A stretch of DNA of 64,000 bases from Streptomyces sp. NBC_01267 (GTDB lineage Bacteria > Actinomycetota > Actinomycetes > Streptomycetales > Streptomycetaceae). The stretch is from NCBI RefSeq assembly GCF_036241575.1, contig NZ_CP108455.1, positions 868,001 to 932,000 of the forward strand, written 5' to 3'. Of the stretch, positions 1 through 64,000 are shown in pieces. Made by a program: the position numbers and the translations under genes. Below the pieces are notes generated by a model, which did not search any database, was not told where the DNA came from, and was given only the letters and a program-made list of their open reading frames with translations. Position 1 is the stretch's first letter. The number at the start of each line of letters is the position of its first letter.

Positions 1-298
1 CCACGCGTTCTTCGGCATCGCGCTGATGATGGGGACCGAGCCGATGGTGCAGGTGTACAAGCATCCGCCGGTGTCGCTGGGGATCGACGCGCTCAGCGAC
101 CAGGAGGCCGCGGGCGGGATCGCCTGGGCCTTCAGCGAGATCCCGTCGGTGCTGGTGCTGATCGCCCTGGTCTTCCAGTGGTACAGCTCGGAACAGCGGA
201 TCGCCCGGCGCTCCGACCGGGCGGAGGACCGCAACGGCGACCAGGAGCTGGCCGCGTACAACGCCTACCTCGCGTCACTGGGTACCCGCGGGCAGTAG
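1..298 (+). CDS. CtaG-like cytochrome c oxidase assembly / copper-handling membrane protein (C-terminal part)
   Basis: Only the last 98 residues lie in the window; the gene starts upstream. The fragment opens with HAFFGIALMMG, has a second hydrophobic helix (IPSVLVLIALVFQW) and ends in a charged cytoplasmic tail containing DRNGDQELAAYNAYL. This pattern matches the C terminus of the caa3_CtaG family, polytopic membrane proteins linked to copper delivery to cytochrome oxidase; in streptomycetes they are often fused to a CopD domain. The His in HAFF and the Met-rich stretch after it would fit metal handling, but this is inference. The N-terminal half must be seen to decide between a stand-alone CtaG and a CopD-CtaG fusion. 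Confidence 0.75.
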   Translation, partial: HAFFGIALMMGTEPMVQVYKHPPVSLGIDALSDQEAAGGIAWAFSEIPSVLVLIALVFQWYSSEQRIARRSDRAEDRNGDQELAAYNAYLASLGTRGQ

Positions 299-353
299 CG
301 GAGGAGGCCCTCCTCGGGCGACGATGGCCACTCCATCTCCAGAAGGAGGGGCC

Positions 354-515
354 ATGCCCGGTTCCACGAAGACGATGGGTGTCATCACCGTAGGAGCCCT
401 GGTCACGGTGACGGGCTACTCGGCGGTGCTCGGGAGCAACGGCTGGCTGTGGTTCGGCTGGGTGGTGCTGGGGCTGGTGACCCTCGGGATGATCGCGTCG
501 CGTGGCAGCCGCTGA
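354..515 (+). CDS. small hypothetical membrane protein (53 aa)
   Basis: The start is the ATG at 354 because a strong Shine-Dalgarno sequence (AGAAGGAGGGG) ends just before it; an in-frame ATG at 324 lacks one. The 53-residue product has a short basic N terminus, one hydrophobic segment (about residues 9-24), a turn with Gly-Ser-Asn-Gly, a second hydrophobic segment (about 26-46) and a basic end (ASRGSR), so a two-helix hairpin in the membrane is likely. It lies 55 nt after the CtaG-like gene and may be co-transcribed with it. I do not recognise a named family, and no function can be given. Confidence 0.6.
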   Translation: MPGSTKTMGVITVGALVTVTGYSAVLGSNGWLWFGWVVLGLVTLGMIASRGSR

Positions 516-604
516 GCTGCCGGTTTCGGTCCGTCGGCTATCGCACGAGGCCGGCCGGCGTCTACTGTGCGTCGGCGCCGGGGGTTCACGGGAGGCAGGC
601 CGCG

Positions 605-1306
605 ATGTTCTACTACCTGTTGAAGTACGCCGTTCTGAGACCTCTGCTGCGCCTGCTGTTCCGGCCCAGGATCGAGGGGCTCGACCACATCCCGAGGGAC
701 GGCGCCGCCATCGTTGCGGGCAACCACCTCTCGTTCTCCGACCACTTCCTGATGCCGGTCGTCCTCAAACGGCGCATCACCTTCCTCGCGAAACAGGAGT
801 ACTTCACCGGTCCCGGGCTCAAGGGCCGGCTGACCGCCGCGTTCTTCCGCAGCGTGGGACAGATCCCGGTGGACCGGTCCGGCAGGGAAGCGGGCAGGGC
901 CGCGGTCCGTGAAGGGCTCGGCGTGCTCAGCAGGGGCGAGCTGCTCGGGATCTACCCGGAGGGGACCCGGTCGCACGACGGCAGGCTGTACAAGGGCAAG
1001 GTGGGAGTCGCCGTGATGGCCGTCCGGGGCGGGGTCCCGGTGGTGCCGTGCGCGATGGTCGGCACCTTCGAGATCCAGCCGCCCGGACAGCGGATGCCGA
1101 AGATCAAGCGGGTGACGATCCGCTTCGGCGAACCGCTGGACTTCAGCCGCTACGCGGGCCTGGAGAACGAGAAGGCAGCGCTGCGCGCGGTCACCGACGA
1201 GATCATGTACGCGATCCTCGGGCTCTCGGGCCAGGAGTACGTCGACGCGTACGCCGCGGACGTGAAGGCCGCACACGCGAAGAAGTTCCCGCGAAGGCTG
1301 CGCTGA
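605..1306 (+). CDS. 1-acyl-sn-glycerol-3-phosphate acyltransferase family protein
   Basis: A 233-aa PlsC-type acyltransferase, which would move an acyl chain onto lysophosphatidic acid or a related acceptor at the inner face of the membrane. The HX4D catalytic motif is at residues 41-46 (NHLSFSDH) and the acceptor-binding EGTRS motif at about 119-123 (IYPEGTRS). A hydrophobic, basic N terminus (FYYLLKYAVLRPLLRLLF) would anchor it to the membrane. The start at 605 is supported by GGGAGGC about 10 nt upstream; the reading frame is open further upstream without a better ribosome site. Family membership is sure. The exact acceptor lipid is not, since streptomycetes carry many PlsC paralogues. Confidence 0.88.
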   Translation: MFYYLLKYAVLRPLLRLLFRPRIEGLDHIPRDGAAIVAGNHLSFSDHFLMPVVLKRRITFLAKQEYFTGPGLKGRLTAAFFRSVGQIPVDRSGREAGRAAVREGLGVLSRGELLGIYPEGTRSHDGRLYKGKVGVAVMAVRGGVPVVPCAMVGTFEIQPPGQRMPKIKRVTIRFGEPLDFSRYAGLENEKAALRAVTDEIMYAILGLSGQEYVDAYAADVKAAHAKKFPRRLR

Positions 1307-1385
1307 CGACCGGTCGGACGGTCCGGCTCGGCCCTGGGCAGATTCCTCTGGTGCCGCCGGGCGGGTGCGCCGTAGCGTCGGCCGC

Positions 1386-2420
1386 ATGAGCAGAGGAAGT
1401 GTTTTCGTACTCGGGGCCACCGGGCAGATCGGGCGCGCGGCGGTGCGCGCGCTGGTGTCGGACGGCTGGGAGGTCCGGGCGGCCGCACGCGGGGCGGACC
1501 GCGACGCGAGCTGGCCCGGGGAGGTGCGTTCGGTGCGCGTCGACCGCGACGCCGAGGGGGAGCTGGCCACCGCGCTCGGTGACGGCTGCGACGTACTGGT
1601 CGACATGGTCGCGTACGGCCATGCCCACGCCCGGCAGCTGACCGGCCTCGCGGACCGGATCGGCTCGGCGGTGGTGATATCCAGCGGCGCGGTGTACGAG
1701 GACGCCGAGGGCCGCAGTTTCGACACCATGGGTGATCCGGACGGCGAGCCGCGCTACCCGGTGCCGATCCCGGAGGACCAGCGGACCCTGGCGCCGGGCC
1801 CGCAGACGTACGGCACCCGCAAGACCGCCCTGGAACAGGGGCTGCTGGCAGCGGCCGGGACGCTGCCGGTGACGCTGGTGCGGGCGGGCGCGATCCACGG
1901 CCCGCACTGCCGTTCCCCGCGTGAGCTGTTCTTCGTGAAGCGCGCGCTGGACAAGCGTCCGGTGCGGATCCTGGCCCACGGCGGCCGGAGCCGCTTCCAT
2001 CCGGCGCACGTCTCCAACCTCGCGGAGCTGATCCGGCTGGCGGCGCTGCGACCGGGGGCGCGCGTCCTCAACGGCGCGGATCCGCAGGCGCCGACCGTCG
2101 CGGAGATCAGTACGGCGATCGACGAGGCCGTCGGGGTGCGGAGCGAACTGGTCCTGATCGAGGGGCCCGCCCCGGTCGGCAACACGCCCTGGGGCGTGGA
2201 CCGCCCCGTCGTGTACGACATGTCGGCGGCCGAACGCGAGCTGGGCTACCGCCCGGTGACCGGGTACGCGGAGTCGCTGCCCGCGACGGTGGAGTGGCTC
2301 ACCGCGCAGCTCCACGGCCGGGACTGGCGGGAGGCCTTCCCCACCCTGGCGAGGACGTACGACCCGCACGGCGACCTCTTCGACTACGCGGCGGAGGACG
2401 CCTGGCTCAGCAGGGCCTGA
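1386..2420 (+). CDS. NAD(P)-dependent epimerase/dehydratase family protein
   Basis: A 344-aa extended short-chain dehydrogenase/reductase. The Rossmann dinucleotide motif is LGATGQIG (residues 9-16), and a YxxxK catalytic pair is seen at Tyr142 and Lys146 (TYGTRKTALE). A Ser-rich strand VVISSGAVYE precedes it, as in the family. The length fits nucleotide-sugar epimerase-like proteins, but no substrate can be read from the sequence, and the C-terminal half (HPAHVSNLAELIRLA) resembles generic NAD-dependent epimerases. It follows the acyltransferase by 79 nt on the same strand and is closed by a strong hairpin that it shares with the convergent tap gene. Confidence 0.8.
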   Translation: MSRGSVFVLGATGQIGRAAVRALVSDGWEVRAAARGADRDASWPGEVRSVRVDRDAEGELATALGDGCDVLVDMVAYGHAHARQLTGLADRIGSAVVISSGAVYEDAEGRSFDTMGDPDGEPRYPVPIPEDQRTLAPGPQTYGTRKTALEQGLLAAAGTLPVTLVRAGAIHGPHCRSPRELFFVKRALDKRPVRILAHGGRSRFHPAHVSNLAELIRLAALRPGARVLNGADPQAPTVAEISTAIDEAVGVRSELVLIEGPAPVGNTPWGVDRPVVYDMSAAERELGYRPVTGYAESLPATVEWLTAQLHGRDWREAFPTLARTYDPHGDLFDYAAEDAWLSRA

Positions 2421-2450
2421 CCGGTGCCACGACCTGACGCGAACACCCGC

Positions 2451-2487
2451 GAGGGGGGCCGCCGGAACGACTCCGGCGACCCCCCTC
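2451..2487. terminator. bidirectional hairpin between convergent genes
   Basis: A 16-bp stem with one mismatch: the left arm runs 2451-2466 (GAGGGGGGCCGCCGGA), the loop is ACGAC, and the right arm runs 2472-2487. It lies 30 nt after the epimerase stop and 18 nt after the tap stop on the other strand, so it can end both transcripts. No T-tract follows, as is common in streptomycetes. Confidence 0.75.
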
Positions 2488-2505
2488 CCGGTGGGACGTG
2501 CGGCC

Positions 2506-4104
2506 TTACGGCTGCGGCGTGGCGTGCGGGGCGCACGTCACATCGTGGCGGTCGGTGCTGCCGGTGAGCAGATAGCTGTCCACCCGGGAGTTGATGCACG
2601 GGTTGACGAGCCCGGTCACACCGTGCGAACCCGCGTCCTTCTCGATGATCAGACGCGAACCCTTGAATCGCTGGTGCAGGTCGACAGCGCCCTGGAACGG
2701 GGTGGCCGCGTCACGCGTGGACTGCACGATCAGGACCGGCGGGAGTCCCTTGCCCGTGTGGACGTCCACCGGGGTCTGCTGCTTGGCGGGCCAGGTGGCA
2801 CACGGCAGGTTCATCCAGGCGTTGGACCAGGTGAGGAAGGGATAGTCCTTGTTGAGCCGGGTGTTGTCCCGGTCCCACTTCTGCCAGCTGGTCGGCCACT
2901 TGGCGTCGGCGCACTCGACCGCGGTGTAGACGGCGGTGCCGTTCTCCGCGGAGATGTTGCCCGCGACGTCGGACATGTCGGGGCCCGCCGCGTCGACCAG
3001 GGCCTGCGTGTCACCTGCCCGGTACTGGCTCCAGACCTTGGCGACCGGCACCCACGAGGAGTCGTAGTACGGGGCGTTCTGGAAGTAGCCGAGCAGTTCG
3101 CTGGGGCCGACGACTCCGCCGATCGGGTGCTTCTTCGCCTCGGCCCGCAGCTTCAGCCACTGCTGCTCGACCTCGGCCGCGGTACGCCCGATGTGGAAGG
3201 TGGCGTCGTTCTTGGCGACCCAGGTCTGCCAGTCGTTCCAGCGGCCCTGGAACGCCACGTCCTGGTTGAGGTTGGCCTCGTACCAGATGTTGGACTGCTC
3301 GGGGTCGACCACACTGTCGACGATCATCCGGCGGACATGGTCGGGGAAGAGCGTCCCGTAGACCGCACCGAGGTAGGTGCCGTAGGAGACGCCCAGGTAG
3401 TTGAGCTTCTTCTCGCCGAGCGCGGCACGGATGACATCCAGGTCCCGTGCGGTGTTCGGCGTGGTCATGTACGGCAGCATCGCGCCGCTGCGCGCCTTGC
3501 AGCCGTCGGCGTACTCCGCCGCGAGCTTGCGCTGGGCCCGCTTGTCGGCCTCGCTGTCCGGTACGGGATCGGCCTTCGGGGCACTGACGTACGCCTGCGG
3601 GTCGATGCAGGAGATCGGCGCCGAGTGGCCCACCCCCCGCGGGTCGAAGCCCACGTAGTCGTACGCCTTGGCGGTGTTGGCCCAGAGTGCGCTCTTGTTG
3701 GTGATCCTGGTGGGGAAGCGCATGCCCGAACCACCGGGGCCGCCGGGGTTGTAGACGAGGGAGCCCTGTCGCTCGGACTTGGTTCCGGTGCTCGTCGCGC
3801 GGTCGACGGCGAGCTTGATCTGCTTCCCGTCGGGCTTGGCGTAGTCGACCGGGACGGTGACCCAACCGCACTGGATGGGTTTCGCGAGTGCCCAGTCCGC
3901 CGGACAGTCCTGCCAGTCGATGCCTGCGCTCGCCGCACGCGCGGCGGCGACCGCGGCGCCGTGCGCCTCGGAGCTGCCGTGGTTTCCGTGCCGGCTGCCG
4001 TGGCCTCGCCCGTCGGCGATCGCCGACGGAGCCGCCATGGCGCCCGCTATGAGAGTCGCCGCGGCCAGAGCGCCGGCCGAGCCGAGCACTGCGGTACGTC
4101 TCAC
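2506..4104 (-). CDS. tap: secreted tripeptidyl aminopeptidase (alpha/beta-hydrolase, S33 type)
   Basis: A 532-aa exported serine peptidase of the Streptomyces Tap/SlpD/SlpE type, which removes tripeptides from protein N termini outside the cell. A signal peptide starts VRRTAVLGSAGALAAATLIA and is followed by a His/Gly-rich propeptide-like stretch. The oxyanion motif NPGGPGGSG is near residues 119-127, the nucleophile is Ser240 in LGVSYG, the acid is in QSTRDAATP, and the His is in AGSHGVTG near the C terminus. The GTG start at 4104 is chosen because GGGGGAGG lies 6-7 nt upstream and the signal peptide begins there. The gene is convergent with the epimerase and shares its terminator. Confidence 0.9.
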   Translation of the reverse strand: MRRTAVLGSAGALAAATLIAGAMAAPSAIADGRGHGSRHGNHGSSEAHGAAVAAARAASAGIDWQDCPADWALAKPIQCGWVTVPVDYAKPDGKQIKLAVDRATSTGTKSERQGSLVYNPGGPGGSGMRFPTRITNKSALWANTAKAYDYVGFDPRGVGHSAPISCIDPQAYVSAPKADPVPDSEADKRAQRKLAAEYADGCKARSGAMLPYMTTPNTARDLDVIRAALGEKKLNYLGVSYGTYLGAVYGTLFPDHVRRMIVDSVVDPEQSNIWYEANLNQDVAFQGRWNDWQTWVAKNDATFHIGRTAAEVEQQWLKLRAEAKKHPIGGVVGPSELLGYFQNAPYYDSSWVPVAKVWSQYRAGDTQALVDAAGPDMSDVAGNISAENGTAVYTAVECADAKWPTSWQKWDRDNTRLNKDYPFLTWSNAWMNLPCATWPAKQQTPVDVHTGKGLPPVLIVQSTRDAATPFQGAVDLHQRFKGSRLIIEKDAGSHGVTGLVNPCINSRVDSYLLTGSTDRHDVTCAPHATPQP

Positions 4105-4313
4105 GTGGTACCTCCCCCTGAGTGAAGCACCGCTCGCCGCGGCGCTCTCCAGTACATACGGGGGATCTTTGCCTGTGAACCGTTCCTGACAACAGGCCAC
4201 ATGGGCGTTTCTTTACCAACCCGAAATGCGGAGTCTCCTGTCCCGGTGAGCGGTGCAGCGGGGCGGAACCGGAGCACTCCCGCTGCGGCACCCGGCCTTC
4301 CGGCGGTTCTCGA

Positions 4314-4583
4314 TCACCGCTCTCGGTGTTCCGCCGCGATCCCGAAGCGCCCGCGTTCGCCGGGAGCGGACGTGACCGGGTGGACCGAGGACACCGCACT
4401 GGTCACCTGTTCCTCGGCCGCCTCCCGCATGCTTTCGAGTCGCTCCAGGTCAGCGGCGGAGACCAGGGCCACGAGCGGCTTGCCGTGCCGCGTCACCACC
4501 ACCCGCTCCCCGCCGTAGACGACACGGTTGATCAGCTCGGCGAGCTCTGCCCGGGCTTGCGTCACCGGAATCTCATAGGCCAT
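4314..4583 (-). CDS. orphan YefM/Phd-family antitoxin
   Basis: An 89-aa prevent-host-death type protein. The N-terminal DNA-binding and dimerisation part ([20 protein letters not shown], then [20 protein letters not shown]) matches the family closely. The last 30 residues are disordered-looking, as expected for the toxin-binding tail. No RelE/YoeB toxin follows: the next 209 nt on this strand reach tap without an open frame of that kind, so it is an orphan. It faces a ClpP-like gene across about 70 bp that holds two TGTAC repeats resembling YefM operators. The ATG at 4583 is used; in-frame ATGs at 4592 and 4595 are also possible. Confidence 0.85.
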
Positions 4584-4602
4584 GCTCCCCATCATAACGG
4601 CC

Positions 4603-4617
4603 TGTACGTCCTGTACA
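4603..4617. promoter_or_regulatory. YefM-type TGTACA operator candidate
   Basis: Two direct copies, TGTACG (4603-4608) and TGTACA (4612-4617), sit in the divergent region between the antitoxin and the ClpP-like gene and are followed by an AT-rich run. Studies of the E. coli YefM-YoeB pair describe operators with a TGTACA core, so autoregulation by this antitoxin is a reasonable inference. The same site could also control the clpP-like gene. Confidence 0.5.
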
Positions 4618-4653
4618 TTTTTTACAGAGGCGTCATCCGAGGAGAGGTATGCC

Positions 4654-5286
4654 ATGCACCGGCCTTCCGCCCGCCACGTCCTCCCTGAGTTCACCGAACG
4701 CACCAGTTCCGGGAGCCGCACCCTCGACCCGTACTCCAAACTGCTCGGGGAACGCATCGTCTTCCTGGGGACCGCTGTCGACGACACCGCGGTCAACGAT
4801 GCGATCGCGCAGTTCCTGTATCTGGAGTACGACTCCCCCGACCAGGACATCTCGCTGTACATCAACTCCCCCGGCGGCCCGGTCGACGCGATGACCGCGC
4901 TCTACGACACGATGCAGGCCGTTTCCTGTGACATCGCGACGTTCTGCCTGGGGCAGGCGGCGTCGACGGCGGCCGTACTGCTGGCCGCGGGCGCCCCCGG
5001 TAAACGCACGGCGCTGCCGGGGGCGCGGGTCGTCGTGCAACAGCCCGCCTTCGACGAACCGGTGCAGGGTCAGCTGTCCGATCTGGACATCCACGCCCGC
5101 GAGTTGCTCAGGGTGCGAACGGTGGTGGCGGACCTGCTGGCACGTCACACCGGGCAGTCCGCGGACCGGATCGCGGCCGACATCGAGCGGGACCAGGTGT
5201 TCGACGCGGCCCGAGCCCGGGAGTACGGACTGGTGGACCAGGTGCTGGACAGCCGTAAGCAGTCCGCCGCCGGGCCCGGCAGGTGA
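4654..5286 (+). CDS. ClpP-like protease subunit with catalytic His replaced by Gln
   Basis: A 210-aa ClpP paralogue (S14 fold). The fold is clearly intact: [18 protein letters not shown] (oxyanion strand) and EYGLVDQVL. The catalytic Ser104 is present in GQAASTAAV and the catalytic Asp180 in IERDQVF. The position of the catalytic His, normally in I-H-Q-P, reads VVVQQP, so residue 129 is Gln (codon CAA at 5038-5040). It is therefore probably inactive or a non-catalytic ring partner for another ClpP. GGAGAGG lies upstream of the ATG at 4654. The gene is followed 7 nt later by a 102-aa gene, suggesting translational coupling, and faces a YefM-like antitoxin. A mutation or sequencing error at one codon cannot be excluded. 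Confidence 0.88.
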
Positions 5287-5293
5287 ATCGCCC

Positions 5294-5602
5294 GTGCTGC
5301 CGCCCGAGTTGCCACCGCTGCCCGCACTCACCCGCGCCGAGGGCCGGCTCATCGACAACTATCTCGAGGTGGTCGATCAGTTGGGGCGCATCAATCCGGC
5401 ACACGGGGGTGACACCTACAGCGCGCTCCGCGCGGCGCAGGCGCTCGCCGGCCGTGCCGTTGCCCTGCGGGACGCCCTGACGCTGATGCACCAGCGCGGC
5501 GAAAGCCGTCTGCACGCCGAAACTCTGGTCCGCGCACTGCTGGTTCTGGACGGCGAGCGCAGGACCGGGCGCGTCACCGTGCCCCGGGCCACCGCCGGCT
5601 GA
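5294..5602 (+). CDS. hypothetical 102-aa protein coupled to the ClpP-like gene
   Basis: The GTG at 5294 starts 7 nt after the ClpP-like stop codon, with AGGTGA in front, so the pair is likely translated together. The product begins with a Pro-rich segment (LPPELPPLP) followed by predicted amphipathic helices (LTRAEGRLIDNYLEVVDQL, then LRAAQALAGRAVALRDAL and LHAETLVRALLVLDGE). There is no signal peptide, membrane span or cysteine. I do not recognise a family. Its position suggests a partner, adaptor or regulator of the ClpP-like subunit, but this is inference. Codon use is typical of the neighbourhood. Confidence 0.6.
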   Translation: MLPPELPPLPALTRAEGRLIDNYLEVVDQLGRINPAHGGDTYSALRAAQALAGRAVALRDALTLMHQRGESRLHAETLVRALLVLDGERRTGRVTVPRATAG

Positions 5603-5964
5603 CCCTTCGCCCTCCTTTCGGCGGTCGCTCGTACACCGATGGGGGTCCGCCGGAAGGCTTAGACGCATGTAGGTCGATCGGCTGTCCCGACTTGCGCACA
5701 GCGCCCGTATGCCTGTCCCGGCCCCGCGCTCCCGCCCTGGTGAGGGCGGCGGACACCTCTCGACGACCAGTACCGCAGCCCAGCTGTCCACTCGAACAGG
5801 CCATTGGTGAGGAGCCTCACAATTCGGCGCGGTCAGCCAGAAATCCGGCGCGTCGTGAGTGAAGATCCGGGTGACGACAAGCCCCCGCCACCACGGCGGG
5901 GCGGTCCGGGCGGACGCCGAGTCCTGCCGCCGTACCCGGATGTCTGGTCGACACGAGTGGATCG
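5603..5964. other. gene-free stretch after the ClpP-like operon
   Basis: No open frame here has Streptomyces-like codon bias together with a ribosome site. A small perfect hairpin (CCGCCCT, loop GGTG, AGGGCGG) at 5732-5749 may end the ClpP-like transcript. The right part probably holds the promoter of the riboswitch-controlled NlpC/P60 gene. Confidence 0.5.
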
Positions 5965-6126
5965 GCAGGAGTGGAGGACCCAAGCAGTCCGGGGCGACAG
6001 CGTTGTCGCTCCTCGGGGTGAAGCCGCTTGGCGGGAAGGCCGACTTGATCAGTCGGTCACCCCGCACGGCGGCCGGGCAACTTCGCCGGCCCGAACCCGA
6101 CAGGTCATCCTTCACAGGCGGTTTGA
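5965..6126 (+). promoter_or_regulatory. c-di-AMP riboswitch (ydaO-yuaA type)
   Basis: The leader of the NlpC/P60 gene carries the conserved parts of the ydaO class: GGAGGACCCAAGCAGTCC near 5973, CGGGGTGAAGCCGC near 6014, a hairpin GGCCGGGCAACTTCGCCGGCC near 6070, and then CCCGAACCCGACAGGTCATC near 6090. In actinobacteria this riboswitch typically precedes cell-wall hydrolase genes (Rpf, NlpC/P60) and lowers their expression when c-di-AMP is high. The outer boundaries are approximate. The start codon of the regulated gene is about 14 nt after the element. Confidence 0.9.
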
Positions 6127-6139
6127 CGAAGGGTTGCGC

Positions 6140-6613
6140 ATGACTGCGCAGATTCACGTCCCGTCACTGCTCACCCGGGTCGGAACCGCATCGGCCTTCA
6201 CGCTTGTCGCAGTCGCGGGGACCTCGCTGGCGCCGGGCGCCGCATCCGAGGCCCAGGCCGCGGCACACGGCGTCAGAGCCGTGCAGATCGCGGCCTCGAA
6301 GCGGGGTTCGCCCTACCAGTGGGGAGCGTCCGGGCCCTCACGGTTCGACTGCTCGGGGCTGACGCTCTACTCGTTCAAGAAGGCCGGCAAGAAGCTGCCG
6401 CGCACGGCTCAGGGGCAGTACAACAACGTGCGCCACATCTCGGCCTCCGGCAGACAGCGCGGGGACCTGGTGTTCTTCCACTACGGCCGGAGCGTCTACC
6501 ACGTCGGCATCTACGCCGGTAACGGTAAGATCTGGCACTCGCCCAAGACCGGATCCGTGGTCAGGCTGGAGAAGATCTGGACCCACAGCGTCTGGTACGG
6601 CCGCGTGGGCTGA
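6140..6613 (+). CDS. secreted NlpC/P60 cell-wall peptidase
   Basis: A 157-aa secreted peptidoglycan endopeptidase. A signal peptide covers about residues 1-42 and ends with AASEAQAAA. The NlpC/P60 domain follows directly: catalytic Cys71 in RFDCSG, His121 in YHVGIYAG and a third polar residue, His133, in IWHSPKTG. It would cut peptide stems in the wall. There is no SH3, LysM or coiled-coil targeting domain, so this is a minimal form. GAAGGG lies 6 nt before the ATG at 6140. The c-di-AMP riboswitch directly upstream places it in the turgor- and growth-linked wall hydrolase group. Confidence 0.92.
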   Translation: MTAQIHVPSLLTRVGTASAFTLVAVAGTSLAPGAASEAQAAAHGVRAVQIAASKRGSPYQWGASGPSRFDCSGLTLYSFKKAGKKLPRTAQGQYNNVRHISASGRQRGDLVFFHYGRSVYHVGIYAGNGKIWHSPKTGSVVRLEKIWTHSVWYGRVG

Positions 6614-6717
6614 GGTCACTCGTCACTCTTCGGCGGACCGGTCAGCGTGACCTGACGCCGCACCCGGCACGTGCACCGGAGCCGGTCGCCCCCGGCCCCG
6701 GTGCGCATCGCGGCAGT

Positions 6718-7149
6718 TCAGCCCTGGACGGCTGCCGTCCAGGGCAGCGCGATCCATACGGTCTTGCCGCCGTCCTTCGTCGGAGTGACGAAGAGCCGCC
6801 CGCGGTTCTCGACCGCCAGCCAGCGGATGATGACCATCCCCCGGCCGTTGTCCTGCTGCACGGCCGCAGGCAGGCGCTGAGGCCACCGCGGGTGACTGTC
6901 TGTCACGCCGACGCACAGCCGTTCGTCCCGTTCCAGCACGACCTGGACCGTGAAGACCGGTGACTGACCGAACGTGTGCTGAACCGCGTTGGTCGCCAGT
7001 TCCGAGACGATCAGCCGGACCGTGTCCGCAAGGTCGGCGTCCGCCGGAAGCCCCCACTCGGCCAGTGCTCGGGCCACGAACGTCCTGGCCGCCGGAACCG
7101 AAGCGGCCTCGCTCGGCAGGGTGACGGTTGCTTCCTGGTGGTCTGCCAT
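6718..7149 (-). CDS. anti-sigma-factor-type ATP-binding protein (HATPase_c_2)
   Basis: A 143-aa single-domain histidine-kinase-like ATPase of the large Streptomyces RsbW/SpoIIAB-like group. The N box is SELATNAVQHT and the G1-like box is DNGRGMVII, and a Trp-rich C-terminal strand (VWIALPW) closes the fold. Such proteins bind anti-anti-sigma factors or sigma factors, or act as switch kinases; no partner is encoded next to it. The ATG at 7149 is chosen because GGGGCAGG lies upstream; a GTG at 7215 would add 22 residues. The region upstream of the start holds two tandem 10-bp repeats (GTCACAGCCG, 7211-7230). Confidence 0.82.
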   Translation of the reverse strand: MADHQEATVTLPSEAASVPAARTFVARALAEWGLPADADLADTVRLIVSELATNAVQHTFGQSPVFTVQVVLERDERLCVGVTDSHPRWPQRLPAAVQQDNGRGMVIIRWLAVENRGRLFVTPTKDGGKTVWIALPWTAAVQG

Positions 7150-7210
7150 GACGGCCTGCCCCTTTCCCGCCGGTGCCGGTTCCGACTCGTACGGATGCGC
7201 TTCGAGGACG

Positions 7211-7260
7211 GTCACAGCCGGTCACAGCCGGGCACGGGCGGCTGCGGGCGGCTGCGGACG
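7211..7260. repeat. short tandem repeats upstream of the ATPase gene
   Basis: GTCACAGCCG occurs twice in a row (7211-7230), followed by two copies of GGGCGGCTGC. They lie 60-110 nt before the ATPase start codon. A regulatory role is possible but not shown. Confidence 0.4.
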
Positions 7261-7416
7261 GCGCTTCGTGCCAGCCTGCCACTCAAAGTGACCGGAACAC
7301 CGGCGATCCACCAAGATGCGCATATATCTGTCGCTCAAAGTGATGAACTCTGCGACGGGAGACCGCATTTCGGGGGTCGAGTCGGCTTTGTCGACTTCGC
7401 GTCCCGGCCGGTCCCC

Positions 7417-8574
7417 CTATCGTCCGGTCGGCGCGGTCCGCAGAATCGTGCCCACCGCCGCCTCGATCTGCCGTTCCGTGAGATCCGCGCGGGCCGTGAG
7501 CCTGAGCCGGGAGATTCCGTCGGGCACCGAAGGCGGCCGGAAACAGCCCACGACGAGGCCCGCGTCACGGCAGTCGGCCGCCCAGCGCAGCGCCTGGTCC
7601 GGCGACGGGGCGAGTACGGAGACGACAGCGGCCTGCGGCTGTACGGCGCTCAGCCCCGCCGCGGTGAGACGTCCGTGCAGGGTGCGGGCCACCGTACGGA
7701 CCCGGTCGGCCAGTTGGGGGTCGCTCCGCAACAGCCGCAGACTCGCCAGTGCGGCCCCCGCCGACGCCGGCGCCAGTCCCGTGTCGAAGATGAACGTACG
7801 GGCCGTGTTGACGAGATGGTCGATGACCCGGGCGGGCCCCAGTACCGCACCGCCCTGGCTGCCGAGGGACTTCGACAAGGTCACTGTGGCGACCACGTCG
7901 CCGTCGCCCGCGAGCCCCGCCGCCCGCAGCGCGCCCCGTCCGCCGTCACCGAGCACACCGAGGCCGTGCGCGTCGTCGACGACCAGGGCCGCTCCGTATC
8001 TGCGGCAGACGGCGGCCAGTTCGGTCAGCGGCGCCGCGTCGCCGTCGACCGAGAAGACCGAGTCGGTCACGGCGAGCGCGCGGCCGTCGTGGGCGTCCAG
8101 CGCTTTGTCCACGGCCTCCGGGTCGGCATGCGGGACGACGGCCGTCTGCGCCCTGGAGAGCCGGCAACCGTCCACGATCGAGGCATGGTTGTCCGCGTCC
8201 GAGACGATGAGGGAGCCCCGGTCGGTGAGCGCGGTGAGCGCGGCGATGTTGGCCGCGTAACCCGACGAGAAGACCAGCGCGGCCTCGAAGCCGCAGAACT
8301 CCGCCAGCTCGCGCTCCAGTTCGGCGTGCAGCACGGTGGAGCCCGTGACCAGCCGTGATCCGGTGGCACCCGCGCCCCACCGGCGGGCCGCCGCTGCGGC
8401 GGCCCCGGTGATCTCCGGCCTGCGGGTCAGTCCGAGATAGTCGTTGCTCGCCAGATCCAGCAGATCGGGTTCGGCGGTACGCGGACGGAGTGTGCGCACC
8501 AGCCCGGCCGCCGCGCGCCCGCGGGCGGCGGCGTCGGTCCACTCGAAGGGCGCTCGTGGAGTGGCTGAGGGCAT
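7417..8574 (-). CDS. bioF: 8-amino-7-oxononanoate synthase (biotin synthesis)
   Basis: A 385-aa PLP-dependent alpha-oxoamine synthase that condenses pimeloyl thioester with L-alanine, the first dedicated ring-building step of biotin synthesis. The PLP lysine is Lys235 in TLSKSLGSQGG, the Asp-Ala-His pair is at 201-203 (DDAHGLGV), and the N-terminal ASNDYLGL motif is conserved. Length is normal. It is divergent from bioB across a 143-bp region, so the whole bio locus can be controlled from one spot. AAAAAGGGA precedes the ATG at 8574. No bioW, bioI, bioC or bioH is visible, so the pimeloyl precursor must come from elsewhere. Confidence 0.95.
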   Translation of the reverse strand: MPSATPRAPFEWTDAAARGRAAAGLVRTLRPRTAEPDLLDLASNDYLGLTRRPEITGAAAAAARRWGAGATGSRLVTGSTVLHAELERELAEFCGFEAALVFSSGYAANIAALTALTDRGSLIVSDADNHASIVDGCRLSRAQTAVVPHADPEAVDKALDAHDGRALAVTDSVFSVDGDAAPLTELAAVCRRYGAALVVDDAHGLGVLGDGGRGALRAAGLAGDGDVVATVTLSKSLGSQGGAVLGPARVIDHLVNTARTFIFDTGLAPASAGAALASLRLLRSDPQLADRVRTVARTLHGRLTAAGLSAVQPQAAVVSVLAPSPDQALRWAADCRDAGLVVGCFRPPSVPDGISRLRLTARADLTERQIEAAVGTILRTAPTGR

Positions 8575-8632
8575 GATCGGTCCCTTTTTGTAGGCAGTTA
8601 ACAGACCCTAGCCGGGGTGGTGCGGGTGCATG

Positions 8633-8648
8633 GTGTGGCAATACACAC
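8633..8648. promoter_or_regulatory. inverted repeat in the bioF/bioB divergent region
   Basis: GTGTG-GCAATA-CACAC forms 5-bp inverted arms. A GTTAAC hexamer lies closer to bioF. Either could be an operator for a biotin regulator such as a BioQ-like TetR protein or BirA. No consensus that I can recall matches well, so this is tentative. Confidence 0.25.
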
Positions 8649-8717
8649 ACGACAAGGCAGCGGTGTTGTCCGGTTCCTCCTTGGACGGAGGCCGGGCCGT
8701 GGTCCAGGATCAGCGCT

Positions 8718-9779
8718 ATGGACCTGTTGAACACGCTGGTGGACAAGGGGCTGCGGCGCGAACTGCCGACCCGTGAAGAGGCGCTCGCCGTACTGGCGAC
8801 GTCCGACGACGAACTGCTGGATGTGGTGGCGGCGGCCGGAAGGGTACGCCGTCAATGGTTCGGGCGACGGGTGAAACTCAACTATCTGGTCAATCTGAAG
8901 TCCGGACTCTGCCCGGAGGACTGTTCGTACTGCTCGCAGCGGCTCGGCTCCAAGGCCGAGATCCTCAAGTACACCTGGCTGAAGCCCGACGAGGCGTCGC
9001 GGGCAGCGGCTGCCGGGGTGGCCGGCGGGGCGAAGCGGGTCTGTCTGGTCGCCAGTGGCCGCGGGCCGACCGACCGTGACGTGGACAGGGTCTCGGAGAC
9101 CATCGAGGCGATCAAGGGACAGCACGAGGACATCGAGGTGTGCGCCTGTCTCGGCCTGTTGAAGGACGGCCAGGCCGAGCGGCTGCGGGCGGCCGGCGCC
9201 GACGCGTACAACCACAACCTCAACACCTCGGAGGCGACCTACGCGGACATCTGCACCACCCACGACTTCTCCGACCGGGTGGAGACCGTCCAACAGGCGC
9301 AGGCCGCCGGGCTCTCGGCCTGCTCCGGGCTGATCGCCGGGATGGGCGAGAGCGACGCCGATCTGGTGGACGTGGTCTTCGCGCTGCGCGAACTGGACCC
9401 GGACTCGGTGCCGGTGAACTTCCTGATCCCCATGGAGGGGACCCCGCTGGCCGGGGACTGGCACCTCACGCCGCAGCGCTGTCTGCGCATCCTGGCGATG
9501 ACACGGTTCATCTGCCCCGACGCGGAGGTGCGGCTGGCCGGCGGGCGCGAGGTGCATCTGCGCTCGTTGCAGCCACTGGCTCTGCACCTGGTCAACTCGA
9601 TCTTCCTCGGGGACTATCTGACCAGCGAGGGACAGGCGGGCCGGGCCGACCTGGACATGATCGCGGACGCCGGTTTCGAGGTGGAGGGCGCGGAGACCAC
9701 CACGCTGCCCGAACACCGTGAGGGCCTGGTGTCGGTCCGCCGCCGGGGTGCCGGGACAGATCTCGCGCCCAATGCCTGA
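8718..9779 (+). CDS. bioB: biotin synthase
   Basis: A 353-aa radical SAM enzyme that inserts sulfur into dethiobiotin. The [4Fe-4S] cysteines are C65, C69 and C72 (CPEDCSYC, with the preceding NLKSGL). Further family marks are VCACLGLL and [14 protein letters not shown], which carry the other cluster-ligand cysteines, and the Arg in EVRLAGGRE. Length is normal. It is the first gene of bioBAD; bioA starts inside its last codons with an 8-nt overlap. The C-terminal tail after VEGAE is typically variable. Confidence 0.96.
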
Positions 9780-11043
9780 CACCAGGGAGATCCTCGACCT
9801 CGACCGGCGCCATGTCTGGCACCCCTACGGTCCGATGCCCGGTCGGCAGGAGCCGCTGCTCGTCGAGTCCGCGTCCGGTGTCCGGCTGCGCGTCGCCGGG
9901 GCGGGAGACCTCGTCGACGGCATGTCGTCCTGGTGGTCGGCGATCCACGGGTACAGCCATCCGGTGCTCGACGAGGCCGCCCGTGGCCAGCTGGACCGGA
10001 TGAGTCATGTGATGTTCGGCGGGCTCACCCATGAGCCCGCCGTGCGGCTCGCGGCGAAACTGGTGGAGATCACGCCCGAGCCGCTCCAGCACGTCTTCCT
10101 CTCGGACTCGGGCTCGGTGTCCGTCGAGGTCGCGGTGAAGATGTGTCTGCAGTACTGGCGTTCGGTCGGCCGCCCGGCCAAGCAGCGGCTGCTGACCTGG
10201 CGGGGCGGTTACCACGGGGACACCTGGCAGCCCATGTCGGTGTGCGACCCCGAGGGCGGGATGCACGAGCTGTGGTCGGGGGTGCTGCCGCGTCAGGTCT
10301 TCGCCGACGCGCCGCCGGCGGAGTACGAGCAGACGTACGCCGACCATCTCCACGAGCTGGTGGCACGCCACGCCGACGAGCTGGCCGCGGTGATCGTGGA
10401 GCCGGTGGTGCAGGGGGCGGGCGGAATGCGGTTCCACTCCCCGGCGTATCTGCGGGTGCTCCGCGAGGCGTGCGACGCGCACGACGTGCTGTTGGTGTTC
10501 GACGAGATCGCCACCGGGTTCGGCCGTACGGGCAAGCTGTTCGCCGCCGGTCACGCCGGGGTCGCACCGGACGTGATGTGCGTGGGCAAGGCCCTGACCG
10601 GTGGCTATCTGACGATGGCGGCGACGCTCTGCACTCCCCGGGTGGCCGAAGGCATCGCCCGGGGCGAGGTGCCGGTACTGGCCCACGGCCCGACGTTCAT
10701 GGGCAATCCGCTTGCTGCCGCGGTGGCCTGTGCCTCGATCGATCTGCTGCTCGGCCAGGACTGGGAGCGGGAGATCGGGCGGCTGGAGTCGGGCCTGCGG
10801 GACGGCCTCGCGGAGGCGGCCTCGCTGCCCGGCGTACGGGACGTACGCGTGCTCGGCGGGATCGGCGTCGTACAACTGGACCACGAGGTGGACATGGCAG
10901 CGGCGACGCGGGCGGCGGTGCGCGAGGGCGTGTGGCTGCGGCCGTTCCGCGATCTCGTCTACACCATGCCGCCGTACATCACCGGGGACCAGGACCTGGC
11001 ACGGATCTGCCGTGCGGTGTGCGCTGTGGCGCGGGAGGGATGA
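9772..11043 (+). CDS. bioA: adenosylmethionine-8-amino-7-oxononanoate aminotransferase
   Basis: A 423-aa class III aminotransferase that turns 8-amino-7-oxononanoate into 7,8-diaminopelargonate, with SAM as amino donor. The PLP lysine is Lys273 in [10 protein letters not shown]. The DEIATGFGR motif (about 244-252) and the N-terminal HVWHPYGPM, typical of BioA rather than other class III enzymes, are present, as is [10 protein letters not shown]. The ATG at 9772 overlaps the bioB end by 8 nt, and bioD begins 1 nt after its stop codon. This tight packing implies one transcript and translational coupling. Confidence 0.95.
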
Positions 11044-11044
11044 C

Positions 11045-11752
11045 ATGACGATTCTCGTCGTGACGGGAACGGGTACGGAGATCGGCAAGACGGTGGTGAC
11101 CGCCGCGGTGGCGGCTGCCGCCCGGGGCAGGTCGGTCGCCGTGCTCAAGCCCGCGCAGACCGGTCTTGAGCCGGGTGAGCACGGCGACGTGGCCGAGGTC
11201 GCACGGCTGGCCGGGCCGGTGACCGCCGTCGAACTCGCCCGGTACCCGGACCCGTTGGCGCCCGCGACGGCCGCGCGCCGGGCCGCAGCGGTCCCGGTGG
11301 ATCCGCGGGACGTGGCGGACGCGGCACGGAAACTGGCCACGGAGCACGATCTGGTGCTGGTCGAGGGCGCGGGCGGACTGCTCGTACGATTCGATGACAC
11401 GGGCGGCACGCTCGCCGACGCGGCCGTGCTGATGGGGGCGCCGGTCCTGATCGTGGCACCCGCCGGGCTCGGCACCCTCAATGCCACCGCACTGACCGCC
11501 GAGGCCCTGCGGAACCGGGGGCTGGAGTGCCCGGGGGTGGTGATCGGCAGCTGGCCCGCCGATCCCGGCCTGGACGCCCGGTGCAATCTCCTGGACCTGC
11601 CGGAGGCGGCGGGGGCTCCGCTGCTCGGCGTGGTCCCGGCCGGGGCGGGCCGGCTCACGCCGGGCGACTTCCGTGACAGGGCCCCGGGCTGGCTCGCACC
11701 ACGGCTCGGCGGCGTCCGGTCCTCCGGGTTCTCCGCCGCGCACGGGGAATGA
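11045..11752 (+). CDS. bioD: dethiobiotin synthetase
   Basis: A 235-aa ATP-dependent carboxylase-like enzyme that closes the ureido ring of dethiobiotin. The P-loop is GTGTEIGKT (residues 8-16), followed by the LKPAQTG substrate motif and the EGAGGLLV motif. Its length and lack of other domains fit BioD. GGGAGGG precedes the ATG at 11045. It is the last gene of the biotin operon, which then runs into a short CATC/CTTCGCC repeat tract and a methyltransferase gene that may be read through from it. Confidence 0.95.
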   Translation: MTILVVTGTGTEIGKTVVTAAVAAAARGRSVAVLKPAQTGLEPGEHGDVAEVARLAGPVTAVELARYPDPLAPATAARRAAAVPVDPRDVADAARKLATEHDLVLVEGAGGLLVRFDDTGGTLADAAVLMGAPVLIVAPAGLGTLNATALTAEALRNRGLECPGVVIGSWPADPGLDARCNLLDLPEAAGAPLLGVVPAGAGRLTPGDFRDRAPGWLAPRLGGVRSSGFSAAHGE

Positions 11753-11807
11753 ACCGGGTGGTCGGGGGGACAATCACCGTGCCCCCGCACCCCTTCACCA
11801 ACGCCCA

Positions 11808-11845
11808 CCATCGCCATCGCCATCACCTTCGCCATCACCTTCGCC
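11808..11845 (+). repeat. CATCRCC/TTCGCC low-complexity tract
   Basis: Short tandem units (CATCGC, then ATCACCTTCGCC twice) fill the gap just before the methyltransferase ribosome site. This is probably simple slippage-born repeat DNA. Confidence 0.6.
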
Positions 11846-11858
11846 GGAGAGGACCGCA

Positions 11859-12554
11859 ATGCCGTTGCGCAGCAGCAGGACGTCCCGGGACGACGTGCAC
11901 CATCCGCTCTTCGCACGTTTCTACGCCCGGTTCAGTGTCAGCGCCGACGTCAAGGGAGGGGTCGCCGCCCACCGCGCGGAACTGCTCTCGGGTCTCTCCG
12001 GGCGGGTGATCGAGATCGGCGCCGGGAACGGGCTCAACTTCACCCACTACCCGGCCGCCGTCACCGAGGTGGTGGCCGTCGAACCGGAGCGCTCCCTGCG
12101 GCAGTTGGCGGTCCGGTCGGCGATGCGCGCCAGGACTCCGGTGGACGTGATGCCGGGGACGGCCGAGGCCCTCCCGGTGGAGGGGGAGATGTTCGACGCG
12201 GCCGTGGCGTCGCTGGTGCTGTGCAGCGTGCGGGACGTACCGCAGGCGCTCGCCGAGATCAGGCGGGTACTGCGGCCCGGCGGCGAGCTGCGGTTCTTCG
12301 AGCACGGGCTGGGCCGGGGGCGGGCGATGACCACGACGCAGCGGGCTCTGGACCGTACGGTCTGGCCGCTGCTCTTCGGTGGCTGTCACACGGCGCGGGA
12401 CACGCCGGCGGCGATCCGGGCTGCGGGCTTCGAGCTGGGCGAGTACCGGCGGCTGACCATCCCGGAGAGCGGTCTCCAGGTCCCCACGTCGCCCTGTGTT
12501 CTGGGAGTGGCACGGCGGCCGGGTCCTTCGGGGACGGCCGACGGCGCCGGGTGA
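11859..12554 (+). CDS. class I SAM-dependent methyltransferase
   Basis: A 231-aa methyltransferase of the Methyltransf_11 type. Motif I is VIEIGAGNG (about 50-58), followed by VVAVEPE (ribose-binding acid), motif III-like FDAAVASLVLCSV and a post-motif LRPGGELRFFEH. It resembles phospholipid or small-molecule methyltransferases of actinobacteria, but the substrate cannot be told. GGAGAGGACC lies just before the ATG at 11859. It sits 106 nt after bioD on the same strand. BioC, which is also a class I methyltransferase, has a different length and motif set, so I do not call this bioC. Confidence 0.8.
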   Translation: MPLRSSRTSRDDVHHPLFARFYARFSVSADVKGGVAAHRAELLSGLSGRVIEIGAGNGLNFTHYPAAVTEVVAVEPERSLRQLAVRSAMRARTPVDVMPGTAEALPVEGEMFDAAVASLVLCSVRDVPQALAEIRRVLRPGGELRFFEHGLGRGRAMTTTQRALDRTVWPLLFGGCHTARDTPAAIRAAGFELGEYRRLTIPESGLQVPTSPCVLGVARRPGPSGTADGAG

Positions 12555-12561
12555 GCGGGGT

Positions 12562-12936
12562 TCAGAGAAGGCTCCACTGCCGCAGTTCGTCGGCGATCGC
12601 CCGGACATCGGCCTTGTCCTGTTTGACGAGCCGGGCCAGGTCTCGTACCTGTTCGGGCGAGGTGACGACCTTCAGTCCGCAGGCGACGAGGTACCCGTAG
12701 GCGACGGCGGACGCGAACATCGCATTCGAATGCTCCAACGCCGGTACATGGAGCAGCAGTTGGAGCAGTGCGGCGGCACGGCTGTGCGGGTCGCTGTACA
12801 CAGGGACGCCGAAGACCTCCGCCTCGTGCCTGCTGACCGCTGCCACGAGCGCGCCCCAGTCGGTGACCGGCGGGTCGCCCGGTGTCTTGTGCTCGGCGAC
12901 CATGAGCAGCCAGGCCAGATCGATCCGGAGGTTCAA
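12562..12936 (-). CDS. Doc-like toxin lacking the Fic catalytic loop
   Basis: A 124-aa all-helical protein, second gene of a pair with a ribbon-helix-helix protein. By eye it follows phage P1 Doc along most of its length: VYSDPHSRAAALLQ against Doc SDPGRAEAII, and GLKVVTSPEQVRDL and IADELRQW against Doc NGVQVFDSPVLADL and VADTLRRL. Where Doc has the catalytic HxFNDANKR loop this protein reads EHSNAMFASAV, so the loop is about seven residues shorter and the Lys-Arg is gone. A TTG start at 12936 fits GGGG about 9 nt upstream; no ATG or GTG lies in frame close by. Toxicity through Doc-style phosphorylation is doubtful. Confidence 0.7.
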   Translation of the reverse strand: MNLRIDLAWLLMVAEHKTPGDPPVTDWGALVAAVSRHEAEVFGVPVYSDPHSRAAALLQLLLHVPALEHSNAMFASAVAYGYLVACGLKVVTSPEQVRDLARLVKQDKADVRAIADELRQWSLL

Positions 12937-12976
12937 CGGCTGCCCCTGCCAGGGTCGTTGTCGGTCCTGCCCGCTG

Positions 12977-13186
12977 TCACGTGGCGAACTCCTCGGCGAA
13001 CACCGACTCGTACTGCTTCATGAAGTCGGCGGCTGCCTCGACAAAGGTGTGTCCCACTTCGCCCGCGTCCTGATTGACCAGCTCCTCGATGTAGCGGTTC
13101 ACGCTCATCCCGCGCTGGAGCGCACGCTCTCGCGCCGCTTCGGCGGTTGCCTCGTCCACGCGTACGTTCAACTGGGTCTTGGCCAC
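12977..13186 (-). CDS. ribbon-helix-helix antitoxin
   Basis: A 69-aa Arc/MetJ-type protein. The N-terminal strand KTQLNVRVDEATAEAARERA and the following RGMSVNRYIEELV helix form a typical RHH DNA-binding unit, and the C-terminal helical tail (HTFVEAAADFMKQYESVF) would wrap the toxin. It starts with GTG at 13186 and precedes the Doc-like gene by 40 nt on the same strand, the usual antitoxin-first order. Two GCTAGC half-sites lie just upstream of the start, as expected for autoregulation. Confidence 0.8.
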   Translation of the reverse strand: MAKTQLNVRVDEATAEAARERALQRGMSVNRYIEELVNQDAGEVGHTFVEAAADFMKQYESVFAEEFAT

Positions 13187-13194
13187 CCCGTCAA

Positions 13195-13217
13195 GCTAGC
13201 GCGCGGGTGCTAGCACC
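13195..13217. promoter_or_regulatory. GCTAGC repeats upstream of the RHH antitoxin
   Basis: GCTAGC occurs at 13195-13200 and again at 13209-13214. The second copy lies inside the perfect palindrome GGTGCTAGCACC (13206-13217). They are 9-31 nt before the antitoxin start codon. RHH proteins bind such short repeated half-sites, so autoregulation is the likely purpose. Confidence 0.5.
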
Positions 13218-13340
13218 GGCAAGAGGAGGCTCCACCGGTCCCGCCGTCTCGCTCTGCGCGAAACCGCGCGCCTGCCGGTGCGGCTCGCGGCCATGATGTG
13301 CGGCACCGGACCACCCTGGACAACTGGACGAGGAGCCCTC

Positions 13341-14231
13341 ATGGCAAGGCCGTTCCGTTTCGGAGTCAACATGGTCACCCCCGCGGGTGGCACCGAGTGG
13401 CGGCGTCGGTGCCGTCGGGCCGAAGATCTCGGTTACGACGTCCTGCTCGTCGCGGACCATCTGGGGATGCCCGCGCCGTTCCCCGCTGTGCTGGCGGCTG
13501 CGGCGGCGACCCGCCGTCCCCGGGTCGGCACCTTCGTGCTGAACGCCGCCTTCTGGACCCCCGCACTCCTCGCCCGTGAGATCGCCACGACCGACGCGTT
13601 GACGGACGGGCGCCTGGAGGTGGGGCTCGGCACCGGGTACGTACGGAGCGAGCACGAGCAGGCCGAGGTGGAGTGGCGCTCGCCCGGTGGCCGGGTGGAC
13701 CACCTCCGGCGCACCGTCCAGGAACTGGAGCGGCTGCTGGCCGACGAGGAGCACCTGCCGCGGCCCGCGCAGCGCCCCGGGCCGCCGCTGCTGCTCGGCG
13801 GGAACGGCGACCGGATGCTGCGGCTGACGGCGGAGCACGCCGACATCGCGGCGTTCACCGGCGCGCGCACGGCGACGGGGGCTGCGGACGGTGCGCTGGA
13901 GCTCCTCACCGCCGGTCAGCTGGAGGAGCGGGTGGCCGTCTACCAGGGCCTGGCGGCCGGGCGGCGGAGGCCCGCGGAGCTGAATCTGCACATCCAGTCC
14001 GTGATCGTCACGGACGACCGCCGCGCCGCGGTGCGGGACAAGGTCCCGGCCTTCCCGTACCTGACCGAGGATCAGGTACTCGGACTTCCGGTGTTCCTCA
14101 TCGGCACGGTCGGGCAGATGGCCGACCAGCTCCGTGAGCAGCGCGAGCGCTACGGCTTCTCGTACATCACCGTGCTCGACCCCTGCATGGAGGCGTTCGG
14201 CCCGGTGATCGAGGAACTGGCGGGGAGCTGA
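13341..14231 (+). CDS. LLM class F420-dependent oxidoreductase
   Basis: A 296-aa luciferase-like (beta/alpha)8 oxidoreductase. The N-terminal RFGVNMVTPAGGTEWRRR, the YDVLLVADHLG strand and ALLAREIATTDALTDGR followed by GLGTGYV are signatures of the F420-using LLM family in actinobacteria. The C-terminal QRERYGFSYITVLDPCMEAF closes the fold. The substrate is unknown; members reduce or oxidise varied small molecules with coenzyme F420. CGAGGAG lies before the ATG at 13341. It is convergent with the metallo-hydrolase gene. Confidence 0.85.
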   Translation: MARPFRFGVNMVTPAGGTEWRRRCRRAEDLGYDVLLVADHLGMPAPFPAVLAAAAATRRPRVGTFVLNAAFWTPALLAREIATTDALTDGRLEVGLGTGYVRSEHEQAEVEWRSPGGRVDHLRRTVQELERLLADEEHLPRPAQRPGPPLLLGGNGDRMLRLTAEHADIAAFTGARTATGAADGALELLTAGQLEERVAVYQGLAAGRRRPAELNLHIQSVIVTDDRRAAVRDKVPAFPYLTEDQVLGLPVFLIGTVGQMADQLREQRERYGFSYITVLDPCMEAFGPVIEELAGS

Positions 14232-14309
14232 CCGCTGTGCGGAATCGGGGCGGCCGTGCGGCAGGCCCGAGGGGGCGAGGGGGAGGTCCGGGCAGCCCGG
14301 ATCCGGCGG

Positions 14310-14927
14310 TCACGCCGGAGAGCAGGGGGAGCGTGTGCCCGGCGGCAGCCAGCTGTAGCACCCGCCCGCTTCCTCCTCCAGCCAGCCGTTGACGCTGTGC
14401 AGGCCCCGCTCGTTGAGCTGGGCGTCATGGATGCCGTAGGCGCGCCGCGGCCCGACCTCGCGGACGAAGTCGATCGCCTCGGAAGTCCGCATCCACGACG
14501 CCTGCAGAGGCACGAGCAGCGTCTCCACCGGCCGGTCGGGTACGTGGAGGGAGTCGCCGGGATGGTAGAGGCTCCGGTCGACGAGGTAGCCGAGGTTGGC
14601 GCAGTCAGGGAGTTCACCGTAGATCCGGGCGTGCCGGCCGCCGTGGGCCGTGAGGTGGAAACCGGCCGCGGTGAACTCCTCGCCCGGAGTCACCTCGATG
14701 ACGTCCAGAAGACCGCCGAAGTCCGCGCCCCTGGGCGCGTACACCGGCGCTCCCAGGCCTTTGAGCCGCAGCACATCGACGTGGTCGACATGTTCGTGCG
14801 TCACCAGAATCGCGTCGGCGCCGCGCAGTGCCCGCGGCTCGCTCCAGATGCCGGGGTCGATGACCAGTGTCCCGCCCTCCGGATGCTCCAACCGGACACA
14901 GGAGTGCGTGTACTTGGTGAGTCGCAT
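14310..14927 (-). CDS. MBL-fold metallo-hydrolase (UlaG-like)
   Basis: A 205-aa metallo-beta-lactamase-fold protein. The metal motif THEHVDHVD (His44, His46, Asp48, His49) is intact, with a later His in LTAHGGRHARI and Asp/His in SLYHPGDS. The N terminus MRLTKYTHSCVRLE is typical of the UlaG-like Zn-dependent hydrolase group found across actinobacteria. The substrate is unknown. The ATG at 14927 is used. The gene is convergent with the LLM oxidoreductase gene and lies back to back with a GNAT remnant. Confidence 0.85.
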   Translation of the reverse strand: MRLTKYTHSCVRLEHPEGGTLVIDPGIWSEPRALRGADAILVTHEHVDHVDVLRLKGLGAPVYAPRGADFGGLLDVIEVTPGEEFTAAGFHLTAHGGRHARIYGELPDCANLGYLVDRSLYHPGDSLHVPDRPVETLLVPLQASWMRTSEAIDFVREVGPRRAYGIHDAQLNERGLHSVNGWLEEEAGGCYSWLPPGTRSPCSPA

Positions 14928-14969
14928 CCTGCTGAGCGTACGCGCGCGGCCGAGGGTGGCGCCGCCGCT

Positions 14970-15122
14970 TTGACCGCATCGGCTGAGCAGCGCTTCATCG
15001 GCCTCGGCGGGCGCCGGGCCGACGCCATGGTGCTGGAGGCCAACGAGCCGGCGCAGCGGGCGTGGGCGGCGGCTGGCTACCCTCGCGAGGACCACTGGCG
15101 ACGCTGGGTGAAGCCGTTGTAG
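14970..15122 (+). pseudogene. C-terminal remnant of a GNAT acetyltransferase
   Basis: About 50 residues in frame read like the last part of a GNAT enzyme: AEQRFIGLGGRRADAMVLEA, then NEPAQRAWAAAGY and a WRRWVKPL end before the TAG stop at 15120-15122. The acetyl-CoA-binding part (motif A, R/QxxGxG/A) is missing. The sequence upstream is the antisense of the metallo-hydrolase gene, so no full gene can be built. It is probably a deletion leftover. Confidence 0.7.
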
Positions 15123-15299
15123 CCGCCTCGCGACGGGGTGAAGCTCACGGCCGGGCCATTGCTTTGCCGGTCCTTTACTATGGCTGTTCCCTGCGTCACC
15201 GACCGAAAGGTGTGAGCGTCCGCCCATGGGCGAGCCTCCCAGTAGCCGACACCGCGCGTTCCTCCACTCCCTGGCCGATCATGGGACGGAGGTGAAACG
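15123..15299 (+). promoter_or_regulatory. long leader of the CNNM/CBS gene pair
   Basis: About 175 nt without a gene. It holds short hairpins (CACC-GACCGAAA-GGTG near 15197 and CGCCCATGGGCG near 15221) and a GGACGGAGGTG ribosome site whose 5' part can pair with GCGTCCGCCCAT upstream. A leader-RNA control of the two cation-transport-like genes is possible. It does not match the M-box or the manganese yybP-ykoY consensus as I know them. Confidence 0.3.
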
Positions 15300-16634
15300 A
15301 TGACCGAAGTGCTCCTGCTCATCGTGGCGCTGCTGCTCTCCCTGGCCTGCGGAGCCTTCGTCGCGGCGGAGTTCTCGCTGACGACGGTCGAGCGCAGCGA
15401 GCTCGAACAGGCCGTGGACCGAGGTGAGCGGGGCGCCGCGAGCGCGTTGCGGGCCGTGCGCGGGCTCACCTTTCAGCTCTCCGGCGCGCAGCTCGGCATC
15501 ACGGTCACCAATCTGGTCATCGGCATGCTCGCCGAGCCTTCGATCGGGAAGCTGATCCGCGGGCCGGCCGAATCGCTCGGTCTCTCCTCCGGCGCGGCCT
15601 CCTCCGTGGGCCTGGTCATCGGCACCGCACTCTCCACCGTCTTCCTGATGGTCGTCGGCGAACTGGTACCCAAGAACTGGGCGATCTCCTCACCGCTGGC
15701 CGTGGCCAAGGTGGTGGCGACCCCGCAGCGGTACTTCAGTGCCGTCTTCCGCCCACTGATCAGCCACCTCAACAACACGGCCAACCGGCTGCTGCGCAGA
15801 CTCGGCATGGAACCGGCGGAGGAGCTGGCCTCCGCCCGCTCCCCGCAGGAGCTGGTCGCGCTGGCCCGGCACTCGGCGAAGGCGGGCGCCCTGGAGGCGG
15901 ACACCGCCGAACTGTTCGTCCGCACGCTCAACCTGGCGGACCTGACCGCCGAGAACGTGATGACCCCGCGGGTCCAGGTGATGGCGCTCGATCTGCAGGC
16001 GACGGCCGAGGACGTCGCGAACGCCACGAGGGCGACCGGCCTCTCCCGCTTTCCCGTCTACCGCGGCGGCCTCGACCAGATCGTGGGCGTCGTCGACATC
16101 AAGGACGTACTGGCCCTTTCCGCGGAGCGCAGGAACCGGTATCCCGTCTCCCAGCTGCTGCGCGAGCCGCTGCTCGTACCGGAGACGCTCACGGTGGACC
16201 GGCTGCTCGACCGGATGTACGGCAAGCGCACCATGGCCGTGGTGATCGACGAGTACGGGGGCACCGCGGGCGTCGTGACCCTGGAGGACATCGTCGAAGA
16301 GGTCGTCGGGGAAGTACGCGACGAGCACGATCCGCACGAGACACCCGATCTCGCGGGCGCCGGTGAGGACGCGGAGGGCAGGCCGGTCTACTCGGTCGAC
16401 GGGGCCGCGCGCACCGATCAGCTGGAGTCCATCGGCCTGCGGGCCCCGGAAGGGCCGTACGAGACGCTCGCCGGTCTGGTCGCCACCGTGCTGGGGCGCA
16501 TCCCGGCCGAGGGCGACACCATCGAGCTGGGTGGCTGGCGGATCGACGTGGTGGACGCGACGGGGCGGCGCGCCGCACGTCTGCTGCTGCACGCGCCGGT
16601 TCCCGGCAGTGAGGAAGAGGAGGCGGACCGATGA
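15300..16634 (+). CDS. CNNM/CorC-type membrane protein with CBS pair (hemolysin C family)
   Basis: A 444-aa protein with a DUF21/CNNM transmembrane part (about residues 1-190, opening with LLLIVALLLSLACGAFVAAE), a CBS pair (about 205-335, with VMTPRVQVMAL and GTAGVVTLEDIVEEVVG) and a C-terminal CorC_HlyC domain (about 345-435). The family is linked to Mg2+ and other divalent cation efflux, although older annotation says hemolysin. GGAGGTG precedes the ATG at 15300. The next gene is a shorter homologue overlapping by 4 nt (ATGA), so the two proteins are probably made together and may form a heteromer. Confidence 0.9.
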   Translation: MTEVLLLIVALLLSLACGAFVAAEFSLTTVERSELEQAVDRGERGAASALRAVRGLTFQLSGAQLGITVTNLVIGMLAEPSIGKLIRGPAESLGLSSGAASSVGLVIGTALSTVFLMVVGELVPKNWAISSPLAVAKVVATPQRYFSAVFRPLISHLNNTANRLLRRLGMEPAEELASARSPQELVALARHSAKAGALEADTAELFVRTLNLADLTAENVMTPRVQVMALDLQATAEDVANATRATGLSRFPVYRGGLDQIVGVVDIKDVLALSAERRNRYPVSQLLREPLLVPETLTVDRLLDRMYGKRTMAVVIDEYGGTAGVVTLEDIVEEVVGEVRDEHDPHETPDLAGAGEDAEGRPVYSVDGAARTDQLESIGLRAPEGPYETLAGLVATVLGRIPAEGDTIELGGWRIDVVDATGRRAARLLLHAPVPGSEEEEADR

Positions 16635-17665
16635 CCGCTCTGCAGTTGTTCATCGGCCTGTTGACGCTGGTCGTCAACGCCTTCTTCGTGGGCGGGGAAT
16701 TCGCGCTGATCTCGGTACGGCGCAGCCAGATCGAACCCGCCGCGGAAGAGGGCGACCGGCGGGCTCGGAGCGTGCTCTGGGGGCTGGAGCATCTGTCGGC
16801 GCTGATGGCGGCGGCGCAGTTGGGCATCACGCTCTGCACGCTGGTGCTCGGCGTGGTCGCCGAACCGGCCATCGCTCATCTCCTGGAGCCGCTGTTCCAC
16901 GGGGTCGGGATGCCGGACGGGCTGATCCACCCCATCTCCTTCGTCATCGCGCTCACCGTGGCGACGTATCTGCACATGCTCTTCGGCGAGATGGTCCCGA
17001 AGAACATCGCCCTGGCCGGGCCGGTCCGTACCGCGTTGCTGCTCGGACCGCCGCTGGTGACGCTGGCGCGTGCGCTGCGACCGGTGATCTTCGCCATCAA
17101 CTCTTTCGCCAACGCGCTGCTCAAGCTGTTGCACGTCGAGGCGAAGAGCGAGGTCGCCGCGACCTTCACGGATGACGAACTGGCCCGTCTGGTCACCGAC
17201 GCGTCGGCTGCGGGCCTGCTCGACCACCGGGCCGGTGAGCGGCTGCACGACGCACTGGAACTGGGCCGCAGGCCGGTGCGCGACGTGATCGTGCCGCTGG
17301 AGCAGGTGGTGTACGCGCGCCTAGGCACGACGCCGGAGAAGCTGGAGCAGTTGTCGTCCGAGTCCGGTTTCTCGCGCTTTCCCGTGGTGGACGACGACCG
17401 GCGGATCCTGGGCTATCTGCATGTCAAGGACGCGCTGGACGCCCTGCCACGCGACCTTCCGTTCACGGTCGCCGCGATGCGGGCGATCGCCCGGGTGCGG
17501 GCCTCCAGCCCGCTCGACGACGTACTGACCGCGATGCGCCGCAGCCGTACGCACCTGGCCGCCGTGATGGGCGACGACGGCACGCTCACCGGCCTGGTGA
17601 CGATGGAGGACGTCCTGCGGGAACTGGTCGGGCCACCGACCGCACCGGCCGGACCCGGCGGTTGA
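16631..17665 (+). CDS. second CNNM/CBS membrane protein, without CorC domain
   Basis: A 344-aa homologue of the preceding protein. The DUF21 membrane part (NAFFVGGEFALISVRRSQIE, then ITLCTLVLGVVAEPAIA and FGEMVPKNIAL) is followed by a CBS pair (RPVRDVIVPLEQVVYA to GLVTMEDVLRELVG). Unlike its partner it stops right after the CBS pair and lacks the CorC_HlyC domain. It starts at the ATGA overlap with the upstream gene, which implies coupled translation. Pairs of long and short members are frequent in actinobacteria; a joint role in divalent cation transport is inferred from the family. Confidence 0.9.
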   Translation: MTALQLFIGLLTLVVNAFFVGGEFALISVRRSQIEPAAEEGDRRARSVLWGLEHLSALMAAAQLGITLCTLVLGVVAEPAIAHLLEPLFHGVGMPDGLIHPISFVIALTVATYLHMLFGEMVPKNIALAGPVRTALLLGPPLVTLARALRPVIFAINSFANALLKLLHVEAKSEVAATFTDDELARLVTDASAAGLLDHRAGERLHDALELGRRPVRDVIVPLEQVVYARLGTTPEKLEQLSSESGFSRFPVVDDDRRILGYLHVKDALDALPRDLPFTVAAMRAIARVRASSPLDDVLTAMRRSRTHLAAVMGDDGTLTGLVTMEDVLRELVGPPTAPAGPGG

Positions 17666-17723
17666 GGGAAGGCCGGTCCGGGACGGGCCGGGTGCCGCAC
17701 CACCGCGATACGATCTCCCCGCC

Positions 17724-18566
17724 ATGAAACCGAATGCCCCTTACACCAGTCTGGTCGCGGTCGGCGACTCCTTCACCGAGGGAATGTCGGACGGCCTTCC
17801 CGACGGTTCGTACCGCGGCTGGGCGGACCTGCTCGCCGCGCGCCTGGCCACCCGGACCTCCGGGTTCCGTTACGCGAATCTCGCCGTACGCGGAAAGCTC
17901 ATCGGCCAGATCACCGACGAGCAGACCGCCGCCGCGGCGGCCCTACGGCCCGACGTCGTGACGCTCGTCGGCGGTCTCAACGACGCGCTGCGCCCCAAGT
18001 GCGACATGGGCATGGTGCGGGGACGGCTGGAGGAGGCCGTCGGACGGCTGGCGCCCGTGTGCGGGCAACTGGTGCTGATGCGCAGTCCCGGCCGCAACGG
18101 CCCGGTGATGGAACGCTTCCGGCCGCGCATGGAGGAGCTGTTCACCTTCATCGACAAGCTGGCCGCGGAGTACGGCGCACTGACGGTCGATCTGTACGGC
18201 GCTCCGGTGCTCGGGGACCCGCGGCTGTGGGGCGTCGACCGGCTGCATCTGACGGCAGAGGGGCACCGCCGGGTCGCGGAGGCGGTGTGGCAGGCCCTGG
18301 GGCTGGAGGCGGAGGACGACTGGCAGGCACTGCTGCCTCCGCCGGTTCCTGCTTCCTGGGCTTCGCGGCGGGTCAGCGATGCGCGGTTCGCGCGCGAGCA
18401 CCTGCTGCCGTGGATCGGCCGCCGCCTGACCGGGCGGTCGTCCGGTGACGGGCGCACGGGTGCGCAGTTCAGCCCCGAGCGGGGGAAGGCGTTCTGGATC
18501 ACTCCGGTGAACGCGGACGACCCCGGTCCGGTCACCGGGTGGCGCCGTCTCGACGAGGCACCTTAG
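17724..18566 (+). CDS. SGNH/GDSL hydrolase family protein
   Basis: A 280-aa esterase/lipase-like protein. Block I GDSFTEG (14-20) has the nucleophile Ser16, block III GGLND is at 83-87, and the Asp172/His175 pair sits in VDRLHLTAEGH. There is no signal peptide, so it is probably cytoplasmic, which differs from secreted SGNH lipases. The C-terminal 80 residues (ARFAREHLLPWIGRRLTGR) are basic and family-specific. The substrate is unknown. The gene ends just before three copies of a 17-bp repeat. Confidence 0.86.
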   Translation: MKPNAPYTSLVAVGDSFTEGMSDGLPDGSYRGWADLLAARLATRTSGFRYANLAVRGKLIGQITDEQTAAAAALRPDVVTLVGGLNDALRPKCDMGMVRGRLEEAVGRLAPVCGQLVLMRSPGRNGPVMERFRPRMEELFTFIDKLAAEYGALTVDLYGAPVLGDPRLWGVDRLHLTAEGHRRVAEAVWQALGLEAEDDWQALLPPPVPASWASRRVSDARFAREHLLPWIGRRLTGRSSGDGRTGAQFSPERGKAFWITPVNADDPGPVTGWRRLDEAP

Positions 18567-18574
18567 GACCTCGT

Positions 18575-18634
18575 CCGGTCGTGCTGTCGGTGCAGTCGGT
18601 CCGGTCGTGCTGTCGGTCCGGTCACGCTGTCGGT
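18575..18634. repeat. three copies of a 17-bp direct repeat
   Basis: CCGGTCGTGCTGTCGGT occurs at 18575-18591 and 18601-18617, and a variant with CAC for CGT at 18618-18634. They lie 8-70 nt after the SGNH stop and 70 nt from the end of the DNA ligase gene. Their function is unknown. Confidence 0.75.
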
Positions 18635-18705
18635 GCTTGCCTGCCCTGTCGGTCCCGGGCCCGGCAGAGATCGGCCGGCCAGGCCCCGGTCCGGCGGTGC
18701 GGGGC

Positions 18706-20241
18706 TCACAGGGAGTCGGGGGCCAGAGCCCGGACCGTGGCGAGGGTGTCGGCCTCGGCCGGGCTCTTGTCCGGCCGGTAGCGGAGTACGCGGGCGAACC
18801 GCAGGGCCAGACCGGCCGGGTAGCGCGGACTCCGCTGGAGTCCGTCGAACGCGACCTCCACCACCAGTTCGGGCCGGACATGTACGACGTAGGCGTCGCG
18901 ACTCTCCTCGCGGTCCAGCAGTTCCCGGGTCTGCCAGGTGAGCAGTTCGTCGGTGAGTCCCTTGAAGGTCTTGCCGAGCATCACCCATGGTGCGGGATCC
19001 GACTTCTCGCCGCGCGCCGCCAGGTGAAGGTTGCTCAGCCGGCCCCGGCGCCTGCCGTGGCCCCACTCGGCCGCGGTGACCACCAGGTCCAGGGTGTGCC
19101 GCGGTTTGACCTTGATCCACCCGGCTCCGCGCCGCCCGGCCGCGTACGGCGCTTCGGGGGCCTTCACCACCACTCCCTCCTGCCCGTGCGCCAGAGCCGC
19201 GTCGAAGAAGCGCTCGGCGTCGGCGGCGTCCTCGGTCACGATGCGCGGAACGCGCAGTTCCGCGGGTACCAGGCCGGTGAGCGTGTCCCAGCGGGTTCGC
19301 GCGGGCAGATCGATCAGGTCCTTGCCGTCGCGGTGCAGCAGGTCGAAGAAGTAGACGTGCAGCGGCACCTCGGCTCTGAGCCGCTCCGGGTCCTGCCGCG
19401 AGGCGGCGCGCGCCGCCGTGACCTGGAAGGGGAGGGGACGCCCGTCAGGCCCCACGGCGACGGCCTCGCCGTCGAGCACGGCGGACCGCACCGGCAGCCC
19501 CGCTGCCGCCTCGACCACTTCGGGGACACGGGACGTGATGTCGTCCAGGCTCCGGGTGAACACCGACACGTCGTCGCCGTTCCTGTGCACTTGCACCCGG
19601 ATACCGTCCAGCTTCCACTCCAGGGCGGCGGGGCTGATCCGGTCCAGGGCCGTGGCCACATCGGGGGCCGCCACGGCGAGCATCGGCCGCACCGGCCGCC
19701 CGATCTCCAGGCCGAACGCCCGCAGGGCTTCCTTCCCGCCCGACATGGCCGCTTCGGCAACGGCGCGCGCGGAACCGCGGAACATCAGCGCCCGGCGCAC
19801 ATCCGCCGAGGCGACTCCGGCGGCCTTCGCCACCGCGTCCGCCACTACGGCGTCGAGCGCCCCCTGCCGCAACTCACCGACGAGAACGGCACCGAGGAAG
19901 GCCTGCTCCTGCGCGGTGGCCCTGCCGAACAGTTCCGCCAGCAGCGTCCGCCGTTCGCCCTGCGAGCCAGGGCCGTGCACGGCAGCGAGCGCGGTCAGCG
20001 CGTCCTGCGTCTCCACCACACCCAGGGACGGTGCGGGTGCGGGCTGCGGCAGCTCCCGCAGGGCGGCCGGTCCCACACCGATCCTCATGCGCCGGGATTC
20101 GCCGGAGAGCAGCGCGACCGCCACAGGCAGTACCTCCGGTGCCAGACTCCGCAGGTAGTCCGCCAGCAGAGAGATCTTCGCGTTTCTGGCCGCTTCCGCG
20201 CCCACGGCACGAGAGGTTTCGGCGAGTTCATGAAGCAGCAC
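18706..20241 (-). CDS. ligB: ATP-dependent DNA ligase (LigB type)
   Basis: A 511-aa ATP-dependent ligase of the actinobacterial LigB type, which seals nicks through a ligase-AMP step. The N-terminal DNA-binding domain covers about residues 1-180. The nucleotidyl-transfer domain has the AMP-accepting Lys210 in EWKLDGIRVQVHR, then FTRSLDDIT, GEAVAV and EGVVVK, and WIKVKP is motif V. The OB-fold ends with QRSPRYPAGLALRFARV. It is a repair-linked, non-essential enzyme beside the NAD-dependent LigA in these bacteria. It lies downstream of the alkB-like gene on the same strand across 170 nt that holds a 9-bp repeat array. Confidence 0.92.
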   Translation of the reverse strand: MLLHELAETSRAVGAEAARNAKISLLADYLRSLAPEVLPVAVALLSGESRRMRIGVGPAALRELPQPAPAPSLGVVETQDALTALAAVHGPGSQGERRTLLAELFGRATAQEQAFLGAVLVGELRQGALDAVVADAVAKAAGVASADVRRALMFRGSARAVAEAAMSGGKEALRAFGLEIGRPVRPMLAVAAPDVATALDRISPAALEWKLDGIRVQVHRNGDDVSVFTRSLDDITSRVPEVVEAAAGLPVRSAVLDGEAVAVGPDGRPLPFQVTAARAASRQDPERLRAEVPLHVYFFDLLHRDGKDLIDLPARTRWDTLTGLVPAELRVPRIVTEDAADAERFFDAALAHGQEGVVVKAPEAPYAAGRRGAGWIKVKPRHTLDLVVTAAEWGHGRRRGRLSNLHLAARGEKSDPAPWVMLGKTFKGLTDELLTWQTRELLDREESRDAYVVHVRPELVVEVAFDGLQRSPRYPAGLALRFARVLRYRPDKSPAEADTLATVRALAPDSL

Positions 20242-20351
20242 GGCTGGGACTCCGGGTGGTCGCTCGACGGTGGCCGATCCGTACCCGTTTTCCGCGCGGG
20301 TGTCCCGGTCCCTTCCGCCACATTGCGATGCTCCCGGTGCGTTCCGGGGAC

Positions 20352-20405
20352 TTCATCGGCTTCATGGACTTCGTCGGCTGCGTGGGCTACGTCGGCTATG
20401 TCGGC
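20352..20405. repeat. 9-bp tandem repeat array
   Basis: Six tandem 9-mers of the form TWYGTCGGC/TTCATCGGC (20352-20405) lie between the ligase and the AlkB-like gene. On the plus strand they would encode repeated F/Y-V-G, but with no ribosome site and no gene around it. Probably non-coding slippage DNA. Confidence 0.65.
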
Positions 20406-20411
20406 TTCCGG

Positions 20412-21044
20412 TCAGAGGACACCGTGCGGACGGAACTGCACACTGATACGCGGCCCCACCGGTCGCGCCGTCTTCAGAATCGCGTGCTCCCAGGTGCGCT
20501 GGCAGCTTCCGCCCATCACGATGAGGTCGCCGTGTCCGAGCGGCGTCCTCACGCTTTCCGGGCCGCCACCTCCCCGTGGCCGCAACACCAGATTCCGGGG
20601 CGCTCCCAGCGAGAGGATCGCCACCATGGTGTCCTGGCTGCCTCCCCTGCCGATGGTGTCCCCGTGCCAGGCGACACCGTCCCGCCCGTCCCGGTAGAAA
20701 CACAGTCCGGCCGTGGTGAACGGTTCACCGAGCTCCTCCGCGTAGTGCGCGCCGAGCGCCGCGCGCGCCTCGTCGAGACTCGGGTGCGGCAACGGGGCGT
20801 GGGCGGCGAAGAACGACAGCAACCGTGGCACCTCCACCACCCGCTCGTACATGACGCGCCGCTCGGCGCGCCATTCGACGTCGCGAGCCAGCACATCGAA
20901 GAGCGCGTCCGCGCCGACGAGCCACTGGGGCAGCACATCGATCCAGGCGCCCCGTCCCAGGTCGCAGCGGCGCAGCCCGTCCAGCGGGCGAAGGGTGATC
21001 GCGTCGTCCTGGTCGAACAGGGAACTCTGCAGGTGGACAGCCAT
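20412..21044 (-). CDS. AlkB-like 2-oxoglutarate/Fe(II) DNA dealkylase
   Basis: A 210-aa dioxygenase of the AlkB group, which removes alkyl groups from bases in DNA or RNA by oxidation. The iron ligands are His127 and Asp129 in WHGDTI and His187 in WEHAI. The 2-oxoglutarate Arg residues are in RISVQFR. The N terminus carries the AlkB-typical W/Y-rich region with VMYERVVEVPR. It has a perfect LexA-type site 15 nt upstream of its ATG, so it is probably damage-inducible, and its neighbours include a DNA ligase and a mismatch glycosylase. Confidence 0.9.
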   Translation of the reverse strand: MAVHLQSSLFDQDDAITLRPLDGLRRCDLGRGAWIDVLPQWLVGADALFDVLARDVEWRAERRVMYERVVEVPRLLSFFAAHAPLPHPSLDEARAALGAHYAEELGEPFTTAGLCFYRDGRDGVAWHGDTIGRGGSQDTMVAILSLGAPRNLVLRPRGGGGPESVRTPLGHGDLIVMGGSCQRTWEHAILKTARPVGPRISVQFRPHGVL

Positions 21045-21058
21045 ACACTCATCCTAAG

Positions 21059-21072
21059 CGAACACTTGTTCG
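21059..21072. promoter_or_regulatory. LexA (SOS) box
   Basis: CGAAC-ACTT-GTTCG is a perfect inverted repeat and matches the actinobacterial SOS box (C)GAAC-N4-GTTC(G). It ends 14 nt from the AlkB-like start codon and is about 90 nt before purB on the other strand. LexA repression of the AlkB-like gene is the natural reading. Confidence 0.8.
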
Positions 21073-21160
21073 TATGCCATGACGGATGATTCCACTCGTA
21101 GCAAGCCACAAAGAGCACCGGGGCGCTGGCCTGCAGAAACCGCCAGTAGAATCACTTCAC

Positions 21161-22594
21161 GTGACTGCAAAGCCTCGCATCCCCAACGTCCTGGCCGGCC
21201 GCTACGCCTCCACGGAGCTCGCCGTCCTCTGGTCCCCCGAGCAGAAGGTGAAGCTGGAGCGCCAGCTGTGGCTCGCCGTGCTGCGTGCCCAGAAGGACCT
21301 CGGGATCGAGGTGCCCGATGCGGCCGTCGCCGACTACGAGCGGGTGCTCGACCAGGTCGATCTGGCCTCGATCGCCGAGCGGGAGAAAGTCACCCGGCAC
21401 GACGTCAAGGCACGCATCGAGGAGTTCAACGCCCTCGCCGGCCATGAGCAGGTCCACAAGGGCATGACGTCGCGGGACCTCACCGAGAACGTCGAGCAGC
21501 TTCAGATCCGGCTCTCGCTGGAGCTGATGCGCGACCGGACAGTGGCCGTGCTCGCACGCCTCGGCAAGCTGGCCGGTGAACAGGCCGAGCTGGTGATGGC
21601 CGGGCGTTCACACAACGTGGCCGCGCAGGCGACGACGCTGGGCAAGCGGTTCGCGACGACGGCGGACGAGCTCCTGGTGGCTTACGGGCGCCTGGAGGAC
21701 CTGTTGGGCCGCTACCCGCTGCGCGGGATCAAGGGCCCGGTCGGTACCGCCCAGGACATGCTCGACCTGCTGGGCGGGGACGAGTCCAAGCTGGCCGATC
21801 TCGAACAGCGGATCGCGGGGCACCTCGGCTTCGCTCACGCCTTCACCTCGGTCGGCCAGGTCTACCCCCGTTCGCTCGACTACGACGTGGTGACCGCGCT
21901 GGTGCAGTTGGCCGGTGCTCCGTCCTCGCTGGCGAAGACCATCCGGCTGATGGCCGGGCACGAGCTCGTCACCGAAGGTTTCAAGCCGGGGCAGGTCGGC
22001 TCGTCCGCGATGCCGCACAAGATGAACACCCGCTCCTGCGAGCGCGTCAACGGCCTGATGGTGATTCTCCGCGGCTACGCCTCGATGACCGGTGAGCTGG
22101 CCGGTGACCAGTGGAACGAGGGCGACGTCTCGTGCTCGGTCGTACGCAGGGTCGCTCTGCCCGATGCCTTCTTCGCGTTCGACGGCCTGCTGGAGACGTT
22201 CCTGACGGTGCTCGACGAATTCGGCGTGTTCCCCGCCGTCGTCGCCCGCGAGCTGGACCGCTACCTGCCGTTCCTCGCCACCACGAAGGTGCTGATGGCC
22301 GCGGTACGGGCCGGAGTCGGCCGGGAAGCGGCGCACGAGGTCATCAAGGAGCACGCGGTCGCCTCCGCGCTCGCGATGCGTGAGCAGGGAGCCGAGCGCA
22401 ACGAGCTGCTGGACAAACTGGCGGCCGACGAGCGGATGCCGCTCGACCGCGCTCAGCTGGACGCGCTGATGGCCGACAAGCTCTCCTTCACCGGCGCGGC
22501 GGGCGCGCAGGTGAGCGCGGTGATCTCCCGGATCGAGGAGATCACCAAGCAGCACCCGGAAGCCGCCGCCTACACGCCGGGCTCGATCCTCTGA
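21161..22594 (+). CDS. purB: adenylosuccinate lyase
   Basis: A 477-aa fumarase/aspartase-superfamily enzyme that acts twice in purine synthesis, splitting SAICAR and adenylosuccinate with release of fumarate. The signature GSSAMPHKMN is intact, as are the TSRDLTENVEQ and AGRSHNVAAQATT substrate motifs. The GTG at 21161 is the likely start (VTAKPRIPNVLAGRYAS is the usual N terminus). Length is normal. It is divergent from the AlkB-like gene and is followed 8 nt later by a mug-type gene. Confidence 0.95.
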   Translation: MTAKPRIPNVLAGRYASTELAVLWSPEQKVKLERQLWLAVLRAQKDLGIEVPDAAVADYERVLDQVDLASIAEREKVTRHDVKARIEEFNALAGHEQVHKGMTSRDLTENVEQLQIRLSLELMRDRTVAVLARLGKLAGEQAELVMAGRSHNVAAQATTLGKRFATTADELLVAYGRLEDLLGRYPLRGIKGPVGTAQDMLDLLGGDESKLADLEQRIAGHLGFAHAFTSVGQVYPRSLDYDVVTALVQLAGAPSSLAKTIRLMAGHELVTEGFKPGQVGSSAMPHKMNTRSCERVNGLMVILRGYASMTGELAGDQWNEGDVSCSVVRRVALPDAFFAFDGLLETFLTVLDEFGVFPAVVARELDRYLPFLATTKVLMAAVRAGVGREAAHEVIKEHAVASALAMREQGAERNELLDKLAADERMPLDRAQLDALMADKLSFTGAAGAQVSAVISRIEEITKQHPEAAAYTPGSIL

Positions 22595-22602
22595 TCATCG
22601 GC

Positions 22603-23151
22603 ATGAAGCCCGAAGAACTCGAAGCCGCCCGCGACCGCCTCGTTCCCGATGTGGTCGCGGAGGGCTTGAGTGTGCTCTTCTGCGGCATCAACCCCGGGCT
22701 CATGACGGCTGCGACGGGCCACCACTTCGCCCGGCCCGGCAACCGCTTCTGGCCGGTACTCCACCTGTCGGGCTTCACTCCCCGCCTGCTGGCCCCCTCC
22801 GAGCAGCGGGAGCTGCTGACGTACGGCCTCGGCATCACGAACGTGGTGGCACGGGCCTCGGCTCGGGCCGATGAGCTGAGCGCCGACGAGTACCGCGAGG
22901 GCGGGCGGGCTCTGACTGCGAAGGTGCAGAAGCTGCGACCGCGGTGGCTCGCCGTCGTGGGTGTCACCGCATACCGCACGGCTTTCGGCGACCTCAAGGC
23001 CCGGATCGGACCGCAGACACGGACGATCGGTTCCACCCGGATCTGGGCCCTGCCCAACCCCAGTGGACTCAACGCCCACTGGACCGCGCAGACCATGGCG
23101 GAGGAGTACGGCCGGTTGCGTACGGCCGTGGAGAGCGAGGCCGGGTCCTGA
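22603..23151 (+). CDS. G/U mismatch-specific DNA glycosylase (Mug/TDG)
   Basis: A 182-aa uracil-DNA-glycosylase superfamily protein of the MUG/TDG type. The active-site motif GINPG (28-32) is the Mug form, with Asn30 as the key residue, and the second motif is NPSGLNAHW (152-160). It would remove U or T mispaired with G, or ethenocytosine. It begins 8 nt after purB, so it is probably on the same transcript. Together with ligB and the AlkB-like gene nearby it forms a repair cluster. Confidence 0.9.
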   Translation: MKPEELEAARDRLVPDVVAEGLSVLFCGINPGLMTAATGHHFARPGNRFWPVLHLSGFTPRLLAPSEQRELLTYGLGITNVVARASARADELSADEYREGGRALTAKVQKLRPRWLAVVGVTAYRTAFGDLKARIGPQTRTIGSTRIWALPNPSGLNAHWTAQTMAEEYGRLRTAVESEAGS

Positions 23152-23286
23152 ACCAGGTGACGGGTCGCTCCGCTGTCACTCCCGTGCCGCTCGCCCGTTG
23201 TCCCTTGCTTGCCGTCTCCTGCCTGCTGTCTTCCGCCGGCCCTCTCTTGCCACGTACCGATCGGTTCCGCCCATGTCGACCACATC

Positions 23287-23724
23287 TCAGGGCGGATCGA
23301 TCTCGGTGACCGTAGCGATCAACTGAAATTGCAGCTCCTGGTCCCACTGGCCGACGCCGAGAGCGACCCATCGCTCCTCCACCTTCCAGAGATGGAGGTA
23401 CGGCGTGGTGCCGCACAGCTCGCTCCAGGGTTCGGGGATGTCTTCCCCCTCCGTTTGCCGGCTCAGCACACTCCAGAGGCTGAACATCTGCGACGCGCCC
23501 CAGCGTTCATCGAGTGCGATGGCCAGTGACTCGCACTCCGCTTCGTACTGGTCCTCCACTTCCGGGCGACGGGTGCCGTCGTCGTCCCAGAAGTCCTCAC
23601 TCGTGCACAGCGCCACCACGTGGTACCCGGGCCCGCTGGTGCCCGTCTCCGATCTGCCGTGCCGAGGTGGAAACGGACGGGCCCGCAACAGGTCGATGGC
23701 GGCAAGGTACTGGGCGGTGGTCAT
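23287..23724 (-). CDS. hypothetical protein (145 aa)
   Basis: A soluble 145-aa protein rich in Trp and acidic residues (EDFWDDDGTRRPEVEDQYEA, then ALDERWGASQMFSLWSVL and LHLWKVEERWVALGVGQWD). I recognise no named domain. The alternation of Trp-bearing strands near the C terminus suggests a compact alpha/beta fold. The ATG at 23724 is preferred; a longer version from 23802 would overlap the end of the ABC permease frame. It lies downstream of the ABC transporter genes on the same strand and may be co-transcribed with them, without evidence that it acts with them. Confidence 0.6.
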   Translation of the reverse strand: MTTAQYLAAIDLLRARPFPPRHGRSETGTSGPGYHVVALCTSEDFWDDDGTRRPEVEDQYEAECESLAIALDERWGASQMFSLWSVLSRQTEGEDIPEPWSELCGTTPYLHLWKVEERWVALGVGQWDQELQFQLIATVTEIDPP

Positions 23725-23791
23725 CACGTCAGTAAACCTGGTACCACTGACAGTTGGCTCACGTAGCGCCTCCTTCGCCCGTGACCTCCGT

Positions 23792-24537
23792 TCAGGCGTC
23801 ACGGCGGCTCAGCGCCGCCCAGCCCGCCCCGACGGCGGCTGCCACCCAACCGGCCATCACAGCGAGTCCGCTCCAGGGACCCAGCTGACCTGAAGGATTC
23901 TGGAGCAGGGCCTGTTGGCCTGCCCGGTCCGGCAGGAAGTCGGCGAGGCTCGCACTCCGGGACACATCTCCGATCACGAAGGAGACCAGAAGAACGAACG
24001 GGATGAGTATCCCCATGACGGCGAGCCCGCTCCGCAGGACAGCTGCCAGGCCCGCGGCGAACAGCGCTATGAGAGCCAGATAGAGCGCACAGCCCACAAC
24101 GGACCGCAGCCCACCGGGGTCACCGATGCCGATACCCGCTCTGCCGATCAGCAGTTGGCCGACGAGGAAGCAGGTGAGGCTGGTGATCAGACCGACCGCG
24201 AGGACAAGAGCCCCGATCGCGGTCAACTTCGCCGCGTAGTACAGGCCTCTGCGCGGGACCGCGGTGAGGGCAAGACGGACACCACCGTTTCGGTACTCGC
24301 CCGCAACAACTGTCGCACCGAAACCAATAGCGGCGATCTGACCGAAGTTGAGGCCGAAGAACGAGGTGAGCACGGGGTCGAAATATCTGGCTTGCCCGCA
24401 TTCTCGTGCCCCACGGTGGCACTGCCGAGCAGGGAGAAAGCCACAGTGGCCAGAAACACTGACAGCAGCGCACCTCCGAGTGAACGCACCGAGCGGATCT
24501 TGATCCACTCCGAGTGGAGAACCGCGGGAAAAGACAT
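23792..24537 (-). pseudogene. ABC-2 type permease, frameshifted
   Basis: Two frames together make one ABC-2 permease. The first starts at 24537 with MSFPAVLHSEWIKIRSVRSL, a hydrophobic helix and GSATVGHENAGKPD. The rest, FDPVLTSFFGLNFGQIAAI with VVAGEYRNGGVRLALTAVPR and four more hydrophobic helices, is in another frame down to 23792. The switch falls in the AAATAT run at 24381-24386. One lost base of a T run on the coding strand would restore D-I-F-D. Either the gene is broken, or this is a sequencing or assembly error; a programmed slip is less likely. It follows the ABC ATPase by 75 nt on the same strand. Confidence 0.85.
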
Positions 24538-24612
24538 GTCTCATACCTCCTGGGCCGTACGCGCATACATCCATGTACGAGGTGAAGTTCGAGTTCGAGG
24601 CTGACAGCGGGG

Positions 24613-25560
24613 TCAGGGAGGGGTGGCGGCTCCCATCGGCTTCGCAGTGGTGCGGCGGGCCACAAATTGCGCCAGGTCCGCTGTGAGGTCGAGATAGGCC
24701 TGCTCCAACGTGGCTTCCTCCGTAGTGAGTTCCAGCAGCGCGATGCCCTCCGCCGCGGCAACGGGACCGATGTCCTCGACCCGCGCTCCCTCGACCACCA
24801 GGCGACCGTCCTCGCACTCGACAAGAGCGAACCCCTCCCTCAGCAGAAGAGCGCGCAGACGGTCCGCATCCGGGGTCCGCAATCGCACTCGGGGCCGGAT
24901 GCGTGAGTCGATGAACGTCCGTGTCGGGGTGTCGGCCAGCAGCTTGCCCCTGCCCAGGACCACCAGATGATCGGCGAACGAGGCGGTCTCGTTCATCAGA
25001 TGGCTGGAGACCAGAACCGTTCTGCCCTCTTGGGCGAGACGCCGCATCAGCTCACGGATCCAGATGATTCCTTCGGGATCCAGCCCGTTCGACGGCTCGT
25101 CCAGCAGCAGTACCGACGGTTCCCCGAGCAGGGCGGCGGCTATTCCGAGTCGTTGCCGCATGCCGAGCGAGAACGTCCTGATGCGGTGGTCCGCGACACT
25201 CGCGATGCCCGCCTCTTCCAGGACCGCGCCCACCCGGCGGGCAGATATGCGATTGCTGACAGCGAGAGCAAGCAGATGGTCGCGGGCCGTGCGAGCTCCG
25301 TGCGCGGCGTTCGCGTCGAGCAGCGCCCCCGCAAGTCCCAGCGGCTGAGCGGCAGTCGTGTACTTCCGCCCACCGATCGTGGCCGTACCGGAAGTCGGAC
25401 GGTCCAGGCCCAGCAGCAGCCGCATCGTCGTGGACTTGCCGGCGCCGTTGGGGCCCAGGAAGCCGGTGACCCGGCCGGGCCTGACACTGAAGGTGAGCCG
25501 GTCCACAGCGCGGGTGGTCCCGTACTCCTTGGTGAGTTCCTGGACATCGATGCTGGTCAT
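24613..25560 (-). CDS. ABC transporter ATP-binding protein
   Basis: A 315-aa ATPase of an ABC-2 exporter of the antibiotic or peptide export/resistance type. Walker A is GPNGAGKST (36-44), the signature is FSLGMRQRLG, Walker B is VLLLDEPSNGLDPEG and the H-loop is VLVSSHLMNE. The last 90 residues form the extra C-terminal domain common to DrrA/BcrA-like proteins. The ATG at 25560 is used. Its permease partner downstream is frameshifted. It is divergent from a two-component system that is likely to control it. Confidence 0.92.
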   Translation of the reverse strand: MTSIDVQELTKEYGTTRAVDRLTFSVRPGRVTGFLGPNGAGKSTTMRLLLGLDRPTSGTATIGGRKYTTAAQPLGLAGALLDANAAHGARTARDHLLALAVSNRISARRVGAVLEEAGIASVADHRIRTFSLGMRQRLGIAAALLGEPSVLLLDEPSNGLDPEGIIWIRELMRRLAQEGRTVLVSSHLMNETASFADHLVVLGRGKLLADTPTRTFIDSRIRPRVRLRTPDADRLRALLLREGFALVECEDGRLVVEGARVEDIGPVAAAEGIALLELTTEEATLEQAYLDLTADLAQFVARRTTAKPMGAATPP

Positions 25561-25595
25561 GTCTTCAGCGTGACGGCCGGCCCACGCCTGCCGCG

Positions 25596-25633
25596 TCCCC
25601 CGTGCGGGGAGTTCGGATCCCCCGTGCGGGGGA
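25596..25633. promoter_or_regulatory. tandem palindromes between the ABC genes and the two-component system
   Basis: TCCCCCGTGCGGGGA (25596-25610) and TCCCCCGTGCGGGGGA (25618-25633) are two near-identical inverted repeats with centres about 22 bp apart, two helical turns. They lie between the divergent ABC ATPase and histidine kinase starts. They are likely operators, for the local response regulator or another repressor. Confidence 0.6.
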
Positions 25634-25668
25634 GCCGCCCGCACCGGTGGGGCTGGCACGATATCGGC

Positions 25669-26793
25669 ATGCTCCGCCTGCTCCGGCCGATACTGCGCCC
25701 GGTCACCTACACGCGATGGCTGCACATGTGCGTCCCGCTCGCGTTTGTCGCCGTGTGGCTGTTCATCGACATGCGCGACTTCTACGTACCCGCCCTCCTG
25801 GTCATTCCGGTCGGGCTCGTCCCGGCGGTCAGACTGGAGGAAGGGATACAGGCCCAGCTGCTGTTGACCCCGCACGAGCGGGGGCGCCCCGATGCCTCGA
25901 TCGCCGTGGCATCGTCCCTGACATGGGCCGACCGCTGGCGCACGGTGCTGTGGCTGGAGGCAAGGCTGCTGTTCAGTGTCCCGGCGCTGCTCCTGCCTGC
26001 GCAGCTGGCCCTGCTGATACCCAGGCTGCTCGCCGTCGCTTCCTGGTGGTCCGCGCTGCTCGTCCCCCTGGTGGCAGCCGCGATTCCCTTCAGCGTCATC
26101 ACATCCGGGGCGCTGATCACCGTGGTTGGACGTCGGCTGCTCGGGCCGTCGGCGGCCCAGCGGCTGACCGTACTGGAGGAGCGCACCGAGCAACTGCTCG
26201 AACGCAACCGCATCGCGCGCGAGCTGCACGACTCCATCGGTCATGCCCTGACGGTGGCTGTGGTGCAGGCCGGCGCGGCGCGGGCCGTGAAGGACCCGGC
26301 GTTCACCGATCGGGCGCTGGCCGCGATCGAGGAGACCGGGCGGGAAGCACTCGACGATCTGGAGCGCGTACTGCTCATTCTCCGGGAGTCGGGCACACCG
26401 GTGGGGCAGCGTCCGTCCCTCAGCGAGGCGGACCGGCTGCTGGAGTCCGCGCGCACCTCAGGGGCGAAGGTGGAGGCCGAGGTGAGCGGTCCGGTGGAGC
26501 TGGTGCCCGGCCCCATCTCCCGGGAGGGGTACCGCATCCTCCAGGAGGCACTCACCAATGTGCTGCGTCACTCGGGCCCCGTTCCGGTGCGCGTACGGAT
26601 CGCCGTGGTGGCCGGTCTGCTCGACCTGGAGGTGACCAATCCGCTGAGTGGCGCCGCAGGCCGCTCGCCCGGCGGCAGCGGACTGCGCGGTATCCGGGAG
26701 CGTGCGGCTCTGCTGGGCGGGACGGCGGAGACCGGTCCCCACGAGGGTGATTGGAGGGTGTATGCGCAGTTGCCGCTGGACGGCCTAGGCTGA
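25669..26793 (+). CDS. sensor histidine kinase (NarL-partner, HisKA_3 type)
   Basis: A 374-aa membrane kinase. There are about four to five hydrophobic helices in the first 155 residues with very short loops, so it probably senses the membrane or a membrane-bound ligand rather than a large outside domain. The HisKA_3 box [12 protein letters not shown] has the phospho-acceptor His187, followed by the HATPase domain with LTNVLRHS (N box) and [11 protein letters not shown] (G box). It starts 109 bp from the divergent ABC ATPase, and its response regulator starts 4 nt after its stop. Confidence 0.92.
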
Positions 26794-26797
26794 CCGG

Positions 26798-27448
26798 GTG
26801 CCGATCACCGTGCTCCTTGTCGACGACGAACCTCTCGTACGCGCCGGACTGCGCGCGGTCCTGGAGGCCCAGCCAGACATCGAAGTGGTCGGCGAGGCAG
26901 CGGACGGCGCAGCCGTGGTGCCGCTGGTGCGGCAGCTGCGGCCCGATGTGGTGGCGATGGACGTGCGGATGCCTTTGCTGGACGGCATCGCGGCCACCCG
27001 GGCGGTGCTGCGGTCCGCACAACCGCCACCGAAGATCCTCGTCGTGACGACCTTCGAGAACGACGAGTACGTCTACGAGGCGCTGCGCGCGGGCGCCGAT
27101 GGTTTTCTGCTCAAGCGGGCCCGTCCGGCCGAGATCGTCCACGCGGTGCGGTTGATCTCCGAGGGCGAATCCTTGTTGTTCCCGGCCGCGGTCCGTTCGC
27201 TCGCCGCGGAGTACGGCAACAGCGCGGCCCGCGAAGTCCTGGACCGGGCCGCGCTGACGGAACGGGAGGCCGCGGTGCTGCGGCTGATGGCCCGCGGTCT
27301 GTCGAACGCGGAGATCGCCGCCCAGCTCGTGATCGGGGCCGAGACCGTGAAGTCCCACGTCAGCGCCGTGCTGGCCAAGTTGGGAGCCAGGGACCGCACC
27401 CAGGCGGTCATCGCCGCGTACGAATCCGGATTCGTCGCTCCCGCCTGA
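26798..27448 (+). CDS. NarL/FixJ-type response regulator
   Basis: A 216-aa DNA-binding regulator. The receiver domain has the acidic pair DDE (9-11), phospho-acceptor Asp55 (VVAMDVRMP), a Thr in VVTTFEN and Lys in FLLKRA. A LuxR-type HTH (about 150-205, [20 protein letters not shown]) follows. The GTG at 26798 is 4 nt after the kinase stop, so the pair is coupled. By analogy with BceR/DesR-like modules it probably controls the divergent ABC exporter, perhaps through the tandem palindromes; that link is inference. Confidence 0.93.
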
Positions 27449-27553
27449 TCCGGGGGCCGGCCCGGGGCCCGCGACCGGCTCCACTCGCCGCCCGCCCGGT
27501 CACCCGGTACCATCCGGCAGACACAAGCACGAGCTGAGCTGGGAGGACACACG

Positions 27554-28711
27554 TTGGGGCAGCTGACCGGCGGGGATCCCTCGTTGCTGCGGCGGATCAA
27601 CTCGTCCGTGGTGCTCCACGCACTACGTGGCGCGGTGTTCCCGACCTTGACCGATCTCACCCGCATCACCGGGCTGTCCAGGCCGACGGTCGAGGGCGTG
27701 ATCGAAGGTCTCATAGTGGCCGGACTGGTCGTCGAGGACGCACCCGAGGAGGGTGAGACCCGTCGGCAGGGGCGCCCCGCCCGACGGTTCCGGTTCCGTG
27801 CCGAGGCCGGCCACCTGCTCGGCATCGAGATCGGGCCGCACCGGGTAGCCGCACTGCTCTCCGGCCTCGACGGCCGGATCCTCGGCGCGGGTTCCCGTGA
27901 GGTGTCGGAGACAGCATCCGCCGACGAACGGCTGGAGCGGGTCCGCGCCACGGTCGCCGATGTGCTGCGCCGGACCGGAGTGGCACGCAGCAGTCTGCGC
28001 GCGGTCGGCGTCGGCAGCCCCGGCATCGTGGAGGCCGACGGCACCGTACGGCTGGGCACCGCGCTTCCCGAGTGGACGGGACTCGCGCTCGGCGAGCGGC
28101 TCCGACGCTCGTTCCGTTGCCCGGTGCTTGTCGAGAACGACGCCAACGCCGCTGCGGTCGCCGAGCACTGGAAGGGCGTGGCGACCGAATCCGACGACAT
28201 CGTCTTCGTGCTCGCCGGGCTCAGCCCCGGTGCGGGATCGCTGATCGGCGGACGGCTGCACCGCGGCTTCGGCGGTGCAGCCGGTGAGATCGGCGCACTG
28301 CATCTGCTGGGCCGCGATGTCACACCGGAGAAACTGCTCTCCACCACGGACGAGCCGCTGCATCCGCTGGACGAGCTCGCTGTGGCCGAGGTCTTCGCCC
28401 ATGCCAAGGAGGGCGACGCACGGGCCCGGGCCGCCGTCGAGCGGTTCATCCAGCGGTTGGTGCACGATGTGGCAGCGCTGGTTCTGGCGCTCGATCCGGA
28501 ACTGGTCGTGATCGGGGGCTGGGCTGCCGGGCTCGACGGCGTACTGGAGCCGCTGCGCGGCGAGTTGGCGCGCTACTGCCTGCGCCCGCCACAGGTCGCG
28601 CTCTCCCTGCTCGGCGAGGCCGCGGTGGCGACAGGTGCGCTGCGGCTCGCGCTCGACCACGTGGAGGAGCAACTGTTCGCGGTGGAGAGCACGGTGACGG
28701 CCCGCCGCTGA
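27554..28711 (+). CDS. ROK-family transcriptional regulator / sugar-kinase-like protein
   Basis: A 385-aa ROK protein with an N-terminal winged helix (about 10-65, FPTLTDLTRITGLSRPTVEG) and a sugar-kinase-like C-terminal part (GIEIGPHRVAALLSGLDGR for ATP/phosphate binding, VENDANAAAVAEHW for the ROK signature, GFGGAAGEIGALHL). The usual Cys-rich zinc motif after the ROK signature is missing: there is no CxCGxxGC, and the site reads GALHLLGRDV. Such members act as repressors that sense sugars. The TTG start has GGGAGG 7 nt upstream. The stop lies within a terminator hairpin facing the GntR gene. Confidence 0.9.
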   Translation: MGQLTGGDPSLLRRINSSVVLHALRGAVFPTLTDLTRITGLSRPTVEGVIEGLIVAGLVVEDAPEEGETRRQGRPARRFRFRAEAGHLLGIEIGPHRVAALLSGLDGRILGAGSREVSETASADERLERVRATVADVLRRTGVARSSLRAVGVGSPGIVEADGTVRLGTALPEWTGLALGERLRRSFRCPVLVENDANAAAVAEHWKGVATESDDIVFVLAGLSPGAGSLIGGRLHRGFGGAAGEIGALHLLGRDVTPEKLLSTTDEPLHPLDELAVAEVFAHAKEGDARARAAVERFIQRLVHDVAALVLALDPELVVIGGWAAGLDGVLEPLRGELARYCLRPPQVALSLLGEAAVATGALRLALDHVEEQLFAVESTVTARR

Positions 28712-28727
28712 AGTCGGTGGCGGGCCG
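28698..28727. terminator. hairpin between the convergent ROK and GntR genes
   Basis: An 11-bp stem (CGGCCCGCCGC at 28698-28708 with GTGGCGGGCCG at 28717-28727, one G-U pair) and an 8-nt loop. It includes the ROK stop codon and lies 21 nt from the GntR stop, so it serves both genes. Confidence 0.65.
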
Positions 28728-28748
28728 CGCATGAGCGCGTATCAGGGG

Positions 28749-29510
28749 TCAGCAGGCCTTCTCCGGCAGCTGGTCGCTGATCTCCAGGTCGCCCGAATCA
28801 CCGAAGGTCAACCGGCAGGTGTCCGCCCGGTAGGTGGCCACCGATACCGCGAGGGTCCTGCCCCCGGCGAGGTATCGGGTGGTCACGACGAGCACGGGCG
28901 CCCCCGGCAACCGGTCGAGCTCTTTCGCGTCCTCGGCACGGGCCGAGCCGAGTTCGACCGCGCGGTCCTGCCCCTCCAGGCTGAGGTGCTGGAGCTCGCG
29001 CAGCACCCCACGGGCCCGCGCAGGGCCCGACGGCACGTCGATGGCCGACAGTCCGGGCACGGACGCGGTCGGGACGTAGAGCAGTTCCGTGGCGACGGAC
29101 TGGCCGTGTGTCACCCGGATCCTGCGTACCGTGTGGACCTCGTCGTCGCTCTCCACGTCGAGCATCCGGGCCACCGCGGCCGGTGGCACAGTGCCCCCGC
29201 ACCCGACGGGTTCCCAGGCGTCGTCGGACGCTCCGGGCCAGGTCTGCTGCGAGGTCGACACGTCGACGCCCACGCGCGGCGGGGCGACCGTGGTGCCCAC
29301 TCCGCGGCGGCGCTGAAGTCGGCCTTCCAGCTCCAGCTGTTCCAGCGCCTGGCGCAGCGTGGCTCGGGCGACCCCGAAACGGGCAGCCAGTTCACGCTCG
29401 TTCGGAAGGATCTCCCCCACGGCGAAATCCGAGTCCAGTGCGTCACTGAGAACGGTCTTGAGATGCCAGTACTTCGGCTCCGGCACCGACTCCAGCTGCG
29501 TGGTCCCCAC
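28749..29510 (-). CDS. GntR/HutC-type regulator, DasR-like
   Basis: A 253-aa regulator with an N-terminal winged helix (about 12-75: KYWHLKTVLSDAL, NERELAARFGVARATLRQAL, GRLQRRRGVGTTVA) and a UTRA ligand domain (about 95-245: VHTVRRIRV, ELLYVPTASVPGL, VTTRYLAGGRTLAVSVATYR). The layout is that of DasR, the N-acetylglucosamine regulator of streptomycetes, and the ROK gene next to it also suggests sugar sensing. The GTG at 29510 has GGAGG 7 nt upstream and is preferred over a TTG at 29525. A dre-like operator lies about 100 bp upstream. Confidence 0.9.
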   Translation of the reverse strand: MGTTQLESVPEPKYWHLKTVLSDALDSDFAVGEILPNERELAARFGVARATLRQALEQLELEGRLQRRRGVGTTVAPPRVGVDVSTSQQTWPGASDDAWEPVGCGGTVPPAAVARMLDVESDDEVHTVRRIRVTHGQSVATELLYVPTASVPGLSAIDVPSGPARARGVLRELQHLSLEGQDRAVELGSARAEDAKELDRLPGAPVLVVTTRYLAGGRTLAVSVATYRADTCRLTFGDSGDLEISDQLPEKAC

Positions 29511-29609
29511 CCTGATCCTCCGCAATCGCCGTAACCCGGCGGCTTTTCTGTGCCCTTATTTATTAAAGGTTCCTGCACTATCCCTGCGAGAGTAGGACGG
29601 CGCCTCTCC

Positions 29610-29623
29610 TTGGTCAAGACCAA
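29610..29623. promoter_or_regulatory. dre-like operator (DasR-type)
   Basis: TTGGTC-AA-GACCAA differs from the DasR consensus core TGGTCTAGACCA at one central base. It lies 100 bp upstream of the DasR-like gene. Self-control by this regulator, or control by DasR itself, are both possible. Confidence 0.65.
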
Positions 29624-29704
29624 TCCTCGCCCCGCTACGGAGCGAAGCCGGGTCCTGCCGCAGAGCGTTCACGGGATGTTCTCGATGGGGTCCCGCACAG
29701 CACG

Positions 29705-29750
29705 GAGCCCCGCGGCCAGATCGGCTCGCGGGGCTCGGCTCGCGGGGCTC
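29705..29750 (-). terminator. GAGCCCCGCG hairpin with a duplicated right arm
   Basis: GAGCCCCGCG (29705-29714) pairs with CGCGGGGCTC, which occurs twice because the 14-mer CGGCTCGCGGGGCT is tandemly repeated (29722-29735 and 29736-29749). It lies 54 nt downstream of the ECF41 stop on the minus strand, so it probably ends that transcript. Confidence 0.55.
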
Positions 29751-29803
29751 TGCGCGCGGGGTCAGGGGTTCCCTTGAAGGCGGAACCGTCCTGGAACGAG
29801 GGG

Positions 29804-30688
29804 TTACTTCTCGGCAAGCAGGGCGAGTTTGTCCGGGTTGCGCACGATGTATATCTTTGCGATGCGGCCGTCAGCGACCTCCACCTGGAACACCGAGTCC
29901 ACCTTGCCCTCGATGTACACCACGAGCGCAGGAGCGCTGTTGAGCTCCCTGAAGCGAAACTCGGCGCCCGCGAGCCCCTTTGCGGCGGTGCCGAGGATGA
30001 AGCGACCCACCTTGTCCGCGGTTTCGATGACCCGCAGCGGCGCCTTGGACTTGCCTCCGCTGTCGCCCACCAGCCGCACATCGGGGGCGAGGAGCGAGAG
30101 CAACTGCTCCAGGTCCCCGCCCGCCGCCGCGGCCAGGAACCGTTCCGTCAGGTCACGCCGTTCGACCGGATCGACGTCGTAGCGCGGCTTCCGTTCCTCC
30201 ACGTGACGCCTGGCCCGACCGGCGAGCTGACGTACGGCGGCCTCACCGCGGTCGAGTACGGCCGCGATCTCCCCGTACGGAAACCCGAAGGCCTCCCGCA
30301 GCACGAACACCGCACGCTCCAGCGGCGAGAGCGATTCGAGCACCACAAGGACGGCGAACGAGACGGACTCCGCCAGGACCGCCCGTTCGGCCGTATCCGT
30401 CACCGTGTCGCCGTACTCGGTGGCGAGCGGCTCGGGCAGCCAAGGCCCTACGTACGCCTCGCGGCGCGACTTCACGTGCCGGAGCCGGTCGATGGCCAGC
30501 CGGGTAGTGATCGTCACGAGAAACGCACGCGGTTCGCGTACCTCCTCGCGGTCCTCCGCAGACCAGCGCAGCCATGCCTCCTGCACGATGTCCTCGGCGT
30601 CGGCCACCCGGCCGAGCATGCGGTACGCCACTCCGGTCAGTACGGAGCGGTGCTGTTCGAAGAGTTCCGTCACGGTGTCGGTCGCCAC
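29804..30688 (-). CDS. ECF41-group RNA polymerase sigma factor (SigJ-like)
   Basis: A 294-aa extracytoplasmic-function sigma factor with region 2 (TGVAYRMLGRVADAEDIVQE), region 4 (LSPLERAVFVLREAFGFPYG) and a C-terminal SnoaL-like domain (about 180-290). The ECF41 marks are present: GDSGGK in place of the usual DGGGK, and the NPDKL motif near the end (VRNPDKLALL). In this group the C-terminal domain itself sets activity, with no anti-sigma factor. The usual ECF41 neighbour (a carboxymuconolactone decarboxylase, oxidoreductase or epimerase) is not seen here. The start is unclear: GTG at 30688, used here, or TTG at 30760. Confidence 0.9.
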   Translation of the reverse strand: MATDTVTELFEQHRSVLTGVAYRMLGRVADAEDIVQEAWLRWSAEDREEVREPRAFLVTITTRLAIDRLRHVKSRREAYVGPWLPEPLATEYGDTVTDTAERAVLAESVSFAVLVVLESLSPLERAVFVLREAFGFPYGEIAAVLDRGEAAVRQLAGRARRHVEERKPRYDVDPVERRDLTERFLAAAAGGDLEQLLSLLAPDVRLVGDSGGKSKAPLRVIETADKVGRFILGTAAKGLAGAEFRFRELNSAPALVVYIEGKVDSVFQVEVADGRIAKIYIVRNPDKLALLAEK

Positions 30689-30846
30689 TCCCCCATCCCA
30701 GCCGACCGATCGGAGGCTGTCCAGGAGGTACCCGTCCGACGCCGCCCTCTTGAAGTGCAAGCTACCGGAGGGTAATTGTTACTGACGCAGTGTCTAAGAT
30801 TCTCCTCCCTGTCATCGGGGAGCCCCCCGACCAGAGGGAGCAGAGC

Positions 30847-31677
30847 ATGACCGCCCAGGTCACCTTTACGGTCGACACCCCCGCGGGTCACCGCCCCGTA
30901 TCGATCGCGTACGAGCGCGCAGGGAGCGGCGATCCACTCCTGCTGCTGCACGGCATCGGCCACCACCGGCAGGCCTGGGACCCCGTGCGGCACATTCTGG
31001 CCGCCGAACGCGAGGTGATCGCCGTGGACCTGCCCGGTTTCGGCGCTTCGCCCGCGCTGCCCGAGGGCGTGCCGTACGACCTCGCCTCCGTGGTGCCCGT
31101 GCTCCGGGCCATGTGCGGGGCGCTCGGGATCGAGCGGCCGCATGTCGCCGGGAACTCCCTCGGCGGGCTGCTCGCGCTGGAGCTCGGGAACCGGAATCTC
31201 GTCCGGTCGGTCACCGCGCTGTCGCCTGCCGGGTTCTGGACGCAGGGCGAGCGGCGCTACGCCTTCTCGACACTGACCGCGATGCGGCACGGGGCGAGGA
31301 TCCTGCCGCTCCCCGTCATCGAACGGCTCTCCCGCTCGGCGGCCGGGCGGGCGGCCCTCACCGGCACCATCTACGCACGGCCCGGCCGCCGTTCACCGGA
31401 GGCCGTCGTGGCGGAGACCCTGGCACTGCGCACCGCGACGGGGTTCGCCGAAACCCTCGCGGCCGGACGGGACGTCCTGTTCACCTCCGAGGTGAACAAG
31501 GTGCCCGTCACCGTTGCCTGGGGTACCAGGGACCGGCTGCTGCTGCGCCGCCAGGGGATCCGCGCCAGGCACACCATGCCCGCCGCCCGGCTGGTGCGAC
31601 TGCCCGGCTGCGGCCACGTTCCGATGAATGACGATCCCGCACTGGTGGCCCGCGTCATCCTGGACACCAGCCGCTGA
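30847..31677 (+). CDS. alpha/beta hydrolase
   Basis: A 276-aa hydrolase. The nucleophile is Ser104 in AGNSLGG, the acid Asp229 in GTRDRL and the base His257 in GCGHVP. The oxyanion region is LLLHGIGHHRQAW. It has no signal peptide or lid-specific mark that would give the substrate. AGGGAG precedes the ATG at 30847. It is divergent from the ECF41 sigma gene, with 158 bp between the starts; whether the sigma factor controls it is unknown. Confidence 0.86.
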   Translation: MTAQVTFTVDTPAGHRPVSIAYERAGSGDPLLLLHGIGHHRQAWDPVRHILAAEREVIAVDLPGFGASPALPEGVPYDLASVVPVLRAMCGALGIERPHVAGNSLGGLLALELGNRNLVRSVTALSPAGFWTQGERRYAFSTLTAMRHGARILPLPVIERLSRSAAGRAALTGTIYARPGRRSPEAVVAETLALRTATGFAETLAAGRDVLFTSEVNKVPVTVAWGTRDRLLLRRQGIRARHTMPAARLVRLPGCGHVPMNDDPALVARVILDTSR

Positions 31678-32046
31678 GCCCACCCCGACATCCGGCCACG
31701 CGTTCGGCCGCGTTCCACACCTCACCCCGCTCCGGTCGCCGCCGTCCGGCCGGGGAACCGTCCACCCTCGCGACGGCGTCGTACGGCTGGTACTCGGATG
31801 CGCATCCGAGTACCGCCAGAGATCGAGCACGGTGTCCGGCTGCCGGCAGGAACCAATTGATGCCGGGATCGGTTCACTTGGGGTGAGGGGGTACGTTCAA
31901 TGGCAGTTTCATCACCATGGCGCATGGAATCTCGCGCGCTGCGCCGCGCCTGGCGGAAAATGGGCCTTAATCAACCAAAACCACACTTAACCCATCAGTC
32001 ACAGAGTGTTCGTGATCGCGCAACACCGCTGAGTCACAGTGACGCC
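31678..32046. other. gene-free stretch with a strong palindrome
   Basis: 369 bp without a convincing gene. A frame open from 31900 simply extends the ACT-GNAT gene upstream without a good ribosome site. It contains the 26-bp palindrome at 31789-31814 and, close to the next gene, an unusually AT-rich tract (CTTAATCAACCAAAACCACA), probably a promoter. Confidence 0.5.
31789..31814. promoter_or_regulatory. 26-bp perfect palindrome
   Basis: The half-site GGTACTCGGATGC is followed directly by its exact reverse complement. It lies 112 bp after the hydrolase stop and about 230 bp before the ACT-GNAT start. It may be an operator of a TetR-like dimer, or a terminator hairpin without a loop tract. Confidence 0.55.
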
Positions 32047-33432
32047 ATGACTGATACGACTTCCGCGAAGAGTGTCCGCCATCCGCACCGCTGGCGCCGG
32101 GATCTCATCGAACTGGCTGCCCTGTTCACCGCTGTCGCCCTGGCCGACGTCGTCGCCGATCTGGTCGCGCACGGACCCGACGGCCCCTTTCTGCTCGTCG
32201 CCGCCGCCGTGGCTCTCTCCGGTACGGCCGCCTTCCACCTCTGGTGGGCGCAGCGGCACAGCCACGCCCCGCCGCCCGCCGCCGCAGCTGATACGCCGCA
32301 CGAGGACGAGATGGTCCGGCCGGAGACCGCCCTGTGGCGCATGCGCACGACCGTGCGGGACGAGCCGGGCAGCCTCGCTGCCCTGTGCACCGCGCTGGCC
32401 CGTCACCGGGTGGACATCCTGACGCTCCAGACCCACCCTCTCGCCGACGGCACGGTCGACGAGTTCCTGTTGCGCGCGCCGGTCACGTTCCAGGCCCAGC
32501 ATTTGGGCCACGAGATCGCCTCGGCGGGCGGGAACCACACATGGATCGAGCGCGCGGACGCCCACGACCTCGTCGACACCCCGACCCGGGTTCTCGGACT
32601 CGCCACCCGTACCGCGCTCGACACCGCCGAACTTCCCCTGGCCCTGAGGCAGTTGCTGGGCCGCTGCACGATCCGGTCGCTGCCCGCCCCGGCCGACGGC
32701 ACACCGGCCGACGATCCGACCCCCATGGACGGCGCGCTCCAGGAGACCGTGATGCGGCTGCGCGACCCGTCAGGCGGAGCCATCATCGTCGAGCGGCCGT
32801 ATCTCCCGTTCACCCCCACGGAGTTCGCGCGGGCTCGCGCGCTCATCGAGCTCGACGCCCGGCTCGGCTCACGGATGCCCCACAGCCGGGACGTGTTCAC
32901 ACTGCCCGAGGGCAATGAGATCACCGTGCGCAGGGCCGGTCCTGACGACGTGCAGGCGGCCCGCGCGATGCACGACCGGTGCACCGAGCGGACCCTCGGT
33001 CTGCGCTACCACGGCCCGGTGGGCGACGCCGACCGCTACCTCGACCACCTGCTGAGCCCCCGCTTCGGCCGCACCCTCGCCGTGCAGACCGCTTCGGGGC
33101 GCATCGTCGCCCTGGGCCACCTTCTCCGGGACGGCGACGAGACCGAGGTCGCCCTGCTCGTCGAGGACGACTGGCAGCGCCGGGGCATCGGCTCCGAACT
33201 GCTCGGCCGGCTGATGGCGATGGCGGACGAAGCGGGCTGCGAAAGCGTGTACGCCGTGACGCAGGCCGCCAATACCGGGATGGTGGCGGCCATGCGCGGT
33301 CTCGGGCTGCCGATCGACTACCAGATCGAGGACGGCACGCTGGTGATCACCGCACGGCTTGCGGCGACACCCGACCGCTCGCGTCTTCCGCATGAACTCC
33401 CTTACGGGCAGAGCGAACAGAGTGGTTGCTGA
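32047..33432 (+). CDS. membrane-anchored ACT-GNAT acetyltransferase
   Basis: A 461-aa protein with three parts. Two predicted membrane helices (about 20-40, LIELAALFTAVALADVVADL, and 47-67, GPFLLVAAAVALSGTAAF) are followed by a Pro/Ala linker, an ACT domain (about 98-165, RMRTTVRDEPGSLAALCTAL) and a GNAT domain in the last 150 residues with the acetyl-CoA motif WQRRGIGSELLG. ACT-GNAT proteins of actinobacteria are known as protein lysine acetyltransferases controlled by amino acids; the added membrane hairpin is what stands out here. Its end overlaps the convergent PLP-lyase gene by 86 bp, and an Lrp gene lies beyond. The ATG at 32047 is chosen because longer starts lack a ribosome site. Confidence 0.82.
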   Translation: MTDTTSAKSVRHPHRWRRDLIELAALFTAVALADVVADLVAHGPDGPFLLVAAAVALSGTAAFHLWWAQRHSHAPPPAAAADTPHEDEMVRPETALWRMRTTVRDEPGSLAALCTALARHRVDILTLQTHPLADGTVDEFLLRAPVTFQAQHLGHEIASAGGNHTWIERADAHDLVDTPTRVLGLATRTALDTAELPLALRQLLGRCTIRSLPAPADGTPADDPTPMDGALQETVMRLRDPSGGAIIVERPYLPFTPTEFARARALIELDARLGSRMPHSRDVFTLPEGNEITVRRAGPDDVQAARAMHDRCTERTLGLRYHGPVGDADRYLDHLLSPRFGRTLAVQTASGRIVALGHLLRDGDETEVALLVEDDWQRRGIGSELLGRLMAMADEAGCESVYAVTQAANTGMVAAMRGLGLPIDYQIEDGTLVITARLAATPDRSRLPHELPYGQSEQSGC

Positions 33433-34561
33433 GCGCACCGTCCAGGTCCCGCCACAGGTCGTCGACGTCCTCAAGACCGACGGACAGCCGCAGCAGTTGT
33501 TCGCTCACACCCACGGAACGCCGGTCCTCCTCGGCCACGATGCGGTGGCTGATGGAGGCCGGGTGCTGAATGAGACTGTCGACGCTCCCGAGGCTGACAG
33601 CTGGGGTGATCAGCCGTACACCGGCGATCACTTGGTGCGGATCTCCGTGCACCTCGAAGGCGACCATCGCGCCGCCCAGCTTCGGGTAGTGCACGCGTGC
33701 GACCCGCGGATCGGCCGCCAGCCGGCCGGCCAGGTCCGCCGCGCCGGCCGCCGCTGCCTTCATCCGGACCGACAGCGTCGAGAGTCCGCGCAGCAGCAGA
33801 TACCCGGCCAGCGGATGCAGTACGCCGCCCGTCGCGAACCGGATCCTGCGCAGCGTCCGCGCGAACTCCTCGTCGCAGGCCACCACTCCGGCCAGCACGT
33901 CACCGTGGCCGCCGAGATACTTCGTGGCACTGTGCAGGACGATCCGCGCGCCGTGTTCCGCCGGCCGCTGGAGCACAGGCGTGGCGAACGTACTGTCGAC
34001 GAGTAGCGGCACCGATCCGCAGGAGTGGGCGAGCGCCCGGATGTCGATCTCCGCGAGCGTCGGATTGGCCGGTGTCTCGACCATCACCAGACCGGTTCCG
34101 GGCCGTATCGCGTCGGCAACACCTGCCGGGTCCGTCCAGGTCACCTCGGTGCCGAGCAGTCCCGCGGTGAGGAGGTGGTCGCTGCATCCGTACAACGGGC
34201 GGACGGCCACCACATGACGCAGCCCCTGGCTCGCCCGTGCGAGCAGGACCGCGGTGAGCGCGGCCATGCCGCTGGCGAACGCCACGGCGCTCCCGGTGCC
34301 TTCCAGCCGGGCGAGTGCCGTCTCGAACCGGGCCGTGGTCGGGTTGTCGAGCCGGGCGTAGACCGGCGGGCCGTCCGGGCGGGCGCCGGTGACGGCGAAC
34401 TCGTCGATGCGCGCCGCCTCGCGCCTGCTGTCGTAGGAGGGGTAGGTGGTCGAGAGATCGATGGGTACCGCGTGCAGACCGAGGCCGGCGAGGTCTTCGC
34501 GTCCGGCGTGCACGGCTTCGGTGGCGAGGGCCCTGGGTGTGGCCGAGGCATCGGATTCCAT
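33347..34561 (-). CDS. PLP-dependent cystathionine gamma-synthase/lyase or methionine gamma-lyase-like enzyme
   Basis: A 404-aa Cys/Met-metabolism PLP enzyme. The PLP Lys214 lies in LHSATKYLGGHGD; the SGMAA (98-102) and VYARLDNPTTARFE (67-80) motifs, and the C-terminal SLGSVDSLIQHPA, are typical. It could make or break cystathionine or release methanethiol from methionine; the sequence alone does not decide. It is divergent from an Lrp-family regulator, the classical arrangement for an amino-acid degrading enzyme under Lrp control. The 3' end overlaps the ACT-GNAT gene by 86 bp. Confidence 0.9.
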   Translation of the reverse strand: MESDASATPRALATEAVHAGREDLAGLGLHAVPIDLSTTYPSYDSRREAARIDEFAVTGARPDGPPVYARLDNPTTARFETALARLEGTGSAVAFASGMAALTAVLLARASQGLRHVVAVRPLYGCSDHLLTAGLLGTEVTWTDPAGVADAIRPGTGLVMVETPANPTLAEIDIRALAHSCGSVPLLVDSTFATPVLQRPAEHGARIVLHSATKYLGGHGDVLAGVVACDEEFARTLRRIRFATGGVLHPLAGYLLLRGLSTLSVRMKAAAAGAADLAGRLAADPRVARVHYPKLGGAMVAFEVHGDPHQVIAGVRLITPAVSLGSVDSLIQHPASISHRIVAEEDRRSVGVSEQLLRLSVGLEDVDDLWRDLDGALSNHSVRSARKGVHAEDASGRVSPQAVR

Positions 34562-34579
34562 GGCTGGACTCTGAACACC

Positions 34580-34612
34580 CGTAAGGGGATGCGGGAAAGA
34601 TCCCGTGTTACG
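34580..34612. promoter_or_regulatory. imperfect inverted repeat between the lyase and Lrp genes
   Basis: CGTAAGGGGAT on the left and ATCCCGTGTTACG on the right form an inverted repeat with a 2-nt insertion, centred in the 59-bp divergent region. This is a likely binding site for the neighbouring Lrp protein. Confidence 0.5.
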
Positions 34613-34620
34613 TTCGCCGG

Positions 34621-35109
34621 ATGGCCGAATCTGTCGTACTCGACCCGGTGGATCTGCATCTGCTCAGCCTGCTGCAGAACGATGCCCGGACGACCTACCG
34701 CGAACTGGCGGCCGAGGTCGGCGTGGCCGCGTCGACCTGTCTCGACCGGGTGGCGCGGCTGCGCCGCTCCGGGGTGATACTCGGCCAGCAGCTCAGACTC
34801 GACCCGGCAAAGCTCGGCCGGGGGCTGCAAGCACTGCTCTCGGTCCAGGTACGGCCGCACCGGCGGGAACTGGTGGGGCCGTTCGTGGAGCGCATCCGGG
34901 TCCTGCCCGAGTCACTGGCCCTCTTCCATCTGGCGGGCCCCGACGACTACCTCGTGCACGTAGCGGTGGCGGACACCGCCGACCTGCAACGTCTGGTGCT
35001 GGACGAATTCACCGCGCGCCGCGAAGTCGCCCGGGTCGAGACCCGGCTGATCTTCCAGCAGTGGGACTGCGGCCCGCTGTTGCCACCTGCGCGAGGAACC
35101 GGGGCATAG
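34621..35109 (+). CDS. Lrp/AsnC-family transcriptional regulator
   Basis: A 162-aa regulator with an N-terminal HTH (about 8-60: LDPVDLHLLSLLQNDARTTY, VAASTCLDRVARLRRSGVI) and an AsnC-type ligand domain (about 75-145: LLSVQVRPHRRELVGPF, AGPDDYLVHVAVADTADL). It would sense an amino acid as an oligomer. The ATG at 34621 is 60 bp from the start of the divergent PLP lyase, its probable target. The linker between the HTH and the ligand domain is normal. Confidence 0.93.
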   Translation: MAESVVLDPVDLHLLSLLQNDARTTYRELAAEVGVAASTCLDRVARLRRSGVILGQQLRLDPAKLGRGLQALLSVQVRPHRRELVGPFVERIRVLPESLALFHLAGPDDYLVHVAVADTADLQRLVLDEFTARREVARVETRLIFQQWDCGPLLPPARGTGA

Positions 35110-35210
35110 GCCGCTGTGGTTCGGAAGGCCGGGAACTCGGGATCCCGGTGGGAGCAGTCCGGTGTCGAAGAGTGTTGGCGCTGATCTCTCCGACGTACCA
35201 GGATGTCCCC

Positions 35211-36902
35211 ATGTCACAGACTTCCGACCGCCCACTGCCCCGCCAGGTCGCCGACGCCTATGTCGACGACCTGATCGCACTCGACCCGATCACCGGCACC
35301 TATCTCGGCGTGAGCGAGAGCTCCAGCCGCCTCCCGGACTTCTCCCCGGCCGGACAGGCCGCCCTCGCCGGGCTCGCCCGGACGACACTGGCCGCACTCG
35401 ACGAGGCGGAGCGCAGGCCGGGAGGCGACAGCGACGCCGAACGGCGCTGCGGAAGGCTGCTGCGCGAGCGGCTCAACGCCGAACTCGCCGTGCACGAAGC
35501 CGATGAGGCGCTGCGCGTCGTCAGTAACATCCAGTCCCCGGCGCATTCCGTGCGCGAGGTGTTCACCGTGACACCGACCGAGACGGACGCGGACTGGGCC
35601 GCAGTCGTGAAGCGGCTGGACGGCGTCCCCGCCGCGCTCGGCGGCTACCGGGAATCTCTGGCGCTGGGCCTTGAGCGGGGGCTGCTCGGCGGTCCGCGCC
35701 CCACCGAGACCTTCGTCGGCCAGCTCGCGGAGTGGGCGGGCGACGGCTCCGCCGGCAGCGGTTGGTTCGAGGTGTTCGCGGCTGCCGGCCCGCAGGCGCT
35801 GCGCGAGGAACTGGACACCGCTGCGGGCGCGGCGACCGCTGCCGTGGCGGAGCTGCGGGACTGGATGCGCGATGTGTACGCGCCCGCCGTCGAGGACGCA
35901 CCGGACACCGTGGGCCGTGAGCGGTACGCCCGCTGGTCGCGCTACTACAACGGCACCGACCTCGATCTCGACGAGGCGTACGCGTACGGCTGGTCCGAAT
36001 ACCATCGGCTGCTCGCCGAGATGAAGACCGAGGCCGAGAAGATCCTGCCCGGCGCCGGGCCGTGGGAGGCGCTCGCCCATCTCGATGAGCACGGCACGCA
36101 CATCGAGGGCGTGGACGAAGTGCAGAAGTGGCTCCAGGGGCTGATGACGGAAGCCATGGACGCGCTGGACGGCACCCACTTCGAACTCGCCGACCGGGTG
36201 AAGCGGGTGGAATCCCGCATCGCCCCGCCCGGCGGGGCCGCAGCCCCGTACTACACGTCGCCCTCGGAGGACTTCTCCCGCCCGGGGCGCACTTGGCTGC
36301 CGACCATGGGCGAGACCCGCTTCCCGGTGTACGACCTGGTCTCGACCTGGTACCACGAGGGCGTGCCCGGTCATCACCTCCAGCTGGCGCAGTGGGTGCA
36401 TGTCGCGGACCAGCTCTCCCGCTATCAGGCGAGCGTCGGCTTGGTCAGCGCCAACGCCGAGGGCTGGGCGCTCTATGCCGAACGCCTCATGGACGAGCTG
36501 GGATTCCTGCCGGACGCGGAGCGCAGGCTCGGGTACCTGGACGCGCAGATGATGCGTGCCTGTCGGGTGATCGTGGACATCGGCATGCACCTGGAGCTGG
36601 AAATTCCGGCGGACTCGCCCTTCCACCCGGGCGAGCGGTGGACACCGGAGCTGGCCCAGGAGTTCTTCGGCAACCACAGCGGGCGACCGGCGGACTTCGT
36701 GGAGAGCGAGCTCGTCCGCTATCTGTCGATGCCCGGCCAGGCCATCGGGTACAAGCTGGGCGAGCGTGCGTGGCTGCTCGGCCGGGAGAACGCCCGTAAG
36801 GCGCACGGCGATTCCTTCGATGCGAAGGCCTGGCACATGGCGGCGCTGTCGCAGGGGTCGCTGGGCCTCGACGACCTGGTCGACGAACTCTCGAAGCTGT
36901 AG
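35211..36902 (+). CDS. DUF885 family metallohydrolase
   Basis: A 563-aa protein of the DUF885 family, zinc-peptidase-like enzymes of unknown substrate in actinobacteria. The HExxH-like motif is HEGVPGHH (near residue 383), with the downstream Glu in ANAEGWALYAERLMDELG. The N-terminal third is helical and acidic. There is no signal peptide, so it is probably cytoplasmic. The ATG at 35211 has CAGGAT upstream. The gene is about 100 bp after the Lrp gene on the same strand and is closed by a strong hairpin. Confidence 0.88.
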   Translation: MSQTSDRPLPRQVADAYVDDLIALDPITGTYLGVSESSSRLPDFSPAGQAALAGLARTTLAALDEAERRPGGDSDAERRCGRLLRERLNAELAVHEADEALRVVSNIQSPAHSVREVFTVTPTETDADWAAVVKRLDGVPAALGGYRESLALGLERGLLGGPRPTETFVGQLAEWAGDGSAGSGWFEVFAAAGPQALREELDTAAGAATAAVAELRDWMRDVYAPAVEDAPDTVGRERYARWSRYYNGTDLDLDEAYAYGWSEYHRLLAEMKTEAEKILPGAGPWEALAHLDEHGTHIEGVDEVQKWLQGLMTEAMDALDGTHFELADRVKRVESRIAPPGGAAAPYYTSPSEDFSRPGRTWLPTMGETRFPVYDLVSTWYHEGVPGHHLQLAQWVHVADQLSRYQASVGLVSANAEGWALYAERLMDELGFLPDAERRLGYLDAQMMRACRVIVDIGMHLELEIPADSPFHPGERWTPELAQEFFGNHSGRPADFVESELVRYLSMPGQAIGYKLGERAWLLGRENARKAHGDSFDAKAWHMAALSQGSLGLDDLVDELSKL

Positions 36903-36922
36903 CCGCTCAGCTGCGGACAGCG

Positions 36923-36953
36923 GCCGGGCTCACGCGAGTGGCGTGGGCCCGGC
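36923..36953. terminator. hairpin after the DUF885 gene
   Basis: A 13-bp stem with one G-U pair: GCCGGGCTCACGC (36923-36935), loop GAGTG, GCGTGGGCCCGGC (36941-36953). It lies 20 nt after the DUF885 stop and 98 nt from the convergent GNAT stop. Confidence 0.75.
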
Positions 36954-37051
36954 TGCCGGGACGCTGCGGACTCTCCCGGCGACACCGAAGGGGCGGTGGT
37001 CACGCACCGGCCGTCTTCCCTGGTGGGTCTGCGTGTTGAGGAAGACCGGGA

Positions 37052-37609
37052 TCAGCGTTCGCCCGCCGGGTGCCGCTGGGCGAACTCGTCGGCGAGCATG
37101 CTCATCACCACGACGTCGTGGTGCCGACCGTCGAGGAACGCGTGATCGCGGAGGCGCCCGTCCTCTACGAGACCGAGTCGGCGCTGGAGCTCCAACGACG
37201 CCTCGTTGCACGCGAAGACGTGTGCTTCGCACTTGTGAAAGCGCTGCTCGGCGAACATGAAGCGCATCAGCAGCCGGGCGGCTTCCGCCGCGTACCCCTT
37301 ACGTCGGTGGTCCGCGCCGATCGTGACGCCGTACTCGAACCGGCCCGCACGGCGGTCGGCGTGGTGGGAGCCGATGACACCGACGACGGCCCCGGTGTCG
37401 ACGGCTTCGATCACCAGCTGGAAGCAGTCGTCGCCGGGCTTGGCGGCGGCCTGTTCCTTGGCCCGGACACGGTAGTTCTCCGCGGACCGGGGAGGGTGCA
37501 GTACGTCACCCAGCCGCTCCTCGTCCTCGGCGAAGCGCATGAACGCGGTCCAGTCGTCGGGTTCGATGCCGCGCAGGCGTACCCGCTTGCCTTTCCAGAA
37601 CGATGTCAT
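37052..37609 (-). CDS. GNAT N-acetyltransferase (RimJ/RimL-like)
   Basis: A 185-aa acetyltransferase. The N terminus MTSFWKGKRVRLRGIEPDDW is typical of the Acetyltransf_3 group, motif A is HRRKGYAAEAARLLM, and the final CNEASLELQRRLGLVEDGRL is the usual motif B region. The acceptor is unknown; the group includes ribosomal protein and small-molecule acetylases. The ATG at 37609 is used. It ends facing the DUF885 terminator and lies downstream of sbcC on the same strand by 115 nt. Confidence 0.88.
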   Translation of the reverse strand: MTSFWKGKRVRLRGIEPDDWTAFMRFAEDEERLGDVLHPPRSAENYRVRAKEQAAAKPGDDCFQLVIEAVDTGAVVGVIGSHHADRRAGRFEYGVTIGADHRRKGYAAEAARLLMRFMFAEQRFHKCEAHVFACNEASLELQRRLGLVEDGRLRDHAFLDGRHHDVVVMSMLADEFAQRHPAGER

Positions 37610-37724
37610 CCCGCTATCCGACCAAGCCCGGGTATCCGTGTCCAGGAAAACCGGTGAGCGGGAGAAATGAAGCCGCTCCTGCCTGGCGGTGGCTCGGCCG
37701 GGCTGTCTTCGGGCGGCCGGCTCC

Positions 37725-40700
37725 TCAGCCGTCGGCTCCTGCCGTGCGGTGCCGAACCGCCGACCCGTGGCGCTCCTTGACGATCTCCAGCTGGGTCGGG
37801 ATCCGCCGGCGCAGATCGGCGACATGGCTCACGATGCCGACGCTGCGGTCCCGTTCGCGCAGCGAGTCCAGCACATCGAGGACCTCGTCCAGCGTCTGGT
37901 CGTCCAGGCTTCCGAAGCCCTCGTCGATGAAGAGCGTGTCGAGCCGCATGCCCCCCGCTTCGTCGGTGACCACATCGGCGAGCCCCAGCGCCAGGGCCAG
38001 GGAGACGAAGAACGTCTCGCCGCCGGAGAGGGTCGCCGTGTCGCGCTCCCTCCCGGTCCAGGAATCGACCACGTGCAGGCCGAGTCCTGATCTGCCCCGC
38101 CCGCCGTCTCTGGCGTCGGAGTGCACCAGGGTGTAGCGGCCCGAGGACATGAGGTGCAACCGGGCCGTGGCGGCGGCGGCCACCTGCTCCAGACGGGCCG
38201 CCAGGACGTACGACTCCAGACGCATCTTGCGTTCGTTGTCAGCGGCGGTGCCTGCGGTGAGGGTGGCGAGTCGCGCCACCCTCTCGTACTCCGACCGGAG
38301 CGGTCCGAGCCGGTCCCGTTCGACGGATGCCTGTTGCGAGAGGCGTACCAGCGCGGTGCGGCGCTCACCGGCCGCGTCGAGCGCCGAAGCCGCGTCCCGC
38401 AGCGCGTGTTCCGCTGTCGCCAACGCGGTCAGGGCGGCCTCCGGAGCAGCCGGTGGACGGGTGGCCGCGTCGGCCGCGTCCTGCTCGGCCAGCCGGTCGG
38501 CGACTGCGGCTTCCTCGGCCTGCCATGCGTCGAGCCGCTGCTGCAGTTCGCGGTGCTCCGCGTCGTCCGCCAACTCGGCCACCGCTGCCTGCGGGGTGTC
38601 GAACCCGGCGCGGAAAGCGGCCTCGGCGAGTCGGCCGTCGGCCTCCTTCAGCCGCTGGGCGGTGGCGTCGACAGCGCGCACCGCCTCGGCGGCCCGGTCC
38701 AGGAACAGCACCCGGCGCTCCAGCAGCGCGGCGTGTTCGGCGACACTGCCTGCCGCACCGCGCGCCAGCGCCAACTCCTTCTCCAGCAAGTCCTGTTCGG
38801 CCTCCAGGGCCTCTCGCCGGGACGTCCGGGCGGCGACTCTGCGTTCGGCCTGCTGCTGCGCCGTGATCCGTTCGCCGTGCTCGCGCTCGGCCCGGCTGCG
38901 AGCTTCCCGTGCGGCGTGGGTGTCTGCCGCGATCTGATGGGCCCTGGTGTGCTCGCGGCGCAACTCACCCACGAGCTCTTCGAGTTCGCCGACGGAGGCG
39001 CTGCCGGATCCGGCGCGCGCCTCGGCGATCGTCTCCCGGACGGTGCCGAGCGCGCGCTCGGCCGCGGCCCGGTCCTGATCGGCACGGGTGTGCGTCTCGT
39101 ACGCTGCTTCCTCCGCGGCACGGTCCACATGCCCCGTACCGGCCCGTGCGGGCATCGGGTGTTCGGTGGCGCCGCATACCGCGCAGGACTCGCCGTCGCG
39201 CAGCCCGGCGGCCAGCTCGGCCGCGATGCCGCGCAGTCGGCGCTCACGGAGGTCGAGCCAGGTCTCGCGTGCGGCGTTCGCGTGCTCGCGGGCGGCGTCG
39301 AGCCGTCGGCCGGCCGCCGCCGATTCGTCCGTGAGCCGGTCGCGGGTGCGCGCGGCCTCCAGCCTCAGACGGGCCGGTTCGAGCTGTCCGGCCAGCTGCT
39401 CGGCACGGGTCGCCGCTTCCTGGGCCGCGTCGATCCGGTCCTGGCAGCGGCGGCTCACGGCCTCCCAGCCGGCCAGCCAGCCGGCTGATTCCTGGATCAG
39501 TTCGTCGTCGGCACGGGCCTGCCGGTCCAGCCCCGCACGCTCCGCGGTGATGTCGGCGCTGCGTCGCTCGGCCCGTCTGGCGGCCTCGAGGCCGCCCAGT
39601 TCCTGCCGGAGCTTGCGCTCGTGCGCGGAGAGCTGCTCGGCGCCCGCGCCCGCGAGTTCATCGGGGAGCCTCTGTGTGAAGGCCTCCCAGGCGCGGGCCG
39701 CGGCACGATGGTGCTCCGCGGCCCCGTCGCGCTGGGCCAGCGGGTCGGCGATCCGTTCGGCGCGCCGTGCCCGGTCCAGCCGGTCGCGCGCCGCTTCACG
39801 CTCGGTCCGGCATCCCGCCAGCGCCTCGGCGCGCCGACGGGTCTGCTCGAACCGCTCCTGGAGCCTGGCGAGTTCTCGTTCGGCTTCCAGGGCGAGCCGG
39901 GCAGCGGCTTGTCTGTTCTCCGCTGCCGACACGGCCGACCGTGCGATGTCCAGACGCTCCCGGGCTCCGCTGCGGGCGACCGCGGCCCACACCAGGACGG
40001 ACTCCGCGAGGCCCGGTTCGCCGGGCCGGTCGCCGGGCGGCGGCCAGTCCCCTGCGGCGGGGCCCGCAGCCTCCGCCATCCGGTGGGCGAGGGTCAGCAG
40101 CCGTTCGTCACCGGCGAGCACCTGCGCCTCGGCCGCCCTGCGCAGGACGGCGAGCCGTTCCTCGACTGCCGCGAAACGGCGGGTGTCGAAGAGCCGGCCC
40201 AGCAGTTTGCCGCGCGCCTCCGCGTCGGCGCGCAGGAACCGGGCGAAGTCGCCCTGGGGCAGCAGGACCACCTGGCAGAACTGCTCCCGGCTCATGCCGA
40301 CGAGTTGGGTGATCTCCTCGCCGATCTCCTGGTGGGACCGGCTCAGGGCCCGCCAGTCGCCGCTCCGCGGGTCGTACTCGCGCAGCCTGCTCTGGGCCTT
40401 CTCCATGACGAGCCCGGTGCCGCGTTTCTTGGGGCGCGGCTGCGCGGGCAGCCGGGTGATCTCCAACCGACGTCCGCCGATGGTCAGTTCGAGGGAGACC
40501 TCGGTCGGTTCGCCGACGGGCGCGTGATCGCTGCGCAGGCCGGCACCGGGGGTCTGTCTGGCACCGGGCACCGCGCCGTACAGCGCGTAGCAGACAGCGT
40601 CGAGGACGGAGGTCTTGCCCGCTCCGGTGGGCCCGTGGAGGAGGAAGATCCCGGCGGCGGAGAGCGCGTCGAAGTCCACCTCCTGCGTGGAGCCGAAGGG

Positions 40701-40736
40701 GCCGAAGGCGGTGATACGCAGGGAGTGCAGCCTCAT
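37725..40736 (-). CDS. sbcC: exonuclease SbcC (SMC-like ATPase)
   Basis: A 1003-aa ATPase, the large subunit of SbcCD, which cuts DNA hairpins and ends during repair and replication. The Walker A motif is GPTGAGKTS (35-43), the zinc hook ESCAVCGATEHP lies in mid protein (near 515), flanked by two long coiled coils rich in Ala, Arg and Glu, and the C-terminal head has the ABC signature TLSGGETFF and Walker B LFIDEGFGSLDDQ. It starts within the sbcD stop (ATGA overlap), so the two are coupled. Length is normal. Confidence 0.95.
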   Translation of the reverse strand: MRLHSLRITAFGPFGSTQEVDFDALSAAGIFLLHGPTGAGKTSVLDAVCYALYGAVPGARQTPGAGLRSDHAPVGEPTEVSLELTIGGRRLEITRLPAQPRPKKRGTGLVMEKAQSRLREYDPRSGDWRALSRSHQEIGEEITQLVGMSREQFCQVVLLPQGDFARFLRADAEARGKLLGRLFDTRRFAAVEERLAVLRRAAEAQVLAGDERLLTLAHRMAEAAGPAAGDWPPPGDRPGEPGLAESVLVWAAVARSGARERLDIARSAVSAAENRQAAARLALEAERELARLQERFEQTRRRAEALAGCRTEREAARDRLDRARRAERIADPLAQRDGAAEHHRAAARAWEAFTQRLPDELAGAGAEQLSAHERKLRQELGGLEAARRAERRSADITAERAGLDRQARADDELIQESAGWLAGWEAVSRRCQDRIDAAQEAATRAEQLAGQLEPARLRLEAARTRDRLTDESAAAGRRLDAAREHANAARETWLDLRERRLRGIAAELAAGLRDGESCAVCGATEHPMPARAGTGHVDRAAEEAAYETHTRADQDRAAAERALGTVRETIAEARAGSGSASVGELEELVGELRREHTRAHQIAADTHAAREARSRAEREHGERITAQQQAERRVAARTSRREALEAEQDLLEKELALARGAAGSVAEHAALLERRVLFLDRAAEAVRAVDATAQRLKEADGRLAEAAFRAGFDTPQAAVAELADDAEHRELQQRLDAWQAEEAAVADRLAEQDAADAATRPPAAPEAALTALATAEHALRDAASALDAAGERRTALVRLSQQASVERDRLGPLRSEYERVARLATLTAGTAADNERKMRLESYVLAARLEQVAAAATARLHLMSSGRYTLVHSDARDGGRGRSGLGLHVVDSWTGRERDTATLSGGETFFVSLALALGLADVVTDEAGGMRLDTLFIDEGFGSLDDQTLDEVLDVLDSLRERDRSVGIVSHVADLRRRIPTQLEIVKERHGSAVRHRTAGADG

Positions 40737-41899
40737 CGCGCCACCTCGCTCACACCGTCGTCCACCCGCACGTCGTCGATGGCGCCCGACAGCACGCCCC
40801 GCTCCGCCTCGTCGGGCCCGGCCCCGCCCCGTACGTGCGCCACGAAGTCCTCCGCGATCTGCTGGTCGGTACGGCCTTCGAGGCGCCGCGCGTACGAGAC
40901 GAGCGGGTCCTCCACGCCCCGGTCGGGGTCGAACAGCAAGCTGAGCGTGTGCGGGAAGCGCCCGGCCAGCCTGGTCATGGGCTCGTCCGGCCGCACCGGG
41001 TCGGTCAGGGTCGCCTCGACCCAGGAGTCCTCGTGCCGCTCCAGCGCCGGGTCCGCCAGCAGGTCCGCCAGCGTGCCCCGGATCCTGGCGATCCCCCTGG
41101 GGACGGGGCAGTCGATCCGCTCCGCGGTGATCTCCCCGGCGGGCCCCAGATCGACCAGCCACATCGTCTTGCGGTGCGCGACCTCGGAGAAGGAGTACGC
41201 GAGGGGGGAGCCCGAATAGCGGATCCGCTCGGAGAGCGTCTGGCTGCCGTGCAGATGGCCGAGCGCCACGTAGTCCACGCCGTCGAAGACGCCGGCCGGT
41301 ACGGCGGCCACCCCGCCGACGGTGATGTCCCGCTCGCTGTCGCTGGGCTCGCCTCCGGCGACGAACGCATGGGCGAGGACCACGGAGCGGGTGCCGGACG
41401 CGCGCTGCGCGAGATCGGCCCGCACCCGGCCCATCGCGGCGGCGAGCACGGCCTCGTGCCCTGTCTTCGCCGCTTTCAACTCATCACGTACCAGGGCTGG
41501 TTCGAGGTACGGCAGCCCGTACAGCGCGACATCGCCGTGCGCGTCGGAGAGGATCACCGGGGTGGCACAGCCCGCCGGATCGGTCCGCAGATGTATCCCC
41601 GCCCGCCCGATGAGGCCCGCGCCGACCCCGAGCCTGCGTGCGGAGTCGTGGTTCCCCGAGATCATGACCGTCGGTACGCCCGCCTCGGCGAGCCGGTGCA
41701 GCGCCCGGTCGAACAGCTCGACGGCGGCGAGCGGCGGCACCGCCCGGTCGTAGACGTCCCCGGCCACCAGGACGGCGTCCACCCCGTGCTCACGCACCGT
41801 CGCCAGCAGGTGATCGAGGTACGCGGCCTGGGCGTCGAGGAGCCCGACCCGGTGGAAGGACCGGCCCAGGTGCCAGTCCGATGTGTGCAGCAGCCTCAT
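40733..41899 (-). CDS. sbcD: exonuclease subunit SbcD
   Basis: A 388-aa metallophosphoesterase, the nuclease subunit of SbcCD. The metal motifs are TSDWHLG (Asp8, His10), AGDVYD, SGNHDS and GHLHGSQ. The C-terminal third, with RIRGTLADLLADP and FPHTLSLLFDP, binds the SbcC head. The ATG at 41899 is used, and the gene ends in a 4-nt overlap with sbcC. Both enzymes are needed together, and the gene order sbcD-sbcC is the usual one in actinobacteria. Confidence 0.95.
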   Translation of the reverse strand: MRLLHTSDWHLGRSFHRVGLLDAQAAYLDHLLATVREHGVDAVLVAGDVYDRAVPPLAAVELFDRALHRLAEAGVPTVMISGNHDSARRLGVGAGLIGRAGIHLRTDPAGCATPVILSDAHGDVALYGLPYLEPALVRDELKAAKTGHEAVLAAAMGRVRADLAQRASGTRSVVLAHAFVAGGEPSDSERDITVGGVAAVPAGVFDGVDYVALGHLHGSQTLSERIRYSGSPLAYSFSEVAHRKTMWLVDLGPAGEITAERIDCPVPRGIARIRGTLADLLADPALERHEDSWVEATLTDPVRPDEPMTRLAGRFPHTLSLLFDPDRGVEDPLVSYARRLEGRTDQQIAEDFVAHVRGGAGPDEAERGVLSGAIDDVRVDDGVSEVAR

Positions 41900-42038
41900 G
41901 TTGCCCGAGGTTATCCGGGGGGTCTGACAGCGCATGCGGTCACTCCGTCCGTCCGGTCGGATCCGGCCGCGCTGCCTGACCACCCGGCGTGGACGGGTCC
42001 GCCCGCCGGATCCGCCGGCCCGTCGGACCACGGGCCCG

Positions 42039-42665
42039 TCACACGTCCCCGTACGCCTCGTCGCCGAGTTCCAGCTCCGCCGACCCCGCCGTGCTGTCCG
42101 CGAGCCAGGCCCGGAAGTTCTCGACGTCCGTGTCCGGCAGCGCGATCTCGATGGTCACCGCTTCCGCGTACCGCACCTCGCGCACCGCCCGGCCGGTCGC
42201 CCGCAGATCGTTCTCCAGCTTGCCCGCCCGCTGGTGGTCGACGGTGACGGTGACCAGCCGGAAGCGCTGCCGGACGAGGGTGCCCAGCTCGTCCAGGGCC
42301 TCGCCGACCGCTCCTCCGTACGCCCTGATCAGCCCGCCCGCTCCCAGCTTCACCCCGCCGTAGTAGCGGGTGACGACCGCGACCGCGTACCGGATCTCGC
42401 GTCGCATCAGCATCTGGAGCATCGGCACTCCCGCGGTGCCACCGGGCTCGCCGTCGTCGCTCGCCTTCTGGACGGACGCGTCGGCGCCGATGACGTACGC
42501 GAAGCAGTTGTGGGTGGCCGTGGGGTGTTCCTTGCGGATGCGAGCGACGAAGGCCTGCGCCTCCCCCTCGCTCGCGGCGGGCGCGAGCGCGCAGATGAAG
42601 CGCGATCGGTTGATCTCGGTCTCGTGCACGCCCTCACGGGCGACCGTCCGGTACTGCTCCTGCAT
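42039..42665 (-). CDS. YigZ/IMPACT family protein
   Basis: A 208-aa protein of the UPF0029/IMPACT family. The N-terminal domain has SRFICALAPAASEGEAQAFV, SDDGEPGGTAGVPML and TRYYGGVKLGAGGLIRAYG, all family hallmarks; a C-terminal domain (about 135-205) follows. Members are linked to translation control and stress in other organisms, but the molecular role in bacteria is not settled. It starts 58 bp from the divergent CoA-binding gene. Confidence 0.9.
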   Translation of the reverse strand: MQEQYRTVAREGVHETEINRSRFICALAPAASEGEAQAFVARIRKEHPTATHNCFAYVIGADASVQKASDDGEPGGTAGVPMLQMLMRREIRYAVAVVTRYYGGVKLGAGGLIRAYGGAVGEALDELGTLVRQRFRLVTVTVDHQRAGKLENDLRATGRAVREVRYAEAVTIEIALPDTDVENFRAWLADSTAGSAELELGDEAYGDV

Positions 42666-42723
42666 CCGGCCAGCCTATGCGGCCCGGCGGGAACAGTCTC
42701 CGCGGGTGGGCCGTTGACCGGGT

Positions 42724-43140
42724 ATGCACGCAGACCACGCAGACACGGAAACCATCCGCAGGATCCTGACCTCGGCGGGTGACACCTGGGCGGTGGTGGG
42801 CCTGTCGAACAACCAGCACCGGGCGGCGTACGGTGTGGCCGGGGTGCTCCAGCGCTTCGGCAAGCAGATCGTGCCCGTCCACCCCAAGGCGGAGACGGTC
42901 CACGGCGAGCCGGGGTACGCCTCGCTGCGGGACATCCCGTTCCCGGTCGATGTCGTCGATGTCTTCGTCAACAGCGAGCTGGCCGGGGAGGTGGCCGACC
43001 AGGCTGTTGCCATCGGGGCCAAGGCCGTCTGGTTCCAGCTCGGGGTGATCGACGAGAAGGCGTACGAGCGGTCCACCGCCGCGGGTCTCGACATGGTCAT
43101 GGACCGTTGCCCGGCGATCGAGATACCGGCTCTGCCCTGA
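42724..43140 (+). CDS. CoA-binding protein (YccU-like)
   Basis: A 138-aa Rossmann protein of the CoA_binding_2 group. Features are WAVVGLSNNQHRAAYGVAGV (nucleotide loop), VPVHPKAETVHGEPGYASL and the end VMDRCPAIEIP, matching the YccU-type proteins. It is the stand-alone form of the CoA-binding domain found in succinyl-CoA synthetase; its role is unknown. It is divergent from yigZ and convergent with the YbaK-type gene. Confidence 0.88.
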   Translation: MHADHADTETIRRILTSAGDTWAVVGLSNNQHRAAYGVAGVLQRFGKQIVPVHPKAETVHGEPGYASLRDIPFPVDVVDVFVNSELAGEVADQAVAIGAKAVWFQLGVIDEKAYERSTAAGLDMVMDRCPAIEIPALP

Positions 43141-43216
43141 TCCGGGCCCGCCCTGGTCCCGATGCGCCGTGCCCCTGCTCGGCTCGTTCCGCCCCCGCTT
43201 CCGGCCGTCCTCGCCG

Positions 43217-43771
43217 TCAGCCGCCCAGTCCGTCGAGGACGACCGCACCCGGCAGTCCGGCGAAGGCCTTGCCGGGCACGATCAGCTTGCCCCGGCGCCG
43301 GCCGCTGCCGATCAGGACCCATTCCCGGTCCACCACTGCGGAGTCCACGAGCAGGGGCCAGGCACCGGGAAGCCCGATCGGTGTGATCCCGCCGTACTCC
43401 ATGCCGGTCTCGCCGGTGGCCGTCTCCACCGGCGCGAAGGACGCCTTGCGGGCGCCGAGTTGCTTGCGCACGGCGCCGTTGACGTCGAGGCGGGTGTGCG
43501 AGAGCACCAGACACGCGGCGAGCGAGACCTCGCCGCCGCGCTTGCCCGCGACCACGACGCAGTTCGCCGAGACGTCGAGGAGTTCGGGCCCGTAGTGCGC
43601 CACGAAGGCATCGGTGTCGGCGATCTCCGGATCGCTGTCCACATAGATCAGGTCCTGGGCGGGTACGTCCCCCTGCCAGTTCCGCACCGCGTCCGCGACG
43701 GGTGCGGTGAGCAGGTCCAGACAGTCCGGGGCGGGGTGGACGACGTCGAATGTTCCGATGGGAGCACGCAT
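43217..43771 (-). CDS. YbaK/EbsC-type aminoacyl-tRNA deacylase
   Basis: A 184-aa protein with the YbaK (aminoacyl-tRNA editing) domain. Features are ANCVVVAGKRGGEVSLAACL, DVNGAVRKQLGARKASFAP (the conserved Lys-Xaa-Ala-Xaa-Phe type strand) and EYGGITPIGLPGAWPLLVD, as in freestanding YbaK/ProXp proteins that remove mischarged amino acids such as Cys or Ala from tRNAPro. Substrate choice cannot be read. The ATG at 43771 is used; a GTG at 43780 would add three residues. It is downstream of the hexapeptide acyltransferase on the same strand. Confidence 0.85.
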   Translation of the reverse strand: MRAPIGTFDVVHPAPDCLDLLTAPVADAVRNWQGDVPAQDLIYVDSDPEIADTDAFVAHYGPELLDVSANCVVVAGKRGGEVSLAACLVLSHTRLDVNGAVRKQLGARKASFAPVETATGETGMEYGGITPIGLPGAWPLLVDSAVVDREWVLIGSGRRRGKLIVPGKAFAGLPGAVVLDGLGG

Positions 43772-43867
43772 GCCTGTCACGCTACTGAACCGGCGCGGGT
43801 GATGTCGGGCGGCCCTTCAGGAAGTTGACCGCCGTCGAGCAGTCGGCCGATGGCCCCGGCGCGGTTC

Positions 43868-44596
43868 TCAGGACGTGTCGGGTTCGAGGTCGGCGAGGGC
43901 CAGCAACTGTTCCGGCGTCACACCTTCCGGGATCGGTACGGGTGCGGGTGTGCGCAGCGGAGGCTGCCAGCCCTTCTCCGCGTCCCAGCTCCGCACGATC
44001 CGCGCGGGCGCCCCGGCCACCACCGCGTGGTCGGGCACCTCGCCGCGTACGACCGCACCGGCGGCCACCACCACGTTGCGGCCGAGCCTGGCTCCGGGCA
44101 GGACGACCGCGCCCGTTCCGAGCCAGCAGCCCGGCCCGATCTCGACCGGCTCCATGCGCGGCCACTGCTTGCCGACGGGCTCGTGCGGATCGTCGTAACT
44201 GTGGTTCGTGGACGTGATGTAGACGTACGGGCCGCAGTAGGTGTCCGAGCCGATGGTGACCTTCGTATCGGCGATCACATGGCTGCCACGCCCCAGCACG
44301 ACCCCGTTGCCGAGGGTCAGGATCGGATCGGGTCCGAGATCCAGATCGGGCATCATCCCGGCGGTGAGGGTGACCTGTTCACCGATGATGCAGTGGTCGC
44401 CGAGTTCGATCCAGGGCTCGCCGAAGACGGCGCCCTGCGGAAAGGCGAGCCGGGTCCCGGTGCCTATGCTCCTGAAGCGCAGCCGGCCCGGCCGCTCCGC
44501 CGTCACCGCGCCCGCCCGCTGGACCCAGTGCCATCCGGCGTGCAGCGCACGGGAGGTCAGCGATGAGAACGTGTTTCTGTTCCGGGCCACCCCCAC
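43868..44596 (-). CDS. hexapeptide-repeat acyltransferase (LbH)
   Basis: A 242-aa left-handed beta-helix protein with repeated hexads (IELGDHCIIGEQVTLTAG, GNGVVLGRGSHVIADTKV, IGSDTYCGPYVYITSTNH, LGTGAVVLPGARLGRNVV). The acceptor His lies in TSTNHSYDDP. It belongs to the maltose O-acetyltransferase/colanic-acid-type group that O-acetylates sugars or lipids, but no sugar gene is near. The start is uncertain; the GTG at 44596 is preferred to a TTG at 44653, which would run into the promoter region of the next gene. Confidence 0.8.
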   Translation of the reverse strand: MGVARNRNTFSSLTSRALHAGWHWVQRAGAVTAERPGRLRFRSIGTGTRLAFPQGAVFGEPWIELGDHCIIGEQVTLTAGMMPDLDLGPDPILTLGNGVVLGRGSHVIADTKVTIGSDTYCGPYVYITSTNHSYDDPHEPVGKQWPRMEPVEIGPGCWLGTGAVVLPGARLGRNVVVAAGAVVRGEVPDHAVVAGAPARIVRSWDAEKGWQPPLRTPAPVPIPEGVTPEQLLALADLEPDTS

Positions 44597-44712
44597 ACCG
44601 TACTCAGCCCGCCGAGCGCCGATCAGTGGGGTGGGCTGTGATCTTCCACCCAACGTCGCTTACGGTGCCGGTGGCGCGCGACCACACCGAGCACGGGAAC
44701 CAGGAGACAGCC

Positions 44713-45243
44713 ATGGCGGAGCAGGCCCTGATCAGCGGCGTCGGCGGCAAGGAGCCGGTCATCGACCCGGAGGCCTTCACGGCGCCGACCTCTGTCGTGC
44801 TCGGCGAGGTGACACTGGCCGCCGGATCGAGCGTCTGGTACCACACGGTGCTGCGCGCCGACGGCGGCCCGATCGTCCTGGGCGCCGGCAGCAACATCCA
44901 GGACAACGCCACGGTCCATGTCGACGTGGGGTTCCCCGTCACGGTCGGCGAGCGGGTGTCGGTCGGCCACAACGCCGTACTGCACGGCTGCACCGTCGAG
45001 GACGACGTACTCGTCGGCATGGGCGCCACGGTCCTCAACGGCGCGCACATCGGGGCGGGTTCACTGATCGCCGCCCAGGCGCTGGTTCCGCAGGGAATGC
45101 GGGTGCCGCCGGGTTCGCTGGTCGCCGGTGTACCGGCCAAGGTCCGGCGCGAGCTGACCGAGGAGGAGCGCGAGGGCATCAGGCTGAACGCGGCGGTGTA
45201 CGTCGACCTGGCGAAGGCCCATCGCGAGGCGCACGCCGGCTGA
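44713..45243 (+). CDS. gamma-carbonic-anhydrase-like protein
   Basis: A 176-aa left-handed beta-helix protein of the gamma-carbonic anhydrase group. Three metal-binding His are seen: in ATVHVDVGFP, and the pair in VGHNAVLHGC, with an Arg in VLRADGGPI. Family members bind Zn or Fe and convert CO2, though many, such as PaaY or CaiE relatives, have unclear roles. CAGGAG precedes the ATG at 44713. The residues needed for catalysis in Cam, such as the acidic loop, are not visible, so activity is open. Confidence 0.88.
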   Translation: MAEQALISGVGGKEPVIDPEAFTAPTSVVLGEVTLAAGSSVWYHTVLRADGGPIVLGAGSNIQDNATVHVDVGFPVTVGERVSVGHNAVLHGCTVEDDVLVGMGATVLNGAHIGAGSLIAAQALVPQGMRVPPGSLVAGVPAKVRRELTEEEREGIRLNAAVYVDLAKAHREAHAG

Positions 45244-45372
45244 GACGGTTCGTACGGAAGCAACGGCCCGAAGCGGGCACGCCGGGACCGGGGGGGCGCA
45301 CGAGCGGGCCGGTTGGCGGCGGCCGGTCACCTGACGCTAGCCTTGATGGTGCGTCCGCCACTGCGGCGGATG

Positions 45373-45432
45373 CACGGCGGTGGGGCCCGCCGGACCCGAA
45401 CCGCGGCGCACGAGGCCGCCAACGGTCCCTAC
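45373..45432 (+). promoter_or_regulatory. fluoride riboswitch (crcB motif)
   Basis: ACGGCGGTGGGGCCCGCC starts the element, followed by GAACCGCGGC, a short stem GCGGC/GCCGC and CAACGGTCCCTAC. The layout GGNGRUGGGGCCCGCC ... AACYGC ... GGUCCCUAC matches the fluoride riboswitch, and the two crcB genes downstream confirm it. It is 50 nt upstream of the first crcB start. Confidence 0.82.
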
Positions 45433-45444
45433 TTGCGATGGATC

Positions 45445-45462
45445 GCTCCCGCGTGCGGGAGC
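45445..45462 (+). promoter_or_regulatory. hairpin in the riboswitch expression platform
   Basis: GCTCCCGC-GT-GCGGGAGC is a perfect 8-bp inverted repeat between the fluoride aptamer and the AGGAGA ribosome site of crcB. It probably takes part in the switch, as a terminator-like or anti-anti-Shine-Dalgarno hairpin. Confidence 0.6.
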
Positions 45463-45480
45463 CCTGTGAGTAGGAGAGAT

Positions 45481-45978
45481 ATGTCCATGGGCGCACAGCA
45501 GCCCCCTACGGTGGACCAGCCCGACGAGCCGGCCCCCGGTCCCCTGCCTTCACCACCGGCACGGCGGCACGAGATCACACGTGATACCTGGCCGGTACTG
45601 GCGGTGGTGTCCGTCGGCGGTGCGATCGGGGCGTCCGCCCGTTACGGGGCGGCCCTGATCTGGCCCACGGCCCCCGCCGGGTTCCCCTGGACCACCCTGG
45701 TGGTGAACGTCGTGGGGTGCGCGGTCATCGGCGTGTTCATGGTGGTGATCAGCGACGTCTGGGCGGCGCACCGGCTGGTGCGGCCGTTCTTCGGTACCGG
45801 GGTGCTCGGCGGATTCACCACGTTCTCCACCTACGCGGTGGACATCCGGCGGCTGCTGGAGGGCGGCCATGCCCGTACAGGTGTGGCGTATCTGGGACTG
45901 ACGCTGCTCGCGGCTCTCGCGGCGGTGTGGAGCGCGGTGTGGCTGACCCGCCGCGCAATCGCGTGGAGGCAGTCATGA
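45481..45978 (+). CDS. crcB: fluoride channel CrcB/Fluc, first subunit
   Basis: A 165-aa four-helix fluoride exporter subunit that forms a dual-topology pore and removes F-. Family marks are [11 protein letters not shown], the TLVVNVVGC Asn strand and [15 protein letters not shown], which carries the pore Phe residues. A 35-residue Pro-rich N-terminal extension ([20 protein letters not shown]) is longer than usual. AGGAGA precedes the ATG at 45481. It is followed by DUF190 and a second crcB, each overlapping by 4 nt. Confidence 0.95.
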
Positions 45979-46322
45979 CCGGGCTGACGGGCAGCGCCCT
46001 GCGGGCGACGATCTTCATCGGGGAATCCGACCTCTGGCACCACAAGCCGGTGTACTCGGAGATCGTGCACCGCGCGCACCGCGCGGGTCTGGGGGGCGCG
46101 AGCGTCTTCCGGGGCATCGAGGGATTCGGCGCCTCCTCGCTGATCCACACCCAGCGGCTGCTGTCGCTCAGCGAGGACCTGCCGGTCGCGATCGTGATCG
46201 TGGACACCGAGGAGAAGGTCCGGGCGTTCCTGCCGCAGCTGGACGAGCTGGTCACCGAGGGCCTGGTGACCCTCGACGCCTGTGAGGTGGTCCGGTACAC
46301 GGCCCGCGAGGTGGAGCGGTGA
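45975..46322 (+). CDS. DUF190 (PII-like) protein inside the fluoride operon
   Basis: A 115-aa protein of the DUF190/COG1993 family, with a ferredoxin-like, PII-related fold. Features are [37 protein letters not shown] (conserved T-loop-like segment), and [20 protein letters not shown]. It overlaps the first crcB (ATGA) and the second crcB (GTGA) by 4 nt each, so all three are made together. DUF190 next to crcB is seen in other bacteria, but what the protein senses is unknown; control of channel activity or assembly by a nucleotide is a plausible inference. Confidence 0.92.
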
Positions 46323-46693
46323 ACTGGCTGCTGGTGGTGGTCGGGGCGATGGTCGGTGCCCCCCTGCGGTATCTGACCGACCGAACCGTGCAGACCAGGC
46401 ACGACAGCGTCTTCCCCTGGGGCACTTTCCTCGTCAATGTCATGGGCTGCCTGGTGCTCGGCGTGATGACTGGTGCGGTGAGCGCGGGAGCCGCGTCCTC
46501 GTCGGTGCAGCTGCTGGTCGGCACCGGGTTCTGCGGGGCGCTCTCCACGTACTCGACGTTCAGCTACGAGACGCTGCGGCTGGCTGAGGACGGGGCGAAG
46601 TTCTACGCCACGGCCAATGTCGTCGCCGGCGTGGTCACCGGGCTCGGTGCCACCTACGCGGGGGTGGCCGCCGCCCACGCGCTCTGGGCGTGA
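46319..46693 (+). CDS. crcB: fluoride channel CrcB/Fluc, second subunit
   Basis: A 124-aa Fluc subunit. [19 protein letters not shown] and [17 protein letters not shown] are present. Paired crcB genes encode heterodimeric channels whose two subunits have opposite topology; the first is the longer partner with an N-terminal extension, this one is minimal. The GTG at 46319 overlaps the DUF190 stop codon. The three-gene operon is under the fluoride riboswitch. Confidence 0.95.
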
Positions 46694-46699
46694 GCCCGC

Positions 46700-47353
46700 T
46701 CAGTCGGCGGCCACGGCCTCCGGTGTGTCCACAGCCGCCTCGGCCTTCGCGTGCGCCTTCTTCGCGCGGTTCCTGATGACGAGCATCGAACCGACCCCGA
46801 TGAGTGCGGCGACCGCCAGCCCGGCGTAGGAGAAGTTCTTGAACCACGACTCGGCGACGACGCCCACGTAGTACACCGCCGCGGTGGTGCCGCCCGCCCA
46901 CAGGATGCCGCCGAGCATGTTGGCGGTGAGGAACTTCCAGTACGGCATGTGCAGCACACCGGCGAGCGGCCCGGCGAAGATCCGCAGCAGCGCGATGAAG
47001 CGGCCGAAGAAGACCGCCCACATGCCCCACTTCTCGAACGACCGCTCCGCCATGCCGATGTTCGGCCCGCTGAAGTGTTTGGGGAATTTGAGGCCGAGCC
47101 AGGCGAGCAGCGGGCGTCCGCCCTTGCGTCCGATCGCGTAGCCGATCGAGTCACCGACGACCGCCCCCGCCGAGGCGCACGCGCCGAGCACCAACGGGTC
47201 GATATGGCCCTGCTGCGAGGACAGCAGGGCGGCGCTGACGAGAACGATCTCACCCGGTAGCGGAATCCCGAGGCTCTCCACCCCGATGACAACCGCCACC
47301 AGGAGATAGACGCTGACCGCCGGAACGGTGTCCAGCCACTCCTGGATATGCAA
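46700..47353 (-). CDS. DedA family membrane protein
   Basis: A 217-aa polytopic membrane protein of the DedA family, now regarded as flippase-like proteins for C55 or other lipid carriers. Features are ESLGIPLPGEIVLVSAALL, GDSIGYAIGRKGGRPLL, FFGRFIALLRIFAGPLAG and a conserved W in WAGGTTAAVYYVGV. The TTG at 47353 gives the usual short N terminus (MHIQEWLDTVPAVSVYLLV). It is convergent with the fluoride operon. A second DedA/TVP38-like gene occurs at 53029, and uppP, which acts on the C55 carrier, at 53906. Confidence 0.92.
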   Translation of the reverse strand: MHIQEWLDTVPAVSVYLLVAVVIGVESLGIPLPGEIVLVSAALLSSQQGHIDPLVLGACASAGAVVGDSIGYAIGRKGGRPLLAWLGLKFPKHFSGPNIGMAERSFEKWGMWAVFFGRFIALLRIFAGPLAGVLHMPYWKFLTANMLGGILWAGGTTAAVYYVGVVAESWFKNFSYAGLAVAALIGVGSMLVIRNRAKKAHAKAEAAVDTPEAVAAD

Positions 47354-47457
47354 CGCCGGCCCCTGCCCTTCGAAGTGCCCGTTTCCGACGGCCGCACTCC
47401 CCCGTGCCGCCTGTTGGAAAGCCTACCTGCTCACCGGCGGCGGCCGAGGGGAGCGGA

Positions 47458-47484
47458 AAGGCACCCCGGGGTACGGGGTGCCTT
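47458..47484 (-). terminator. AAGGCACCCC hairpin
   Basis: AAGGCACCCC (47458-47467), loop GGGGTAC, GGGGTGCCTT (47475-47484): a perfect 10-bp stem. It lies 34 nt downstream of the hotdog protein stop on the minus strand and isolates it from dedA. Confidence 0.75.
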
Positions 47485-47518
47485 ACGCGCTCTTCACACA
47501 GGTACGGGGCCCTTACGT

Positions 47519-47971
47519 TCAGGAGTTGGGCCGCAGCGTCCAGACGACCGTCATCTCGCCGGTCACCGCCTCGTCCGCCCGCTGCACCGTGATCCGCACC
47601 GGGAACTCGGGGCGCTCCCCCGCGTCCAGCTCGGCGACGACGTCCGCCACCGGCCGCCCCAGCGTCGCTGTCGCGGTCACCGCGCCCATGGCGAGCTTCT
47701 TGTAGTCGATCTCGGCCCGCACGGCGAGCGGCACGGCGCGGGTCAGCTGGTCGCCGAACGCGGCGATGACGATCGCACCGCTCGCGGACTCGGCGAGCGT
47801 GAACATCGCCCCCGCGTGCGGTCCGCCGACGTGGTTGTGGAAGTCGGGCTGGTCCGGCAGCCGGACGACTGCCCGCTCCGGCGTGGTCTCGACGAACTCC
47901 AGGTGGAGGGTCCTGGCCATGGGGACGGTGGCGGCGAGCATCTCACCGACGGACATCTGATCTGCGCTCAT
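47519..47971 (-). CDS. hotdog-fold thioesterase-like protein (DUF4442)
   Basis: A 150-aa hotdog protein related to PaaI and DUF4442 proteins. The typical HNHVGGPHAGAMFTLAESA helix (catalytic-loop region) is present, followed by the IDYKKLAMGAVTATATLGRP strand. It could hydrolyse acyl-CoA or bind acyl groups; the acyl group is unknown. The ATG at 47971 is used; an in-frame GTG or ATG further up would run into the next promoter. It is divergent from the Gln-rich membrane protein. Confidence 0.85.
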   Translation of the reverse strand: MSADQMSVGEMLAATVPMARTLHLEFVETTPERAVVRLPDQPDFHNHVGGPHAGAMFTLAESASGAIVIAAFGDQLTRAVPLAVRAEIDYKKLAMGAVTATATLGRPVADVVAELDAGERPEFPVRITVQRADEAVTGEMTVVWTLRPNS

Positions 47972-48066
47972 GAAATGCGATGTTACCCACGAGTAGGACA
48001 GCTTGGCCATCCCCGGGCGGGGGCGGCCGTAGCGAGGGGCCCGTGTCCCCTCTATGGTTACTCGCC

Positions 48067-49110
48067 ATGTGGCCAGGACAGCAGCCGCCCGGGGGCGAGC
48101 AGAACCCGCAGGACCAGAACCCGAATCCCTATCAACAGCCGGGATACCAGCAGCCGAACCCTTACCAGCAGCCCCAGCCGGGGGCTCCGCAGGGGTATCA
48201 GCAGCCCAATCCGTACCAGCAGCCGACGGTGCCGCAGTACGCGGTGGGCTCGCCGCCCGGCGCGCCCCGGCCGCCCGGGAACGACAAGAAGAAGACCACG
48301 GTCGTCGCGATCGTCGCCGCGACGGCTGTCGTCGCCGCCGCGGTGGTCACCGGGGTGGTCGTGCTCAAGGACGACGGCGACAAGAGCGACACGGCCCAGG
48401 CCGGAAAGACGTCTCCGTCCGCTTCGACCGGGGACCAGGGCAAGGACAGCTCGCCCACCGCCAACCCGCGCGCGGGCGGCGAGGTCAAGCCGCTCATCGC
48501 GGGGTGGAAGGTCGTCGTCAACCCGAAGTGGGGAACGGCCTTCGACGTCCCACCGGACTGGGAGGTCGCGACCTCCGGTACCTTCAGCGGTTTCGAGGAC
48601 GCCAAGGGCAAGACCCTCATCGGCCACTCGGCGCCCGCGTTCTACAAGTCCAAGTGGTGCACGGACGACGCGGACAAGAACGGCTACACCGAGGACACCG
48701 GGCTCGGCGGCGCGGGCACCAAGGGTGCCGACGGCGCCAAGGACACCCAGCAGGTCGCCGAGAACCAGGTGCCCTGGTGGGTCTACGGCGCCTACACGCA
48801 GCCGAACAAGAAGCTGGTGAAGACCTCCAAGTCGAAGCCGTACACCACCAAGTCCGGGATCACGGGCAGTCTCGCCCGCGCCTGGGCGACCGGGGTGCCG
48901 AAGAAGTCCAAGTGCACCACCGACGGCCAGGCCATCACCTTCGGCTTCAAGAACTCGGCCGACGACTTCGTGGCGTTCTCCCTCTACAACAGCACGGGCG
49001 TCCCGGGCGCACTTCCCCAGGCGACGATCGACAAGATCCTCAGCACGGTCCGGCTGGCCGGCGAGCCCACCGGCTCCAACGCCAGTCCCAGCGCCGGTTC
49101 CAGTTCCTGA
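48067..49110 (+). CDS. membrane protein with Gln/Pro-rich N terminus
   Basis: A 347-aa protein with a cytoplasmic N-terminal part of repeated PYQQP units (about 15-65), one membrane span (about 80-98, VVAIVAATAVVAAAVVTGVV) and an external domain of about 230 residues (GWKVVVNPKWGTAFDVPPDW, then IGHSAPAFYKSKWCTDD). The single-span, low-complexity layout matches Streptomyces cell-surface proteins with DUF4190-like N termini. I recognise no enzyme motif. Two Cys of the outer part (KWCTDD and KSKCTTDG) may form a disulfide. It is divergent from the hotdog gene. Confidence 0.8.
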   Translation: MWPGQQPPGGEQNPQDQNPNPYQQPGYQQPNPYQQPQPGAPQGYQQPNPYQQPTVPQYAVGSPPGAPRPPGNDKKKTTVVAIVAATAVVAAAVVTGVVVLKDDGDKSDTAQAGKTSPSASTGDQGKDSSPTANPRAGGEVKPLIAGWKVVVNPKWGTAFDVPPDWEVATSGTFSGFEDAKGKTLIGHSAPAFYKSKWCTDDADKNGYTEDTGLGGAGTKGADGAKDTQQVAENQVPWWVYGAYTQPNKKLVKTSKSKPYTTKSGITGSLARAWATGVPKKSKCTTDGQAITFGFKNSADDFVAFSLYNSTGVPGALPQATIDKILSTVRLAGEPTGSNASPSAGSSS

Positions 49111-49170
49111 CCCGGATCCCGCCGCAGAATCGGTTTGGCACGGAGGGGCGGCAGCAGCGATAGTCCCGGA

Positions 49171-50502
49171 GTGACGTCTCCTGCCGCCGCCTCCCGGCGA
49201 ATCCGGCGCCCGGCATGGGCCGGACGCAACTACAGCCTGCTGACCGCGTCCGCGGTAGTGACGAGTCTGGGCAGCAACGGCGCCCTGATCGCCGCCGCGT
49301 TCGCGGTCCTGGAATCCGGCGGCGACAGCGGTGACGTGGGGCTGGTCGCCGCCGCGCGTACGCTGCCGCTCGTCCTCTTCCTGCTGATCGGCGGCGCGCT
49401 CGCCGACCGGCTGCCGCGGCACCGGGTGATGGTGGCGGCCAACGCCCTGAACTGTGTCTCCCAGGCGGCCTTCGCCGTACTCGTCCTGACCGGCCACCCG
49501 CAGCTCTGGCAGATGATGCTGCTCTCCGCGCTCTGCGGTACGGGGCAGGCGTTCTTCTCACCGGCCTCCGAGGGGATGCTGCTGTCCAGCGTCGACGGCG
49601 AGGAGGCCGGGCGGGCCTTCGCGCTGTACCGGATGGCGATGAACGGGTCCGGCATCGGCGGCGCCGCGCTCGGTGGAGCCCTGATCGCCGCCGTCGGCCC
49701 CGGCTGGGTGCTCGCCGTCGACGCTGCCGCCTTCGCGGTGGCCGGATCCCTGCGGGCCTTCCTGGACGTCAGCCACATACCGCCGCGCGAGCCGGGCGGC
49801 GGGATGCTCGCGGATCTCCGGGAGGGCTGGCAGGAGTTCATCGGACGTCCCTGGCTGTGGAGCATCGTCCTGCAGTTCGCCGTGGTCAACGCCGTCATCG
49901 GCGCGGCGGAGGCGGTCTACGGCCCGCTGGTCGCGCGGGACTCGCTGGGCGGGCCGGGCCCGTGGGGACTGGCCCTGGCCGCTTTCGGGGCGGGCACGGT
50001 CGGCGGTGCGCTGATCATGATCCGCTGGAAACCGCGCAGGCTGCTGCTCACCGGCACGCTCTGCGTCTTCTCGCTGGCTCTGCCCTCGGCGGCCCTCGCG
50101 GTGCCGGTGCCGTTCGGCGCGCTGGTGGGCGTGATGTTCTTCAGCGGCGTCCTGGTCGAGACGTTCGGCGTCTCCTGGATGACGGCGCTGCACCAGGAGA
50201 TCCCTGAGGAGAAGTTCTCCCGGGTCTCGGCCTACGACTGGCTCGGCTCCCTCGCGATGCTGCCGCTGGCGACCGCGCTGGCGGGCCCCGCGGAGAACGC
50301 CTTCGGGCGGACGGCCTCGCTGTGGGGCTGCGCGGGGCTGGTTGTCCTGCTGACGGCCGCGGTGCTCTGTGTGCCCGACGTACGGAATCTGCGGCGCAGG
50401 CCCGCCACGGCGACCGCGGACCGGACCGTGGCCGCTCCTGCGGGGCCGGTGGAGGCGCTGGGGTCAGCCGATGCCGAAGGTCCCGCCGGGCGGCTCGGGT
50501 GA
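49171..50502 (+). CDS. MFS transporter (TubA/Bcr-like exporter type)
   Basis: A 443-aa major facilitator with twelve predicted helices. The loop 2-3 motif ADRLPRHRVMVAANAL is the MFS signature. SLGSNGALIAAAFAV, FFSPASEGMLLSSV (substrate-helix region) and WMTALHQEIPEEKFSRVSAY resemble the MFS_3/EntS-like exporters of actinobacteria. The substrate is unknown. The GTG at 49171 is used. The end overlaps the convergent spermidine-synthase-like gene by 39 bp. Confidence 0.88.
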   Translation: MTSPAAASRRIRRPAWAGRNYSLLTASAVVTSLGSNGALIAAAFAVLESGGDSGDVGLVAAARTLPLVLFLLIGGALADRLPRHRVMVAANALNCVSQAAFAVLVLTGHPQLWQMMLLSALCGTGQAFFSPASEGMLLSSVDGEEAGRAFALYRMAMNGSGIGGAALGGALIAAVGPGWVLAVDAAAFAVAGSLRAFLDVSHIPPREPGGGMLADLREGWQEFIGRPWLWSIVLQFAVVNAVIGAAEAVYGPLVARDSLGGPGPWGLALAAFGAGTVGGALIMIRWKPRRLLLTGTLCVFSLALPSAALAVPVPFGALVGVMFFSGVLVETFGVSWMTALHQEIPEEKFSRVSAYDWLGSLAMLPLATALAGPAENAFGRTASLWGCAGLVVLLTAAVLCVPDVRNLRRRPATATADRTVAAPAGPVEALGSADAEGPAGRLG

Positions 50503-51309
50503 GGCGACCGCCACCGCGTCGGTGACGGGTTCCGCCCCGCCCATGAACCGGGTCAGCGCGGCACCGTGCTCGACCCGGGCGGGAAAGCTGTCCGACGCCG
50601 TACGACGGGCCAGTCCGGTGGTGTCGATCCCGGTGTGCGAGGCGACCAGAATCGCGTTGCCGAAGCGTCGGCCACGCAGCACGGACGGCTCCGCGACGAG
50701 CGCGACCTCCTCGAACACCGCCGAGAAGGTGGCCAGTTGGGCACGGAGGAAGGTGAAGGGGGCGCCGTCGGCGAGGTTCGCCGCGTAGACACCGCCGGTG
50801 CGCAGGACCCGCGCCGCCGACCGGGCGTACTCGACGGACGTGAGGTGTGCGGGGACCCGTGAGCCGCCGAACACGTCCGCGATCAGGACGTCCACGGAGG
50901 CCGTCGGCACGCTGTCGAGCCAGGCCCGCGCGTCCCCGGCGTGCACCGTGATCCCCGCCCCGGCGGGCAGCGGCAGTTGTTCGGCGACGAGCGCGAGCAG
51001 CCCGCGGTCCGCCTCCACCACCTGCTGCCGCGATCCGGGGCGCAGGGCCGCCACGTAACGGGGCAGGGTGAGCGCCCCGCCGCCGAGGTGGACGACGTCG
51101 AGCGGGTCGCCCTCGTCGGCGGCGCAGTCCACGACATGGCCCAGCCTGCGGGCGTACTCGAACTCCAGATACGTCGGATCGTCGAGGTCCACGTAGGACT
51201 GGGGCGCGCCGTCGACCGTGAGCAGCCAGGCCCTGGCCCGGTCGATGTCGGGCAGCAGCCTGGCGGTGCCCTGGTCCACGTCCCGGATCACCGGTATCGA
51301 CTCGTTCAC
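50464..51309 (-). CDS. spermidine-synthase-like (polyamine aminopropyltransferase family) protein
   Basis: A 281-aa protein of the spermidine synthase fold. Motif I is DVVHLGGGALTLPRYVA and the acidic loop follows in VVEADRGLLALV, then HAGDARAWLDSV and VLIADVFGGSRVP. The Asp/Glu and Tyr residues that bind the amine are partly lost: the region reads DVFGGSRVPAHLTS instead of DSTDPxGP. It therefore is more likely a fused-type SpeE homologue with another methyltransferase-like role than a true spermidine synthase. The GTG at 51309 is used. Confidence 0.8.
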   Translation of the reverse strand: MNESIPVIRDVDQGTARLLPDIDRARAWLLTVDGAPQSYVDLDDPTYLEFEYARRLGHVVDCAADEGDPLDVVHLGGGALTLPRYVAALRPGSRQQVVEADRGLLALVAEQLPLPAGAGITVHAGDARAWLDSVPTASVDVLIADVFGGSRVPAHLTSVEYARSAARVLRTGGVYAANLADGAPFTFLRAQLATFSAVFEEVALVAEPSVLRGRRFGNAILVASHTGIDTTGLARRTASDSFPARVEHGAALTRFMGGAEPVTDAVAVASPEPPGGTFGIG

Positions 51310-51341
51310 CGTCCCATTGTGCCGTCCCGGTACCGCCGGGC

Positions 51342-51377
51342 GGAGCCCGCCTCCCGGTGGTCCGGGAGGCGGGCTCC
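51342..51377 (-). terminator. strong hairpin after the EF-Tu3 gene
   Basis: GGAGCCCGCCTCCCGG (51342-51357), loop TGGT, exact complement (51362-51377): a 16-bp perfect stem 6 nt after the EF-Tu3 stop on the minus strand. It separates it from the spermidine-synthase-like gene. Confidence 0.85.
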
Positions 51378-51383
51378 GGGCCC

Positions 51384-52568
51384 TCAGAGGACCGAGGTCA
51401 CGGTCCCCGCGCCGACCGTGCGCCCGCCCTCGCGGATCGCGAAGCCGAGGCCGGTCTCCAGCGGTACGTCACGGCCCAGCTCGACGGTCATGGTGACCGT
51501 GTCACCGGGGCGGGCGACGGCCGTGTCCCCCAGGTCGACATCGCCGACCACGTCCGCGGTACGGATGTAGAACTGCGGCCGGTACCCGGTCGACACCGGG
51601 GTGGTACGGCCGCCCTCCCCCGCCGACAGCACGTACACCTGCGCGGTGAAGCGGCGGCGCGGGGTGACGCTGTCGGGCGCCGCCACCACGTGGCCGCGGC
51701 GCACCGCGTCCCGGGGCACACCGCGCAGCAGCAGCGCCACGTTGTCGCCCGCCTCGGCCTCCGTCATCGGCTTGCCGAACGTCTCCAGGCCGGTGACGAC
51801 GGTGCCGCCCCCGTCCAGGTCGGCGCCCAGCACCTGTACCCGGTCGCCGACGCGTACCGTGCCGCGCTCGACGGCGCCGGTCACGACGGTGCCGCGACCG
51901 GTGATGGTCAGGACGTTCTCCACCGGGAGCAGGAACGGCGCGTCGGTGTACCGGACCGGCATCGGCACATAGGTGTCCACCGCGTCGAGGAGCGCCTCGA
52001 TCGACGCCATCCAGCGCGGGTCGCCGTCCAGCGCCTTGAGCCCCGACACCCGGACGACGGGGGCCGCGTCCCCGCCGTACCCGTGCGCGGAGAGCAGTTC
52101 CCGGACCTCCAGTTCGACCAGGTCGGTCAGCTCCTCGTCGCCCGCGTCCGCCTTGTTCAGCGCGACGACGATGTGGTCGACGCCGACCTGACGGGCGAGC
52201 AGGACGTGCTCGGCGGTCTGCGGCATGATCCCGTCGAGCGCGGAGACGACGAGGATCGCGCCGTCCAGCTGCGCCGCGCCGGTGACCATGTTCTTGACGT
52301 AGTCCGCGTGGCCCGGCATGTCCACGTGGGCGTAGTGACGGGTGTCCGTCTCGTACTCCACGTGCGCGATGTTGATGGTGATGCCGCGCTGCGCCTCCTC
52401 CGGGGCCCGGTCGATGCGGTCGAAGGAGACGAAGGAGGTACTGCTGCCCGCGCGGTCGCTGAGGACCTTGGTGATGGCGGCGGTCAGGGTCGTCTTTCCG
52501 TGGTCGACGTGGCCCATGGTGCCGATGTTGAGGTGGGGCTTGGTGCGCACGTATGCCGTCTTGGGCAT
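51384..52568 (-). CDS. tuf3: divergent elongation factor Tu (Tuf3-like)
   Basis: A 394-aa EF-Tu that delivers aminoacyl-tRNA to the ribosome. The GTPase motifs are [30 protein letters not shown] (usual DCPGHADY) and NKADAGDEE (usual NKCD). Domains 2 and 3 follow in order ([27 protein letters not shown]). It is less conserved than the housekeeping Tuf1, with Met and Ala substituting for Cys in the two GTP-site motifs. In S. coelicolor such a third tuf is not essential, is under positive stringent control, and related EF-Tu forms resist kirromycin. GAGGAAG lies before the ATG at 52568. The gene stands alone, not next to fusA or rpsL. Confidence 0.93.
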
Positions 52569-52706
52569 GGCTTTCTTCCTCAGGATGTCGAAGCGTGGCG
52601 GGACCCCCCTGGTCTGGCCGACCCTCCCCCTGCGGGGTCCGCCGGACGATCCGGGAAGGGTCAGCTTCGGGCGCCGCCGAAGGGCGCCTCGGCAGCGGCG
52701 GGCACG

Positions 52707-52754
52707 GCCGCTGCGGTTGCGGCTGCTGCGGTTGCTGCGGTTGCGGCTGCTGCC
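52707..52754. repeat. CTGCGGTTG tandem repeats
   Basis: CTGCGGTTG occurs at 52711-52719, 52726-52734 and 52735-52743 with GCGGCTGCTG spacers, giving a 48-bp low-complexity tract in the EF-Tu3 leader region. Confidence 0.7.
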
Positions 52755-52891
52755 GTGAGATCGGGGAAACCGGCAGCCTTCGGCGGGTCCGCGACTGCGG
52801 ACGGCGCGAGGAGGAAGGCGTACCGGAACATGCGGTTGATCCTGCCCGCAGCACCCGGGGCGCGTCGACTGGTTTTCCCCGTACGGAAGTT

Positions 52892-52911
52892 CACGGGTTC
52901 CGGAACCCGTG
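52892..52911. promoter_or_regulatory. 20-bp perfect palindrome upstream of EF-Tu3
   Basis: CACGGGTTCCGGAACCCGTG is an exact inverted repeat with no loop. It lies about 325 bp from the EF-Tu3 start and 120 bp from the TVP38-like start on the other strand, and is probably an operator. The regulator is unknown. Confidence 0.55.
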
Positions 52912-53028
52912 GAAGCCCCGAGGTCCGCGCGGGAAAACGCGGGCAGGCGCACGCACACGAGCCGACGGTCCGGTGCCGTGCGGCGCACCTCACGGCGATC
53001 ACATGCGCGGGTCGGTTAGTCTCCCGGG

Positions 53029-53733
53029 ATGCTGGAGCCCGCTGCCCGAACCGACGCCGGCCTGACCGCGCGCTGTGTCAGAGCACTCGTCTCGCCCTGG
53101 TCCCGGCTCTCCCTGCTCGTGGTGGTTCTGCTGGCCGCCGCGACCCTGATGCTGCTGTTCCAGCCGCAGCGGCTGCTCGCCGACGGCTGGCCTCCGCAGC
53201 TCAGCGGTGTCACGGCGGTCGTCCTGTTCTCGGTGGCGTACGGCGCCTGCACCGCAGCCTTCGTGCCGCGTCCGCTGCTCAATCTCGCGGCGGGTGCGCT
53301 GTTCAGCAGTCAGGTCGGGCTGGCCGCCGCGGTCGCCGGGACGGTGCTCGGGGCGGGCGTCTCGTTCGGTCTCGGCCGGGTGCTGGGGCAGGGCGCGCTC
53401 CGTCCGCTGCTGCGCGGGCGCTGGCTGACGGCGGCGGACGGCCAGTTGAGCCGGCACGGATTCCGCTCGATGCTCGCGCTCCGGCTCTTCCCCGGGGTGC
53501 CGTTCGCGGCTGCCAACTACTGTGCGGCGGTGTCCCGGATGGGGTGGCTGCCGTTCCTGGTGGCCACCGCGCTGGGGTCGGTCCCGAACACGGCCGCCTA
53601 CGTGGTGGCGGGCAGCGAGGCGGCGTCCCCCACCTCACCCGCCTTCCTCGCGTCGACAGGCTTCATCGTGGTGTCGGGGGTGGGCGCCGCATGGCTCGCC
53701 TGGCGTAAACGCCACCGGCTGCGCGGTCGTTGA
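53029..53733 (+). CDS. TVP38/TMEM64 (VTT domain) membrane protein
   Basis: A 234-aa membrane protein of the DedA-superfamily TVP38 branch. Features are FVPRPLLNLAAGALFSSQVG (re-entrant first part), GAGVSFGLGRVLGQ and the second re-entrant motif RLFPGVPFAAANYCAAVSRM. It may move lipid-linked carriers such as C55-P across the membrane, as proposed for the family. Divergent from EF-Tu3; 172 bp before uppP on the same strand, which matches a shared role in carrier-lipid recycling. Confidence 0.85.
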   Translation: MLEPAARTDAGLTARCVRALVSPWSRLSLLVVVLLAAATLMLLFQPQRLLADGWPPQLSGVTAVVLFSVAYGACTAAFVPRPLLNLAAGALFSSQVGLAAAVAGTVLGAGVSFGLGRVLGQGALRPLLRGRWLTAADGQLSRHGFRSMLALRLFPGVPFAAANYCAAVSRMGWLPFLVATALGSVPNTAAYVVAGSEAASPTSPAFLASTGFIVVSGVGAAWLAWRKRHRLRGR

Positions 53734-53905
53734 GAGCGCCGCGGTCCGCAGGAGATACGGCGGGCCGGGGCATCACCGGGAAGTGAGCCGGAACCGCCCC
53801 AGGGGCATTGGCCGACCGTACGCACTCGCGTCACCGGTCGTACACCTTTGGACGTTACGTTCCCCCTGCGCACCAGCCCCTTGATCCCTTGGACGGCCCA
53901 CACCC

Positions 53906-54781
53906 ATGTCTTGGTTCGAATCGTTCGTCCTCGGATTCGTGCAGGGGCTGACCGAGTTCCTCCCCGTGTCGTCCAGCGCCCACCTGCGGCTGACCTCGGC
54001 CTTCGCCGGCTGGCCCGATGCCGGGGCGGCCTTCACGGCCATCACCCAGATCGGCACCGAGGCAGCGGTGATCATCTATTTCCGCCGGGACATCGCCCGG
54101 ATCGTCTCCGCCTGGTTCCGTTCGCTCACCGACCGCTCGCTGCGCGGCGACCAGGACGCGCGGGCGGGCTGGCTCGTGATCGTCGGGACGATACCCATCG
54201 GGGTACTGGGCATCCTGCTGAAGGACCAGATCGACACCTCGTTCCGTGATCTGCGCGTCATCGCCTGCACCCTGATCGCGATGGGTGTCGTGCTCGGTGC
54301 GGCCGACCGGCTGGCCGCCCGCGACGAGAGCGGCGGCAGACACCGTGCGGGGAAGCAGCGCAAGTCGCTCCAGGAGATGAGCGTCAAGGACGGTCTCGTC
54401 TACGGCCTCTGCCAGGCGATGGCCCTGGTCCCCGGCGTCTCCCGGTCGGGCGCGACGATCAGCGGCGGGCTGCTGATGGGCTACACCCGGGAGGCCGCGG
54501 CCCGTTACTCGTTCCTGCTGGCGATCCCGGCCGTCCTGGCCTCGGGGGCCTTCGAGTTGAAGGATGCGGGCAGCAACGGTCAGGTGGCCTGGGGGCCCAC
54601 TCTGCTGGCGACGGTCGTCGCCTTCGCCGTCGGTTACGCGGTCATCGCGTGGTTCATGAAGTTCATCTCGTCCAAGAGCTTCATGCCGTTCGTGGTCTAC
54701 CGGGTCCTGCTCGGCGTCGCTCTGTTCGTCCTCGTCGGCACCGGAGCGCTCAGCCCGGACGCGGGCCCGGCGGGCGGTTGA
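53906..54781 (+). CDS. uppP: undecaprenyl-diphosphatase (bacitracin-resistance type)
   Basis: A 291-aa polytopic enzyme that turns undecaprenyl diphosphate into the monophosphate for cell-wall synthesis; extra copies give bacitracin resistance. The catalytic motifs are GLTEFLPVSSSAHL near the N terminus and PGVSRSGATI in mid protein, with the acidic pair in the first motif intact. About eight membrane helices are predicted. Length is normal. It is 15 bp from the convergent SPFH gene. Confidence 0.96.
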   Translation: MSWFESFVLGFVQGLTEFLPVSSSAHLRLTSAFAGWPDAGAAFTAITQIGTEAAVIIYFRRDIARIVSAWFRSLTDRSLRGDQDARAGWLVIVGTIPIGVLGILLKDQIDTSFRDLRVIACTLIAMGVVLGAADRLAARDESGGRHRAGKQRKSLQEMSVKDGLVYGLCQAMALVPGVSRSGATISGGLLMGYTREAAARYSFLLAIPAVLASGAFELKDAGSNGQVAWGPTLLATVVAFAVGYAVIAWFMKFISSKSFMPFVVYRVLLGVALFVLVGTGALSPDAGPAGG

Positions 54782-54796
54782 GCGCCGGGCGGACGA

Positions 54797-55750
54797 CTAC
54801 GGGGTGCCGCCCGTCCCGCGCCCTGCCCCCGGGTCCGGATCCGCATCGCTCCCGGTGTCCGTAGCCGCTGTCCCCGGGTCGATCTCCGGCACGGGATCAA
54901 CGGATTCCACCGCCTCGTTGGTATCGGCGGCAGCCACCTCGGGTTCAGGGGCCGTCGTCGCGGGAGCCGGTCCCTGCGGCATCTGCGGGAACCGCTGGGC
55001 CCGTTCGAGGAAGCGCAGCAGCTCCACCGGGAACGGCAGGACCAGCGTCGAGTTCTTCTCGGACGCCACCTCCACCACCGTCTGCAGCAGACGCAGCTGG
55101 AGGGCCGCGGGGTGCTCGGACATCGCCTCGGCCGCCTGGGCCAGTTTCTTCGATGCCTGGAGCTCGGCGTCCGCGTTGATCACCCGGGCCCGCCGCTCAC
55201 GGTCCGCCTCGGCCTGCCGCGCCATCGACCGCTTCATCGTCTCCGGCAGCGACACGTCCTTGATCTCGACCCGGTCGATCTGCACACCCCAGCCGATCGC
55301 CGGACTGTCGATCATCAGCTCAAGTCCCTGATTGAGCTTCTCCCGGTTGGACAGCAGGTCGTCCAGATCGCTCTTACCGATGATCGAACGCAGCGAGGTC
55401 TGTGCCATCTGGGAGACCGCGAACCGGTAGTCCTCGACCGCGATGAGCGCGCTGGCCGCGTTGACCACCTTGAAGTAGACGACGGCGTCGACCCGGACGG
55501 TCACGTTGTCCCGGGTGATGCCCTCCTGCGCAGGCACAGGCATCGTCACGATCTGGAGGTTCACTTTGCGCAGCCGGTCCACACCCGGAATGACCGTGGT
55601 GAATCCCGGCAGTCGCTCGGCTTCACGGAGCCGGCCGAACCGGAAGACCACACCCCGCTCGTACTGCTTGATGACCCTGGCCGCCGACAGCCCGTAGACC
55701 ACGGCCACACAGAGGATCACGACTATCACTGTCAAGAGGACTGTCACCAT
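54797..55750 (-). CDS. SPFH/Band 7 (stomatin-like) membrane protein
   Basis: A 317-aa slipin/stomatin-like scaffold protein. An N-terminal membrane segment (VTVLLTVIVVILCVAVVYGL) is followed by the SPFH domain (about 25-180: QYERGVVFRFGRL, ITRDNVTVRVDAVVYFKV, LNQGLELMIDSPAIGWGV) and a coiled-coil (MARQAEADRERRARVINA), then a disordered acidic tail. Such proteins gather lipids and other membrane proteins; it has no protease partner (NfeD) next to it. The ATG at 55750 is used. Confidence 0.9.
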   Translation of the reverse strand: MVTVLLTVIVVILCVAVVYGLSAARVIKQYERGVVFRFGRLREAERLPGFTTVIPGVDRLRKVNLQIVTMPVPAQEGITRDNVTVRVDAVVYFKVVNAASALIAVEDYRFAVSQMAQTSLRSIIGKSDLDDLLSNREKLNQGLELMIDSPAIGWGVQIDRVEIKDVSLPETMKRSMARQAEADRERRARVINADAELQASKKLAQAAEAMSEHPAALQLRLLQTVVEVASEKNSTLVLPFPVELLRFLERAQRFPQMPQGPAPATTAPEPEVAAADTNEAVESVDPVPEIDPGTAATDTGSDADPDPGAGRGTGGTP

Positions 55751-56035
55751 TACGACCCCCTATTGCCCGAGTCGTCCATGCAACCCACCATATGCCCCAA
55801 AATGCGGCGCCGCCGATCCGCCCGGGAACGGGGCCGTTCGCAGCGACGGTCACGAGGCGTATGCCCGGCGGACGCGCCCGCGAGCCGGATGGCCTGTCAC
55901 CCTCCGTGCGCCGTGGATGCGTACGGTGATGACGAGGGCGGGTCGGCCGTCGCACCAGGGGTACCGGACCGTGCGGAAGTGGCCCGCCCGCCGCGCAAGG
56001 AACGTGAGGCGATCCCCGCCGAACGGCTGGGGCAG
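55751..56035. other. gene-free stretch between SPFH and meaB
   Basis: 285 bp with no convincing frame on either strand. It is not a clear remnant of any gene that I can recognise and probably carries the SPFH promoter. Confidence 0.45.
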
Positions 56036-56074
56036 GATGCCGGCCGGTGCGGATCTCCGTACCGGCCCGGCATC
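56036..56074 (-). terminator. hairpin after meaB
   Basis: GATGCCGGCCGGT (56036-56048) pairs with ACCGGCCCGGCATC (56061-56074) with one bulged C, and the loop can itself close as CGGA/TCCG. It lies 6 nt after the meaB stop on the minus strand and probably ends the mutAB-meaB transcript. Confidence 0.78.
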
Positions 56075-56080
56075 ACGACG

Positions 56081-57076
56081 TCAGGGCTGCGGCGTCTCCC
56101 GGAACGCGCCGAGGATCCGCTCCGCCGCGAGCGTCGGGGTCAACGTCCCGTCGCGCAGATCCTGTTCGACCAGCGGCGCGGTCCTGCGTACCTCCGGATG
56201 GTCGCGCAACTGCTTGAGCAGCCCCTCGCGCACCATCGTCCACGCCCAGTCGACCTGCTGCTCGCGCCGTTTGGCGGCCAGCCTGCCGGACGAGTCGAGG
56301 ACCGCACGGTGCTGCTCCAGCCGCTCCCAGACCGTGTCGAGGCCGAGGGATTCCCGGGCGCTGCAACTGAGGACAGGTGGGGTCCAGGCGGGGTCGGCCG
56401 TGTTCATCAGCCGCAGCGCGCCCGCGAGTTCACGGGCCGCGGCGCGTGCGTCGCGTTCGTGCGGGCCGTCCGCCTTGTTCACCGCGATGAGATCGGCGAG
56501 CTCCAGGACGCCCTTCTTGATGCCCTGCAGCTGATCACCCGTGCGGGCCAGCGAGAGCAGCAGGAAGGAGTCCACCATGTTCGCCACGGCGGTCTCCGAC
56601 TGGCCGACCCCGACGGTCTCCACCAGGACGACGTCGTACCCGGCCGCTTCCACCACGACCATGGCCTCCCGGGTCGCCCTGGCCACGCCGCCGAGCGTGC
56701 CCGAGGTCGGCGAGGGCCTGACGAAGGCCGCCGGGTCGACGGCCAGCCGCTCCATCCGGGTCTTGTCCCCCAGGATGGAGCCGCCGGTCCTGCTGGACGA
56801 GGGGTCCACGGCGAGCACCGCGACACGGTGGCCCAGGCCGGTGAGCAGGGTGCCGAAGGCGTCGATGAACGTCGACTTCCCGACCCCCGGCACCCCGCTG
56901 ATCCCGATCCGGCGGGCCGTTCCGGAGTGCGGCAGCAGCTCCGTCAGCAGCGACTGGGCGAGCGCGCGGTGATCTGCCCTGGTGGACTCCACCAGGGTGA
57001 TGGCCCGCGCGATGAAGGCACGCTTCCCGTCAAGGACGCCCTTGACGTAACTGTCGATGTCGATCACCGGCGGCAT
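56081..57076 (-). CDS. meaB: methylmalonyl-CoA mutase-associated GTPase MeaB
   Basis: A 331-aa G3E-family GTPase that protects methylmalonyl-CoA mutase from inactivation and helps load adenosylcobalamin. Walker A is GVPGVGKST (61-69), with AVDPSSSRTGGSILGDKTRM (Switch I/base region), VLVETVGVGQSE (Walker B) and NKADGPHE (guanine specificity). It begins 4 nt after mutB, so it is made with the mutase. Confidence 0.96.
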   Translation of the reverse strand: MPPVIDIDSYVKGVLDGKRAFIARAITLVESTRADHRALAQSLLTELLPHSGTARRIGISGVPGVGKSTFIDAFGTLLTGLGHRVAVLAVDPSSSRTGGSILGDKTRMERLAVDPAAFVRPSPTSGTLGGVARATREAMVVVEAAGYDVVLVETVGVGQSETAVANMVDSFLLLSLARTGDQLQGIKKGVLELADLIAVNKADGPHERDARAAARELAGALRLMNTADPAWTPPVLSCSARESLGLDTVWERLEQHRAVLDSSGRLAAKRREQQVDWAWTMVREGLLKQLRDHPEVRRTAPLVEQDLRDGTLTPTLAAERILGAFRETPQP

Positions 57077-57080
57077 CGGC

Positions 57081-59281
<2,201 letters not shown>

Positions 59282-59282
<1 letters not shown>

Positions 59283-61162
59283 TACGCCACTCCCATACGG
59301 TCGAGGACGGAGGTCAGGACGGTGACCACGTCGCCTCCGGCGAAGACGAACTCGTCGACGCCCGACTCCCGCCAGGCGTCCTCGTGTTCCCCGGGGCGTC
59401 CGGCCAGGAAGACCCGGCGTGCGCCCGCCGCTCTCAGCGCGCCCGCCGTGGGCCCGGCCTGCTCGGCGTAGAGCGCGTCGCTGGAACAGATGCAGGCCGT
59501 GGTCGCGCCGGAGGCGGCGAATGCCGCGGCCACCGTGTCCGGGTCCACGGTCACCGGGTCGTGGACGGGTTCGACCCCGCCCGCCTGGAAGAGGTTGGCG
59601 GCGAAGGTGACGCGGGCGGTGTGTGCGGCGGCCGGGCCCAGCGCCGCCAGGAACACCCGGGGCCGGGCGCCGGTCGCGGCCAGATGGGCGTCCGAACGCG
59701 AGCGGAGCGCCTCGAAGGCGTCGTCGCGGTGCACCCTGGGCAGACCGCCGTGCGGGGCGGCAGGCGCCTCGTCCCGTACGACGGTGCGCTCCGCGAGCTG
59801 CGGGAACTCGCTGACGCCGGTGACGGGTTCACGCCGCGCGGCGAGTTTCGCGCTGCGCCGCTCCCAGGTGGTGGCCAGCCGTTCCCCGATCAGTCCGGAC
59901 CGCAGGGCTGCCTCCTGGCCTCCGGCGCGTTCGATCTCCTGGAACCAGTCCCAGGCCGCCCGGGCCAGTTCGTCGGTCAGCCGCTCCACGTACCAGGAGC
60001 CGCCCGCCGGGTCGATCACCCGTGCCAGATGGGACTCCTCGACCAGGATCGTCGAGGTGTTGCGTGCGATACGGCGGGCGAAGTCGTCCGGCAGTCCGAG
60101 TGCGTGGTCGAAGGGCAGCACGGTCACCGCGTCCGCCCCGCCCGTCCCGGCCGCCAGGCAGGCGATCGTCGTACGCAGCATGTTCACCCAGGGGTCGCGC
60201 CGCGCCATCATCACCGACGAGGTCACCGCGTGCTGGCGCTGCGCCCCCGCGGCCGGCTCTCCGGCGGCCTCGGCGACCCGCGCCCAGAGCCGGCGGGCCG
60301 CGCGCAGCTTCGCGATCGTCAGGAACTGATCGGCGGTGGCCGCGTAACGGAACTCCAGCTGGCCGCAGGCAGCGGCGACGTCCAGCCCCGCTCCGGTCAG
60401 GTCACGCAGGTACGCCACGCCGGTGGCCAGCGAGCAGCCGAGCTCCTGGGCGGCCGACGCACCGGCCTCGTGGTACGGCAGCGCGTCCACCACGAGCGCC
60501 CGCAGGCCGGGGTGGTGACGGTGGCACAGCTGCGCCAGTTCGGTGGCCTGCGCCGTGTGCCCGGCGAGTGCGTCGTACCGGCCGGTGCGGGCGGCGAGTC
60601 CCAGAGGGTCCGCGCCGAGGCTGCCGAGCGCGGCCTCGGGGGCCACTCCCCGCTCCTCGTAGAGGCGGAGCAACTCCGTCGCCGCGTCGTGGAATTCGGC
60701 GCCCGCGTCGAGGGCCACCGCGGCGAGGTCGAGATAGACGCCTTCGAGGGCGCGGCCCAGTCCGGACACCGGCACACCGGCCGCGCCGGCGGCGAGCCAT
60801 ACCGAGGCGACACCGTTCTCCAGGTCCGCGAGCACGGCCTCGTTGGTACGCGCCGGGTCGGGCCTGCTGTGCCGCTGTCTGACGTCCCAGCCACCGGTGG
60901 CGCCGCCGGCCGGCACGCTGCCCCGGGTGAAGGGGGCGAAGCCCGGGAATCCGTGATCGCCGCCGCCGTCCGCCGCCGTGTACAGGGGCTGGACGACCAG
61001 CCCGTCGTCCAGCGTGGTGGAGAGCGCTGCTTCCGCCGCCGAACCCGAGACATCCTTACCCGATTTGCGCAGCACGCCTTCCACAAGGCTCTGCCACTGC
61101 TCATGGGTCGCACGCGGGAATTCGGCGGCCAGGGGGAGCCCGTTGTCGGGCAGGACCGTCAT
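59282..61162 (-). CDS. mutA: methylmalonyl-CoA mutase, small subunit
   Basis: A 626-aa paralogue of MutB that forms the heterodimer without its own catalysis. The barrel part resembles MutB ([55 protein letters not shown]). The C-terminal cobalamin domain is degenerate: where MutB has DGHDRG, this subunit reads [18 protein letters not shown]. Length is normal. It is first of three genes, mutA-mutB-meaB, and its stop shares a base with the mutB start. Confidence 0.95.
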
Positions 61163-61236
61163 GGTCAGATGCTAGGCCAGGGCGCCGAAGGGGCGGTTGG
61201 CCGAACCACTGTGACGTTGGCCTCTCTCGGTCGTGC

Positions 61237-61272
61237 GGGAGCCCGGTACGGCTGGTGCCGTACCGGGCTCCC
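61237..61272 (-). terminator. 16-bp perfect hairpin before mutA
   Basis: GGGAGCCCGGTACGGC (61237-61252), loop TGGT, and the exact complement (61257-61272). It is 32 nt after the stop of the large serine peptidase on the minus strand and 75 nt before mutA, so it ends the peptidase transcript. Confidence 0.85.
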
Positions 61273-61304
61273 GGGTCCGAAACCGTGGGCTACTTCACCC
61301 CCGC

Positions 61305-64000
61305 CTACTTCACCCCCACCGCGCGGATGATCTCCTGCTTCACGGAGCCGCCCTTGTCATCGGTGGCGGAGGCGCGGAGCGAGACGTAGTCCGCGTCCTT
61401 CGGTACGGACAGCGTGCCCTTCCAGGACGCCGTCGTGCCGTGCGCGCCGTCCAGCGCGACGGGCTGCCAGGTCTTGCCCATGGTGTAGGAGACCTCCAGC
61501 GTCCCGGACTTGATCTTCCCGGTGCCGACCGCTCCCTTGACGTACTCGGCGCTGATCCCGATCGGGAGCTTCTGCCCGGCGCGGACGTTACCGGCGATGT
61601 CGGTGTCCACGTCGAAGCCCAGGTTGAGCAGCGGCAGGTAGGTGTAGTGGTCGGCCGCGGTCTCGGCGGACCGGAAGGTCCACTCGGCGTGGCCCTCGGT
61701 GGCGAGCACCCAGGTGTCGGGGTCGCGCCTGAGGTCGGTGACCACCTTGTAGGTGGTCTCGGCCGGGTCGACGTTCCAGACGTTGTTGCCCGAGCCCATC
61801 TTGTGGCCGAGCAGGACCCCGTTGGCGTACACATCGGTGGTCTGGATCAACGAGGTGTCGTTCCACACGTCGCCGAATCCGGTGTGGTCGGGGCCGGAGT
61901 CGCCCCAGCCGGGGGTGTTGAACTGCAGGTTGTTGCCCGCGCGCTGCTGGCCCCAGCCGAGTCCGGTGCCGAGCCAGGGGTGCAGTACCGGCTTGAACCA
62001 GTTGAGCGCCGAGCGGGTACCGCCCTTGTAGGTGACCAGCCCGCTGCGCTCCTCGATCGAGAGCGGACCCGCGGTGACCGACTCGTGCCAGAGCTGGCCC
62101 TTGCCCGTGCTGACGTAGTCGGTGCGCTTCCCGGGGAAGGCGTTCTTCTCCAGGAAACCCAGCCCCATGGGGAAGGTATCGGTGAGCGAGTAGCGGAAGT
62201 CGCCGCCGTCCACGGCCTTCGGGGCGTAGAACGTGGTGTTCAGCGTGGCGAGGTCGCGCTTGCCGGGCCGGTACGTCAGGTCCCTGTCCGGGATCCCGCC
62301 GGAGTGGCCTTCGGAGAGGTCGTAGACGTACGGCGTGTAGCGGGTGCCGGTGAGTTCGACCTTGCCGTTCTTCCGCGCGGTGGCGGCCAGCAGAGCGCCG
62401 TCGGCCTGGTTGACGGATGCCACCTGGAAGGGGACGGTCGTGCCGTCCGCGGCGCCGAACCAGGCGCTGAGGCGGCCCGGTGCGTCGTCGGTGACGAACA
62501 GCGACTGTGCGCCCGCCTTCTGCGCGGCGCCTACGAGTTGCTGGGGAGTGACACCGGCGGTGGCGTGCACGAGCACGGCCTTGCCCCGGACGTTCTTGCC
62601 CTCGTACTCCGCTGCGGTCCCCGTTCCGAGGTCCGCGACGGCGACCTTGTGACGGCCTTCGACCAGGGTCGTACCGACCTGCACCACGGTGTCGCTGAGG
62701 CGCTTGCCGCCCGCGACCGCTTCCAGCTGCGGCTTTCCGAGGCGCCAGACGGTGCGGTACTCGAAGGAGCCCGTGCCGACCTTCCCGGTGGGCGCGGCGA
62801 AGATGCTGTCGTACTTGATCGGCACCTGGATCGCTTCGGTGAAGTCGGCCCCGTTCGCCTTGCGGTTGGTCTCCAACACCAGCTGGCGGGTCTGGGTGCG
62901 CTGGGGCACCTCTGCCTTGACCTGGCGGAGCTTGCGCCCGTCCAGGGTGATCTCGCGGTCGCGGTCGAGCACGATCTCGGGGCTGCCGAGGTAGCCGACC
63001 CCCAGGGAGTCCTTGCCGCCGGCGCCGCGCACGTCGAGGAAGGACTCCAGGTCGTACGTGCCGGGCGTCAGCCGCAGGGTGACGGTGCCGGAGTCGTCGA
63101 CCCTCGCGGATTCGGGGTCTACCCCCTCGGCGAGCTTCTGGACGGCGAGGTACGCGGCGGTCGGGGCGCCGTCCCGGTCCTTGACGTGGACGGTGAGGCT
63201 GTGGCGCTCCTCCTCCTTGACCAGACCGAACGCGGTGTGGGCGACGGTCTTGCCGCCGACGCTCGCGGTGATCTGCCCGGAGGTGTTGCCCACGGGGGCC
63301 TTCGCGCCGTCGCCGGTGACCGTGGTCTGCGCGGTGGAGTGCGCGGGTACGGTCAGGCTCGTGTCGGCGAGCTTGGCGACCCCGGCAGCCGCTCCGTCCG
63401 CGGCGAGCGTCAACGTCACCGGTGCGTCGGAGGAGTTGGTGTAGGTGAGGGTGCGGGTGACGGGCTTGTTGTCCTCGTACGGCCAGGAGTAGAAGCCGAG
63501 GTCGGCGCTGCCGGTCGCGGTGATGCTCGCGGTCGTGGCGGCGGGGACGTCGACCCGACCCGCGCCCAGTGCGTACACCGAGTCGGGGAGCGTCTTGGAC
63601 GTCGACATCAGGGCGTCCTTGAGCTGCTGCCCGGTCCAGTCGGGGTGCTTCTGGGCGAGCAGCGCGGCGACTCCGGCGACGTGCGGGGTCGCCATCGACG
63701 TGCCGCTCATCCTGACGTACGAACCGGTCCCCGGGGAGTACTGCGAGCGGGCGGCGAGGATGTCCACGCCGGGCGCCGAGAGATCGGGCTTGAGCGCGTT
63801 GTCACCGAGGCGGGGACCCTGGCTGGTGAAGTAGGCGGCCTTGTCGGCGGAGTCCACCGCACCGATGGTCAGCGCGGAGTCGGCGGCGCCGGGCGAGCCT
63901 ATGGACGAGGGGGTTCCGGTGTTTCCCGCGGCGATCACGAACAGCGCGCCGGTGTCCTTGGAGAGGGTGTTCACCGCCTCCGCCATCGGGTCGGTGCCGT
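61305..64000 (-). CDS. large S8 (subtilisin-family) serine peptidase, cut by the window edge
   Basis: At least 898 residues of a secreted subtilase; the N terminus with the signal, Asp and His lies outside. Visible parts are the oxyanion Asn in FVIAAGNTGTPSS, the catalytic Ser in SGTSMATPHVAGVAALL, then a long C-terminal portion with Ig-like and jelly-roll-like strands (NSSDAPVTLTLAADG, HSLTVHVKDRDGAPTAA, a PA-like region with LVHATAGVTPQQLVGAAQKA). Gaining length through these add-ons is typical of Streptomyces secreted peptidases of about 1100-1250 aa. No sorting motif is seen at the C terminus. The transcript ends at the hairpin just beyond its stop. Confidence 0.9.
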   Translation of the reverse strand, partial: GTDPMAEAVNTLSKDTGALFVIAAGNTGTPSSIGSPGAADSALTIGAVDSADKAAYFTSQGPRLGDNALKPDLSAPGVDILAARSQYSPGTGSYVRMSGTSMATPHVAGVAALLAQKHPDWTGQQLKDALMSTSKTLPDSVYALGAGRVDVPAATTASITATGSADLGFYSWPYEDNKPVTRTLTYTNSSDAPVTLTLAADGAAAGVAKLADTSLTVPAHSTAQTTVTGDGAKAPVGNTSGQITASVGGKTVAHTAFGLVKEEERHSLTVHVKDRDGAPTAAYLAVQKLAEGVDPESARVDDSGTVTLRLTPGTYDLESFLDVRGAGGKDSLGVGYLGSPEIVLDRDREITLDGRKLRQVKAEVPQRTQTRQLVLETNRKANGADFTEAIQVPIKYDSIFAAPTGKVGTGSFEYRTVWRLGKPQLEAVAGGKRLSDTVVQVGTTLVEGRHKVAVADLGTGTAAEYEGKNVRGKAVLVHATAGVTPQQLVGAAQKAGAQSLFVTDDAPGRLSAWFGAADGTTVPFQVASVNQADGALLAATARKNGKVELTGTRYTPYVYDLSEGHSGGIPDRDLTYRPGKRDLATLNTTFYAPKAVDGGDFRYSLTDTFPMGLGFLEKNAFPGKRTDYVSTGKGQLWHESVTAGPLSIEERSGLVTYKGGTRSALNWFKPVLHPWLGTGLGWGQQRAGNNLQFNTPGWGDSGPDHTGFGDVWNDTSLIQTTDVYANGVLLGHKMGSGNNVWNVDPAETTYKVVTDLRRDPDTWVLATEGHAEWTFRSAETAADHYTYLPLLNLGFDVDTDIAGNVRAGQKLPIGISAEYVKGAVGTGKIKSGTLEVSYTMGKTWQPVALDGAHGTTASWKGTLSVPKDADYVSLRASATDDKGGSVKQEIIRAVGVK

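Follow-up and report, generated by a model that had tools for sequence, protein, structure and literature searches.

Results

The window, that is, the whole stretch of DNA analysed (64,000 nucleotides), belongs to an 8.07 Mb Streptomyces genome whose ClpP set consists of two clpP pairs and one single gene, the latter located in the window (Table 1). On the minus strand, a tap-like hydrolase gene and a yefM-type gene precede a gap of 70 bp that contains a candidate operator and separates the divergent start codons of yefM and clpP. On the plus strand, clpP is followed by P0003 and by a gene for an NlpC/P60 protein, and the genes beyond are presumably bioF, bioB and bioA homologues. The tap-like gene on the other flank of yefM encodes a tripeptidyl aminopeptidase-like hydrolase (PF08386), and Pfam and NCBIfam profiles revealed no toxin of a known family beside yefM, its neighbours being tap, clpP and P0003. 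No biosynthetic cluster is found at the window locus; tap, NlpC/P60 and bio-like genes lie there instead. If the TATGAT hexamer is the -10 element of yefM, its transcript would be near-leaderless.

Table 1. Genes, codons and putative regulatory elements of the yefM-clpP-P0003 locus (window positions).
Feature	Position	Strand	Remarks
yefM/phd-type gene P0002	4314..4583	-	89 aa; PF02604 E 2e-14, TIGR01552 E 4e-17
Possible -10 of yefM, TATGAT	4591..4596	-	read from sequence
Paired TGTAC candidate operator, CTGTACGTCCTGTACATTTTTTACAG	4602..4627	.	two TGTAC cores 9 bp apart
clpP-like gene P0001, very probably clpP5	4654..5286	+	210 aa; PF00574 E 5e-64
Ala89 codon, third hydrophobic-pocket position	4918..4920	+	Phe/Tyr in sampled ClpP2 and triad-intact ClpP5
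Ser104 codon, TCG	4963-4965	+	catalytic Ser kept
Codon 129, CAA (Gln)	5038..5040	+	catalytic His position, from the sequence
Asp180 codon, GAC	5191-5193	+	catalytic Asp kept
P0003, helical protein	5294..5602	+	102 aa; GTG start 7 bp past the clpP stop

P0001 matches PF00574 with 216 bits (cut-off 20.2), its AlphaFold model reaches a pLDDT of 84.6 and a pTM of 0.79, and the nearest solved sequence is Mtb ClpP2 (E 2e-68). Judged by its sequence, the protein is ClpP2-like. It is very probably the Streptomyces ClpP5, an assignment that relies on its being the fifth, unpaired clpP and not on the S. lividans sequence. Its triad reads S104-Q129-D180 and thus lacks the Ser-His-Asp signature of an active protease. 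A sequencing error at codon 129 is unlikely, as an identical protein is encoded in a same-species assembly (G382, L037) and the SQD state occurs in other species too. The sequence-only reading of this DNA had described a ClpP fold with Ser104 and Asp180 kept and Gln replacing the catalytic His, an orphan YefM/Phd protein, a divergent gap with TGTACA-type repeats and a coupled 102-aa helical protein; all of these features are borne out, codon 129 being CAA on re-reading. The same reading knew of no description of the arrangement. This does not apply to the gene itself, which is very probably the ClpP5 already in print (PMC9765437), but the three-gene layout was not found described in the open-licence literature.

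The partner protein P0003 is predicted to form three helices (residues 14-33, 41-67 and 75-93) and its structure model is of moderate confidence (pLDDT 71.3). It matches no family, and no toxin family, in Pfam (at the cut-offs) or NCBIfam. A known fold could not be assigned, as no PDB match reached E < 0.001, and the PDB profile search returned designed miniproteins only (E 0.015 and 0.03).

Repeated loss of the catalytic triad in Streptomyces

The 165 full-length loci collapse to 153 distinct proteins, comprising 148 ClpP5 of the chromosomal type and five linked to polyketide synthase (PKS) genes. An intact SHD triad is present in 43 of the 148 distinct ClpP5 and broken in 105, so that the definition of ClpR, a ClpP homologue without catalytic triad, applies to the window protein and 104 others. 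The broken states are diverse (SRD 18, SQD 14, SRL 14, AHD 7, GRD 7, AQD 7 and many rarer ones among the 148), with Ser replaced by A, G, P or F, His by R, Q, E, S or D, and Asp by L, T, P, E, V or G, among others. As 43 of the 148 keep SHD, loss of the His is ruled out as a fixed trait of the family. Homologues with an intact His, which the sequence-only reading had named as evidence against its proposal, do exist, yet they are outnumbered by those with a broken triad.

On a tree built with the triad columns removed, the distribution of intact and broken proteins requires 10 changes with unordered states and 11 losses when regain of the triad is disallowed. The broken proteins fall into clades of up to 65 members, the next largest having 16, 9 and 6. 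The ClpP5 clade itself (SH-aLRT support 96) is sister to ClpP2 plus the PKS-linked group in this tree, which contains no ClpR. As a control, ClpP2 keeps SHD in 24 of 24 sampled proteins. In ClpP4 (G000:C1:7417050-7417634, L003/L004; L251-L267), Gly replaces the catalytic His in all 18 Streptomyces sampled (17 SGD, 1 SGE), which makes it, by its sequence, a second and apparently inactive ClpP2-type subunit. ClpP2 and ClpP4 were told apart by identity rank and, in the window genome, by which member of a pair each gene is and by Ser as the first pocket residue, rather than by comparison with a named sequence.

When the set was enlarged to 250 distinct loci, the triad was intact in 65 and broken in 157, and 28 lacked a usable ClpP5 ORF, leaving 222 usable. 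The 28 are not a random fraction, because 12 of them are weak loci that were fetched on purpose, and three (L061, L194 and L333) may be cases of a single stop or frameshift or assembly errors.

Linkage of the three genes

Of 392 Streptomyces genomes, 328 contain a match to P0003, in a few cases a weak remnant, and the other 64 contain none. Among 80 named loci found through P0003, 77 are from Streptomyces, and in 78 a ClpP gene lies upstream of P0003 on the same strand at a distance of 6-187 bp; 73 of those 78 also have a divergent YefM, and the two loci without usable ClpP (L067 and L098) still have YefM. ClpP5 of S. lividans has been named as a monocistronic gene (PMC9765437). The same-strand arrangement in 78 of the 78 named loci with a ClpP match speaks against this, with the qualification that these loci were found through P0003. 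As most loci were collected in this way, any that have ClpP5 but lack P0003 are under-represented. In a sample collected through ClpP first, in which ClpP5 and ClpP2 were split by score (>=257 versus <=243 bits), presence of ClpP5 and P0003 is concordant in 35 of 37 Streptomyces genomes. The discordant genomes are G010, with a ClpP5-like protein and yefM but no P0003, and G016, with a PKS-type P0003 and a remnant but no ClpP5. Furthermore, 19 of the 20 listed among the 64 P0003-less genomes have no ClpP above the ClpP2 level, G010 being the exception. The expectation that the three genes stay together thus holds for most Streptomyces loci.

Outside this genus, P0003 relatives occur in six genomes of four further genera (137 genera sampled), with L385 and L386 being partial matches. 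Parafrankia colletiae (L382) possesses the complete trio, with an SHD triad, TGTAC motifs and an RFGI tail in YefM. Three relatives from another actinobacterial family (L381, L383 and L384) have no ClpP within about 7 kb, which means that P0003 is not tied to ClpP everywhere; in L381 and L384, it sits between what we take to be a LysR-like and a GNAT-like gene.

A related gene set was observed next to PKS genes in five of the 392 Streptomyces genomes (L176-L179, L218-L221), S. platensis and S. glebosus among the species. Here, the gene opposite yefM is thioesterase-like, and behind it come clpP, the gene of a P0003 relative (44-51% identity) and a PKS-like ORF. The PKS-linked YefM is associated with the same paired motif and carries an FGL tail in five of five cases. 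The ClpPs of these loci have intact triads and are grouped, at a support of 99, with the window genome's ClpP2 rather than with ClpP5; hence YefM and P0003 accompany two ClpP lineages. In G088, the only PKS locus subjected to a Pfam scan, KS-AT-KR and KS-AT-DH-KR proteins are followed by an NRPS C-A-PCP protein and a thioesterase. The PKS gene set is a candidate producer of a ClpP-directed compound.

The candidate TGTAC operator and the YefM tail

Of 126 orthologous loci whose yefM-clpP gap measures about 20-130 bp (111 distinct gap sequences), 124 contain the hexamer TGTACA in the gap and 84 contain TTTTTTACAG. TGTAC occurs at 21.7 per kb in the gap, compared to 0.78 per kb over the whole of the same loci. 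Within the host genome, the exact pattern TGTACNTCCTGTACA is found at the window site only. A wider YefM regulon was considered and rejected, as a search allowing up to two mismatches gave 28+33 matches versus 28+26 for the reversed-pattern control, with no second exact site.

The operator keeps its place near clpP even where yefM sits farther off. The median distance from the end of the operator to the clpP anchor is 64 bp in 152 loci with a short spacer and 60 bp in 25 with a long one, and spacer length tracks the operator-yefM distance (r 0.99), as opposed to the operator-clpP distance (r 0.23). An operator match is absent in four of 181 loci.

YefM ends in a conserved C-terminal tail, RFGIAAEHR. 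Its F80 and G81 show no variation among the 130 orthologues, of 134 with a YefM match, that could be aligned over the tail. Both elements persist where the triad is broken: the operator as strictly written is kept in 128 of 145 broken loci, and the FG of the tail in 145 of 146 broken and 52 of 52 intact loci. In loci that have lost ClpP5, the tail is altered to FDI, FDV or YDI in three of 11 readable cases (L046, L067 and L182), compared to 0 of 197 elsewhere (Fisher p 1.1e-4). The unreadable remnant L302 was dropped from this test, and 40 of the 250 loci have no testable tail; L058, in which a ClpP5 ORF is present and the tail ends early at RRRF, was left out, and counting it as a loss gives p 4.3e-4. 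These values overstate the true support for the association, since the loci have common ancestry and L046 and L067 have operator-flank letters in common.

Constraint and decay

Fewer positions of ClpP5 are nearly fixed where the triad is lost: 62 positions are conserved at >=97% in the 105 broken proteins versus 90 in the 43 intact ones. The pocket residue Tyr69 is nevertheless retained in 104 of the 105, as is Arg179, which lies beside the often-lost Asp. The third pocket aromatic (position 89) is F or Y in 43 of 43 intact proteins and in 62 of the 105 broken ones. In the remaining 43 of the 105, including the window protein with its Ala89, ATPase docking may be impaired too, because this aromatic is gone. 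Among independent pairs, the association of pocket-aromatic and triad loss is not significant, the pairs being too few.

According to pairwise NG86 medians (130 loci, non-independent pairs, binned by ClpP dS), dN/dS of ClpP5 is 0.21-0.32 for intact and 0.35-0.47 for broken pairs, meaning that broken ClpP5 evolve faster. The corresponding values are 0.12-0.25 for P0003 whatever the triad state and 0.14-0.31 for YefM. P0003 thus shows the strongest constraint among the three genes, and does so irrespective of the triad state. A near-full P0003 ORF persists in 17 of the 28 ClpP5-null loci, and YefM plus the operator are also kept in some of these, e.g. L046, L067, L098, L129, L193 and L313. The inverse of this usual order of decay was seen in L158/L175 (G248) and L146/L162 (G175), in which P0003 is in pieces and ClpP5 aligns without a stop.

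Discussion

With these observations in mind, we tentatively favor the view that the locus is a conserved YefM-controlled cassette made up of a ClpR-like, non-catalytic Clp subunit and its accessory protein P0003. The YefM-type protein would repress the clpP5-P0003 operon by binding to the paired TGTAC operator of the clpP5 promoter, and would also repress itself where the operator abuts yefM. In Streptomyces, ClpP1 supplies the catalysis and ClpP2 S131A is fully active (Reinhardt et al., PMC9765437), and the ClpP2 pocket formed by S94, Y96 and Y116 docks the ATPases (PMC9765437). A ClpP2-type copy may hence be free to lose its triad and keep a structural or docking role, which would explain why ClpP5 has lost it time and again and why ClpP4 uniformly has Gly at the His site. 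ClpP5 would then act as a non-catalytic partner in mixed Clp particles, as ClpR does in plastids and cyanobacteria, with P0003 as its probable dedicated accessory protein. More speculatively, the RFG[IL] tail of YefM may contact ClpP5, in the position in which the tail of an ordinary antitoxin grips its toxin, and the level of free ClpP5 or P0003 could thereby feed back on repression. Given that some species have this gene set, with an intact copy of the ClpP2 type, next to PKS genes, a likely occasion would be stress on the Clp core, e.g. by natural products directed at ClpP. The proposal of an antitoxin-type regulator controlling an altered Clp subunit plus a small partner thus stands as the best-supported layout, with an operator that keeps its place; loss of the His is not constant across the family. 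Its premise that YefM is a classical Clp substrate is weak: a Streptomyces YefM expressed in E. coli was stable only without Lon (PMC6521030), while a RelB from Streptomyces was reported to be degraded by co-expressed ClpPs (PMC4989188).

A bolder version, which we regard as quite unlikely, places a pseudo-ClpP in the seat of the toxin. The YefM tail would dock onto ClpP5 and sense the Clp particle, and a ring of ClpP5 and P0003 would re-aim or restrain the housekeeping Clp protease; catalysis could have been discarded at least ten times because such a ring acts by binding, not by cutting. The IGF loop of Clp ATPases is a hydrophobic-Gly-hydrophobic element, which RFG[IL] resembles.

The pattern of loss might also reflect nothing but relaxed selection, ClpP5 being a dispensable ClpP2 duplicate in decay and its neighbours being carried along for other reasons. 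We consider this main rival reading somewhat unlikely as a full account, although relaxed selection may underlie part of the pattern. Indeed, broken ClpP5 evolve faster and have fewer fixed positions, the third pocket aromatic is lost only among them (43/105 versus 0/43), and the loci form a decay series from broken triad via pseudogene to clean deletion, with P0003 absent from 64 of 392 genomes and ClpP5 gone too in 19 of the 20 of these listed. Ala89 in the window protein likewise speaks for relaxed selection, or else for a role without ATPase docking. However, the ORF is usable in 222 of 250 distinct loci, including the broken clade of 65 members, the dN/dS medians of broken pairs are well below 1, Y69, R179 and 60 other positions are nearly fixed, and the operator (128/145) and the YefM tail (145/146) are kept in broken loci, in which the constraint on P0003 is unchanged. 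An involvement in self-protection against ClpP-directed natural products, as a spare or decoy ClpP whose inactive versions block ADEP-type activation of ClpP1, appears unlikely to us. It would account for the five genomes in which yefM, an intact clpP and P0003 adjoin PKS genes (PKS-NRPS in G088), and has precedents in clpP genes located in or beside clusters for ClpP inhibitors (PMC13386464) and in ClpP_ADEP, which blocks ClpP1 tetradecamers and pairs with ClpP2 (PMC12607617). The chromosomal locus, on the other hand, lies beside tap, NlpC/P60 and bio-like genes and not in a biosynthetic cluster, and ClpP_ADEP is reported to be most similar to ClpP1 (PMC12607617), in contrast to the ClpP2-type ClpP5 and PKS-linked copies.

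The autoregulation-type operator of a YefM-family protein and the persistence of near-full-length P0003 in 17 of 28 ClpP5-null loci, several with YefM, could be taken to mean that YefM serves as antitoxin to a toxic P0003, in which case ClpP5 would be incidental or would degrade YefM. This is very improbable, as P0003 has no match among the toxin families of Pfam and NCBIfam and its gene diverges from yefM instead of lying downstream of it, and the tail Gly is changed in ClpP5-less loci (3/11), two of them with an intact P0003, as if ClpP5 were the partner of the tail. We give hardly any credence to the idea that the Gln129 form is still a protease, be it by an altered mechanism or with a residue borrowed from a neighbour; Ser104 and Asp180 are retained in the window, but every one of the three triad residues is missing from some other members of the clade, with no consistent substitute.

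Returning to the favored cassette, the sequence comparisons suggest that ClpP5 is now a control or docking part rather than a protease, and they provide an evolutionary reason to expect a non-catalytic role. New for ClpP5 are a linked partner, P0003, and a candidate operator, mapped here, for what is probably a switch of the YefM type. If true, a single genus would provide a natural series of ClpPs that turned from active to inactive independently of one another, a protein of an antitoxin family would have been co-opted to govern a protease subunit, and there would be a tie to biosynthetic loci at which ClpP is a possible target.

Among the closest known systems, ClpP5 of S. lividans is likewise the fifth, unlinked ClpP of a Streptomyces genome with five; the accessible part of PMC9765437 gives no function, partner gene or regulator for it, whereas P0003 is linked here. 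ClpR of cyanobacteria, plastids and apicoplasts is likewise a triad-less ClpP homologue next to active ClpPs, and plant ClpR has accessory ClpT proteins (PMC7966870), to which P0003 may be likened. Unlike in ClpR, a single genus has lost the triad repeatedly and contains both active and inactive orthologues, and an accessory gene and a YefM regulator are genetically linked to ClpP5. ClpP_ADEP of S. hawaiiensis is an extra ClpP that modulates the ClpP1P2 core, as ClpP5 might by analogy, but it is encoded near the ADEP cluster, is reportedly most like ClpP1 and forms a proteolytically active complex with ClpP2 (PMC12607617). Finally, the locus shares with YefM-YoeB a YefM/Phd-family protein and a paired TGTACA-type operator; E. 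coli YefM binds paired TGTACA motifs 12 bp apart (PMC3920265). At the ClpP5 locus, the cores are 9 bp apart, there is no toxin of the YoeB/RelE type, the operator lies by a divergent clpP, and the YefM tail carries RFG[IL].
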